Below, piece after piece: positions 1-64,000 of a stretch of 64,000 bases of DNA. The DNA lies in contig OX387197.1 in assembly GCA_947561715.1 (NCBI GenBank), forward strand, positions 10,227,001 to 10,291,000. The letters are read 5' to 3'. A program made the position numbers and the translations under genes. How positions within the stretch are numbered: position 1 is the stretch's first letter; each line of letters starts with the position of its first letter. Origin of the DNA: Ascidia mentula (Eukaryota; Chordata; Ascidiacea; Phlebobranchia; Ascidiidae). The notes under the pieces are model-generated. The model was not told where the DNA came from and did no database searches. It saw only the letters and a program-made list of their open reading frames with translations.

Positions 1-3000
1 CTTTTGACTGCAAAGGACCAGGCTTCGGTAATGAAGCTTTTACCTAATGTACAGGTACTTTACGCAGGAATTTAAAAATATACATCACAATCACCAATAA
101 AACTGTTGCATATGTTTCTTGTAGCATCCGTCAATTTATCCAATTACCCATGCATTAGCCAATGAAAACGGAGCACTTACAATAAAAGGTTTTCTTAAGG
201 ACGGCTCCTTGAGGGATTATATATGCAAGGTAAGCCAGACACACATGGCTTGTAAATATATGCTGATGTTATGACATAATATAGCAACTGGTTGGTTTTA
301 TTAAATTGTAAAATGGGTTTTCTTATTCAGGTAAAGGCGTTGAAAGCCCCATTTCTCAAGAAATATGCAAATCCCAAGTCTCCATTATGTTTACCGATTC
401 CTGAGTTAAAGCAATATGGCAGACAAATTCTTGAAGTAAGAGACATTAACAGCCTTACTTGAAAGTAATTTTTGTTTTAAATTGGCTCCTAATAATTTTT
501 AAAATTATTTAGGTATTGAAATTTCTCAATGAAAAGGGTCTGGCGTGCCACCATCTACACTCAGGTAATTACAGTAGGAAATGCAACTTAAGTAATGGCT
601 TCACATAAGTTGTGTGTTCCAGGTAACATCCTGATAGAGAAAGAAGTGTGTAAGCTGACAGACATTGAAAATTATCTTCTTGGCATTCCTCCCTACTACA
701 AACCTTTTTACAGCGAGTTCCGAAAAATTCATGTAAGTTTTTTGTTCGTTCTTTTATATTGGAAAGCAAGTTTCAGATTGCAAACAGTGCAGTGTCTGCA
801 ACAAACTTCCATTTCTTTCCGTAAGTAAATAATTCAGTTAGAAATAACTAAAAAACTTAGTTAGGTGTTGGGGATCCTAACTCCCATTTTACTCTTCTAG
901 TTCCTTTTTTTCATGTTAGTATTACCTTTGAAACATCTAAAAAAATTCATTTTAATATTTGGTATTTTATATAGAGCTCAGAGGCCATTGATGTGTACAG
1001 TTTTGGACAACTTTTGTATGAAATGGTGTACGGTCGACCACTTAACCAAGCAACAATTGACACTCTTCCTCCACAAAGCCCTGCTGAAATAAGTGAGTTT
1101 CTCCTAAACCCAGATTTGAAATTGCAACACAGCCTCAATAAACTGTTTTTCAGGGTCTGTGTTGGAATCGATTTTGAGCTTGGAGGCTTGTAAAATGGGC
1201 CTGCCAACTTTAGATGGATTATTGAGCCACCCATTTTTCGTCGATGAAACTGTCACAACAGTTGGAATTAAACCTCAACTGAAGGTAAAGTTATTCTTTG
1301 TTGGACATTTTTCGTTATTTATTTTATTTGATTCTAAATACAAAAGTAATTTTCTTGATTTTAGTAATACAATTAAGTATTTTATTCTAATGCATAACTT
1401 TTGAAGAACAACATTTGCCTCAAAACTATTCAATAGAACTGTTTTGTTTAGATTCCAAGCAAGTTGAAAGAAACATTTCGTCAATATAAAGAAGCTTTAG
1501 AAAGGCGCTTGAAGGAAGAACAAAAAGTGGTAAAAGGGGCATTTTTTATAATAGGTTGGACTTGAACTTAAGGTTGAAATTACTGTATGTAGAAAGTATG
1601 TCATAAAAACATGTTCCATGATAACAGCACATGATAACAGTATCAACAAATTGACTTGTTGCAATCCTCTAGATCGGTCAAGTTCGCCGCTTGTCAAAAG
1701 CAAAAGCACACCATGGTTCAGAAAGCGAAAGAAGAAGGCGGAAACTCGATGCCAGAAAGGCAAGTGTTTACCAATTGTTTTTGCTAAAACCACTTGCATG
1801 TCAACTAAAACAAGTGACTTTCATCCGCAGAAGTCACAAAAGAAACTGGATCTTGTCCAAGAAAATGCAGATCAGCCAAGTAAGAACTAGTTCAAGAAAG
1901 TTACCACAAAAAAACAAGATTTTGCATTATTATTCTGTTTTTTGTTTGCTTGATTAGGTATGCCCATGTCACAGTACATGCGAAATATTAACAGTGCGAC
2001 TAATTAATAGTGTTGTTCATTAAATCAGAACAAATAAGAGTGGGGCATTCATCATGCAACAAATGTTAACCTCCTTCTAAAATATTATCATTAATTATTC
2101 CAATGGTTGGATGTTAAAAAATCCTTTTCAAACAAATTGGTTTTGAAAAAGGAGAAATCAGTAACGAACAACCTGAAAACGGGCACCAGTAAGATCATGT
2201 GCTGTTCTGTGCAGAAGGGTCCCAAAACGAGTAAATTATAAAATTATCTTGGGTGTTTGTTGTAAAAGCTGTCACAGCTGTCTTTTGTATTTATGCATAT
2301 TACCGCGACTGGGTGCAGATACTAAAAATTAGGTAATATCTCTCACGGTGTGGCACATCACTACTAGTTAACAGTGGTTCAGTTTTTGTATTTGTGGACA
2401 CAGTGTTGGGCCATTCTGTGCTTTCACTCACTGTATTTTCATTTTACAGATTCAAACAGCCCGACCACACCCACAGCAAACTCCAGTGATGCAACCACAC
2501 CTGGTAAGTTCTCCACATTCATCAGCATTTTTATGTTATTTTATCAACCTTCACTGATTTTTAACAAACACAGGCTTGAAGCCACTGGACTGGTTGTGTT
2601 TTTTGCTTCCTTTTATTGTTCTGATGGGGGTAGTTGAATGAGTGTGAAAATGCTTGCACTGCAACTCATATAAATAGATAGAACACATTTATTGCAAACT
2701 TAAAGATGCCTGCAGAGACATATTAGGAAGGTATTTGATATAGCTAATCGTAGTAGTGGGAACATAAAATTTGTGTCACACAAAGTTAATGAAAAGAACA
2801 GACCCAGTTAATTTCCTGTTCAACTTAAATATCAGTGGAGCAAGTACATAGTATATCGATGACACGTGATTTTTCAAGCATTTGTAGAACTGTAAGTTTA
2901 AATACAACACCTGAGGTTTTGTGTGTACTTTTAAGATTGGGGTAGGGCTTCATTTGCAATTTCCATAGTAAGAGATATTTTTCTCTTTAAGCATCAACGT

Positions 3001-3992
3001 CATAACTAAAGAAACAGAAGGGGCAAACGGAGGTTTGTGTATGGGTGCTTGTTTGCATGCCCGCATGTAATGTCACTTTTTGTGCTTGCCTGCGCCATCT
3101 AGCGGTGGCCGGAATGTGCCCACACTATTTCCAGTGGGGCGTAGCATACAATACTTTATGGTGCGGTTCAATTATTTGCACACTAACCTGTTGCATCCAC
3201 AAAGTTTTGTGCTTGCCATGATATCAACACATTTTTTTTGGTGATTATAATCTTTGCATTATGTCTGTTATATTTGAGTTAAGCTACATTACAGTGTTAC
3301 TAACATGTTGGTTTTTTCAATACAATTGAGTTGCTGAAATCAGTTATCTAACTTAAATTAATTGTTTGGACTATTAGTTTGTTTTGGTTCATATTTTACA
3401 TTAAAATATACCGTAACTAATTTACTTTGGATAAAAGCCAAGCACTAACTTTAAGGTAGCGCCAACATCTGGCTAAAATTCATGATGGTTTGCAATCTGC
3501 CTTACCATTTGCAAGTAGAAAGCTTTTCGCAAGCAAACTGTTGAGTTTGTGGTGAGAAAACCAACTTGATAAACTTAAACAATCTTTACTTTAGTTTAAG
3601 GAACTTTTTATCGCATCAGTAGGTAATTGTCGCAATGTCAATCTGTTATGGTTGTTCTTTTTCTGCTGTACTTTGCTGCTGTTGTTCAACATATGCGCTG
3701 TTTCTGGTCCAATTGCAACGCTTTTGTAACAAAACAGGCCCAAAAGTTACAGATCAAACTGCTCTTCACAGTTCAAAGCATTCCTCCTCCACCTCCAAGC
3801 GGGATCCCACCTCCTCCTCCTCCGAGTGTAATCCCTCCTCCACCGGCGGCTGCAGCTCCTTCGCCTCCTGCTGCTTCTCCCGCACCAGCGTCGGGAGCGG
3901 GACGTGGAGCTCTTCTCAGCTCAATCCAGGGTTTCAGGAAGGGTGGTTTGCGACAGGCAACAACCGTCGATAAATCGGGAGCGAAAGTCTGA
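1..3992 (+). CDS. PXK: PXK-like PX-domain kinase-like protein, 3' part (partial)
   Basis: Twelve exons are visible: 1-54, 125-229, 331-435, 513-564, 623-732, 975-1092, 1154-1284, 1452-1529, 1673-1759, 1831-1879, 2450-2503 and 3772-3992 (stop TGA). All phases join, giving about 387 residues; the PX domain lies left of the window. The product resembles vertebrate PXK, a membrane-trafficking protein with a PX domain, a kinase-like domain and an actin-binding WH2 tail. Seen here: kinase-like segment GRQILEVLKFLNEKGL, then HLHSGN where active kinases have HRDxxxxN, and LTDIEN in place of DFG, so it looks catalytically weak or dead. YSFGQLLYEMVYGRP marks the kinase C lobe. The basic stretch AHHGSESERRRRKLDARK is followed by a proline-rich run and a WH2-like LLSSIQGFRKGGLRQAT near the end. 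The intron after 1759 starts with GC. High confidence in identity. Confidence 0.92.
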
Positions 3993-4648
3993 TTTGCTTC
4001 GTAGGGGAAGTACCCGATTGTTAATCATCAGGTTGTTGTGATTCTCGATTACGTCACATCGCATATAGCGCGTATTGCCATAATTTCACTGATTTTTTAA
4101 AGATGTAATCTGTAACCGTTTCGCTTGTATGATTTTCCTGCAACGATTGCGCACGTCATGGAGTTGAATGTAGCAAAGAACGCTTCAATCATATTCGCCA
4201 ATTGTTGGGTCCAAGGTTATTTTTCATTTAATCTTTTCAATGTTTCATTTCTTGGCCATAATTGAAACCTGTGTGTGTCAAGGATTTTTAATCTACCACG
4301 ATCCGCGGTTCGCTCAGTATTTTAAAATTTCGACTTGTTTCGTGGTTTATCGTCATTCATTCTAGCTGTCGTCACTTCTGTAACACTTCGTGTTCGTGCA
4401 ATAAGTCCTTTGGGCAAGTTTTCATTTTCGTTCCCCGAGCGTTGAAAGATTACGTTAACATGATTTCAAGTAAAAAATGTGTGATTTTTCCAAACCAGCC
4501 GTCAGCAAAGTTAAACACGTCAAAGAGTAAAAGTGCACACGGCCATCTTCCAATATCATCTCAAACACTTGTTGACGGAACATACAACGATCGATATTTC
4601 TGGGTTTATCTTTTTAATGTGTCGAAAGTCAACTATGGTGCATTTGAA

Positions 4649-4884
4649 TGGGTGGTTCTTAACCTTTTTGTACCAGGAGACCCCTCTATTTTTATCGAAA
4701 ACTACAATATACCCCCCCCCCCCCCCCCCCCCAGAGATTCACTATGATTTTGCACGATTCTGGGCATTTTTATGTTTAAAATATCTTCGAAAATAGGGGT
4801 TTAGCAGTCATATTCCGCGCACCTCCGACAACGCTCTACGAACCCACAAGAGGCCGCCGATCGACCCCCGGTTAAGAACCACTG
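4649..4884. mobile_element. hAT-like MITE between PXK and AMDHD1
   Basis: The left end reads GGTGGTTCTTAACC and the right end is its inverted match GGTTAAGAACCACTG, ends typical of short non-autonomous hAT-type DNA elements. About 236 bases lie between them and contain a run of some 20 C residues near 4712. There is no coding capacity. The 8-base target duplication expected of hAT elements is imperfect (catttgaa against atttatat), so the exact ends and the superfamily are inferred. Confidence 0.55.
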
Positions 4885-4989
4885 ATTTATATTATAACGA
4901 AAAAATATTACTACACAACAACGACCACCGATTTTGTAACATAAGCCATGTTTTACACCCATGTTCATCACATCTCTCCAAAGTTTACG

Positions 4990-7233
4990 TCACACCGCGG
5001 TTTGAGTGTAGGCGACGTCACCACCGCACACCACAGCCTTAATAGTCGTGTCGTGACCCGCAAACTGGTACACGAGATGCTCCCACCTATAACACAGCGT
5101 TATTGGAGTTTGCCGCAACAAGTTATTAGTTTTAGAGATGTTGATTGGGTTGGGGAAATTGGATACACTCAAAATGTGCTTTACAAACCTCTTTGCATTG
5201 ACGAGAAGCAGATTTGCTCTTTTGCCGACTTCAATGCTGCCGTGCGTCCGGGACTTCCCCAATGCAGCTGCCGCGTTTATCGTCGAAGCGACGAGAGCTT
5301 CTTCCATAGAAATCTTGAAGTTGACGCAAGCGAGATGCATAACCGTTGGCTGGCGGTAAAAACAGTAAATGTGATTTGTTGGATGAGAAGTTGTGTCACT
5401 GATCTACCATGCTGAGGCAATAGGCGTTTGGATTGAAATCGGAACCCAATGCAACGGGAACTCCAGCCTCGATCATTTGTCGGACGGGTGGAGACTTCAA
5501 ACTGCAACGCAAACAGTGTAGCGATAAGACTCCACACATTTTGATTAAAGTCTGGGAACATTTATAATAATCAAATAAAAAATATAAATTTATAATAAAG
5601 TCTGGGAACAGTTCATAAATCTCAGTATTCAACGTTTAATTCTCACATTTCAATGCCGTATTTAGCAGATATAAATCTGCAAGCATTGGCATCCACAGCA
5701 CATTTTTAAACCTATTTACAGCAATGAAAAAGCTATGGTGTAACAACGGACGTGACAATTGGCTAACCGCAATATATAGGCCGTGGTTGGCAGGACGACA
5801 GCTACTGATCGAGACTTGGACATTGCCTCGATTCCTTGTGGCGATATTTCTTCTAAATGACTGATCGCATGAGCTTTCAATTCTGCTCCGAGCTGACAAA
5901 AAATAAAACATTTGCCCACTTATTTTCACAGAAAAACACAATTGTAACACTGTGAAATATTATGTGCTTCAACAACGGAGTTAAAAGTTTGATACCTCTG
6001 CTCCTCCCATCGGATGTAGTTCGTCGCCGTGAAAATTGATCATCAAGCCCATATCGAGACCCTTTTGCAAAATACGTCGAGTTTGTTCCACGTCGAAAAC
6101 GGATTTTTCGCAAAACACGTCGATGTTGTCCACCTTTAACCTCCCACCCTTTATCTCCTCTTCAACTGCGGGCAACTGTTCATTCAGCACGTTTGCAGTC
6201 GCTTCTTCTGGCGTACAACCTCTGGTACCAACAAAAAAGTAATAAGTTATGATCTTCTTGTACAAAACTGGCACTGCATCACAGGCACCTTGGAACGGCA
6301 TGAGCCCCACAAAACGTAGTGGAAATGTTTATTTTGATCGAATCGTTGTTTCTTGCTGCTTCTATAACTCGAAGCATTTTGATTTCGGTTTCGGCGTCCA
6401 GACCGTACCCACTTTTGCATTCAACCAGCGTAGTTCCACATTTGATCATTCTGCACAGGTAATAAAAGATTGTCATCGTGTGTATATATTGTGTGTATAT
6501 ATATATATATGTATAGGCCCATGGGTAACCCTAAATGCATGAATATGAATATGACTACATATTAGGTGAATTTACACCACCACGTTTCATTTCCTAAATG
6601 CTTACCGCAAAAGTCTTTCATTGAAAGACTGAATCAGCTCTTCTTGGCTTGCTTTTCTCGTGTGTTCAACCGTAAAGTGAATTCCCCCACCAGCCTAGTA
6701 AGAAACCGATTTTTAACATCAAAATAGTGTACGGGAACAAACGGCCAAAAATCAACAACATCATAAACTCCATTATTTTCTACCTTGTGTACGTCCATGT
6801 AGGTGGCGCCAGCGAGTTTCATTGCAAACTCATGAACGCGGTCGCCAGCCCACACAGGGTGAGTGTGGGCGTCGACGAGGCCCGGAAGCACGCAACAGTC
6901 GGTGGCGTCGATCACGTGGTCAAAACAGGATTGTTTGTATTTTTCGGCAACGTACGAGTCATTCCCCACTTCGGCAATATTACCATTGCTGCGTTACAAA
7001 GTTAAACCTTTTACAAGTTGTGAAGGCTACTGCATGTGATATATATACATAATTTGAGGCAAGACGGTCAGGTGCCTAAGGCAAATAAAGTCATACTTGT
7101 CCACAGCAATGCTCAAGCCTTCGTTTCCAGCATTCACAACTGCCACGTGTTTCATTTCATCTCCAACCAACACATCTTGACTTCGGTCACAAACCTTTAC
7201 CACCTGACAAGCTGACTTTATTAACAGTTTCAT
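4990..7233 (-). CDS. AMDHD1: Imidazolonepropionase (amidohydrolase domain containing 1)
   Basis: Cytosolic enzyme that opens the imidazolone ring of 4-imidazolone-5-propanoate to N-formimino-glutamate, the third step of histidine breakdown. Nine exons: 7097-7233, 6784-6988, 6606-6694, 6289-6450, 5996-6221, 5768-5892, 5408-5501, 5189-5349, 4990-5086. They join in frame to 431 residues, close to the roughly 426 of human AMDHD1. Metal and substrate motifs are present: DAHTHPVWAGD (HxH), the arginine/glycine-rich AGGGIHFTVE, CKSGYGL, INFHGDELHPMGGAE, and GSDFNPNA with the metal-binding aspartate. The start is the ATG at 7233 opening MKLLIKSACQ. The last intron (5087-5188) is 102 bases with no stop, so a naive reading fuses the last two exons and adds 34 false residues between VNAKR and WEHLVYQF. 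High confidence. Confidence 0.95.
5087..5188 (-). other. AMDHD1: Stop-free 102-base intron of AMDHD1
   Basis: On the minus strand the border AAGAG|GTTTGT and the end TTATAG|GTGGGAG flank 102 bases, an exact multiple of three with no stop in the gene frame. Joining across it restores AKRWEHLVYQF, which matches the conserved C-terminal block of the family. Retention would insert 34 residues without breaking the frame. Confidence 0.75.
6484..6516. repeat. TG/TA microsatellite in AMDHD1 intron
   Basis: A short run of alternating TGTG and TATATA units lies in the intron between the third and fourth AMDHD1 exons. No other function is visible. Confidence 0.6.
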
Positions 7234-8871
7234 GGCTTAGCCTTACTAGTTCCTGCACAACGCCTGCAAAACAAGCGCAGTACGTTATGTGTTGGTTTAA
7301 CGCAAGCACGATCGAGTGTGCTTGCATGTTTCCATTGGAGCGTGACGGTCATGCACAGCTGATAACACTTATTGCTCGCAGATGTACAATTTCAAAAACT
7401 GGTAATTTGGAGACTTTTACTGCAACTGAAATTAACCACATATGTTATTATCCTTCACTTGAAGCCCTGAACTAAAATGCCTTTCTTGCTGCAAGAAAGG
7501 TATTTTCTTGCTACTAATTTTCTCAGCATATCTTTAAATTGCTGCAATTTAGCTGTAGAAGATCGTAGGAAGTTATTTTGAATGCAACAGAACATGAAAC
7601 AAATCGTGGTGTAAAAAAGAAAACATACAAAACCGATCGTTTCTGTTTTTACTTTCGCAAGCATTTTGACAGAGGTATGAACAGTGTAATATAGAATGTA
7701 AACAAAGTAACAAGGAAAACATTAGTAGAAAACGTAAAACTCGGAAAGAGCGTGCAATGCATCGTGCAAAAGGCACCACGTGCTTGAAAGCACCAAAAAA
7801 CTAACATAAAACAATGAAAACTGCAAAACATCAGTGCCTCATGACCTATAATATAAATATACGCATAAAGAATGGGTGACTTTTGTACAGTTTGATCGTT
7901 TATAATATTCCCTTCATGTTGATTTTAGAGTTATACACTGGTGATGCAGTTTGGCAAAATGTATATGTGTAATATGAAAGCAAGCGGACTTTAACCTTAC
8001 AAATACACGCTTCCATTAATGTGTTTCCTATAACAAAAGATGGAAATCGTTGTGGTCATGGGGGACAAAATCGGACATGATTCCCGGAATTGGTTAACAG
8101 GAAACCAATATAATAGTTTATTGTTTTATAAATAAACATTATTTATTTATTTTGCCCCAGGTTTAATGCCACAAATAACTTCGGCCAATGATACTTTTAA
8201 AATTGCTTCCTAATCATCAGACCAAACCGAAGTACCCAAAATGTGTTGCCGGCATTCTAATCCAGTGGTAGAGTCAGGCGAGCAACACAGAAGAATTATA
8301 ATCCCATGAAAATATATGGCTTTGAACAAAACAATATACAGATCCAAAGCCCATGTTTGTTTGTTCGTTTTTAGTTTTGAATGGTTGTTGTCTCAGGGAA
8401 CGAAAATATTCTTCCAATGCTCAGTTCAAAAACAATAAGATCCTGGGACCTTACTCCAGTTTTGCAAAAATATGTTTTTTGAACACACTGTATAGTATTA
8501 AAATATATAAAATGGAAATTTGCAGAAAAAAATACCACCTGAAGTCGAGACACAGCATACAAGCTCTGTGGTGATTCACTCAGAAACCTATGGATCTCTT
8601 ATAAAAATCACAGTGAGTCTGGAGCTCGTTTCGAAAACAATTTGCGAATATCAGAAGTAATCTAAGCTTATGTTGCGACATTGACTTCGGGTTACAAATT
8701 TATATATATTGGGAAAAAACAGGAACCTACAGCCATCTGACACAATTTATTTTCAATTTCAACCGTTCGCATGGAACTTCCAGCAGTCTTTCAATGGAAC
8801 TTACAGAAACGCTCCGAGTTTAACCTACAGGGGGCAGGGCGGTGGAAATAAATGGAAGGTGCGCATGCGCC
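7234..8871. other. Intergenic between AMDHD1 start and ANKRD26-like stop
   Basis: I see no gene here. It should hold the AMDHD1 promoter (near 7234) and the ANKRD26-like 3' UTR. A minus-strand AATAAA (plus-strand tttatt at 8746-8751), about 120 bases past the stop codon, is a reasonable polyadenylation signal for the ANKRD26-like gene. A degenerate tRNA A-box-like stretch near 8260 has no convincing cloverleaf. Confidence 0.45.
8746..8751 (-). promoter_or_regulatory. Putative polyadenylation signal of ANKRD26-like gene
   Basis: AATAAA on the minus strand, about 120 bases downstream of the stop codon at 8872-8874. Assigned by position only. Confidence 0.4.
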
Positions 8872-11800
8872 TCACGTCAGTAGGAAAGACATGTATTCGT
8901 TTGAGGCGGATCGATCCGGTCTGCGCTGGTTTGAACCGGAAGCATCGCTGGACGGAGAGCCTGTTTTTTGCAGTCGAGATTCAGTCAAACGTTGAGCCAA
9001 GCTGACATCAAGTTTGTTGCGAAGCTGCACAAAAATACCAATATCAATTTAATACCAACAGAAAAAACAGGGAAAACAGCGAACTAAAACGCACGATAAG
9101 CGACTTACGTGTGACAGAATGGGTTCGGACATTTCCCTTCTCGGCGTTGACGTCAGAACGTGGTCACGTGTCTTGTCGGGGGAAAGTCCCGTCCCGAGCG
9201 TGTGGTTTAGGGGAAGCGATCCACCTCCAAGTTTTCCGGACATCGTTCCGCTCACGACGCTCGCAAACAACTCTTGGTGTTTCTTTTTCTCGTGTTCGAC
9301 TTGGATTTTACGTTCCTCCAGATCCCGCTTAGTTCTGGTATTTAACCAAATGTGGAAATAGTAAGTTATTTCGAAAAACACATATTGATGAAATGTAAAG
9401 CAATGGAGCCAGTTATGGAAAGTGAGAGATTTTAAAGAAAACCTTTAAAAAATAAAGAAAATTGTGTTTAAATCGCAAATTTAATGTAGTGTGGTGACTC
9501 AATTCAGGTGTAAAATACTGTGCATAACTTTAAAAATAAATGCCAAAGCTGATTACTTGCTCGTTAGCACTGCCGTATACTGCTAAGTAATACTGCAAAA
9601 TTTTGACAAAATTATTCAAAGATATTTATTACCACAATATCCTACAGCAAAAGGATGCATCAAATAAACAACTTACCTTTGCAACTCCTCCTGAAGTTTG
9701 ATGTTATCCCGGACGCTGTCCTGTAACTCCCTCCTTCTCCTGTCGTAATCCGGACCAGAAGAGTTGTTCGACATCCTCGCCTTCAGGAGATTTAATTCTT
9801 GTTCGAGGGCGAAAGCTCTCTCGTTAGCTTCAGCAACTCGTTTTTCTTCGTTTTCGACTCGTAATCTCTCGAGGATTTCATGAGCGGCCGCTTGTCCCTG
9901 TTGTGAAAAGATTGCAATGAGGGATTTTCCAATAGTTTTTCACACGTGATTACTACGAGTCATTTTAACGGATATGTGCAATGGTATTTGTTACATTATG
10001 AATGCTTTTGGAGCCACTAAGTCCTTGACAATGGGGTTTAAAGTCAAAAATAATTATGGGAAATTTTTACCGCAATTAACAATAATAATGATACAACCAG
10101 TTTTATCGTCACAGAAAGCTCTTTATACAACGTAGTAACATGTCAGGTACCTGACGTTTTGGCATGAAAAAAATAACGCGTACCATGCGTCACACATAAT
10201 AGAAGAGTATGACACCACTATATAGCTCCATTTATTCAAATAGTGTTTATTAAAATGGCGTTGATACGAAGCATCATCAATGGATCAAAAATACCACACG
10301 TATGCTATAGAAAATATTTGAATCAACTCACCTCAAGGAAGTGGTTCACTTGGTCGAGCTTGGTGTTCAAACCAGCGTTCACCATCGCTTTGATCTGATC
10401 TGGAGAACTGGAATCTGACGCTCCGGATTGCTTCAACCGCTTAACTTCGTTTCGCAACGCGTCGCGCTCTCTCTCGACGTCGGCGATCGAAGCGTCGCTA
10501 CTGTACGTCACAAGTGCAGGTAAATATGACGTCAGACATGTGAAATTTTGGAGGTTACACTTTGTATGCGCGCAAAGGTTTTATATTTTTCGTCGTCAGA
10601 ATTTTGATTTATTCACTTTTAAGACGGAAATCAACTCTCCTAATGAACACAAAACAATAACTAACAGCAATTACTACATATATTTGTTTGAAAACACATA
10701 GTTTTCCAATCATGCAACAACTACTTGTAAGGTAGAAAAGCCACCACGCTACAAAGCAAATACAAAAATGTTTTTCTGTATAAATGCCGTTATCAAAACT
10801 GTTGTTCCCTAAATCTGCAGACATGCAGTTTCTTAAATCTGTATGGAGATGTTCAGCATGCAAAACTGAACTCGGACAGCATCTCACTTTCTCGAAGATT
10901 CGGCAAATCGTTCCCTCTCACGTTCAACGCCGTTCCTCGCCCTCGACTCTTCCTTTAACCTTTGACCCAGCGCGGTCACCTGACCACGAAGCAACTCAAC
11001 CGTGTCGTTGAGTCGACGTCGCTCGGAGCGGAAGTCGTCGGAGGCGCGCGAGAGCCGCATCTCGAACTCAGATTCGGAGCTTTCGGATTGGAGGCGTGCG
11101 CTCCGTGCTATATCGCTGCGATCATGGGACAGGACCATATTTTTTACGCGTGGTCGCAACAAACGTGAATGGTTTACAGGAGTTTAATGGACAATTAAGT
11201 GGAGCAAAAATAAATTGTTTATTGTGTATCTAAGTGCCGGTTAGTTTCCTAGAGAAATTAACCACTTCCAAATCTACCATAAAGTGTTAATTTGTGTTTC
11301 TACATAAATCAAAACTACCAACGGCAATTAAAATGCAACTTCACGCTTCAACGGTCAGCCACCTGTACGAATCTATCTGCTCTTCTAGTTTTGCGTTGTG
11401 GCGTTTCTGCAGTTCCAGTTTGCTTCGGTAGTTTTTTCTCTGCTCGGTGGCGCGCGAATACTTTGTCCTGGAGGATTCTAGCCGCGCAAGAGCGTCGTTG
11501 CGCTCTTTGTCGGCCCTGGCATATTGGACAGTGAGTTTGGATCTCATTTTAACTTCCTCTTCCCACATCTTCCGGTGTCCTTCGGCCTCTGATTCGAGGA
11601 TTCTGAGAAAACAACGATGGGCGTCACCACCTTATGAACACTATTCATTCTCTCGTAAGTCAGGAAATCGTGGAAAAGAATCCCAAGTCATAATTTGCTG
11701 GATTCATTTTGCACGACAGTTTTTACTTTTGTACAAAACAGAGCGGAAAAACTTCAGATAATTTTACTTTCTTTGCACCAGTATTAAAATGTAATCATGT

Positions 11801-14800
11801 CTTTAAACAGATTTAATGTTTTTGTTGCTGCCAGGCATATTGTAACTTAATAATCTGTTCTTCTGGCATATATAAAAACCCTGAGGAAGCCTTGTTGTAT
11901 AACAGGCGAAACGTCGGAATAAAGTTACGTTTTTATATATATGCCTGAAGAACAGATTATTAAGTTTAAACAGATTGTTAACTTTTATATACAAAAATAT
12001 TCTTTTATTTACGATTTTTAAACAATTTAACGATTTAATCCACATAATTTCCACACACCTGCAGCGGTCGATCTTTTCCTGCATCTTTTGCTCGGCGGAG
12101 GTTTTGTCTTCCTGGAGCCGGGCGACAAGCTCCTCCATCTGTTTCCGGGATCGTGATGCAAAATCCTGGCTCGACTTTATCTCCTCCTCCCGCGTCCTCT
12201 GCGCCGCAACTTCCGCCTCCAGTCTTGTGTCACAAAACGCATGAATTATTACGTCACAATAAAAGCATTTTTCCGAGATGGAATTATACTCGATAATGTT
12301 CTTTAGTTGTATGATACACATAAACATAAGTGATGACAGCAATATGAGATGGCGGAAGACTATTAATGGATTTTCATTGTTTTGTTCGTGTGAATGACTG
12401 AAGTGGAGCAAGGTGTATTGACTAAGTGCGCACCTAGAGATTTTGCTTGTTAAAAACCGAAGGTATATTTGCAGCATCGGGTTTGTCGAGATTCAGGTGT
12501 TTCAGAGCAAAATTATACTGGCATTTGATTGGGGTGGTATTAAATCGCGTCAGTATACGAGTTTTGTTTTGCTTTTTTAGTTGAAACAAAGAAATGCATG
12601 ATAGGGATATCAGATTTACATTGCAAGCGAAATGAAGCCTAAACATTTAAAGGGAAAATACTTTTCCCAAAAACGATATTAATTTCTGCACAAAACAAAT
12701 ATTTTTTGCGTAAATAATGCAGCAAAATATTCACCTGGTGTTCGTGGTTTCGGCGGCCTTGAGTTGATCTTCAAGTCGCTGTATCGTGTCTTTATCGTGA
12801 GCACTGATCGTTTCGACCGATTGAAGTCGAGTGTTGGCGTTGGTACCAGTTTCACGAGCTTTCACCAACTCGGATCGCGCGTGTTCGGCAGCTCGCGTCT
12901 CCTCCTGAAGTCGCGCGTCGAGGCTCGAGCATCTTTCCTGTTCCCGTTACAAAACTTACAGTAAGTAGGGTTCACAAGTGCCCACTTAACAATGGCAATA
13001 TTGGTCATAAACTGTATATAAAACGCCACCGATGCATCAAGAGCAAAAACAAACAAAATATGTACGGAATCACTTCCAAATAATCTCAGTCAAGAAAATA
13101 TTTTTTCAAGATTTGCAAACTCCTTCTCTGACGTCGATTTGTGTTTTATTAAAGTCCGATTCTCAACTAGGGGTGTTCCCCTTAAGGGATGAAAGATATA
13201 TTTCTATGATTGCAGGCCGAATGCAAAATCACTAGGTTTGGCTATATAAATACTTCATAATCATAACATAGTGTTAGAACTTGAATTTCGAAAGTTAAAA
13301 TTAGTCGGCCTTCTTAAGAAAAAAATTATCTTGGGAATCGTTTAACAGAATAAAATATTAGAATGGTGATTTACAGGAAATGACAAAGAAAAAAGGTTAA
13401 GAATCGCTGGTTTACGCCTACATAAGTTGGGTGCGGAAAACCAAACAGTTCAAATAAATCCTTTCCAGACAAAACAGCATCAACAACAGTTCAAATATTC
13501 GTGTTACAATCACCTTTAGTTGTTGAACTTCAACCTCCATCTTGTTTTTATCATTTCGCATCTGAGTCATCGATGGTTCGGTGAAACTCATTCTCTTGTG
13601 GGTCTCGATCCGATCCTGCTGAGCCACTGCGAGCTCCTCTTCCTGGAAGATAAACTGTCTGTTAGGTATCAGCCCATTTGTGTTGACCCGAAGTTTACCA
13701 CAACACAACCTTTCAGGTTTACACAGTACATATATGTATAACGGAACGTACTGGCTGGAGTGTAATGGTTCGTGGAGGTTATGTTGCTCTAATAGAGTCT
13801 AATTACATTTTTTTAATGTTTGGAATCGATTCTCCATAACCCGATTGAACCCAGGTATATTACATAATAATATTCTAGGTACAATAAAAAGAGTTCTTCT
13901 AATCCAGGAAATTTCGTCAAGTAACGGTTTTAGTCACAAGTACGCATATCATGGGTTGTATGGTATGCGTACTTGCGCCTAGAATCAGGAATTCAGGACT
14001 GACCTTCTTCAGTTTCTCTTCGTTGATTCGGCTAATTTCATCACGCAAGTGCGACACCTGCTGGTCCAATTGAGCGTTTCGCTTCTCCAGTTCGATTCGT
14101 TCTTTATGTTGACCTGAATTTGGGAACCACGTCATACTCGCCACAATGCACATAGATCGTTAGTGAAATATTTCCTTATGTCATCAAAGCAACAACATGT
14201 ATTGTCGTTATTTACACGACATAAAGTCAACGTTGTATAGACTTTATACGATTTCGTGCAAAGCAAGCGGACCAAGAAGTGACAATATTGGTTAGTTGGC
14301 AACCAAGAACGACATTGATAATGACTGTTGCCAGACAGAGACAACCGCCTTATCTCAGGACGTATTGTCTTAACAGACGACTTTAAAGGTATTTTTCTGG
14401 TTATTTAGTGTGGTTGTTAGTCTTTAAACCAAGGCCCGTGTGAACTTGTATGCGTTTAGTTTCCGACAGCCAACATATATGTTAACCGTATACGGATAAT
14501 TTGTCACATCGAACCCTCATGCAACAACATTGTTACTTGTCTCGGCTTTCTGCAAAGGATTTTGTGCTGCCATGGTTGGCACGAGATGAGTCACGTGATC
14601 GGCTAGCAGCTTGTGCGCGTCTTTAAATAAAACGCCCAGAAACATGAAAAACCTCGTAAGCGAACCGCTGTGTGGTCCGAAATGAAAACCCATTACAAAT
14701 TTGTTCTCAACATTTTTCTGTACTTGGGAGTTCGTGGTTCTTGCCACGCATTGAGCTCTTATGCATATTTACCCGTCACTAATTCGGAAAGCTTGCCCTG

Positions 14801-17800
14801 TTGTTCGGTGATGGTTAAAGTACCGAAATTCCTCGCATCTTCCAACTCTCGTCTCATCCGCATTTTTTCACTCTCCTGCTGGGAGACTTCCGCCTGGAAC
14901 AAATTATATCTAATTGTTTTTCTGTTCATTTATATCCTGTGCGTCTGAAAATTGAGACCTTTTTGTTATGTTGTATGTTGGGGTATATGATTGTGAAGAC
15001 AGCAAATGCCATCTAGTAATTGGCATTCTTTTGTTTTGTTCAACAATTTTAACATGGAACCATGGAATTGGTTCCTGTTCAGTTCCGCCAAAAAGTCAAC
15101 GGTTATTTCGTTTCGCTTTGGCAGCTTTTTTTGCAAACGAAGCATAACACATGCAAGAAACAAGAACGTCGTGATTCCGTTCGAATCCAACTTATTACTG
15201 TTAAAATATACCTCAAGTATCTCCACTCTCCCCGAAATCCTCACATTATCTCTCTGCAGCTCGTTCGCTTCCACCTCCCTCCTGTTCAACTTCTCTCTCG
15301 TCTCATCTCGCTCCCTTTGAGCTTGGATGAGGAGCGAGTCCTTGTGTGTGAGGGTGGTCCGGAGGCCGTTCGCTTCCTGCTGCGCGAGATTTGCTGAAAT
15401 CTCCGAGTCTCGGAGTTTTTTCTGTTGAAACGAAGAATTCGTATGTTGCTATAGAAACCCGGGCACGTGATCATATTTGACCCTAGTATTGCATTGGAGG
15501 TTTCACCATGAATGTGATCGTTTCACCGCAAAAGTAATATTTCAGACACAACCTCTGTTAACTTTACAACGAACCACACAATGTATGACTTCATTAAAAC
15601 AAGCAATTTAATGCTTGGAAGTAAAAACCAGACAGTACCAACAAACCACAGGTTGGCTTCAGGAAACAACTTCAAAATCAAACGAAACACGTAATATATT
15701 GCCATTTTCACGAAAATGAATTGAATCGCAAGTCAATTGTCTCCTTGATTCGAATCGAAAAGGGTCAAAATTTTAATATTTTAAATAATAACAACCTCTG
15801 CGTTTTCCCGCTTCTCCCTTTCTTCCTTAACGCTTTTCGTGAGTGACTCGGATTTATCTTGTTCTCTCAACCACTTTCTCTCGAAGTCGGCTATGTTGTC
15901 CTTCAGCGCCCTCTGCTGTTCGTTTAGCGTCTCCAGGTCAAGTTGTGCGTCGCTTTTCTGTTTCCGCTCTCTGAAATAATGTGAAATTAGGAATACACAT
16001 AAAGTAAAATCAGTTTCTTGCCTCGGTTCTTAACCTATAATCCAATAACAACGCACTTGGGCCATAGTACTGTTGGATAAAAAGAATGACATTTAAAGGT
16101 TATTTTATATGAAAGGTGTTTACAGTGTGTTATATAGTGTGGGATGTGTTCAAAATCTGCAACCAAGAAAGGAATGCTTAAGTATCAATATAGCATTATA
16201 CCAGTTTTCTTGTTTCAGAATTTCGGGTAAACAGCAGTACCACAAGATTACTAATTGGAGAACATACTGCGCGGTACATTGATTGGAAACCACTCCAGAA
16301 TATTGACACAATCCTAATACTCACTTGCGAAGTTCTTCTGTCAGCATGGTGTGGGCTTGCTTGAGGTTGTGTAACTGCATGTTGTACTTTACGGCCTGGT
16401 GGTCCAACGCCTCTCTGCTTTCGTGCCATTTGCGTTCAAACTCTACAGCCCTGTGGTGAAAAGGTATGTTCAGTATCTGACAAAAGAGGATAGCACAGGA
16501 ATATAGGTCACAAAACCAAAAGGATGTCCCAAAGTTGTATTAAAGAATTTCAGATTATGTGTTGCACATTTTTCTCTATACGCAGGTTCGTCTGAAATTT
16601 CCCAGTGTTTTTTTTTTTAAATTTTCGCCGTATTTTTTTGCTTTGTCGCCCAAACTCTTATCGGAAATACTCAGCAAGTTTTGCTCAAAACCATACAGTA
16701 GCTCATGGAACCCTTAATATTTTTTAATGGAACGCTGGTCTACACACCATTGTTTTCTGTACGGTACACCGGGATTCGAATCAACGACTTCAGCATATAT
16801 GATCACCAAAAACTTACAGTTCATTGACTTCACTGTTCAGTTTCGCCATAAAATTATCACGGTCGTCGTCATTCGAACGCCATCTTTTAAGTTCGTCTTC
16901 ATACCTGTGTGTTCGTGATAAAAAAGAATTCAGGTTATAAGTTTAGGAGCGCGAGATGAAATAATATATCCTACCGATTACAAGTGCTTTCCAGAGTGTT
17001 CATCTCCGCTTTGGCCTTTGCTAGTTCGTCGTCGCGCTCCTGCAGCAGCAGGTTCAGCGCCTTGACTTGTCTTTAAAACATGTTAGAAGGTCGCATATGA
17101 TATATACGTTATCATAGTGTGAACCAACGTAATGGTGCAAGAATAATATACACACTACAAGGACGAGTTTGAGATGTCAAAACCTTCGCCGTGAAATGTT
17201 TTTTTTAAAGTACGAACTACAAATTTTCAAAAAAATCCGCCTAAAGCACTGAAATTTGCATTATTTATTGCATTATTTAAATGGAAAAATTTGAATTTCC
17301 AAACCATATTTTGAAAAGTAGATCCATTTTTAGTTAAATGTTAACCTCGGTTCAATAAAAAAAATGTGGAGTTGCGTCTTACCTCTGCATAGTGGAAGTC
17401 TGTTCGCTAAAATCAGCGCCAGTTCGTTGCATGTCCACATCTACTTGTTCGCGTAATTTCAAATTTCGTCGTTCAACTGATAACTCGGTTTGAAGTTTGT
17501 CCCGGTCTTTCTCCGCCTGTCGGAAAGACTCAATGCATTATTCAAAAATTCGTTCTGACGCGGTTAAAATCACCAATATTGTTGATTAGGTCGATTTGTT
17601 AAACCCGTAATTAACAACTAAATGTGCAAACGGTTAGTGTTACATATGGTTTCGTCGCTTGTACTTGTTTGCAATTGTGTTATCTATGAACTGGATTTGG
17701 GTGTGACCGACAGAATGTATGTATGGCAGTAAATCACGGAGGTGTCTTTTTGGGTAGAAACATACGACCATTTTCATTGCTAATATAGTTTTTAAATCAA

Positions 17801-20800
17801 GACATATCTACTACTGAAACAGGTCTAAAATGAGCCTTAAGGAAATAACTGTTACCAAAATCTTTCCGAACAAAACAAGTTACCCCTATATACACAATAT
17901 AAACACTTTAAAAAACCTCTTTGAGTCGATCCTCCGTGTGCTCGAGTTCACTCCTCATCTCTGTGAGAGCCGACTCCTGCCTCCTCCTCTCCGCAGCATC
18001 GATTTCTAATCTCTCCTCCAGTCGTTTGTGGCGATCTCGAGAAGTATCAGCTTCGAGCTGACTCGTCTCCAGTTGTTCTTTGGTTCGAATCAACTCAAAG
18101 CTGTGGGGACAGGTATTATCAAAATCAATGTTATGTCCGATGTATGGGTGACGATACATTTTTATGCGGATTTACGGCAGAGGCAAGCATTAAAGACCAA
18201 ATCACACTCACGAATCTACCAAACGTCATTTAAACATGAATAAACAAATTAAAAACTAAAAAAATTATACTGTTAATTCTAGTTAAAACATATATGCGCA
18301 AAAGCCGGTAAACTATCCATAGTGCGCTCCACGATGATTAGTCTCTGTTGTCTGGTACCCAGTTGGGTACCCAACGGATCGACGTTGACCAAAAGGTCAA
18401 ACCACAAAGTGGAAATATGCGTGCCTGCTAGCGTAAAAGCTAGCGCAGTGCCACAGTCAACAGCTGCACTGATGAGACCTTGCAGGTCGAAATAGTGTGT
18501 ACACCTGTCTGCAGCTCTCACTAATTAAACAACTAACATAAAAGAATTGAATACAATAAAAATCATATAGTTTTTCATCAACACCAGAATAGGGATGTCA
18601 TAATTTTTTACTGGAATTGGATAAATGCAAAACGTATCGACCGAGGTACGAAAAGATTGGTTTCTGTTCAGATTGAGAATCGGTAACGGAATTACAAACA
18701 TTCACAGCCTGCATCCTCAATCCCTACTCCACAATCTCTTACTTGATTTTCCTCATCCGTGAATCGAAGTCATCCTTCGTCTTCCCCCATTCTTCCTTCT
18801 CACGTTTCAAATCACGGATTTCTTCTCTTTGTTTCTCGTTTTCCCGTTTCGAATAATCGAGTCGTTCCAGAGCGTCGACGGCCCGGTGTTTCTCTCGGCT
18901 CGCCTCTCTTTCCAGCTCTCCGCGTTCGCCCGATCGCAGCAACGCTTCTGTAGACCCGGAAAAATTTCGTTTTGTCACAAAATACGTTTTCCCCACAAGA
19001 ATCGTATATTCAGTACGACCACACTACTAGATAATTCAAAAACTACAGCAAGAGTTTAATGCAAAACTAATTCTTACCAGATAATTGGGATGATCGGAGG
19101 GAAGCTGGCATTTCGGCGGGAAATTCGTCTTCAGTTTCCGTCTCTGTTCCTGTCAGATTGTCGATGTCGATGCCGTTAATTCCGTTCACTTTCTGGCTGG
19201 GGTAAGAAGGATCCCGCCGACTGTACATAGGCGGAAGGGCCACGTTGGACTGCACGAAAGCGTAGTGGGGTATGAGAAGACAGTCTATATCATGAGGTTT
19301 GTATGACTTCCTAGCCATCTTGTGCGAATGTATAGTACTGTACGGCGAGTTTAAAGTGGCGATATATCATACAACATTCTGTACAACAGAAAGAGGTAAC
19401 TGTGCGAAACCAGCGGTTCTTAATCATCAGAGACTATATTTGGAGTTAAAAAATTTGGTCATAATGCCTTTTCTTCGGTTTAAACCTTGCTATTAGACTT
19501 TCGATTGCATACAACTGACGTTCAAACATCGTTCTGCAGGTTTTATTACAAAATTAAACGTAAAAATTTTCCAAAATTATGGCGTCCATTAAATGTAACC
19601 ACCGCACGACTGTTGCAGGCAGATAACCTTTTATACTACTGCAAGTGCCCATCAGCACACTGCTAATAAAACTGCCTACTAAATTGTACAAACAGTTAGT
19701 ACGCCCATTTATAGCATACGTATAATGGTGAATATTCCTTAACAACGGTTTTAATATGAAGCGGCCGGCGTTGGTATCAACACCAGTCGACTCAAATTAC
19801 ATGAGCTGGTGATAACAAAACGTGCAACTTTCGCGCACTTCAAACACTGGCGTGTGCTTCACTGTGTAGATAACAAAGCTCTTCAACAAACTTGTCTCAT
19901 CTAGCACTTTTTTGAGCCCTGTAATAAAACGGCACCTGACCGACAGTTTGTAATTAGCGTACTTTCATCTAGTAGCGACGCAACTACTTCCATGCAAAAC
20001 GTTATGACGACGCACACAAACAGCATCAACTTTTTTAGAGTTGATTTCGCGAATTTCCCTCACAGAATTTTTAACATATACTTTATTTTATCACTACAAC
20101 AGCTGAAAGGCTACCTTTGCAGTATGATATGTGAAAGGGAAATAAAATTCGTAAAGCTTTTTTGAAAATCGGGGAAAAGAATTATTGCAAAAAACTGAGC
20201 TTGCGAGTTGACGCCCCAGCGAAGAACGCAACAGTGCAGCGCGACGGACTATCTTGTAAACTATGGTTTAATCCATTCCATCCAACATACAAAGTGTCCT
20301 TTTCAATGTATGCGACATGTGCTTACGAAAAGACAGAGTAGGTACGACCGAAGTGTGGTCAGTCTGCTTTACCCGTAAATGCTTTCTAATACAATACAAG
20401 TTTAACCCAGTACATCAGTAACACGCATTCCGCGGACTTATAGAGTGCGAACCAACCTGCTTCTGTCCGTACTTCTTCCTCCTGTTCGCAGTCTGGACGT
20501 TGCCCATATGTGGATCTTCTAATTCGGAAATGTCGCTTTCACTAGGGTTGCCCGCCCTTTACAAAAACAATACGTACAGTATACAGAAATTATTACAAAA
20601 ACACGATACAAGTAATAAGTTCGGCCTCGGCAACGAACTAAAATTTTAAAGTATTTGTTCCCTAATCAGACACCTTTGCTTAAACGAATTATGCTGGTAA
20701 ATACTGCACACAACAATGCTTCATTAAGCTGCCTTAAATTTTTTCACTTACTTCACAAACTGGACCTTGAAACTACGGCATGTGAGCGCGGGCTATCAAC

Positions 20801-23800
20801 CGGTTTTGGAAACAAAGGGCAAATATGCCGCCATAAAGTGGCGAACAATCAAACAGCGTCGTGTATTGAGTTACATGAAATCAGTTTAAATGGCGACGCG
20901 TTTTGTTTGATGCGTTTCACTAATCAGCGTTGGTACGTGAGAGTGCCAGATCAAATACGATTCTATAATGTCAAATGGCCGCCCTAGTGGCACTAGTGGC
21001 CAATTTTTTTTTATTTTTAAATGTCATCATTTTTATTGCTGCCCAACACAAGGCCTATTTTCAAAATTTTATGGAACCGAATTTTCTTCCAGTGGGTAAA
21101 ATAAATCTTAAGGCAAAAAAGTTGTTTAAGTAGAAAAATTTCTAACCTACCTATTACGTTTTTGTGAGTATATTTTGTCGCTTGTAGTTTATGACGAACA
21201 TCTTACCCGTCGAGTGCATCTTGTAATGCAGTGGTAAGTTTCTCCTTTTCGTTGGAGGCGAGTAAACGACGCTGCTGCTCCTCTTCTTTCAACCTTCTTT
21301 CCTCTTCCTCAGTTTTTCGTCTCTCTTCTTCCTGCAGCTTCTTCTCCTCTACTTCTCTCCTTCTTTTTTCTTCCGCTTCTTTTTGCTTCCTTCGGCGTTG
21401 GTCTTCCTCCACTCTTCGCCTTTCTTCCGCCTCTTTTTGTTTCTTCCCCTCTTCTTCCTTTCTCTGTTTCTCTTCCTCGTTTTTCCGTTTTTTCTCCATG
21501 GCTTCCATGGCAATTTTCATTTGTTTGTCCTTCTTCGCTTGTTGCTTCCGTCTTTCTTCCTCTTCTTTCATCTTGCGTTTCCTTTGCTCTTCTTCCTCTA
21601 TTTTTTGTTGCTGTTCTTCTTCCTGTCTTCTCTGCTCCTCCTCCTTCCGTCTCTTTTCATCCTCCAATCGTTGAAGTTCTCGTTTTCGCTGCAGCTCATC
21701 TTGCTCTTTGCGAATTCGCTCTTCTTCTTTTTTTAATTGCTCCTCTTCTTCCCGTCTCTTTCTGTCCTCATCTTGAGATTGTTTGTTCTTCTCAGACTTT
21801 TTCCTGTAAAACGCGAACACACGTTAAACTAAATATATCAGACCCTGCTGTCTTAGAGAATCTTTGAAATTTCACCTATTTTCGATCTCCCAACTGCTTT
21901 CAGATTCTGTGTCATCTCCACTCTCCTCTTCTGATGACTCCATAATTCCATCAACTGTTGTCTGTGAACAAACACGGAGACAAATTTTAATAGAATGCAA
22001 CGAATAATGTATCCCGCTTTTACATGTATATAAGACGAACTCGATTTCAGATTAGCGTCACAAACAAACCTTGAAGGGCGAGGGTTGTGGTGTAGTGTTA
22101 TCTGGTAGTTCACCAATTTTCTGCGAATAATATACAAATAATTTAGTGTAGTTCGCTCGTCAGTTTTAAGTCAGTCAAGTTAAATGAGGTAAGTGTAAAG
22201 CGGTGTTAATTGTTTTTTTTTCGACAATACATGGGGGGCTAGAAGAGAAAGAAAGTCACTTAAATCACCAGGGCTGGAGGTAGGTTTACAACTTTTTGCA
22301 AGAATTCTTTCATTTAGTATCTTTACATATTTAGCAATGAAAAACATCAATGCCTGTTGACGCAGAGCATAGAAATTTTCTCTAAGCAAACATTTAGAAA
22401 AACAACATGATCATGTTTTACCTCAGAATCCCACGAAGAAGAATCGTCATCATCATCATCGCGCACTTCGTTGTCGGCGATTTGCTGCAACACGTTAGAT
22501 GGCGCTACAGCGTTTTCAATGACGTCATTTTCTTCGCTCAATTCATCGTCGAACTTGAGAGCAGAGGATGCGGCAATGACGTCAGTAAGGGCTGATAGCA
22601 TAAAGATATCGAAAATAAATTTGCTGTTAGTGTTTGATGTTTTCACTAGAAAAAAGAATCACTGGGAAACAGAATGAAAGCTTTTCAATAGCTTTGTACG
22701 TAACGTAAACATTAATTTTAACAATAGGCAGCAATTTTATATATGTGTATAAAGTTACCCAACACCAATCAAGGAAAACAAAAACACTATTTTTTGTAAA
22801 TACTATGTTGGCCGTATGACCGTACCTACTGCACAAAGTGGGACTTGGACCATTTTGTAAACCCAAAGAACCAGTTTACCTAAAGGTTTATGTTGCCTCC
22901 CACCCGCAGCAAGGGAAATATACCGCAACAATGACATTGTTGCGTCACAAAGAAACGCAAAACATTCCCAACAACAAATCAAAACAAGAATCCCTAAAGG
23001 CGCGATATTCATTTCAACTTCCACTGGTTTATATTTTGCCCTTTAAAATATCCTTATCGCCGCGAAGTAAACTGTTACCCTGGGCGGTTCCGCACTCAAG
23101 GCCTAGTTGAAGCTGCTTATGAAAGCTTTGGAGTCCGGACGCAAGTCGTGTACAACAACAGACTCGGTGCCGTTATGGAAATACTTGCGGCCACAACAAA
23201 CATGGGTTTTGTGGTGGTGTTTTGCCAGAATCGAAGCTGTTATTTACTTTCTCCAGGGCAGTGTTTCTCAAATGCCTTGTGGCCTCGAATTCTTTCATGT
23301 CCCATATTTTGTTTGTCTGACTATGCTTTATTTATTTTGATATTCAAACACACAGTATTTCTCCCCGAGACAAGAAGAAATCCATTTAAGACTTTTAGTT
23401 TGATTAAAGAAAAAAAATCTTTTTAATGTTATGTTTTGTATGAGAAAATAATACAAGAATGTATAATCAACTTTTACAATTCTCACTTTGCACTAGTTGA
23501 ATGATGTTCAAACTCAGTGCTTCTCAACTTATTTTTAGTTATGCTCAGTCATAGTGAAGTTTGCAACAATATTATTCACCCATTTGAGATAATGTGCAAC
23601 TCTAGGTAATGTTGAAGATCACCTAAAACGTTTGTTGCAAGTTGAAAATAAGAGGAAATTATTGAAATACAATGGTTAATACAGATCCCAATAATAGCCA
23701 CATGTATGTCAGAACATACATTTTTATTTAACTCTGCAAAAATTTCAATCCCATAGAAACACTGTTGTAACTAACTATCAAGATGTTTTGTGACAAACTT

Positions 23801-26800
23801 GAAACTTGAGTGTTATCTTCCATGAAACAAGTATCAAAAGTCGTTACCTCTGTGCTCCCGTGGCCCGTCTTCCTCAGGATCGGAATCATCCCAGTTGGAA
23901 GACTCCTCATCTTCTGATTCAGAGTTATCCAGTGGCAAAAGTTTCTTTTTTTCCACAGTGCTGTACACTGGCATAGACGGCCCTTGCTTTTCGTGGGACT
24001 GACTTCGAATGGAACTCACATCGGATTGGTTTTTGTCATAGAGCTGATTAATGTCTGCATCACTCAAACCTAGATCAGCCATTATGTCTGCAAACAGTAC
24101 AAAAAGTTCATGCTTGACATTGCATCCAAACGAATGCAAAACAAAATTAACTGCATATTTAGATATTAGTACAAGCACTACTAAATCAGTGCTTCTTAGT
24201 CATTGGGCCACAAATCTTCTTTCAGGTGGGCCCAATAAGGTTCTTTCAGGTATGTTACAATAAAGATTGGCAATTGTAAAGTCCACAGTTTATGTGATTG
24301 CATCTAAGTTTAATTGTTACTTTTCTATTACAGAGGTGGAAAAAGTTGTTTACTGAAAAGGAGTTAGGAACAACCAAATACATAAATAACACTCAACCGT
24401 AAGATACAGTCTTGATGTTAAAATACACACATCCTATATATATATAAATATATATCAGAATAAAAACACTACCCAAATTAAACATTTCAATCAGAATTAG
24501 GGCATTTCACCTCTGTTAGGTTTGGAAAACCGTGCTGGAGACATCTGCAAACCATCTTGTTTATGGTCTGACTCTCCATCGTCAGATTCTTCTTCACTAT
24601 CCCATGGGGAATCTGCATCATCTTCATGTCTATCCCTCGATAAAAGTGCAGGGCTTGCGATACCACCACCCCTTGCCATAGGTAGTGGCGGTTTGGCTGG
24701 AGAAACTTGACCACCTTTTTGGGAGTTACTGTTATAGCCACGATTGCGGATCGGTGGAGTAGTTGGAACATCTTCTTTCACATCAACTGATCTAGAGGAG
24801 GTCGGTTTGGCTGAGCTTGATGGCGATGACGGAGACTGATTTTTGCTTTGCTGCTGTTGTTTCAAAAACTGAGCAACATTCACGATTGGCATTGTTACCT
24901 TCGATCCAGAGGCAGGTTTCTGAGAAAAATTGATGGTTCATTTTGCAATAAAACATGGTATGTATGTTTTTACATGTTAACAAATCATTTACAGAATATG
25001 TGTCAAGTTAACATCAGGTTGTACAGTAGTAAGGAAAATATATGCAAGAAACATGGATATTGCGGCACCTTTGGTTCAGGACTGTCTGAGTCAGAATTCC
25101 AGGAGCTTTTGTCATCAGACAACCTGCTCAAAGAGTGTGATTCCTCATCTTGGGATAAGTCTTTATTCAAAATAAAGAAGAAAGAATAAAGAATGCATTA
25201 TTACAAACTACAACAGTAGACTTACCCCCTGCATCTAATGCTGGACCACCAACTAAAAAAGCTGAAGGGATGTCACTGCTCTGTTGTTTCCCACCAGCAG
25301 ATACAGCGGGTATGTCCTCATAAAGGCGACTGCCAGAACCAGTGCTGGCGTTATGTAACGAAGGTCGTGACGGTGTTTTCTTTTGCTTCATTGCATGTTC
25401 AACAATGACATGGGACACTCTGCGAAACCAAAGATTCTAGTCTTGCTTTGCCTTACAGTACATAAAAACAAGACATACGATTGTCTGAATTTGAACTTGG
25501 ACAATTTAAAGGAAATTCACACTGTTATCTACAAATATACATAATGTATAACAACCAAAGGTTTACAGCCCACAATACATGCAACACTTTGTGCTTTAAT
25601 GAACATGTTTGAATCTTAAACGTTTAAGACCTTACATTACCAAAGTAATATTTGTAACAATTGTATGATTGAGGACAAATAATTGCACACAAAAATCATT
25701 CAAGTACAATTATCAAAATAATACATCCGCATATGAATCAACTTCCAACTACACTATTGGCTAACTTACGGATGGTGGCCACTCATGCTTGCATAGTCAT
25801 CAGCACACCATCCTTTTGCATCACGCAATGAGGAATCTGCTCCTTTGTTTAGAAGATCTTTCACAACATCCAGATGACCTCGGCTAGCTGCCAACATCAA
25901 CGGAGTTCTGGAAAATACAAACATAAATACAGAAAGGGTATTTTTAAATGACTTATTGATGTGCAAGCTGATGGAGGTGTTCTCCATGCTGTTTTCAAAT
26001 CATTTGTGGTTCTAACATAAATGTAACTCTTAACTCTATTGTTGTTGTTTTATTTTGGTGAAAAAAGATATGCCCAAAGAAAACAAAATTTAGGCAGCTT
26101 TGTTTGGTATTCACAAGCTATCACAAAACCCACTAATACAGCAGGATTTCACAGTGGAATTGTGTGATTGTGGCACACTGTTGCCACAATAAAATTAAAC
26201 AAAAAAGCTTTGAAACAAAAAAAATGGTTGACATTCAACCAAAGACAAATATCAATCGGCAGCCTGGCATAAGGTACACACTGGCAGAATATGACACCTG
26301 ATACTTATATGTTCTCTGTTACATAATGTCATGACAATGTTTTGTCGTTTTCGTTGTTTATACACTAAAGGTTTCTACAGGTCACAATTTTGAATACTTT
26401 GACAAAGCAAACAGAGCTGTGGAATGCTGAATATTCCCAAAATGTTTAATGGTGACCACAGGCTACAGAAGATGAGTCTTACTATGATATCATATTTCAT
26501 GTGATTGAAGGATGGTCACCTACATTTGAGCTCATAAACACAGAAGGAATGCGATCCATTTCTCAGCATATCCGATACTTGCAAAACAGTTGTAGCAAAC
26601 CTCAACAAAAACGTGGTGCAGATTCTTTCAGTTGAAAATGATGGTAAACAAGTATGTTTGAGTGGCCATTCCAACCAACATTTTACTTTCCATGTGGGGG
26701 GTTTAATTTATATTTGCCTTGTTCATTTAAAGGTATAGCATGAAATTTACTTGGCAAATAAGAAAAACGGCTGGTCATAAACTTTAACAGTCCTTCACAT

Positions 26801-28490
26801 TTGCAGTATGTTATGTGGTTGCTAAGCTGATGAAAGTAAAAGATAAAGGAAGAATAACTTAATGTTGGTCTGCTTACTTTCCGTTATTATCTTTCGCATT
26901 AATTAGCGCACCATCTTCCAACAATGCTTTGATAACATTCTCTGATTCGGCAGCAGATGTGGCCAAATGCAGTGGCGTGGAGCCATCCTGTTAAAAACAA
27001 GTTAAACATCGTTAACACTCTGCCACATTCCACGAGGTAATTGGGAGGAGACAAGTGGCATTACTCAAGTACTTTCAGTTGTACTTGAGTTGCCTAAAGA
27101 TGTTGGTTGAAACCATGTTATAAAAACATGCACAGCAGGTACATCCAACTATTCAAAAAAAAAATGAACATGGGATTGCTAAGTTTATGACGGCCATTAC
27201 TCTAAATGTTTTGGCCTTACCAGTTTTTATCTCAGTACCTAAATATAAACAACCAACAATCTCAATAAAAGTAAACCTTATTCTTGGCATGAACATCTGC
27301 ATGGTAATCTATGAGTGAAATGCACAAATCATTGCTTGGAATGCTTGCTGCCAAATGGAGAGCTGTGTTGCCATTATTGTCTGACAGATTGGGATCAGCA
27401 TCTGAGAGTTACAATAAAAAAACACACATTTTATTTTGTAAACAAAAGTACAATTTGTACAAGTAGTATAACCTACAACATGACATTAAGGGTCCACGCT
27501 GCAGCAATTAATGAACAATGCATGTGTTTGTCATATCTTTATATTCACAAACACAGGCAAAAAAGCTACATTTTATTTTTGTACAATATTCAATCAGAAT
27601 CAGGTTTAAAGAAACACTTCAATTTAACATCTACTTACACATTTAGGAAATAATTATTAAACAGAAAAGCCCATACCTTTTTGCAAAAGAATATTCATAC
27701 AATTGTAAAATTGGCACTGAACACAAATCATCAGTGGAGACCGCTTGTCGTTGTCACACAAGTTGAGGTTGCATCCATGATGTCCAGCAAGCATCATAAT
27801 TGCATCTATCTTTCCATTGCTGCAGGCAAGATGCAGGGGTGTCCTACACACAATTGTATATATAATGTGTAAGGAAAAAAGGTTGCTGGTATTTTAGAAG
27901 AACAAAACGTCAAAACCTTTCCTGATATTTTAAATGGATTAGTCATATATTTGGTTGGAACTGGTCATTGCACAATGGGGACTATATTTTCTGTAACATG
28001 GTTGAATATTTATCTTTACATGGTTGTGCAATGTTTTGATAATGGAAGTATGCACAGGGAAATAATATTGGTTGCATTTTTGATGGAGAACATGCTATGT
28101 TAGGCCATGTGCACAAAGACTACAATGAACTCTGATTTAAACCTGCTCATTATAACACTTGAACAAAATAAATTAAAACAATAATTTTAGTTATCTAAAC
28201 ATGGCAAGAACATCTGGAAATGAAACAAAAATGAAAAAATCATAGACAAGCACTTGATCATGAAAGCTACATATTGTGAAATTATACCGGTTTTCTTTGT
28301 CCAGCTGATTCACATCCCCTTTCTTGAGAAGTGACTTCAGTTTTGATATATCCCCCGTGTAGGCAGCTTTGTGGAGTTTGGCAAGATCTTTTTTGGTGTT
28401 GATGTCATAGCCAGACTCTGACTTCCCACCGCTAGCTAAGCTGCCAACTTCTGATGCTGATTTCTTTTTCTTCTTTAAAAACCTTTTCAT
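8872..28490 (-). CDS. ANKRD26: ANKRD26-like ankyrin repeat and coiled-coil protein
   Basis: About 34 exons encode roughly 2,050 residues. Exon 1 (28288-28490) starts MKRFLKKKKKSASE and exon 34 ends with YMSFLLT and a TGA at 8872-8874. The order matches vertebrate ANKRD26: basic N-terminus, ankyrin repeats, acidic linker with a SPWDSE motif, long C-terminal coiled coil. ANKRD26 family proteins act at the centriole distal appendages and inner membrane face (family knowledge). Approximate exon spans after exon 13: 20457-20556, 19079-19318, 18743-18948, 17919-18103, 17382-17518, 16976-17072, 16819-16906, 16324-16453, 15797-15972, 15212-15422, 14777-14895, 14003-14116, 13512-13644, 12733-12940, 12058-12223, 11364-11603, 10884-11128, 10331-10501, 9678-9898, 9108-9334, 8872-9026. 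Family identity is strong; strict orthology within ANKRD26/ANKRD30/CCDC144 is likely but unproven. Confidence 0.85.
11833..11972. mobile_element. Small inverted-repeat element with hammerhead-like core
   Basis: Arms of about 35 bases (left reads AACTTAATAATCTGTTCTTC, right is its near-perfect reverse complement ending at ACTTAATAATCTGTTCTTC inverted) flank a plus-strand core with CTGAGGA, a hairpin GCCT...AGGC, then GAAACGTC. CTGANGA...GAAACGUC is the signature of the minimal hammerheads described in Penelope-like elements. One extra A sits between CTGAGGA and the stem, so activity is doubtful. It lies in an ANKRD26-like intron. Confidence 0.55.
13154..13410. mobile_element. hAT-like MITE in ANKRD26-like intron
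   Basis: The left end contains CCGATTCTCAAC and the right end is the inverted CCAGCGATTCTTAACC, about 257 bases apart with no coding capacity. The ends resemble those of the element at 4649-4884. It lies between exons 26 and 27 of the host gene. No clear target duplication was seen. Confidence 0.4.
18354..18516 (+). mobile_element. Structured hammerhead-bearing element (retrozyme-like)
   Basis: Directly upstream of the ribozyme are four perfect small inverted repeats: GGTACCC/GGGTACC (18354-18371), TTGACC-aaaa-GGTCAA (18385-18400), CCAC-aaa-GTGG (18402-18412) and GCTAGC-gtaaaa-GCTAGC (18427-18444). No open frame of note exists. A compact, highly paired RNA with a hammerhead is the architecture of retrozymes and viroid-like circular RNAs, but only one ribozyme copy is present, so unit borders are unknown and the minimal extent is given. 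Confidence 0.5.
18462..18516 (+). ncRNA. Type I hammerhead ribozyme (apparently complete)
   Basis: Read on the plus strand: stem I AGCTGCA (18462-18468), core CTGATGA (18469-18475), stem II GACCT-tgc-AGGTC (18476-18488), GAAA (18489-18492), stem III through 18507, cleavage triplet GTC (18507-18509), then TGCAGCT (18510-18516), a perfect 7-pair partner of stem I. Stem III begins A-U, U-G, A-U, G-C and closes after a one-base bulge. Predicted self-cleavage is after C18509. All invariant core positions are present. It is antisense to the ANKRD26-like host, in the intron between exons 16 and 17. Hammerheads are known in animal retrozymes and Penelope-like elements; which family this belongs to is not decided. 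Confidence 0.85.
19319..20456 (-). other. Long intron of ANKRD26-like gene
   Basis: Intron between exons 14 and 15. I see no gene in it. A single CAGCGGTTCTTAA near 19411 resembles a hAT end without a partner. Confidence 0.4.
21207..21803 (-). other. ANKRD26: Exon 13: highly charged (E/K/R) helix
   Basis: This single exon of about 597 bases encodes 199 residues, almost entirely Glu, Lys, Arg and Gln (for example EEEQLKKEEERIRKEQDE). Few hydrophobic heptad positions are visible, so it may form a rigid single alpha-helix of the ER/K type rather than a dimeric coiled coil. The coding strand is nearly all purine, and the reverse strand is therefore open in other frames by composition alone. Confidence 0.8.
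21876..25419 (-). other. ANKRD26: Acidic linker exons with repeated S-x-W-D/N motifs
   Basis: Exons 25226-25419, 25069-25160, 24511-24919, 23848-24087, 22422-22591, 22070-22120 and 21876-21961 encode a low-complexity, Ser/Asp/Glu-rich and probably disordered linker. Five exons carry a tryptophan in an acidic setting: KSSWNSDSD, DSPWDSEEES, SSNWDDSDPEE, SSSWDSE and SSWEIENR. Human ANKRD26 has a comparable SPWDSE site (from memory), which supports the family call and suggests a short linear binding motif. Confidence 0.75.
25770..28490 (-). other. ANKRD26: Ankyrin-repeat exons 1-5 of the ANKRD26-like gene
   Basis: Exons 28288-28490, 27677-27843, 27277-27401, 26878-26987 and 25770-25907 join in phase. 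They encode five to six ankyrin repeats: LHKAAYTGDISKLKSLLKKG, TPLHLACSNGKIDAIMML, SPLMICVQCQFYNCMNILL, NTALHLAASIPSNDLCISL, STPLHLATSAAESENVIKAL and TPLMLAASRGHLDVVKDLL. The CNLNLCDNDKRSPLM stretch closely parallels the vertebrate ANKRD26 second repeat. Confidence 0.88.
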
Positions 28491-31201
28491 GTTGCCAATT
28501 CTAATATATTTGCAATTATAATTGAAATTGTCTAGGAAAACGGTTACAACAGTTTTGGTCAAAAATTACCATTTATTTAAAAACAACATTTATACGCTTC
28601 ATACAATCAAAAACAAGTTATTGGCATAAGGAAATACAGTGATAACTATGTTCACCGACTATTTATAGCCTATACGAATATACCTACTACACCTGATTGG
28701 ATTTGGAATGAAAGACATGCAACAGACACAAATTACAAAACAATCCAATCTGGCACTAGACTATAATTGACAACCCCTATCCTTTCTGCTCACTTGTATT
28801 ATAAAAAAAACCGACAATTTTCAAATTACTAACTATACCACAAGCATGCATCCTGTCGTGAGCATTAAATGTCGCTGCTAGCAACAAGATTGTCAATCAT
28901 TCACAGGCTTATCTGCATGAGCGAACATTTTATACGCAAAGTGTACCTTTTAAGAAAAATACAAGATACCCGCTAAAGCAACTTAAAATCGGGGAAAAGA
29001 AGCTTACCTGATTCGAACAGACTAAACAAACACAACAGACGCTTCCCTTACTTCGAAACCATCTCAAGAATTTAAATGACTTACAAGAGAAAATCGAATG
29101 TTTAATCCTGAATTACAGGATTAGGTGTGGAATAGAAAAGGAGCATATGCTTCGTATTTCCAAAAATTGGTGAAAAACATCAGTAAATATTACTTGCTTA
29201 TAAAATATAAACATAACAACCGTCGGAATAAACACTACCATCCAATGATTTATAATTAATTTTGTTGTATGACTACATGGTATAGGATAATACACAAAAA
29301 CGTTTGATACAAGGGACTTTCCCGTGTGGCGCGGATAACTTTTGAAACGCTTTGTTGACTCTGGAGAGTTTTGTTCAGAAATATTAATTGTTTGGTATTT
29401 ACCACACAGGGATCAGTCCCAAGGGCCTTATCTCTGGCTGAAATGAACGAACTTCGGCTCCATTCACTGCGATTTACCTCTGTCACACCGGTCTCCTGTT
29501 TACCTTGAGTATTCCGCTCCACAAGACTTCATTTGGGCACATTCACCTGTGCAACTAGATAAAACTAATGAGCGCATTCCCGCATTGTGTTTGATTGTCT
29601 CGCCGTGTACTAGAAACTAACAGCTGTCAAAAGACATCCGAATGTCAAAGGCTCACAAAATTTCTTTTCTTTTTTTTGACAATAATAGACAATTTTTAAA
29701 TTAATGAACGCATGATCTGTGGTTAGTTTCGTTACCTCGTAGAACTACTTCAGAACTGTAAATGTGTAAATATTATGACACACATATTTTTTACGCTTTC
29801 TGAAAAACGCTTCCTTCGCAACAGTTGTTTCTAAACTCTTTTGACAAATTCCTAATTACCTTTCAACAACTCAAAGCAATACAAACAATTGTGAACGTCC
29901 GTTTTAATACTGAAAGTAAATCGATCCCGCAGAAACGTCGACATTCAACGTTCCCGGCATCGAACATTGAGGTCGAATTTGCTCGACAACACAGTCTGTA
30001 AGAGACAGGCCACTTTTTTCACAAACTCGAGTAGATAAACACAGAAAGACGACAAACTGGTATTTTGAATCAAAATCAACAAAGGGCCTTGGCTACTGAT
30101 CTTACATTACAACGTCAACTGAAAGATGCGTTGCATTTTAAATGCAGATAATATGCAACAACGAATTTAGACGAACAACGCGACTCGACAGATGCCTCGT
30201 TTTAAAGTAGCATTTTTGAACACAAGGCACCTGTCGGGTAAGCCCGCTGAGACAAGCTTGCCACACTCACTTTTTAACCTCGCAGAAGGTGTACTGCCGA
30301 GGAAAAATGCATTTTGATGAAAGTTTGGCGCGATGAGCCGTATTGCATAAATAGATACACAGGTGCGTTGCGGGTAACATGACAGCATACAAGAGACACA
30401 CACCAACGAAAACAGAAAGTAGAAAGGCATTCGTGCATCAAGCTGTGGCTACCTCGGTCACAGTGACTTGATCAGCAACCTAAAACCAGCGTCGCCAAGT
30501 GCCATTATATTAAACGCGACATTCAAAGAGTGAAGCATTTCATTAAAAACCCTTCTGGGCTGGTGCTAACGAATTCAATTTGGATGCTTTGCTCACACGC
30601 ATACAAACGGGGCGACGATAGAGATACAACTTGGTAATTATGTACATCAAAGTTTGCGGCCTAGCATAAGTTGCTCTTGACACACAACAGCGCTTAAAAC
30701 CGGATATCGGCCCGCAACTTGTGCGATTAGATGCAATTCTGAACTTGGGTACTGCGCACGACACATTTTACCCCAGTAAATGACTAGAAGTGTGCAAATT
30801 AGCAGATCGGCATCACAACACAAGACAAAAAACAAGATTATGAGCCGAAAAACAATTCATCGCGCCAGTTGGAATAAATAAAACTACAAAAAGAACGCAT
30901 TTGTCGTAAAACCTCAGGGTCTCCATGGGCAAAGAAATCAGTTTAAAACTTGGACAAAATAACGTTTTTGTTCCGTATTGTCTAAACCGCAAGGAGAAGA
31001 AGTTCGTTTCATACCATTCATACCAATTTGAAAAGCAGCTTGCTATTTGCAAGCCCAATTGCGACATCGTGCGGCTCGCTACATCCATTTTTTTAAAGCA
31101 GGCTGAAAAAATTACAGCGCAAGAACAAAATACGCACAGCTGGCAAAAGACAGGACATCCAAAAACAAGTAAACGGATTCACATTCACAAATTGTAACAC
31201 G
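28491..31201. other. Intergenic between ANKRD26-like start and RNF123 stop
   Basis: It should contain the ANKRD26-like promoter and the RNF123 3' UTR. An AG at about 28501, eleven bases upstream of the ATG, could be a 5'-UTR acceptor. No RNA gene or convincing coding region was recognised in the remaining 2.5 kb. Confidence 0.4.
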
Positions 31202-34200
31202 TCATTGCGATGACGTTGAAGGACCCTGGGAGGGCTGTGCTGCTTCTCTGTTCAGGTCTTCGATTGAGTCTACAGTTGCTTTGCAGTAGAAACACTCTTT
31301 GATGCTCATTAGCTGCTGTTTGATGCAAGTTCTGCCAAGAGACAAAAGATAGGATTAGCTTTCACCAAACCTTTGGGTAATCATGTAAACAGTAAAACAT
31401 GATTGGTAAAAAGTGGCAAGTAACTGCCCGAAACCCAACAGAATATTTGGGGCGAAATAAGGATAAATATTATTAATATCACTGGTAGGACAATGTACAA
31501 AATATGTGTGACGCGAAACAAACGTCATAAAATGTCGGCGGACAAAGCATCCACGTTATCAGCTCACAGCAAACATACCTGCATGAAGTGTGCTGGCAGG
31601 GTTTAAACTCAACCTGAATCGGGTTGGCGTAACATATTGTACACAAATTGTCTTCATCCATCGGCTCCTGAAACAAATACAGTTGTTCAATATGTGTTGT
31701 AAAGGTCATGATGCTGCACAGTCCCTGGACGACCAACCTCTAAACTGTCAGTTGTCTGTTTGATTTCTCTGCGCACGAAGCGAATGGCGTCTCGCAAAAG
31801 GTCAATTTCGCAATCCATCACCTCCTCATCTGAAATTTCACGCAAGTTTGAAAAACAAAATTTGACAAGCAAATAAACGTGTTGACAATCCGTCGGGTCG
31901 GATGGAAACGGTGCTGGTCCTGAGCTGGCGTCAGAACGGGAATTTGTTGATTTGACAAATACACGGTAACCGTTTCAATTAATTTAGGCTTTTGAAGCTT
32001 ACTCGCATGGACTTTTAAACATTCTTTTATGCTAATCTAAAAGTTACAGTAGCGAGTTGAAGAACGTGTCGTGCTGAAGTACCAACTGTGCAAAATTCAC
32101 GTCAATATTGCTTTTTGCACTGAGACCGGTCAAGTTTACTCTACAACATCTATAAACAAATGTACTCTTTACAGGTACTTCTCTCTACGATAAGCAAAGT
32201 GGAACCAATAATATGAGTTGTGTATAAGCTGCAGACAGATGTGATTATTGTGACACGGGGCCTGACGGCACTATCGGTTGAGCTTTGCTTGGTCATAGTA
32301 TTTCCACCTTGTTTTCTCCGTAAGGTTGCACCTAGTTTGGTGCTTGGCCGTTTGGTCAGCAAAGTTGTTTGAAAGTCACACCAGCTGCACTGATAAGACC
32401 TTTTAGGTCGAAACAGTGGCCATCTGTCTGCAGCGCATACACTTCTCTGTACATTCGCTTACATTCTTGCAGTGTAACGAACTTCTTCTCTTTGGAGCGA
32501 GTATACGGCACGGTTATTCCTCGAGGAACAACCAGGGTATCATCAGTTTCTTCGTCGTCCTGCATGTTCAGGAGATACTCCATGGACTGGATGCTGAATC
32601 CAGGGTCCTTTAGGAGGGTGTTTAGGGCGCAATCGGACCTGGGGGAAGAGGGAAACATAAAAATAAACATTTGCTAACGTCTGTTTTATTGTTGAAAGAT
32701 TATTGGAGTTACTGTCGTGACCAACAAATGTGAAAAGAACACCAAAAAATTTAAAAAATAACGGGTGTAACGAACTACCTCCGGCAAAAGTAACAACTCG
32801 AATCTACCACTGCGCGGCCCCTATTATCACTTAGTAGTTGGTTGTGTGTGTGTTGTTGGAATAAAACTGACACACAAACAAACAACAGGAACCAACACAT
32901 TCCATGTATGTTCACTTATATCGAGTCAGCAATACAAAATGCACAGAACAAAATACTTTCCATAAATCAAACCCGTGCAAGTCATAAATAATTCCCATAA
33001 ACCGGAAATAATGTTTCAGTTTTTTTATGACGTCAAATGCGTGTATATTGCGACCTAAGTAGGTAAACCCTTCCATGAATAATGGAAATCCTTTTCTATA
33101 GGAACGCCTGAAACGTGATATACTCAAACGCTTATGTAGTGTGGTTTACAATGTTTTTGGGGCAGGATTAATCGAACTCCACACAAGCCTTTTTCTTGAG
33201 GCTTGTATTAAAACAAGTTTCTTGTCACGAGTATAATTGAGATTCGTGGTACTTGGCAGACGAGCCTATTTTGCGCAATACATCGGAGGTCGAATTACGC
33301 AGGTGTCGCGTTCAAAGGTCACAGCCAAGACACAAAACACCTTGCGGAGTTTCTCCTTGAACCGCGACCCGATTAAAGAGCAACAGCTCGAAGCACGTCA
33401 GCAACAACAAAACGAAAACGCATTTCTCCACGGCGCAAATAACCGCAGATCAAACTTTTCACGGCAGTACTGATGTGTGTTTGACAAGCAAAGGGTTGCT
33501 GATGTTGGCCTCAGGATTTCCGCGTTAATTGGCATTTGATTGACGTGGCTGGCAATGCCTGCCTGATTAGTAAGGCATTAAATTTGCATGTGGGTACCAA
33601 GGTTTTCGCAAGCGTCCGCGGTGCAAAACACAATGCAAGGGATGAAGCCATGAAAGGTTTGAGAGGCGTTTGGCGTCAGGATTATAGGAGACATGACAAC
33701 CGCTTGCTGCCGATATTGACAAAACTGATGTAGACTTAGATACGAAATCGATGAACTGCATTGTGATCTCTGGTGATCGTACAAGCACAGTTAAATTTTC
33801 TGAGAATGAAGATACTGGCCTATACTATTTTCAACATTGACATGTTTCATGCAAAAAAATAACGTCTCGGCTTACGCCAATAGTATTGTATATGTCTCCT
33901 CATTCTCAGAATTATGAGCAAACCCGTAAGTAGTGTTACACAGTTAAAAAGATTTTGATTTTACTTTAGTTTTAAAGATAACCAAATGAAATACAAAATA
34001 CTCGAAGGTAGCCACTTTTGTTTAACGTGTTTGGTATCTGGGGAGCAGTCAGTATATAGGATTGCAGTATCAGAGACGCGCAGAAGTCAACATAGCAGCC
34101 ACAAAGCCATTTTCAAATGTGCGGCGTTTTCGCGTCAGCGGTAACGCAAACCACATCCAATCTCTCAGTTCACAACTCGCACACAACAGGTTCGCCTTAG

Positions 34201-37200
34201 GCAAGCGCCTGAAAACGTAAAAACTTCTATCCAAAGCACATCAACTCCCAAGGTTTAGAAAGCTGTTGCGCATTATAAGAAGTCGAGTTTCGTGGTGTAA
34301 TGGTAAAAGAAGAGAACTGACAGGCAATCGAATGAGCAGCGAGTATAAAAGTACACAGATCAATACTTCAAACGTACGGATGAAAGCAAGACAAATGAGT
34401 AGGGCGGTTCCGAACAACAAAGCGAAATGACTATGAATATTTATGGCATATCGATTTCGAATGCCAATAACTCGATGGGCGATTGTTTGGAAATAGCAGC
34501 GAGCTAATATAAATTGGATGCTTCGTCACATATAATTGACATGTAAAATATGTACATGGTGTTATCCGTGAAATTGTTGGGCACAGATGACTGAAGTAGG
34601 ATTTAAGTTTTAAAACGTTTGTAAATGCTCGGTGGACAATCGATCGAAAATCCGTCAACCAATATGGAATCAGCCGCAACCCTCAAAACTAACAGCACGT
34701 AAGTACAATATTTCAACAACGGCATAAAGCTGTGTGAAAAATATGAGTTCATGAACTAACTCGTGTGTAAGTGAGTCATTTTCAAGTATCAAAATATACA
34801 CTTACTGTTCTAAAAATATGCTGAACCAGCTGAAAGAATTTTGGTCTCAAGACATTTCTTGTCAAGACCAACAGTTTTTCACATATATACTTAAAGCTAC
34901 ATATGTTTCGCGTTAATATACATCCTGCCTTTAATAAGGTTATGTAAATTGTAAATGAAATGTTCATTCTTTTGTAAATGTTCATCACTAAATTTGTTTA
35001 AACTCATTCATTAAAAGAGGCAACACAACAACGATATCAGAGGCAGGATTTCATCCTGGTTTTACGACGCTCATCTCATGCGGTTGTCTCATCGTCATCC
35101 TACTTATCTACATGTGGTTCGAACCCAAGGTGTCAGCATGCTGCGAAAAAGCAAACGAGAACCCAAAGGAGGAAAACAGGTCGCCGATCAACTCGACAAC
35201 ACGCCTGCGTTATTTGTGGAGTAAGCAAAGGTATTTGGACGCGACCGAGGGTCTACAAAAGCAGAGAGTTTGGCGGGTTGAACAGCAATCATTGGCCCGG
35301 AACGATGACGCGTTGATACGCGTGAATGATTACAGGTCGGTCGTGGACACAAGCGCAAGTCGGACCACTCCGCTCGTTTTCGTCACTTCGCCTTCGGATT
35401 TGAGCACGGTTTCAACACACGAGACAAAATGAGTTTTTGTTGCAACACGGGGTTTATGTTGTACGTGCATGCGCTCAAGTTTGAGACACATCAACAAGGA
35501 TTAGATTTGCGCCTGCACGTGACTGTCGCCGCGTATGCTCGCGCCGCAATTCAAATCCATTTTTCCGACGGATAAACTTTGGTCTTGTCATCGCACCAGA
35601 TGTTTTTACAAGCAGTATTTCATTTACGAACGTCCGATTTCGCGAAGAGGTGGAAATAATGAGAAAAAGATTCAATGTCGAAGCTTTTATTTGTCGGTAA
35701 TATAGCACACAAGTTGGTGAGGCAAAAAATTAAGGTATCACATAAACAAAAAGCATTCACAATGAAGCATTGGTAAAAATTGATAAATATGTGGCTTTGT
35801 ACTGCACCGTGACTATCAAATATGTGGCATGCTGATTCATTAGCAGTCGGGCATTGCTCAAGGAAGGGCGAGGAGGGTACGCACTATCATTGAGGCGTTA
35901 ACCAGGTAACCCAGCAGGAATCCGATGCCACGTGATGGCTGTGGTAAGGCTCCTACGTACGCGATGCTATGGAGCACCCTTGACCAAAAGAAAATCTGCA
36001 GCAGGGCATCAAATATCAACAAAAATAGGATTTGAGAATTTTCCTAAAATAGCTAACAAACAAGTGCCGGAAATTATGGGAAAAGCTAGTCTAGTCCCAA
36101 CAAACTCAAATATTTTTTGCCCAATGGTTACGTGAAATCCAACGTAAGAACTAATTTCTTCCAAGCTGAATGCACGTGTGTGTGAGATACGCTACTTGCT
36201 GATGGCAGTGCAGGTATTTGAAGGCAATGACATGATTTAAGTAAGTCCTAATTTTTCAGCCAAGTTCAAAAATGCAACCTAGACTTCTAGAGAAATGAAA
36301 AGTGATTTGTGTAATCCATGACCAAACATTGATCTTGTAATTCTTGTCAAAAGAAATGCAGACATTTCAACACAACCAACCTTGAAATGCCAGAGCGCAG
36401 TCGAGACATCAGGCCCGGTGGATACGTACATCAGCCCAAGCAAAACAAACGGAACAACATTTTCCAGATCATTTAAGTGGCAACGCCTCACACGCTCCAC
36501 GTCCTCATTAGTTCTCAACATTTCCTTTTGCTTTTCCTTGTCGCCTGGCGCCATCATGCGGGCATCCTCCATTGAAGACATTGACATACGAGTAGTGCGG
36601 TAGTAACTGGTAACCATGGCCATCGCCAAGGTTTTGCCCACGACCAGGGTACCGTAGCGCACCAAGCCAGCAAAGGCCTCGTTTTTCAGCGTGAAAAGGT
36701 CCATTATAAAATCAGGGCAGATTATCGACTGACGTTTTAATGCTAACTGTAGCTACAAAAGCAAATAAAATTCAAGTTATCAGAACGGAAAAAGATCGTT
36801 TGCTCTTCGGCAAGCAACCTGACTTCCAGAGAACTGATCGGTTTCCGCCATATTTATGTGTGTGGAGAGGGGCGCGTGTGCAATAAGTCACGCGTCGCCA
36901 GCTGAATGACGAGCAAAAAAGTTTTCAAACGGTCGCGAAACTTCGCAAGAATATACCTATAGCAGCGTCAATGCAAAAACCAACTTCATATTTTTTGCAT
37001 CTTTACAGCACCACAACTCAATTGTCCCTTTACTGTCATTGACTCCTAACACTAAGTTTGTTGCACTACTCCTACTACACGTACCGGCATTCGTGTGTGC
37101 GGAACGCTAAAGTAAGAGAAGGTTGACACAAGTTGCCATCAACCGGCGAGGACGACGAGGCAAACAATGTTCGTAATCACGTGACTCGGAATGTGCTACA

Positions 37201-40200
37201 ATGACTTGGCAAATTACGCGACAACGCCCAGATCACACCCCGACGGATGACGAAACATGGAGAAACTATTGTCTGTTTTCTGACGCAACTGGCGAAAATC
37301 ACTGATGCCACATAATCAGTGTTGGTCAGTTTGGACAAAACAGTGTTTAGGTTGAATTTTTCCTTTTTTATTCACTAGCACACAAGTTCTTGAGGCAATT
37401 CTGCACATCACACAAGACACCGAATGTTTGCCAAAAATATTTTGTTTGTTTTCCTTTATTCGGCTGGTTTCCTAAACGAATGGAAAAATGCAACACCCAT
37501 TTAACTGTCATAACAACACAAAGTTTCAAGACATTGCAAGGTGGCAATCCGTGACCAAAGGGCTGGAATGGGAAGCGATTCCCGAAATCGTTTAATTAGA
37601 ATTTTAGATCAGAGCAACGGAAAATAAGTAAGTGGTAAATATGCTGACTTAAAGTTCGTCAGTATCCGTCACATTGCTGACGGCATAAAATATGCGTAGC
37701 AACATCGACAGGTTGATCGTCACCCCGGCACCAAAACCCAATAGACGAAGTGGCTGCGGAAGCGCGAACACGTACGCCACCGTGTGGAGAATACGCGCAC
37801 CGAGAAAGATCTGCAAAATCAAAATCAAGGTGTTGTAAAGCACAAGAAGTTTAACAACCCGAGATAAGAATAGTACTTGAAAGTGGAGTGTAGCGGTTTC
37901 AAGGTCGGGGATGGTGGTAATGTACAACAACGCTATTGCCACGTACGGAAGGACGTTCTCAAGGTCGTTGAGGTGGCAGCGACGAACCTAAGACAAGCAT
38001 CTGCTTATACAACTGCAGACAGCAAAAATTTTTACCGATCACACTCACTCTCTCAATGTGCTTGTTTGGTAGGAGCATCGCTTTCTGCTTTTCTTTGTTG
38101 CTTTCCATAAGAACTGTGTCTTCGGGAGTGGGGACAGATTTGAGGGTGACGCGGTAGTACACTGTGAGGAGCGACATAGCCACGGTTTTGAGAAGCACGA
38201 GGGACCCGTACCACACAAAAGAGGCAAAAGTCTTATTTTCAAGAGTCAATTGAGACATTTCAAGCAAGTTTTTTCACTCCTTAATAAGTAGGAACCGAGC
38301 TGCAAATTAAATCCCAGTCCATCTTGGTTTTAAAATTGATACAGACAAGAATATTAACTAACTGCAAGCTAAATGGAACAGAACTAACTAGTACGCTGAG
38401 CGGGTAACTGCCAGTTGCCTTGGAGCACATAAGGTATCAAATTACCAGCGACTTTAGTGAGACATGCTTCCAACATAAAAGTCGGTTCCACAATACCTCG
38501 AGACATGGATTCTGTTACTATATGTGCCTACTTGAAACTTATGTGCTGCACTTATTTTAACTTGTGGTTCAAAAGCAATTTGTCATCGTGATTGGCTAAG
38601 CTTAATTTCCTCCTTTGCTCATCCCACTGATGTTTTAAGATGCTGCACATGAGCGAACGCATGACACTGCCAAAATCGTGTGCTGCAATTTACTACATCA
38701 TCGTTACCAAACTGTAGCGGCGTAACACAGAATTGCTACGCGCAGCACGTTTCTCGTCACGCTTCGCTGATAAGAACCTCGACTGGTTTTCCGGTCAGCT
38801 ACTGTAAACGAGCCATGCTTTCATTGTTGTTGGTTGCTCAAGCCGATCGCGAGCATCCAGGCTTACATGCTGTCCTGACTTGACTCGACCAACACAACAT
38901 TACAGAAACGTAAACTTAGAAAAGTCCAAAAAGTTAACTGTATGTAATTCATTATTGACTATATGACCATAAGACGTACATCCAACCGAAACGTTGTTCT
39001 TTATGAATATTTTTGTCAGAAGAGCCATCTTGTAGTGGTTAACTGTATGCAATGACAGAAGCAAAGTATCAAATGTGCTTTTATTGACGGATATGTACAC
39101 AGTTGTCACTTTGCATTGATTGAAACAAACCGACTGCAGTTTACAGAAGTTTTGTTATAATCGAGTAAGCCATGAAAGAGCAGACACCAAATCCGGCTGC
39201 GAAACAAACTGTACGGGCCGGTTGTCTCACGGCATTGAGATAAACGATTGAGTGCAGAATCCGACTAGCTGCAAACACCTGTAGACGAAGAGTGTATAAC
39301 TAACGATATATCAACCGTGCCTTTTGTACCAAGATTAAATCGTCTTGCACAGTACGGCAACTTCTGGTTAGCTGTATGTATATTTTGCTTCATGCAAGAT
39401 TTTTGTGTTTACCTGAAACAACCGGACTGCGGTGGAATGGTCAGGGTTGGTGCCAACATACAAAAGAGAGAGAAGAACGAAAAGATAAATGTTTTCCATA
39501 TCGTTTTGGTGACAACGACGCACCTGATGCAAAAAAAAACTTTAATTTTGAATTTTCTACGCAGAGAGCCACAGCGCCTACCCTTTCAACGTTACTGTTG
39601 ATCGTCTGACAACGTTTTTGCTCATCTGAGTCGCTTGAAAACGCCAGGGCGTCTTCAGGTGAAATATAGGCTGCATTCTTGATGCGGGTAAATGTGGTAA
39701 ACACTACGACCAACATCATTTTGACCAGCACTACAGTGCAGTAAAATATTAAAGCTGCAAAAGTCTCATTTTCCAACGTATACGGACTGTCAGTCATTCT
39801 GAACGTTGTTGCAAAACACGGCAGTTACTCTCCGAGACCACTACAGAGTAAAAGTAACAGACAATATCCTGTGCAGATGCGCTGGCTGGGATAGAATGAA
39901 AAGAAAAAAGTGGTTGCGTGAGTTGAATGTGACCAATCAAAATTGAGCACGAACACAGTAGCCAACAGCTCAAACCACAGGCTGCACGAAAAGCATGGGT
40001 CATCATTATTACGGCCTTATCACATCAGCAGCAAATTTTCACGCAGAACACTTTCCTCAATGAAATTTGAGACAATACACGTCAACAAAATATTGCTGAA
40101 CGGTCCGGAACATTCATGTACGTTAATATTAGAGTACCATAAATCCAAATCCACTATGAAACAAATGGCACGGGCTGGTGGTGGAACAGCGTTGTACAAG

Positions 40201-43200
40201 ACACGACTCACACTGGCCTGTAGTCAGGTATGCGCTGACTTTTCAACATAAAAATTAATTACTCTTGATGGGCAGTTTGTAAACGCAATCGGTTGTACCT
40301 AGCTTTTCACTGAGACGTAAGATGGAATGCACACATAAAACCACAACCTGACAAAAATCACAGACATGCGTATCTTTATACTCCCAACAGCACTTCGCTC
40401 TAAAGTTTCGGGCAATCTGTATTAGAAACAACGACTGCAATTGTCGAATGTGCATTTATTGATAGATGTCAGTTCTCTTGCATTGAATGGCAGAGCTAAT
40501 GTAGATGTATAAGCTTTGTTATAATCGAGTAAGCCATGAAAAAGCAGACGCCAAATCCAGTCATGCAGCAAATTGCACGGGCCGGTTGTCTCACGGCATT
40601 GAGATAAACGATTGAGTGCAGAATCCGACTAGCTGTAAACACCTGTAGACGTAGAGTGCACACAACTTAACGACGGATATAGTGGAAACATGTACTGTAT
40701 ATACTGCTTGGGAGATATTAACAGTGCCTCTAATTCTACAGAAATAAAACACAAATCTTGATGGAATATATGTTAGGGTAGTCTCTTCTTCAAATTTAAG
40801 GTTGAGGTGCTTTTGATATATTTCTATGCTTTGTCTTTCAAACATTTCCATGCAAGATTTTAAGGTTTTACCTTAAACAACCAGACTGCGGTGGAGTGGT
40901 CAGGGTTGGTGCCAACATACAAAAGAGAGAGAAGAACGAAAAGATAAATGTTTTCCATATCGTTTTGGTGACAACGACGCACCTGATGCAAAAAAACACC
41001 GTTTTTGAACTTCAATGCAAAAAGCCACAGCGCCTACCCTTTCAACGTTACTGTTGATCATCTGACAACGTTTTTGCACTTCTGGGTCACTTGAAAGCAG
41101 CTGCGCGTCTTCAGTAGAAATGTAGGTAACATTCATGTAGCGCTTAAACGAGGTAAACACCACGACCAACATCATTTTGACCAGCACTACAGTGCAGTAG
41201 AACGAAAAAGCTGCAAAAGTCTCATTTTCCAACGTATACGGACTGTCAGTCATTCTGAACGTTGTTGCAAAGATCTGTATCCGCTCCAGACAACTACAGA
41301 CACTACCGACATGCTTGGCTGCGATTGCAAATGGAAAAAGGGGGTCATGGTGAATGTGGCCCAGCATAACTGCACGAATGCCCGGGGCTTTGTGTCTTGC
41401 CTTACCTCATGTAAAGCAGAATCCGATCATGGGTCAAAGTATTTTTTTTCTCTACGCAACTTCCCACCATCACAAGTGTGAAGAGTCAACATCGTACAAA
41501 ATAAAACTGTTCCCTCACCCTGAATCGGCGGACTTGTGACCATATAGCACAAAATCAGAAGAAAAAAATTCATTCCTTTCACATTCATAAACCCTCTATG
41601 TGTTCACTGGGCACGAGTGCTCGTCAAACCTCTCTGTATCGCTCATCTTCAAGCTACACGAAGACATTATTTTTCATTCTCTGCACTGTGGTTAGAAACA
41701 CCACCATCATCATCTTGATCAATATTTTTTTCATTGCCCCAAGAAAAATAAACGCTGCAAAGTTTTCATTCCACAGAGTACGGACTTTCTGCCATGTTGA
41801 CTGGCTCTAACATTATCATACGCTTTGTGGAATATCAGGGTTAAAGTCGCGTGGTTGAATAATGGTGGAGTATTAACTTACACTTCAACAGCATGAAGTG
41901 TAATTTACTACGTCACGCCACAGCCGTGTTCTGTCTTGTTTTCGTGTGAATCAGACAACCTGAAATGTACCGTTAACCTAATTTTCAACACTGCACTGAA
42001 GAAATGTGGTGTGGTGCAGTAAAGTTGTACGCTTGTTGCTTTAACAATGAAAATGTTTAACTGCACGAAATCAAAACCTGACCAGCAACACTTCTTTGGC
42101 GTGACACAAATGAACTTCAGTTTCAATTTCAAATATTGAATAAATAAAAAATATTTGAAATTGACTTGCTGTAATATTTTGTTTCAAAAAATTAATTTCT
42201 ATGTTCATAATTTTCTGTCCAATTCCTCGATCTTGAACTTGTGTCAGTGGTATTAAGATAATGCCCAACCGAGGGCTAAATTCTGCTACAATCAAAGTTC
42301 CAACTGTATAGGCTGAATCTTCTTGTATAGGCTATGTTATTGTTCCCAATGTGCAATTTACCCTTCGCTAAAATAACATGTATAATTTTACAATACAGTG
42401 TTTACATCTAATGAAGCGATGCAAACTTGAGAAAAACTCGTGATTGAAATGAAATCAACATATCAGTCTTTTTCAATATACAAGAAAAGTAAAGTTTCAC
42501 AATACACAAACTCAATTTGCTTTTTTCTACTTACTCGTTCAACACCCAATTTCATTTGGATGTAAGTCGATCAGAAATAAATCTTTCTTCCAATTTAATG
42601 TAATTGTTTATGAACCTTCTCGTGCTTCCAATGGTCGACATAGCCGCAGTTTTAAACAACGAAATAGCACCGTGAAATACCAGCGCCAAAAACGATTTTT
42701 TTTTTCCAAACTGTAACGCTCCATTGCGATGCAAACGTCGAAAAAGTAATTCAAAGTGGCATTTGTGGCGATTTTGCATTTTCGAGCAAATGAATTGAAG
42801 GCTGACAAAAAAAATGATCTTTGGTCTGGATAGGTAACTTAAAAGAACGCTGGCCTGCAATGATTTTGCCCGAGCTCTTGGATAGAATATCCACTGGCAC
42901 AATTTGAAAACTAACGATACCTGACAGGAAAAATATAATATACCAGTAGGAATAAACCGGCAAAAGCCTACGACACCCGGTATTCCCAGGCGGTCACCCA
43001 TCCAAGTACTAACCGGGCCCGACGTTGCTTAACTTCCCAGATCGGACGAGATGGGGTGTTCTCAACGTGGTATGGTCGTAGGCGTTTGCTCGCTATTATA
43101 CACGCTTCTTATACTCATGATTGCGCAGGTGCAACAACAACAAACTTCGTAACCCCTTATGTTTAGTTATATATCCCCTTTGTGTACAGATTCTACACTT

Positions 43201-46200
43201 TATGAGTTTAGTTGCTTAATTATCCAATACTATATCAGTTAATCTTCTGTGCAAATTTCAAATTCAAAAAGCCTCAGTTGGTCACAACAGCAAAGCAAAA
43301 TATAAAGACCTCTATGTCCAACTACATGCAACTCACCACTCTTTTTTTTCCTGTTTCACCAATTTCAACATAATTCCAGCGATTGACGTCATCAGCGGGT
43401 AGTGTTGTACGCTGCTTAGACCTATTTATGAAACAAAAAAACGTTTAACAAATGTTTTGCATCCCTTTTACGACACAATGCAGTGTTTTCGTAAGTAAAC
43501 AACTCACCTGGCTGTTTTCCCGTTACAACATTGTCGAATAATCCACCTTTGGTCGTTACTCTGTTCAGAATTTGATTGATACACTGCAGCACAAAAGGAA
43601 AGTTAGTACATATGTAGTTATGTGGGCTTGTAAGATGGTTTCATGATACGGATAAAACACTTTTTAAATTGCATGATAAGGTAGAATTTGTTTTGTGGGC
43701 ATAGCATTTCTCTTGATGTTTTAATATCGGCGATTAAATGTCTCTAGCAAAGTGCAACGTTTTTCAACATGTACTGGGATTACCGAAATCGATGAAACGC
43801 TGTAAATTACTCAGCTAAACACCTGGACAGATTGGCCAACACTCAACCACAGTAAACAACAAGAAACCTGGTTTACTAGTTAATGTGAATTGATCAGACC
43901 ACAAAAAATATATCAAAGCTTTGCGCCTATCCCAATCATTACATGTACAGAGCACGGGCAACTTTGATTTGAAACTTACTTGGATGAGGCCGGTAATAAG
44001 GATTTCGGCATTGTCGTGATTGGGCCAATCCAGAAACACGTCGGGAGCTACCGACAAGGTCAACTCGAGAACTCGCAGTAGCGACACAGAGAGTTCGAAC
44101 AACATGTCCACTATACGAAGTTGCCGGAGGGCTTGCGCATCAAGCGAAGCAAGCAGACCTGTCGCTCCCTTCCAACCACGCACATTCTGCTGGTGAACCT
44201 GTTGAAATTGTATGAACCAGTAATTGTGAAAATGGTCGCTACTTCTGGTCACTTAAAGTATAAGTGGCCTGGTGTATTACTGGAGATGTTTGATACTGGG
44301 CTAAAGAAAAGCAACAAATTACACATTTCAATACCTTCGTCGCATTAGTTAGATTTATTATTTAAATACAAATATCCAGTACTTTAATGTTTAGTTTAGA
44401 GATCTGTCATTCTCTATAGGCCTACGCTTAGCAGTAGAGCAAAAAAATTAGAGCCCGATAAAAAAACAGACAAAAGCCTACGACACCCGGTATTCCCAGG
44501 CGGTCACCCATCCAAGTACTAACCGGGCCCGACGTTGCTTAACTTCCCAGATCGGACGAGATGGGGTGTTCTCAACGTGGTATGGTCGTAGGCGATTGCT
44601 CGTTATTATACACGCTTCTTATACACACGCTTATACGTTTGCCAGCTACGCTACTGTATCATGACATATCAAAGCGAAGGAACAAATTCAGGCCATTAGT
44701 TTCGTTTTGGTAAATTAAATGATTGTTGCAAGGAAATACTTTCCTTTTGTTCCTAGAAAACTAGATTTGAAAAATAAATGTTTAAGAAAAAGAACATAAC
44801 TTTGATGTTGTAAGGAAGTTCGCAAAAAAAAATAACATGTTGATTAAATCCAATAAACGCAAAACAAGAAGTTAAAATTGCGCAAATAACACAATGGAAA
44901 CACCACGGTATAATAGCTTGTATAAACTTTCACTGACTCTATTTCACACAACTGGTTTACTAGTCGTCAATTTACAATAAACAAACCTCTTGAAGTTGTC
45001 CGATGAATTCTGAGAAGCTCCAGTTAAGATGTTCCAAGATGCTGTGAACAAATTTACCAGCGAGGGTCGGCTCGCTCATGAGAAGTTCGCGAACGCATTC
45101 CAGTAGCTTGCTCGGAACGTACGGGTCTATATGGAAAATCAATTACCACTAAACAACCCGACAGAGCATTAAAGGCCTTTTCCCGTTAGTGAACAAAACC
45201 AGCAAATCTAAAATATTTGAAAAGTTTCTCACCGTGTTCTCGGTTGAGAAGTTTTTTCACTTTAGCGACATAAGGGGGGTGGTCGTACCTCATAGCGAAC
45301 CCGCTTCCCTGGACAGAAAGCAATGTTATTCATTCCATACTGATAATGATTGAAAGTAGTAACTATGTAGAAGCTTACCCTCCAAAGTGTGGCCAGTATT
45401 CTGTGACCGACGCTGGTCCACGGTTTGTCTTCGTCATAAGCGTACAACATGTTCCGCACGAAGGATCGAAGGCTGCACAAACGCAAGTTCATATTAATAA
45501 AACATATAAAATGCGGTTTTGGCCGTAAAGAGTTTTAGCAGCAATAGAATTCCACGCCTCCAAACTAATCCATACGTTCATTACAAACTATTTGTCATTT
45601 TCATTAATATTTATCACATTTGGACGACATCAAGTTTTAACTTAAATATGCTGACCACAGTCATCCAACGGCAATACTGAACAAATAATATGAATTATAT
45701 GAGATGCGGACATTAGTTAATTGGTTGTGGTGGTTGTTGACTTAGAACTTAGATAACTTTCTTACTCGTCAATTGGCATCGTTTCAACAGCTTTTAGTTG
45801 CAAGGGGTAAGTGATGAAGGTTGTGATCGTGTTCGCCAGCATCGTTTTCACATCTGTTGGTAACAACAAACTTTTAAAAGATTATGCTCCAAGATAATGT
45901 ACAACAAACATGCCTGGTTTATCGACCTGATAATCGGTTTTAGTAACACATGTCAAGACCAACATTTGAAACACAACTGCAATATAAGCGGTAGGTAATG
46001 CGCTTACCGTTGTTCACAACCCGCGAATCGCAGTGGAAACCGCTGAGAAATCTGATAAACGAACGAAGCGTGTCGTCGTGATCGGAAAGCTTCTCGAAAG
46101 GTTGGGAGGGTGCAAAATACTCCCGCAGACATTTGTACAACCTGAAGCAAAACGGTTTAATCACACTGCCCTTCAATGACAATCACAGGCGAAAACATGT

Positions 46201-49200
46201 TTAATTTGGAATGTAATTTGCGGGTTGGCAAAATTAAATTTAAGATCAAGCAAAAACAATGTATGTTATTAGTGGAGCCAACAATGATCAGTGAAATGAA
46301 AACATGACGTAATACCTGGTGCCGGCTGTCAAATAAAATTCCGGCATGAAAGTGAACAGAGGCCCTTTTTCAGACGCTTTGTGTGCAGTTCGTATACAAA
46401 GCTGCAGAAGCCACCATAAATTCCTCTGCGATTCCTTTAGTACAAAAAAATTAAACAAATCTTAGTTTTGAAACAGCGTGCAAAGTTGTTTCAAATGAAA
46501 TCAGACAAAAGCCTACGACACCCGGTATTCCCAGGCGGTCACCCATCCAAGTACTAACCGGGCCCGACGTTGCTTAACTTCCCAGATCGGACGAGATGGG
46601 GGTGTTCTCAACGTGGTATGGTCGTAGGCGATTGCTCGCTATTATACACGCTTCTTATACTCATGCTTTTACGCCTCTGCCCAGTAGCTAATTTCAGTAA
46701 TGTACGTAATTTTTTTGTGCGGTTCAAGGACTTGTGATACAAATATTTTCATTCTATGCAATTTTCTACTTCAGAAATGCGTTTGAAATGATTTCCTGCA
46801 GCCACAGTTGACAACAAAACCTATCAAATGGCACGAAAAGCCACCGGTATTGTCATCAACTACCACCGACTCAATTTACCTAGCGGTACAAAACCGTTTA
46901 ATGCCAATTTTAACGGTGAAAGTGAGAACGTTTACAAGCAGTATTCACTGACCGGGGCATAAACTGATGCCTTCAACCAGGCAATGGAACGGCAAAGTTC
47001 GGTCATGTGACGGAGAAGGACGCCGTGTGATTGGGTGAGACTCGATCTTACGTCAGAGAGCTGCAGGATACAAAATAAAATATTAGTTTTATATAGATAT
47101 CCCGTTCGAAATGGAAATGGAACATTACTTACCTCTGGACTTGAGCATTTCCTCAATTTGATTTCGATTTCGTTCAGGGCAGTGGCGTATTCCACTATCT
47201 TGGTGCGTGTAGTGTGGATCTAAATAGTAATATACAGTAATGATTCTGTTTGGTCAAATATTGCAATTAATAAGCACTTTTTCAACAACTGTCCATTGTA
47301 AGTCAGAAACGAAGAAAAACTAAACGTTTTTCATGAAAATTGTCGTATTTTCGCGTTTTGGTCTTGTTTGCATGCGTTTGTTTTCCAAAGACTTAACGGA
47401 TATAATTAGCAGGTTTTGCCTAAAACTGGCTAATGTAACCCAAATATTTTATTATGGAACCCTCGGGTTTCGCGGAACCGTCTTGCATCAGATAAATTAA
47501 ATTTGAGTGGGCTGATTAAAAATGAAATTTCTTCGTATGTAATGGAAAATGCTTGAGAATTGATTCTGGGAATCATTTCCCATTCTGTTGCAATTTGGCC
47601 CTGACGATTTCCACCTTATTATATATATAACAACTGTCCAAGAAACTTTCGTTTCAGGTTAAAATCTTTCAGTCTTCTTTAATTAGACATATATATTTCG
47701 CTCCGTTAAAAGCATCATCAGTGTCTATGAAAGCAAATTAAGAATTAGGTGTAAATAAATAAACAAACACTGATGATGCTTTTAACAAAGCGAAATATAT
47801 ATGTCTAATTAAAAAAGACTGAAAGATTTTAACCTGAAACGAAAGTTTCTTGGACAGTTGTAATGGAAAATCTAACGTTTCAAAATGTAAAAAGGTATTC
47901 CTCATCTCTGCTAATAACACGCTAAACTAGTAATTGTACCACAAAATATCTTATCGCAAGTCCGAAAAAAAGTAACTTTCATACCTTGTCCATATGAGGG
48001 TGCATGATGTTGGTGTAGAGCAGTAGGCAGCCGTCAGTGAGTTCAATGAGATGAGCTTTCGTGGGAAGTTTATCCATTTCCCCGTCCTCACTCGACGATC
48101 GCTTGCGGCTTACTGTGATGCTGCGATCCCGTCCCGTCATCTTGTTGCTCTGGTTAAGCAATGCCCGAGCGAGACGTAGCACAGGGTTGAACGTTTCCAA
48201 ATCAGCATCTGCGACAATTTTGAAAATAAACTAAGTGTTTCACGACCAGCTCGCCCAGCCCTTGGTTAAAAGCTCAGGTTTTTGTCAGGCAATAGAAATA
48301 AGTGAAAAATATGTTAGAAGGCAAACTAACGGGATTGTCGGTCACGTGATATTTCCAAACAGTATCTCAGCTGTGTAACGAAAGTGGTTGAGAATTACAG
48401 CGCAAGAGGGAACGTCCGAATGAATCGGATGATTTACAAGACCCCGACATAGAATATACTTGGCATGAGACGGTTTAAGTGAGAAACTGTTATGTTCATT
48501 AAGTTTATCAAGTAAAAAACAACATACACATACCCTACACTGTAATCTACTTCAAACGATCTCAATAGAATCGAAAAAAGAAGTTTCGGTTCAAACAGTT
48601 TGTGACTTTATACAAAATCAACACAAAACTATCAATAACATGCCATCAAATAATTTACCGTCGTCAGCTCTGGTGAGAGTAGAGAGAGAAGGACCGGCAG
48701 TCTCCTCCTCAAACAGCTGCAAGAGGGCGCTGTGCTCGTTCCATGTATTCTCGTCATTGTTTGGTCGTCTGCCACCCCGACCTCTCGCCACAGACACGCC
48801 CTCTTTTGCAAGTTCATCTGCAAACAAGTGGCAACGGTTATAATATACCACCATTTTTGAACTGTTTTTTTTTTGGTTTCAATGTCCTTAAATGCTGAAA
48901 CAACACCGCAAGGTAGCATAGTCAACCCTGCACCGATACTATGCAAAATGTCAAAATTGACTACAGGAATTAGCCTGTGCAGGTCAGTGACCGGCGGATC
49001 TGTCTTTACGAATCAATATAAACCCTGTACCAATATACACAAAAAAAAACAATTTGGGTCACTGCTTTTTGTAGTTGCCACTGAAGAAGCAAAAGTTACC
49101 TAAACAAATTAAGATTTCAATTGTTAAAAGCTTGATTTGTATTTGCACAAGAAATACTGACAGAAAGGACATGGCGAATTTACAACCCAGATTTAATTTC

Positions 49201-52200
49201 GGGGATACTGTGCAAAACACATTGACGCAACCAACAAATACGCATTGTAACCATAAACATATATGTGCTGTTAGATGTACTGGCGAATTCACATCGTATC
49301 TTACATTAACAACATCACGGCTGTATAGACGAGAGTTAATACCGAGATCAATTTATTCCCCGAGGAATTAAATCAAACCAGTAAACACGTTGTGATGCCA
49401 ACTACAGCAAACTCGCATTCAAGCCCTCATGGGTGCATGTGTGAATTGGAATGCGTTCATTTGCCAATAACGCTTCATACGAAGCTTGAATAATGTTTAA
49501 GGATGGTGAGAAGCATTTAATACCTTTGTGTTCATTGAGGAGGTGAGATTTGAGACCACCCACTCGCTGTAAATCGAAATAATCGATCGAATCCGTGTAG
49601 AAAGATTCCGTAGGGACGTAACCCTCTGATAAAATACAATAAAAAATTCTGTGAAACAAAACGGAGGAAGAACTTGGCGACGATCTGCAAAATCAGACAA
49701 AAGCCTACGACACCCGGTATTCCCAGGCGGTCACCCATCCAAGTACTAACCGGGCCCGACGTTGCTTAACTTCCCAGATCGGACGAGATGGGGTGTTCTC
49801 AACATGGTATGGTCGTAGGCATTTGCTCGCTATTACACACGCTTCTTATACTCATGACACCACAGTCGCACCTTCCCCAAACAACTGTTTGATTTTTTTC
49901 GCGGTGTTAACATTACGTTAGCCTCGTTACTTAGTACACTAAAGACCATTCTTACAACCACGATTTCATTTAGCTTTAAGCTTTGGACAATACAAAGGCA
50001 TTTTTGGTGTCGAAAATTAAACACTACTGAAGTATGGTAAGCGTGACTGGGACATGAAGTCGAAAGAGAGTAAGTTGCACAAACCTGACGCCTTCACGTA
50101 TCCGGGCTTTGTGGTGGCTGATTTGTCCCACAGTTCACGTATGACGTCGACAAGTCGTTGCATGAAGGAGTGGAGAACGATGGGAGGAGTTACAACCGTG
50201 TGTTCCGACTGTATCACGTATAATATACAGGTATTGCCAACAAGATTCGCCACTATAGTCTACTAAAAAACGCATTGTCGTAATTGTTCCGCAAAGGGAA
50301 ATAAACAGAGTTTACGTGGTTGTTTACTTACTGGGAAATTCAAATAAAGTTTGTGAGCAACAGAAGTATGGCTTGTGCAAGTTGCACTACAACTTCTCAT
50401 AGGAAACAATCAGCGGGCGCAAAAATTAACCCACAACCCGAATTTACATGTTACCAAATCAAGACATAACCGACATCACCGTTTAACAATCGCAAATACC
50501 TCCCATAACACCACACTTTGCTCCCATGGGGTGGGACCAAACCAATGAGCGTCAAAGGCCTACATACAACTTCACAACACAACATGCTATTTGTATCGCA
50601 CACACGCCCTTGTCGGTATTCAACGGTTTGATCTACATTCAATTTAGTAGGATATACGTCACACTTACCCTATGTACAGACACCACATTTTCGAGGTACT
50701 TTCGGAAATATTTGACGAAGGCCCCGCTCACCATTCCCTGTAAAAAAAAACACATTGTGAATATATACCAATTACCAGGGTATATTATGCCAACTTGGTT
50801 TGTGAAAGTAGTGAGAGTACATGCATCTGAGTAAACAACACAAATCATGCAGTTAAGTGACGCACGACCTGCCACGTGTTCGTGGGCCCGGTCATTTTGT
50901 TGTTCAATTATATTGCTAACAGTTGTAAACAACTGCATGGTTAGAACATTGAATAAACAAGAAAATGTCATTTACTTGTGTAACCATTTAACAGCGAACA
51001 CTATGATGTCATGTTTAAAATCAACCTAACAACTGCCACCTTAGCACTGACTGTCATGGTTTCGCGGTATGTTTTGGCCACAATCGCATCTTTTTCCGGT
51101 GGAGGTTAATTATGGTCATAGTTACAGGTTAATGGCGGTTAAATTCATCGCGGCTATACATACCAAAGCTTGGCCGTCCAAAACCATGAGCAGCATCAAT
51201 TCGCGCTGCAGTTTTTTGACATCTGTGCAAAAAAGGGAGATCGGTTAATGTTGTGGGCAGTGCGAATAAAGCTCCGCCCGCAGAAAGTCACGTGTGTCAT
51301 TCTGACCAATCAAAACATACACCGAAATACGCCGTTACGTAAACTGTTTGTTTACAAAACAGAAGTGATGGTCTTTACGACAGGATGTCATGTAATTTTT
51401 TATTAACAAAGGTTTACCAAATGTTTGTTATAACTTGTGGTTTAACACATCATGTTGCAACAGGACAAACGTTAAAGCAATTATATGGAGTATAGTATAG
51501 TATATACTGTATATTATATATCATGCACACAGAACAAAAACGTACCATTTTATTTAAGAGTGTTAATAGATCAATTTATTAACGACATACTTAGGTGGGC
51601 AACGTTTTTCAACTAAATAGAATGAGTCACTGATGGTGGTTTAACAAATACTGCTTGCTCCTATGTAGCAGATATATTATAGAAAAGAAATGACTTATTA
51701 TTGGGGTCACCTACCGTCCATTTTATCCTTCAACTTTTCATAACCGCGCTCATACGTGGCTTTCGGGTCGCAATCCTGGAAATACATAAAAATAAGTTCA
51801 ATCAACATGCTATTATCAACAGTAGAGAAGCGTTCAAACAGGGCAAGTCAGTTTAATGGAAACCAAATTAAACTCTTGGTACAAAGAACACACAACAACA
51901 AAAATTTTACTTGTAAAGTAGAGAGTGACATAGCAACATCAGCAACAATAAATTGTAAGCTACAAGAATACAAATCTATTTCGTGCATGGATACACAAAC
52001 TACTTGTCACGCAAAAGAAGTGTTTCTGGTTTGGTTGATTTTGTGAGGAAAAACATTTCATTGTCAATCAAAAATAAATGAGACTTTTCCCCGTGGCGTT
52101 TGGAGAGAGACAAAAAGCTAATTACAGCAAAAAAACTTCAAACGTCAACCTATATCAGTTAATTGTCACCGCACTTACCCTTCCCCATACCATGGGAATA

Positions 52201-55200
52201 AGTTTACTGAGTCCTGCTTCCCTGTGCTTCGATACTTGCTTGATGTGGAAAAGAGCTGGAATCTCAGAATGACGATCAAACGTGAGGAGATAAATGAGTC
52301 AAGGACTATATTTGCAAGTGCAAAAATCACGTGTAAACACACGGGCCACTAAGTACTTACAACTTGATGTTTCTATGGCCAGGGTGGAGATTTGTATCCA
52401 GAACACAGTCTGGGTGGGGTTTTGTGGGATATCGAGGTGAACAATAAAACCAGACATGATTTATTCGGAACGAGGTACCATTAGTTCATTGTTTCCGAAA
52501 CTAAACCATAGTCTTTGGTCTATGAATTCAAAAAATACACAATTTAAATGATCAGTTGAATGACCAAATTTGTAATCTTGTCGAGCGAAAGGTAGTTTTA
52601 ACACTTATTACCGTGGTATAGGTATTACATGCAATGCTCAGCAGCAATTTTGCATGATATCAATAACTATGACTTTGCTGCGAATTTTTTTCAAACATGT
52701 CTTTCTAAAGTACTCAAACATCACGTATAAAGTTTTGCATTTAAAGGATATGAGCAGTGTAGTGCCAGGTTGCGGCGAGTCTGCTTGTGCTTGAAAAGAC
52801 CCAACATGAACTCAAGGTTGCGAGTTTGTTCGGTGAAATCAACGTGGACTGGAGAGGAGCGGTAACGCCTCAACACGCAGCCGAACACCAAGTTGATGCA
52901 ATCGCGAGCTTCTCTTGCCTGTATAACGAGCAACAAGGCGTCAATAAATGGCCATGTGCCACATGTCTTATGCATGACGCAATGTGCAATAGTGTAATAC
53001 ACAGGTAAACATGTTTAGAAACATTTCTCGGAATGATATGATAGAGAACTCGCGCCACAGACAATTTATTTGTCTGTAAGTTACGTTAGGAGTTTAAAAT
53101 CGAATGCAATTTTTTTTTAAATGCTGTTTTGTTGTGGTCTGCATTTCATGTACGTGTTTCTTGTTGCAGCACTCATGTTTCATCAAGTACTTATCTCTTA
53201 AGACATCCAAAAATAAACGGGTCATTATAAACCGATACATCTTATTATCGGCGTTGTTTAATCCCTCAGAAAATCGACCAGAAAAGTGTAAAAGTGACGT
53301 AGGTACCTCCGCATATTGCCACAAACAACCGAGGGCGGAATGCAGGTCGCGGTATGGATTCATTTTATCCTTTTCTTCACACAAGGAGTAGAGAAATGGG
53401 AGCAGGTGGCTTTCTACGTTGTATGGTGTTTTCTGCGATAAAAAATGATCGGATAGTAAGTTTTGAGCAATACCTACAAGTAAAATGTTTCCAAAATACA
53501 CAAAAAGAGTCATTCCGGCAGTCACCGCCAAGCACAACAAGCTGATTCTTGTTGTATATGACATTTTCCCTTTAACTTAAATATACTGGTTTTTGGGTAT
53601 AGGTATAACGCGTTAAGAAATTTAAAGAACGTTACACACGCAGTGGTAACTAGAACATGTTCGTTCTGGTGTATTAAAACAACAACACGTTTCACGAATT
53701 TATTCGCACTAACGTGGCAAAATAAAAAGACTACACATGTAGTTATTATTTGGTGGTAAAATTCGTCCGCACGAGAATGAAGGGAACTTACCATAAGCGG
53801 GCCAAGAAGTTGAAAAACGTAAGCCAGAATCACTTGGCGACCCACGTTGTCCAACTGTCGATTCAGGTCCTGTGAAATAAAAGAGTTTTTAGCAAAAAGC
53901 AATGTTGAAGTTCGCAATTGATTAGGACAATAGTTTACTATGCTGAGTGTCGATTCGGAATAGACTTACGGGTTTACGCCGAGGGAGTTTGTAGAGTGAT
54001 TCGAGGCAGTTGACGAGATACTGCGCCTCATCAGCGTCGGTCGGCGGGTCCTGTAACATGCAAACCAATCAATTGTGAAATATTGAAAGGACTTTTGTCA
54101 GTCGCTAGGTTAAGTACAAACAATAAAATTTCGACATACCAGCTGAAGCGCAATCATGATTGTCGCATATATATAGTTTTTTAACATGTATATACTTGAG
54201 TGGATCAACACATTGCATTGTTTCAATAAATAATGTTAGAAAACAGATTATCATAACAATGAGCCCATATTTTTACTCTAGAGTTTACTTGTTATTTTCT
54301 TAAGGTAGTTTCGCGAAGCAACACCGATATAGTTTACGCTTTTCATCATTGTTGTTTTCAAAACTAATATTTTGGGCTAAATCAAAACGCAAAGCCAAGC
54401 AACTGTTTCATTGCAAATGACAAACCTGTATAGGGCGATAACCAGGTGTCGGGTATTTCATGGGCTTCATACCGAAGTTGCAGTAAGCTATCTCCTTGAA
54501 CGCGAGACTGAGAACCGGAAAGTAAGCGAACCCAGGACCAGTCGGAATATCGTCAAAAGCGACACCAAGATCGCGACCATTGCTATAACACAACGTTAAA
54601 TTAATGCAAAAATTCGTGTTTTTTATTAAACTAATTGTATATAGCTATATATACATAGGCGCCTAGTCCGGGGGGGCAGGGGGGGCGGCGCCCCCCCAGG
54701 TTTGTCAAAAAAAAAACGAGTGGCTATTACGCGCGTCTGTCCGCACCATGTAACTCGTCGCATTTGTAACGTTCGAAGAAAAAAGACCTAAAAACAATGT
54801 GTTTCTTACACGACGCACACAAAACATGTTGACCTAGTTTCGCTTGCGTAACTGACATCGACCGACCTCGTGTGTTCATTGTTAACGTCGCCCTTTTGGT
54901 TAATACGCCCCATACATTGAAATTCAAACACAGTTTTTCGATACTTGATGACGTCATAATAACAAATTATGACGTCATAACATATCCGCCCCCCCTGGAC
55001 AAATGAAAACTAGGCGCCTATGTATATATACATATATTATTTAGATAAATTTGATTCAGTATTTTTCCCCGCAATTGTGTTGTAAAAAGTATGGCGGAAG
55101 CACTAGTATGGCAGCAACGTCAATGTTCAACTTAACAAAAACAGGAAGGTAGACAGCGTATTGAATTCCTATTGCATGGAAAAAAATTAAAAATCTCGTT

Positions 55201-58200
55201 TAAGAAGTGGAGGCAATGCCACTTTTCATCGAACTAAACAATATGTATTGATAAACGGCCTTACAGCTTGAAAGACGAGGTTCGGTTGTCCAAATCCAAC
55301 AGACACGTGACGATGTCGTCCGCTTCCCAGGCCTGTTGAGTAAGAAAGTTTGAAAATACCCACTTAGCGTTCATATGGGTCAAATCAGACAGTGTCGCTA
55401 TCTGGTCGTTGGAAAATGAGAATATACTTGCGACATTCCGGATGTAATTGCACGAGCACAGAATGATCGCCAGCAAATGATCGCTTGCAATTTTTGGTTT
55501 TGATCCAATCCATGTACAACCAACAGTTATCTGCGACTACCGGACCTTGTTTGCGAAATATGAACGAGGGCTTGGCGCGTAACTGCCAAACCCAGAATCT
55601 CCCTGGACGTGAACATGGGTTCAATCAACGGCTCGTGCTTGTTATGAATGATCATTAGGAGATAATTACCGACGCTGTACGAAATTACACTTTCCTGAAC
55701 ATCTCGGGACAACTTTTCAAGATTGTATTTACTGCTATAGCTGGCACAGGCATTGTGTGTGGTGCGGGGAACGCGTAATTGGTCAATAGGCAATGCATGT
55801 TTAGGTGCTTTTCTACTTCGGTTTTGATGTGTAAAACGTGCACGAACAAGTAGCAAAAAAATCGCGAGAAATTGTCCTACGTGATATGCTTTAAAAGCCG
55901 CTACAACGGTGCTCGGAGCGTCGTACATTTTGCTTGATTTCAGCGTATTTGCATAGTTGCATAAGCACGCTGCATTTGTACGCATATTACGGTCAAATTA
56001 ACCTCATTACTCGGTGTTACACAAAATAAATTAATTCCATGGTGGAATACAAGCTTCAAGACGCACAAATAAGAACCCGAATTCGGCCTCAGCAAATATT
56101 GCCATCCGCCCAGCCAGTAGTCCGGCGTGACATACATTGGGAAGCTACCACAGACGCGCTAATTCGAATTGCACAGAACTGCAAGTACAATGTTCCGTGG
56201 GGATCACCCGCCGTGCTGTTAGAATTAGCAGCGTTGCAACACTGGAAACGACGCCAAGCTTTAAATAGCGATAGTGTTGCAACAGCAGCGCTGACTGATC
56301 TACGAATGTCTAAGCGACGACCGGTCTTTAATAATTGATGGCTTTCTTGTCCATTGCGGCAATGAAAAAAAACACGAATAACAAATCTAGGTAAGCATCA
56401 TGCCAGACAAAGTGTTTCTCGTTGCTGTTGCGCAAGTTGAAAAAATTCCCGTTATTCGAGGCAAATGGTCACTTATACAAGTTCAGCTGTTTGGAAAGAT
56501 ATTTTTACAAAAAAATTTTTCATCTTTTACAAAAAACCTGGGGTGTATTCGAAAAATTTTTCGACTTCAAAAATTAAAACGAAACCGAGTCCAGCAAAAA
56601 AGGTTTGATGTTTTAAACTCTAGGGAGGGTTTCAGTTTAAAACTTTACCATGATTGGTAAAATTTACTTTCTCAAAGTCGCTTGTGATCAAAGTTTTCCC
56701 TTCTCTCGTTTTCCCTTTTTTCTTTTTCGCTAAAACGAGAGAACGAGTTCCAACTCACCTCGCCATACTTGGTGTTGCACCGAGATGTCCACTTGGCCTC
56801 CCTGTATCCGTCGTAAGCGTACGAATGCCTGGTGTCCCCTGCACCTTCGTCCCTGTTGAACTTGCACGTCGACGTACACCACCCAATCTGCATGAGACCA
56901 GACGTACCGATCTGCACCTCGAACATCCACTTGCCTGACAAGCAAAACGTTGTGGGTTACGGTGTTGAAAGTTTCCATCGCATGAAGGGCATTTAGACAC
57001 TGTTCTCTGAGGTAGGGCCAACAGCAATTTGCAAACATCATTCTGTTAGTTAACATTTATTACACAGCGCGAGTTAGCTACCTGGCGTTTCTGTGTTAAA
57101 TCATTCAATAAAGAGGATGCTTGCAAAAGCGATGGCTTTAACAAAGTTTACTGGAAGTTATTATCAACATATTTTAACTGTGGGTGGGGATTTTTGAACG
57201 TTCATTCCTGAGCACGAAGATGTTGTTAAAGTGACGGCCGATATTTTACTTCTAAAAACAGGAGATACAACTGGTGCCTGAGGCAAAATTTAAACCACAT
57301 TACCTTATAGAAATGTCTTAAATCATGGAGACAAATATTTTAAGTGGACATTTTTAAAGAAATTGTCAAAAACAGTTCATTTTGTTGTAGCCGGTAAAAT
57401 GGAGAAATGCATCTTAAGTTTTTTTGCTCCAAACAAAACAATATTATATTCATATGATTTGACATCCAAAAAACTTGTTTTGGGAGTGTTATGCAACATT
57501 ACACATGCTAAAAATCAAATGTCCAACAACTATATGCAAAACAAATGTCAGTCAACCAGAAAAACTTTCACAAAATCAGTTGTGTTTTTATGCATTCTAA
57601 AATTGTGGTTGTAAGTTAATGCACAAAACCGGGCAATCCATACAAGTTTTCATATGTGAATAATTAGTAATTGTACTTGTCAATAGTATCTGACAAAGCT
57701 CGTCACATACTTACCCTTGTAAACACAATGAGATGCCTTGACAGATTGAAAATTGCTATTTCCTATTACTGCCAAACTGTCACCAGGAACAGTGTCAAGT
57801 GGATGGCCTTGCAATGCAACGTCACTACCAGTTCCCAATCTTCCATCACTTGTGGCTACAAAACAAGGTGACATGCTCAAATACGGCCAGGTTTGCTTGC
57901 AAGCCACTGGTGAAAGTCTACAGTGATCATCTTGTGACAAGAATGTTTCCCGAATTCTGCTGAACAATATAGCAGGAAATAAAAAAAAAACATACTAACC
58001 ATCAGGAACAACTACATGGGGTACATATTTCTGTTTCTTCTCCCAGAAATAGACACCCTTTCGACTTGAGCTGCTTGGAGATGACTTCGAACCTATAGCA
58101 GCAATAACATTTTTACAACTTTAACAAAAGTTTTATTTTGCCCCAATTCATTCTACGTGGTGTAAAGATAATACTTCGTTTGTGTGTACAAAAATAAAAA

Positions 58201-58829
58201 TGCAACAATTTAAGCAAAACAAAGTACATAACAGATATTAATTTTTAATACTACAACATAACCATACTGTTTGCTCAGGATTCATTCTCCGTTGAATATG
58301 ACTGATAAGCATGACTCACAAACTATCACTTACTGTGTGCAGAACTTGGATTGCTAAGTGATATATTTGGTGAAATACCACTCAATGCTGCATTAAGATG
58401 ACTCTCAAGGTTGGAAAATCCAAGTAACTGATTCCTGAAAATATTCATGAGAGTTAGGTTTGTCAATTTACACAAAATCAATCAACAATGACTTACTTGC
58501 TATCAAAGCTCTTTTTGCTCGGAAATACTGTACGAAGTATTTCATCAAGTGCAGTTGGTGAACCTGCAAGCGTCTTTGTTAGTTCACAGTAAGCAAAATA
58601 GTGGAGAGACAACCATGGATAAAAACGGATGCAATAAAATCTACATCCAGGTATCGGATACTTTTAAGCAGTGAAGAAATATATTAATAATTGAATAATT
58701 ACATTAGATTGCAATTGAAAACATATCTTTATACACAACTTTACCAAACGTACATTTTTGCTTTCGTGATTCAAGCTTCTGCTTCATAAAACTTGTGCGA
58801 GTTGGTGACACCACACTGCTGGAGGCCAT
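31202..58829 (-). CDS. RNF123: E3 ubiquitin ligase RNF123 / KPC1
   Basis: RNF123 is the catalytic subunit of the cytoplasmic KPC complex, which in mammals ubiquitinates p27Kip1 and processes p105. About 36 exons encode roughly 1,390 residues (human 1,314). Start: ATG at 58829 (MASSSVVSPTRTSFMKQK); stop at 31202-31204. Approximate exons 7-32: 55264-55333, 54426-54591, 53972-54051, 53791-53871, 53307-53434, 52758-52918, 52361-52437, 52179-52259, 51716-51778, 51165-51221, 50684-50740, 50084-50228, 49521-49627, 48658-48820, 47984-48209, 47133-47221, 46935-47061, 46317-46437, 46007-46142, 45768-45856, 45376-45474, 45231-45309, 44987-45127, 43980-44200, 43508-43585, 43336-43421. Landmarks are DYFDLQRVGGL, FELSVSLLRVLELTLSVAPD and the RING. 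Exons 32 and 33 join in frame across a 10.7-kb intron that carries other genes. The exon at 52361-52437 is the least certain. Confidence 0.92.
32212..32434 (+). mobile_element. Hammerhead-bearing element at the RNF123 exon 33 border
   Basis: Upstream of the ribozyme are hairpins GCACC-tagttt-GGTGC (32328-32343) and TTGGCC-gttt-GGTCAG (32344-32359); the latter corresponds in sequence and order to TTGACC-aaaa-GGTCAA in the element near 18.4 kb. At 32212-32238 an inverted copy of the ribozyme 3' part (minus strand CATCTGTCTGCAGC) faces it. The borders are a guess. Confidence 0.4.
32383..32434 (+). ncRNA. Degenerate type I hammerhead overlapping RNF123 exon 33
   Basis: Plus strand: stem I AGCTGCA (32383-32389), core CTGATAA (32390-32396), stem II GACCT-ttt-AGGTC (32397-32409), GAAA (32410-32413), stem III ACAG...CTGT, GTC (32426-32428), then TGCAGC (32429-32434), giving six stem I pairs. 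It aligns closely with the copy at 18462-18516. The conserved G8 of the core (the catalytic general acid) is A here, so it is probably inactive. Its complement is coding sequence of RNF123. Confidence 0.75.
34625..35432 (+). CDS. Small single-pass membrane protein, nested in RNF123 intron
   Basis: Two exons, 34625-34698 (ATG, ending AGCAC|GTAAGT) and 35018-35432 (after TTAAAAG), join in frame to 162 residues. The N-terminal part carries glycosylation sequons (KTNST, GNTTT) and would face outside. One hydrophobic segment, TTLISCGCLIVILLIYMW, follows near residues 43-60, then a charged, probably cytoplasmic tail of about 100 residues. No signal peptide is needed for this N-out layout. The layout resembles KCNE channel subunits, but their juxtamembrane motif is missing, so I do not assign a family. 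It lies on the strand opposite to RNF123. Splice agreement, the sequons and the membrane segment together make a real gene likely. Confidence 0.6.
35858..36704 (-). CDS. MGST1: Microsomal glutathione S-transferase 1-like (copy A)
   Basis: MAPEG-family membrane enzyme, expected in endoplasmic reticulum or outer mitochondrial membrane, conjugating glutathione to lipophilic electrophiles and reducing lipid peroxides. Two exons, 36381-36704 and 35858-35995, give 153 residues (human MGST1 is 155). The signature NEDVERVRRCHLNDLENVVP is complete, and four hydrophobic segments are visible (for example VVPFVLLGLMYV). The C-terminal exon reads SRVLHSIAYVGALPQPSR. Unlike the other copies it has no intron inside ERVRRC. 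It lies in the long RNF123 intron, same strand. Confidence 0.9.
37649..38258 (-). CDS. MGST1: Microsomal glutathione S-transferase 1-like (copy B)
   Basis: Three exons, 38049-38258, 37877-37987 and 37649-37810, give 160 residues. Start chosen at MSQLTLENKTF (38258) to match the paralogues; an in-frame ATG three codons earlier is possible. The MAPEG signature IERVRRCHLNDLENVLPYVA is split by an intron after ER. The last exon, ARILHTVAYVFALPQPLR, ends in a longer tail (SNVTDTDEL). Same-strand nesting in RNF123. Confidence 0.9.
39141..39797 (-). CDS. MGST1: Microsomal glutathione S-transferase 1-like (copy C)
   Basis: Three exons, 39582-39797, 39413-39523 and 39141-39278, give 154 residues starting MTDSPYTLENETFAA. 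The signature reads VERVRRCHQNDMENIYLFVL, with Q and M where copies A and B have L and L, so C and D form a separate subgroup. It has the same intron positions as B. It is nearly identical to copy D in exons 1 and 2 and in the bases just before the ATG, showing a recent tandem duplication. Confidence 0.9.
40496..41253 (-). CDS. MGST1: Microsomal glutathione S-transferase 1-like (copy D)
   Basis: Three exons, 41038-41253, 40872-40982 and 40496-40642, give 157 residues. It differs from copy C mainly in the loop after the first membrane segment (KRYMNVTYISTEDAQLL) and in a three-residue longer end (ITKLIHLH), caused by a changed stop. The start is MTDSPYTL; the reading frame is open further upstream, but a CAG acceptor-like site sits one base before the ATG, suggesting a 5'-UTR splice there. 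Confidence 0.9.
41633..41795 (-). pseudogene. Broken MGST first-exon copy
   Basis: Starting at the ATG at 41795 the reading MAESPYSVE matches copies C and D, then one base is missing and the match continues in the next frame as NENFAAFIFLGAMKKILIKM, followed by a TAG near the position of YISPEDA. No exons 2 and 3 were found downstream. A dead tandem copy of the MGST cluster. Confidence 0.7.
42552..42724 (-). pseudogene. Second degenerate MGST first-exon copy
   Basis: From the ATG at 42724 the reading MERYSLEKK shifts by one base in an A run and continues as KSFLALVFHGAISLFKTAAM, resembling the first membrane segment of copies A and B (for example LVVGKTLAMAM). It then ends at a TGA at 42552 without the MAPEG signature. 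The shift lies in a homopolymer, so a sequencing error is possible, but the missing signature still argues for a relic. Confidence 0.5.
42966..43083 (-). rRNA. 5S ribosomal RNA, copy 1
   Basis: Minus strand starts GCCTACGACCATACCACG and ends ACCGGGTGTCGTAGGC, with the two ends pairing as helix I. The internal control region reads AGTTAAGCAACGTCGGGCC and GGTTAGTACTTGGATGGG. TTTT follows immediately as the Pol III terminator. It lies in the long RNF123 intron, same orientation as the host. Confidence 0.95.
43084..43119 (-). promoter_or_regulatory. Conserved upstream block of 5S copy 1
   Basis: About 35 bases before the 5S start, shared by all four copies. It contains TATAAG near -30 and TATAATA near -17. 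It ends where the copies lose similarity. Probably an external Pol III promoter element. Confidence 0.6.
44476..44593 (-). rRNA. 5S ribosomal RNA, copy 2
   Basis: 118 bases, identical in the gene body to copy 1 as far as I can read. TTTTGTCTG follows the 3' end. It lies in the RNF123 intron between the exons at 44987-45127 and 43980-44200. Confidence 0.95.
44594..44629 (-). promoter_or_regulatory. Conserved upstream block of 5S copy 2
   Basis: Same block as at copy 1, with one change (GAGC to AACG side) and a diverged outer end. Confidence 0.55.
46511..46629 (-). rRNA. 5S ribosomal RNA, copy 3 (one-base insertion)
   Basis: As copies 1 and 2, but with five instead of four C residues after GAGAACA, making it 119 bases. 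The insertion lies in the loop A/helix III area. It may be a variant or pseudogene copy. Terminator TTTTGTCTG is present. In the RNF123 intron between 46935-47061 and 46317-46437. Confidence 0.92.
46630..46665 (-). promoter_or_regulatory. Conserved upstream block of 5S copy 3
   Basis: Same block as at copy 1; intact despite the insertion inside this 5S gene. Confidence 0.55.
47631..47860. mobile_element. Inverted-repeat element with two hammerhead-like cores
   Basis: Arms of about 92 bases (47631-47723 and 47769-47860) are near-perfect reverse complements around a 45-base spacer. Each arm, read outward from the spacer, contains CTGATGA, a stem GCTTT...AAGC or GC...GC, GAAA, then a TATATATGTC stretch ending in the hammerhead GTC triplet. 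One extra T between CTGATGA and the stem and a poor stem I make activity unlikely as written. In an RNF123 intron. Confidence 0.6.
49703..49820 (-). rRNA. 5S ribosomal RNA, copy 4
   Basis: 118 bases with one change from copy 1: C17 is T, turning a helix II C-G pair into U-G, which should be tolerated. Terminator and upstream block are present. In the RNF123 intron between 50084-50228 and 49521-49627. Confidence 0.93.
49821..49856 (-). promoter_or_regulatory. Conserved upstream block of 5S copy 4
   Basis: Same block as at copy 1; the inner element reads TGTAATA instead of TATAATA, while the -30 TATAAG is kept. Confidence 0.55.
54647..55029. mobile_element. MITE with TAGGCGCCTA ends
   Basis: Terminal inverted repeats of about 20 bases (TATACATAGGCGCCTAGT and its complement) with adjacent G-rich/C-rich tracts and a body of about 380 bases. 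Near the right end two TGACGTCA palindromes stand about 22 bases apart in inverted surroundings. It lies in the RNF123 intron between exons 7 and 8. No transposase is encoded. Confidence 0.6.
56039..56338 (+). CDS. Candidate small intronless gene in RNF123 intron
   Basis: An open frame of 99 residues begins at ttccATGG, a fair initiation context, and reads MVEYKLQDAQIRTRIRP through VPWGSPAVLLELAALQHWK to a natural stop. The residue mix looks protein-like and the GC content is higher than its surroundings. I recognise no family and see no flanking splice sites. It could be a chance frame. Confidence 0.25.
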   Translation: MVEYKLQDAQIRTRIRPQQILPSAQPVVRRDIHWEATTDALIRIAQNCKYNVPWGSPAVLLELAALQHWKRRQALNSDSVATAALTDLRMSKRRPVFNN

Positions 58830-61800
58830 CGTGCACGCCAGCTAAAGTGCTGTATGTAAACTACAAGTTCGGAAATTTCGGTCTGATCAAACAGACCAGG
58901 ACTAATGCAAACCTGACAGCAATGTGTTACATAAAATTAATAGCCACGAATATAAGAAAATACACATGAAAACAGAATATTCCACCATGCGTAATATTAA
59001 ATAGAAAGTAGTGGACAGTATAATTTAAACAGAAAAGCACACACTCACACATACACTATGCAAATACAGAAACAATACACAAGGGTATGACATTCACATA
59101 ACAAATAAATGCATTTCATTACATTCATTTTCTAAAGGTTGCTGATAAACACTTGATTTTCTTACTGACAAAATCCCAAATAAAATATTGATTTACTGAT
59201 ATCCCTCCAGCTAATGTTTCACCACAAACCAAATAGAAATTTTTACAAGAAACAACAAACAAAGTATATGTGTTGTGTGTACAAATGACCTAATGTGTAA
59301 TGAAAATTGTAAGGCTAAACCCTTTATTTAGGTTTGCTGGAGTTTTATGTTTAGGTGCAAATTTTTGAACTCCAGCCCAAACTAATGTCTTCTTGACAAC
59401 AATTTTACAAAATAAAGAACTACAATATAACAAACCATTCATGGCAAGAATTGGCAAAATGCTTCGTCAAACAATTTAGCCAACAAAGGCACACAATCAC
59501 CATTTATACATCAGTGGAAATCTGCACGACACACACCCCCATCCATTGACCATTACTAAAAGATTTTAACAGACACGAAATTTAAACTAGTCTCAGGTTT
59601 CAGCGCTCAAACACATGTTACAACCGTTTCTTAAAGTTAAGACAATAATCCAACTAAACAGCATTTCTCCAATACACAACATTATTAAACAACAGTTGTT
59701 GAACCAAACTACCCGAATTACCACAGCCATCACTAGATGACGCTCTTTACAATGGATGTCAATCAAAACTTTACCAGCTGACTGATTCATAGACATCATG
59801 AAGAAATGTGCAGTTGTTGACATAATAAATTATTGTGTATATTTTTAGCGTCTTGCAGCATTGATAGCCTTTTTAGCAAAATAAGAATGTCCAGAAAATT
59901 TAATTTTTAGTTGAGCTGAGATTTAATTTGTAAATTCGAATTATAAAGTTTGGAAGAAAATTACATGTTGAATTCGCTGTCAATATTTTGATACGTTGTC
60001 CATACCGGATTCCAACTTTATCAAATATCAAAATATTCCCACCTACTATTCGGCCAAATCCGAATATTTTGAGATTATTTTTATCTGTTTTAACGCCGAA
60101 CTAATTACAATCCGCGGTTCCAAGATGGAATATTTTGCATTTTTTTAACAAAACCAAGGGCTGGTTTATTGGGAAAAATAGTTGTGCAATTCCACGGCAT
60201 CAGTGTCAGTCACTTACATACAATTTCAACAAACGAATCGAGTGTTTCTTAACCGCAGCACTATTGGCAAGTTTTCGATTTGCCTTCGAAACTAGTGAAA
60301 TTAATAATAAAGAAAGTTTGTAATCTACTGATAATTTTCTGTGAAAATGCTTTTCCTGCTGATTTTCCTCTGTGCTTTTTTTTTTCCCCTAACTACAGTA
60401 GTAAAAAACTTTTAACCATTGAAAAGATGAAGGCTTATGGAATTGCAAATACTGTTCAAGACCGCATATCAGTAATTATATTAAAATAGTTTTGCCCGCG
60501 GGGAATGCCCGTCTTGTACTCCTGCGTCATAGATAGTCTCAGTTCCGTCACAAGGCAACCGGTGATGCGTTGGGGTCAATTTTCTGGTTGAATGAGCAAG
60601 AAGTCACGTGGTGTAGCCAGGGCGATTTTCAGCGTGTTTAGTGCAGTTTTAGTGCATTTTTTGCTCTTCTCAGTCAGTCAGACGTTTGGTGCAGGGTGCT
60701 GTGAAAAGTTTAGTTGAAAAACCACCAAAATGTTCAAGGGGATGTAGCTCAAAATTTAATCACAGAAGTATACCTTAATTTGTGATTTTATGTTAGGCCC
60801 GCCTCTTGGCTACGCAGTAAGGTGAAAATTAGTTGCAAGATAGTTGCTTAAAGCACCACCTAGGGGTCTTTTAGGCCCCCGATTAGTCATTATTTTAGCT
60901 AAATTGGCTGCAAAAAAATGTAAGATGGTTTTGCGAAAAAATGAATCACAAAAACCTCATCCAATTTGCAATTTAATGTTGGCCCTAACCCTTTTCTACG
61001 CAATGGCAAAAAAAATTGTCACAGGAAAGTTGCTTTGGTTGCCCCCTGGGACTGTTTTTGCTATCCTATAGGACAAAAGATCCTCCTGGAGGCTCCTCAG
61101 ATCCTTGCTGTGTTTTGGCGGATGCAGCTGCAATCAATTTTTTTTCTCCATGAATAGTACCAGTAGATCTTCATGGGTCACTGACCACAGGAATTGTTGT
61201 TGGCAAAAAAGCAAATCACTCAGTATGGGTATTAATGTTGATAGCCTTCAAAACTAGATTTTTGGGATATACTGATATGCGGCCTTAAAGATAAGAAAAT
61301 GTGATATACTAAAGAGGTAAGGATATAGTTTTCTTGTATTTTTCTTTGATTTTACCGCAACGAATTCACTAATGTTTGAGTAATTGAGTCAATACTGTTT
61401 CCTATAGCAGGTCTCATCAGTTTCGCTCGGTGGTACGACGATCTTGCCAGCTAAACAGCCAGGCGAGGATTTTTACTGGTGTTTAATTGTTCGTCTAATC
61501 TAGAAAATAAATCAGAAACTGGAATACAAACTACATACTCTGGCTTGCAACAAAAGATCAACTTGTTAAGTGCATAGAAAAGTACGTGTTTTATTGAGAC
61601 AGGGGGCGATCAAGGATACAAACTGGACACTCGGTTCGGGAAGGACAAAAAAAGCCGAAGCAAACTTTACCCAGTAACGTTGCGGGCAACATCAGGCTTA
61701 CGAACGTAAACTGATACTCGCATACGAAAGTTGCATTCCTTCGCGAACAGCGTTTTTAAACATGATGAAAAGCAACAGATTGCAGAGACCAGAAGTAACG

Positions 61801-62136
61801 GAAAACGTTCGGTTTACGCAGGCACCTGGTTTGACAAATTGCCCAAATGGAAGAGCTCTGTATGAAAGATTATGACAGAAATATGAAGCTCCACATTAAA
61901 GCGTTCGCAACAATTGGTGTGACACAATGCATGAGAAAAATATCATAGATGGTAAATGTTTTTTGAATTACCATTATCAGTACTGCTGGAACCCTGTGTA
62001 ATGTGAGCGTGGCCTTCCAGTAAGCAGTAGCACTACATTTTACCTTGACAGTGGCATAATTAGAAAAGCAAAGATCGCCGCATACAGTGAACAATGAAAA
62101 AGTGATTAAATTACTCGCCAGATCCGCATGGTGGCG
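58830..62136. other. Intergenic between RNF123 start and dystroglycan stop
   Basis: It should contain the RNF123 promoter and the dystroglycan 3' UTR. An AG 17 bases upstream of the RNF123 ATG (58846-58847) could be a 5'-UTR or trans-splice acceptor. Apart from the tandem repeat near 60.8 kb I see no genes; the short open frames are not convincing. Confidence 0.4.
60729..61060 (+). repeat. Diverged tandem repeat, about 180-base period
   Basis: Two units share, in order, a TTTAATCACA/GAATCACA block, ATTTTATGTTAGGCCC/ATTTAATGTTGGCCC, a CTACGCA block and AGTTGCTT, spaced about 180 bases apart. No coding role is visible. Confidence 0.4.
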
Positions 62137-63957
62137 CTACTTGTGCGAGTAGGCGGGAGGTGGAGGACGAACAGGCTCCGCCTCGTTCTGCGTCATGTGA
62201 TTCAAAGGAATTGTCTCGGTGTCCGCTCTATTGTTACCGTTGTGGCCTTGCGTGAAAGTGCTTGTGCGCTGCAGCAAAGGAGTGCCGGCGCTCTCCTCTC
62301 CTGTTTCGCCGGCCAGTACGATCGGCGTACCCGGTTTGAAATGCAGAGAAGCATCTCCGAACGCGCCGCCATTGCCCTGAAGGTGGAACGGGGAGTTGGG
62401 CGTGATGACGGCGGCCGTTGCTGCTGCACTCTGCAGTCGTTTCTTGTTCTCGCGTTTCCGCCTGGCGGCGCTGCTGTTGCGGCACTTAAACACGCCGACT
62501 GCCACAAGCACCAGTATACACACCAACACCACGGCGATGAAAATTATGCCGGTCGCACTGTCTCCTCCTGCTACCTCCAACTGGCCGCCTGTGGAGGTAG
62601 GAAGTGGTGCGAGGGTGCTGCTGCTGGTTGGTGGAACTCTTGGTACCTTTGGTTTTCTGGTCGTGGTGGATTCCGGCTCGGCGCACGAGTTCTTTTTCTT
62701 TAGTTCGACCAACGAAACCGAAAAGCCGGCACTGTTCAACCTGGAAACGAAGTATTGGAAATTAGTTGTAAAATATTCACAGATTTAAAGGACAACAGGC
62801 CTGATGCGACAACCTCTTCTTTGTGAAATAAATATATTTCATCTACCCATAATTAGGGTTTCAAGATGTGCGTTATATCACACAAAAGGCATCTGGCACA
62901 ACATGCTAAATTACTTTGGGTTTTCGTATTTATTTTGATGTCAATTCTTCCGCTGTTATAAAGTTGAGCAGCGATTCCATTTTTTAATTTGCAACCAGGT
63001 TTCAACAATACACCCGAAACTGTTGCGCAATTGTTTGCTTGCCACGGTGCTTGGTTTGATTTGAAAAGTATGCACACACCCCCAATCGCCCATCTTTCAA
63101 AAATTAAGCTTGAAACGAGAGTTATCGGAACTCCGGTGAAGGATGAAAGGCAAGTACCACATCGTTAAAAGGTTAACGACCCCTCTTTTAAGGTGGGAAG
63201 TATTTATTGCGCACTACAATGCTGCTTTATTGACGGGATTTCTCTACATTTGCCTAACGGGAAATTTATGATCTTACTGGTAAGGGCATAAATCCAAGGC
63301 AAAGGTCGATACAATGACTCAGGTTTAACAATTTACGTTTTCCATTTGCTAAAAAAATCTGTCAGAGGTTCAGCTCCATTTCCACATACTAGGACAATAT
63401 TACTTCAACACAAAGTCTAAACCATTGGTACCTAAAAAGTAACGAACCCCTTTTATAAGATCGGAAAGTCTGCGGACCCCTACGTCATATTTACCAAACC
63501 ACGAATTGAATTTCCTACATTTTATCACTGAAAAGGTTTAGTGGCAAAACACGGAACAAACTAAAATTGCCTAAAATTTAAGGACCCGTAGAAACTATCC
63601 CACGAACCAAAGGTCCAAACAATATTTAACAACCAATGACCAAGAAGCTGAATAACATGCAATAAGGCGACAAAGCAAACAACCTTTTTTCTGCACTGAA
63701 CCACAATTTCGTAAAACAAAACAATTCAGTTGGTTTTACCTTTCCTCCAAGGTTTTTGCGTTGTTGAGGAGCTTCTGACCGAGCGAATTTATTTGTTGTG
63801 ATGGACAGTGAACCTCGGATACGAACGAGGTGTTGTACCAGGACAGAATCACCGAACCTGCTTGAAGCGGTAGAACGTATATGTTGTTCGAACCTGTGTC
63901 TCCAATTACGTTTTGGATCAACTTCATAAACTTTGAAATCTCGACCGATGTGAAGTT
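62137..63957 (-). CDS. DAG1: Dystroglycan C-terminal exons (partial, 5' end off the window)
   Basis: Two exons, 63750-63957 and 62137-62740, join in frame (GAAAG|G, reading LEERLNSAGFSV). Dystroglycan links laminin outside the cell to dystrophin inside. Extracellular part: SVILSWYNTSF and CPSQQINSLGQKLL parallel human SIVVEWTNNTL and CPKEQIAGLSRRI. Then a Thr/Pro-rich juxtamembrane stretch, a membrane segment ATGIIFIAVVLVCILVLVAV, a basic stop-transfer KCRNSSAARRKRENKKR, the conserved GTPIVLAGE (human GVPIIFADE) and the C-terminal PPPPAYSHK with the PPxY motif bound by dystrophin's WW region. The cytoplasmic tail is similar in length to that of vertebrate beta-dystroglycan. Confidence 0.88.
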
Positions 63958-64000
63958 CTGCAAAACGAAACGAAAAAAATAGCTTCAAGTAAACGAAAGT

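What the first reader, a model, noticed from the sequence alone, without database searches (positions are those of the whole stretch)
18462..18516. Complete type I hammerhead ribozyme inside an ANKRD26-like intron
All invariant positions (CUGAUGA, GAAA, GUC) and three stems are present, including a perfect 7-pair stem I (AGCTGCA with TGCAGCT) and a 5-pair stem II. Such a match by chance is very unlikely. It is antisense to the host gene, so it would act on an independent or antisense RNA.
Basis: partly seen in the sequence, partly recalled or inferred. Interest (0 to 1): 0.88.

Follow-up and report, generated by a model that had tools for sequence, protein, structure and literature searches.

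The report
Sea-squirt retrozyme with Penelope-style insertion scars
The self-cleaving RNA motif in this sea-squirt intron is real by sequence: it is one old, truncated copy of a large family of tiny ribozyme-bearing jumping elements (retrozymes), whose insertion scars match those of Penelope-type retroelements in the same genome and so point to who copies them.

Summary
Confirmed by sequence: window 18462-18516 (+) is a complete type I hammerhead motif; 300 shuffles gave no equally strict match, though no Rfam model reaches its cut-off. The genome is Ascidia mentula, chromosome 1. The motif ends a 5'-truncated, aged insertion (18291-18520) of a dispersed 285-304 bp retrozyme-like repeat; an exact hammerhead pattern of these families matches 1,583 times (reversed control 0).

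Main result, the integration anatomy: neighbouring copies face head-to-head, ribozymes outward, 20 times against 0; PLE endonuclease domains 22 against 0. All 24 two-armed retrozyme insertions counted have a direct target repeat, one short end and one end with a tail 20-36 nt longer (two paired by eye, one borderline). All 11 PLE insertions with a repeat found, of 13 read, also have one short and one extended end.

Best reading: retrozyme RNA is reverse-transcribed from both nicked strands by PLE machinery, a role the papers I saw state only as a hypothesis. Cleavage, circles and the partner PLE are not shown; one cruder mapping (L017) breaks the rule.

The parts
18462..18516 (+). Type I hammerhead motif; predicted cleavage after C18509
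18291..18520 (+). Family A retrozyme insertion, 5'-truncated, about 15% diverged from the L042 units
18317..18520 (+). Right arm with the short end, 11 nt past the cleavage site
18291..18306 (-). Left arm: short inverted remnant of the tail end
   Evidence: (L001 row)
18279..18290 (.). Left copy of the decayed target repeat (9 of 12 bases match)
   Evidence: paired by eye
18521..18532 (.). Right copy of the decayed target repeat
   Evidence: paired by eye
18101..18742 (-). Host intron (GT-AG) that holds the insertion, antisense to it
32189..32440 (+). Second, family B retrozyme insertion, two-armed; hammerhead 32383-32434 with core CTGATAA (G8 to A)
32177..32188 (.). Left target repeat of the second insertion (11 of 12 match)
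   Evidence: paired by eye
32441..32452 (.). Right target repeat of the second insertion
   Evidence: paired by eye

Best explanation
The motif is the hammerhead of an old, truncated retrozyme insertion in a host intron. Full units (285-304 bp) are transcribed as multimers, cut into monomers by their hammerheads and closed into circles by host ligase (inferred from published retrozymes, not shown here). A Penelope-like element (PLE) protein with reverse transcriptase and GIY-YIG endonuclease nicks both strands of an AT-rich target about 12 bp apart and starts reverse transcription inside the retrozyme RNA, just past the hammerhead, from both nicked ends: one start about 11 nt and the other about 40 nt past the cleavage site. 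The two cDNA arms run back through the joined hammerhead, sometimes over several units, and meet head-to-head. The result is an inverted two-armed insert with one short end, one tail end and a target duplication (inferred from anatomy shared with PLEs of this genome).
For: Dispersed family: 1,583 exact pattern matches, reversed control 0. Tandem units 285-304 bp. Orientation of near neighbours: retrozymes -+ 20, +- 0 (97 places hand-merged; at least three pairs look like segmental duplicates); PLE GIY-YIG -+ 22, +- 0 of 150 hits; first 100 exact matches -+ 7, +- 0. Exact repeats of 9 bp or more beside 16 of 52 loci against 1.8% of 1,021 swapped-flank controls. 24 of 24 counted two-armed insertions have one short and one tail end: 10, 7, 5, 2 in the window. 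11 of 11 PLE insertions with a repeat, of 13 read, have one short and one extended end. Seven retrozyme units in one insertion with one exact 12-bp repeat (L082); five PLE units with one 12-bp repeat. LINE endonuclease control: 27 hits, no two within 6 kb (by eye). Repeats 77% AT (21 retrozyme sites) and 82% AT (5 PLE sites). Published PLE features agree: head-to-head pLTRs, tail on one of them and TSD (PMC3846280, passages); a PLE protein that cuts and extends both strands with internal starts (PMC11167929, main-text section).
Against: No PLE sharing the unit was found in 20 loci of 150 hits, and no convincing tail similarity (L061 scored 28 against a maximum of 26 in 30 shuffles, 19 loci did not exceed theirs). 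32 of 52 loci had no scored repeat. L017 came out 28/37 in the cruder, which breaks the rule; its repeat is low-complexity and it lies in a nested cluster, so it was not counted. L047 (short end 21) and L016 (tail 29) are borderline; the repeat of L054 is an AT run. The C-before, G-after target motif, 5 of 5 PLE sites, is met on both sides at the top-scoring boundary in only 1 of the 6 further PLE sites. Neither arm is regularly longer (10 against 14). No RNA, circle or cleavage data.
Confidence: 0.82

Rival explanations
1. The unit is the pseudo-LTR of a PLE family itself, left as solo or multimer copies after loss of the ORF, rather than an independent retrozyme.
For: Same insertion anatomy as PLEs; PLE loci also carry hammerhead-like motifs past the GIY-YIG domain (loose pattern in 17 of 20 loci).
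Against: No PLE locus held contains the unit (0 of 20); units follow each other directly in tandem. Only 20 of 150 scored GIY-YIG hits were read for this.
Confidence: 0.12
2. A LINE moves the unit, and the head-to-head form comes from twin priming.
For: LINEs are present (27 PF14529 hits); twin priming makes inverted inserts (recalled).
Against: No LINE endonuclease pair within 6 kb; both arms start at fixed sites beside the hammerhead and can hold several units, not expected from twin priming (recalled).
Confidence: 0.03
3. A DNA transposon or MITE with terminal inverted repeats, the hammerhead being a chance passenger.
For: Inverted arms and a roughly constant direct repeat.
Against: Arms are of unequal, variable length, can be multi-unit or absent, and the two ends differ.
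Confidence: 0.02
4. An exapted hammerhead that regulates the host gene, as proposed for some amniote intronic hammerheads (recalled).
For: The core is intact in a copy about 15% diverged.
Against: One of very many copies, antisense to the gene, flanked by a decayed target repeat. No related genome is held, so conservation of the site was not tested.
Confidence: 0.03

Closest known systems
Metazoan non-LTR retrozymes (PMC7229834; parts 1-4 of 6 read)
   Same: Type I hammerhead at one end of a roughly 300-bp, GC-below-50% tandem repeat (0.479; 0.474); target repeats longer than 4 bp; PLEs in the same genome.
   Different: Head-to-head two-armed insertions with one short and one tail end, which the parts of the paper I read do not describe. 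Circular RNA and self-cleavage not tested here.
Penelope-like elements (PMC3846280 and PMC11167929)
   Same: Head-to-head arms, tail on one end, TSD of about 12 bp, tandem units, hammerhead near the 3' end.
   Different: No ORF-bearing copy with this unit was found in the PLE loci held; the unit is under 310 bp.
RAGATH-1 hammerhead (Rfam RF03152)
   Same: Best-scoring Rfam hammerhead model by bits, 29.1 for young copies and 19.9 for the window.
   Different: Far below its cut-off of 56.3 bits, so not a member by that test.

Membership tests
Hammerhead ribozyme, type I | Invariant core, three helices, open helix I, NUH triplet | tested here: met
Hammerhead ribozyme, type I | Rfam hammerhead model above its gathering score | tested here: not met
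Hammerhead ribozyme, type I | Self-cleavage in magnesium | not testable with these tools
   Needs a bench assay
Hammerhead ribozyme, type I | Extended helix I for contact with loop II | tested here: inconclusive
   Distal helix I pairing no better than shuffled partners, p 0.24, 12 distinct rows
Metazoan retrozyme | Tandem units of about 170-400 bp with a type I hammerhead, GC below 50% | tested here: met
   the window copy itself is a truncated single copy
Metazoan retrozyme | Target duplications longer than 4 bp when present | tested here: met
Metazoan retrozyme | Absence of LTR, primer-binding site and polypurine tract | not tested
   No search made
Metazoan retrozyme | Abundant monomer circular RNA | not testable with these tools
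   No RNA data held
Penelope-like element (as a member) | RT/GIY-YIG ORF flanked by this unit | tested here: not met
   0 of 20 PLE loci hold the unit at E 1e-3; 130 of 150 hits not read for it
PLE-type integration (works like) | Head-to-head arms, tail at one end only, TSD | tested here: met
   for retrozymes; for PLEs; L017 is against

The most novel reading that the evidence does not exclude
Animal retrozymes are obligate parasites of PLEs. One PLE protein dimer cuts AT-rich sites about 12 bp apart and copies one circular ribozyme RNA from both nicked strands at once, using two different start sites about 30 nt apart, one per strand. The rule 'exactly one short and one tail end per insertion' is the footprint of that two-sided reverse transcription, for PLEs and retrozymes alike.
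Probability: 0.5. Interest if true: 0.78.

Novelty: new member of a known kind. Interest (0 to 1): 0.6.

Why it matters
Which enzyme moves animal retrozymes is given only as a hypothesis in what I read of PMC7229834 (parts 1-4), PMC7761336 (passages) and PMC11722881 (passages). Here PLE and retrozyme insertions of one genome share orientation, target repeat and the one-tail rule, which turns the hypothesis into a specific, testable claim and gives a simple diagnostic for other genomes. It also constrains the PLE mechanism to two unequal, paired starts per insertion. For the window itself the finding is ordinary: a decayed copy in an intron.

Tried and rejected
Rfam at gathering and at E-value thresholds: no hammerhead model above cut-off. 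RF00163 over the genome: no hit and no control rang. Covariation in distal helix I: not supported, p 0.24. Similarity of tail or unit to 20 PLE loci: no BLAST hit; local scores not convincing, L061 slightly above its 30 shuffles, and the unit scores of L069 (42) and L062 (37) had no shuffle control. Longer tail arm: not so, 10 against 14, p 0.54. End-mapping scripts were too crude and were replaced; L017 (28/37, repeat score 10) is against the rule and L038 (37/8) is for it, neither counted. Two-armed loci without a convincing repeat were not classified. MITE, LINE and exaptation readings: see rivals. My species guess Clavelina lepadiformis (recalled) was dropped when the chromosome table of Ascidia mentula matched (paper 22.35 Mb against 22,343,712 bases for one chromosome, and 197.0 Mb span against 195.8 Mb held). 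The 52 loci exclude repeats of the same place but still include segmental duplicates. Literature seen: PMC7229834 parts 1-4 of 6; PMC11167929 the main-text section plus passages; PMC3846280, PMC6431247, PMC7761336, PMC11722881, PMC8704543, PMC11109543 passages only; others as search listings. PMC4209133 is not held. Supplements were not read. Paper searches.

Full report
WHAT WAS CLAIMED AND WHETHER IT IS THERE. Window 18462-18516 (+) holds the motif exactly as described. A scan finds it once in the window; 300 dinucleotide shuffles give none at the same strictness and one at a looser setting. Rfam does not support it at curated cut-offs, and young copies do not reach them either. Helix III is weak, and with flanks the predicted minimum-energy fold is not the hammerhead. 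The motif is real by sequence; activity is untested.

WHERE IT IS. A mitochondrial COX1 with AGA/AGG at positions where glycine is conserved (the expected glycines are recalled) points to a tunicate. The window is chromosome 1, 10,227,001-10,291,000. The host gene on the minus strand has ankyrin exons (2 of 8 ORFs) and long charged exons. The hammerhead lies antisense in a 642-bp GT-AG intron, 18101-18742. A search for hammerhead ribozyme with ascidian listed 2 papers; one, on Didemnum vexillum, mentions 9 type I hammerhead loci (one passage).

WHAT IT IS. The 110 bases around it gave 46 matches and a 1.3-kb query 60; only the best candidates are scored, so these are lower bounds. An exact pattern with the core and one strand of helix I has 1,583 matches, 816 forward and 767 reverse, against 0 for the reversed control. 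By eye there are at least two families: A, with the window finding, and B (stem III CAGTGGCCATCTG), to which the second window copy at 32189-32440 belongs. Units repeat in tandem at 285-304 bp. Segments from eight family A loci (L044 left arm, L047, L050, L051, L054 left arm, L056, L057, L059) are 98-100% identical, and an exact 58-mer occurs 84 times, so amplification was recent. The window copy is 84-85% identical to the L042 units.

INSERTION ANATOMY OF THE RETROZYMES. I merged the lists by hand into 97 places. Neighbours within 1.5 kb are -+ 20 times, +- never, ++ 3 and -- 2. At least three of the -+ pairs look like segmental duplicates, which leaves about 17 independent ones. Among the first 100 exact matches the counts are 7, 0, 5 and 2. 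Of 52 loci, 16 have an exact repeat of at least 9 bp beside the element, against 1.8% of 1,021 swapped-flank controls. One search scored a repeat in 20 of 52 loci: 12 are two-armed, 10 after removing duplicates L058 and L035, and all 10 have one short and one tail end (short 9-13 nt past the cleavage site, L047 at 21; tail 33-44, L016 at 29). The other 8 are one-armed. All seven -+ pairs of the list were fetched; all seven have a repeat with at most one mismatch, one short end (9-18) and one tail end (37-48). Of seven more places, L089-L092 fit; L095 fits with its short partial arm read by eye; L093 is one-armed with a tail end; L094 gave no repeat. The two window copies fit, with 9 of 12 and 11 of 12 matching repeat bases (paired by eye). 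That makes 24 of 24. A fair coin per insertion would give 0.5^24; independence and the coin are assumptions. Against it: L017 in the cruder one search gave 28/37 with a low-complexity repeat inside a nested cluster; it was not counted.

SINGLE EVENTS. L082 holds seven units as -++++++ inside one exact 12-bp repeat. Of its five complete units three are identical, one has 3 mismatches and one is a base longer. Several laps around one RNA circle, or a read along one multimer, would give this; I cannot tell them apart. The units of L042 differ more, 96-99%.

THE SAME ANATOMY IN PLEs. GIY-YIG hits (150 scored) pair -+ 22, +- 0, -- 4, ++ 8 within 6 kb, in clusters such as ---+++. I read 13 PLE places: six, the C67 array, six. 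In 11 a repeat was found, and all 11 have one short and one extended end; the extension is about 33-40 nt in nine, 59 in L100 and 70 in L102/L103. L063 and L062 gave no repeat of 8 bp or more. The five-unit C67 array (--+++) carries one 12-bp repeat. A LINE endonuclease family (PF14529) gave 27 hits, no two within 6 kb. Targets: at 21 retrozyme sites A 16/21, A 15/21, C 11/21 stand before the repeat and G 7/21, T 14/21, T 12/21 after it, and the repeats are 77% AT; at five PLE sites C before and G after are 5 of 5, with 82% AT (p values uncorrected). The six PLE sites fit C/G less well: both sides in 1 of 6 at the top-scoring boundary, C in three more if the boundary is moved by one base.

MECHANISM. 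Shown: dispersed units, kept core, head-to-head arms, target repeats, unlike ends, and the same in PLEs. Inferred: multimeric transcripts, self-cleavage and circle formation by host ligase (PMC7229834), and reverse transcription by a PLE protein from both nicked strands, starting shortly past the hammerhead. Since both starts lie beyond the cleavage site and the arms read through the hammerhead, the template must be uncut or re-joined there. PMC11167929 reports a PLE protein that cuts and extends both strands and starts internally, with the tail lying between two start sites; it saw no difference in start site between the strands and no need for hammerhead cleavage in vitro, so the one-start-per-strand part of my reading goes beyond it. 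PMC3846280 (passages) reports head-to-head pLTRs, a 31-bp tail optionally on one of them, and TSDs, and favours self-priming on an antisense template as the origin of the inverted arms, a different mechanism that my data do not exclude. Neither arm is regularly longer. The window copy has one hammerhead and a 16-nt inverted remnant; it is a dead end.

NOVELTY AND VERDICT. As an object it is a new member of the metazoan retrozymes. The PLE insertion signature on retrozymes is not described in what I read; the searches were made, and supplements and subscription papers were not seen, so prior notice elsewhere is possible. In this check the probability of the novel case was set to 0.5 (0.55 in the returned draft), because the target motif holds less well and two cited papers differ on mechanism.

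Noticed in passing
window 32189-32440: Second retrozyme insertion (family B) in the window, two-armed, with an 11-of-12 target repeat and a core change CTGATAA.
   Followed up: yes
window 42965-49820 (-): Four 5S rRNA genes on the minus strand, irregularly spaced.
   Followed up: no
window 11877-11917: 41-bp, 80% match to the 3' region of the PLE at L066; perhaps a PLE remnant.
   Followed up: no
PLE loci L061-L080: Hammerhead-like CTGANGA...GAAA motifs found by a loose pattern in 17 of 20 PLE loci, in several sequence classes.
   Followed up: partly
L073-L077 (C67:6132528-6148416): Five PLE units as --+++, the ++ units identical over 2,027-3,065 bp where compared, one 12-bp target repeat: a recent single insertion.
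   Followed up: partly
L017:1194 (-), L020:952, L035:945: Family B relatives with a GTA cleavage triplet in place of GTC, or decayed forms of it.
   Followed up: no
L054:3038-3119: Long palindromic hairpin matching microRNA models below cut-off on both strands; perhaps another inverted element.
   Followed up: no
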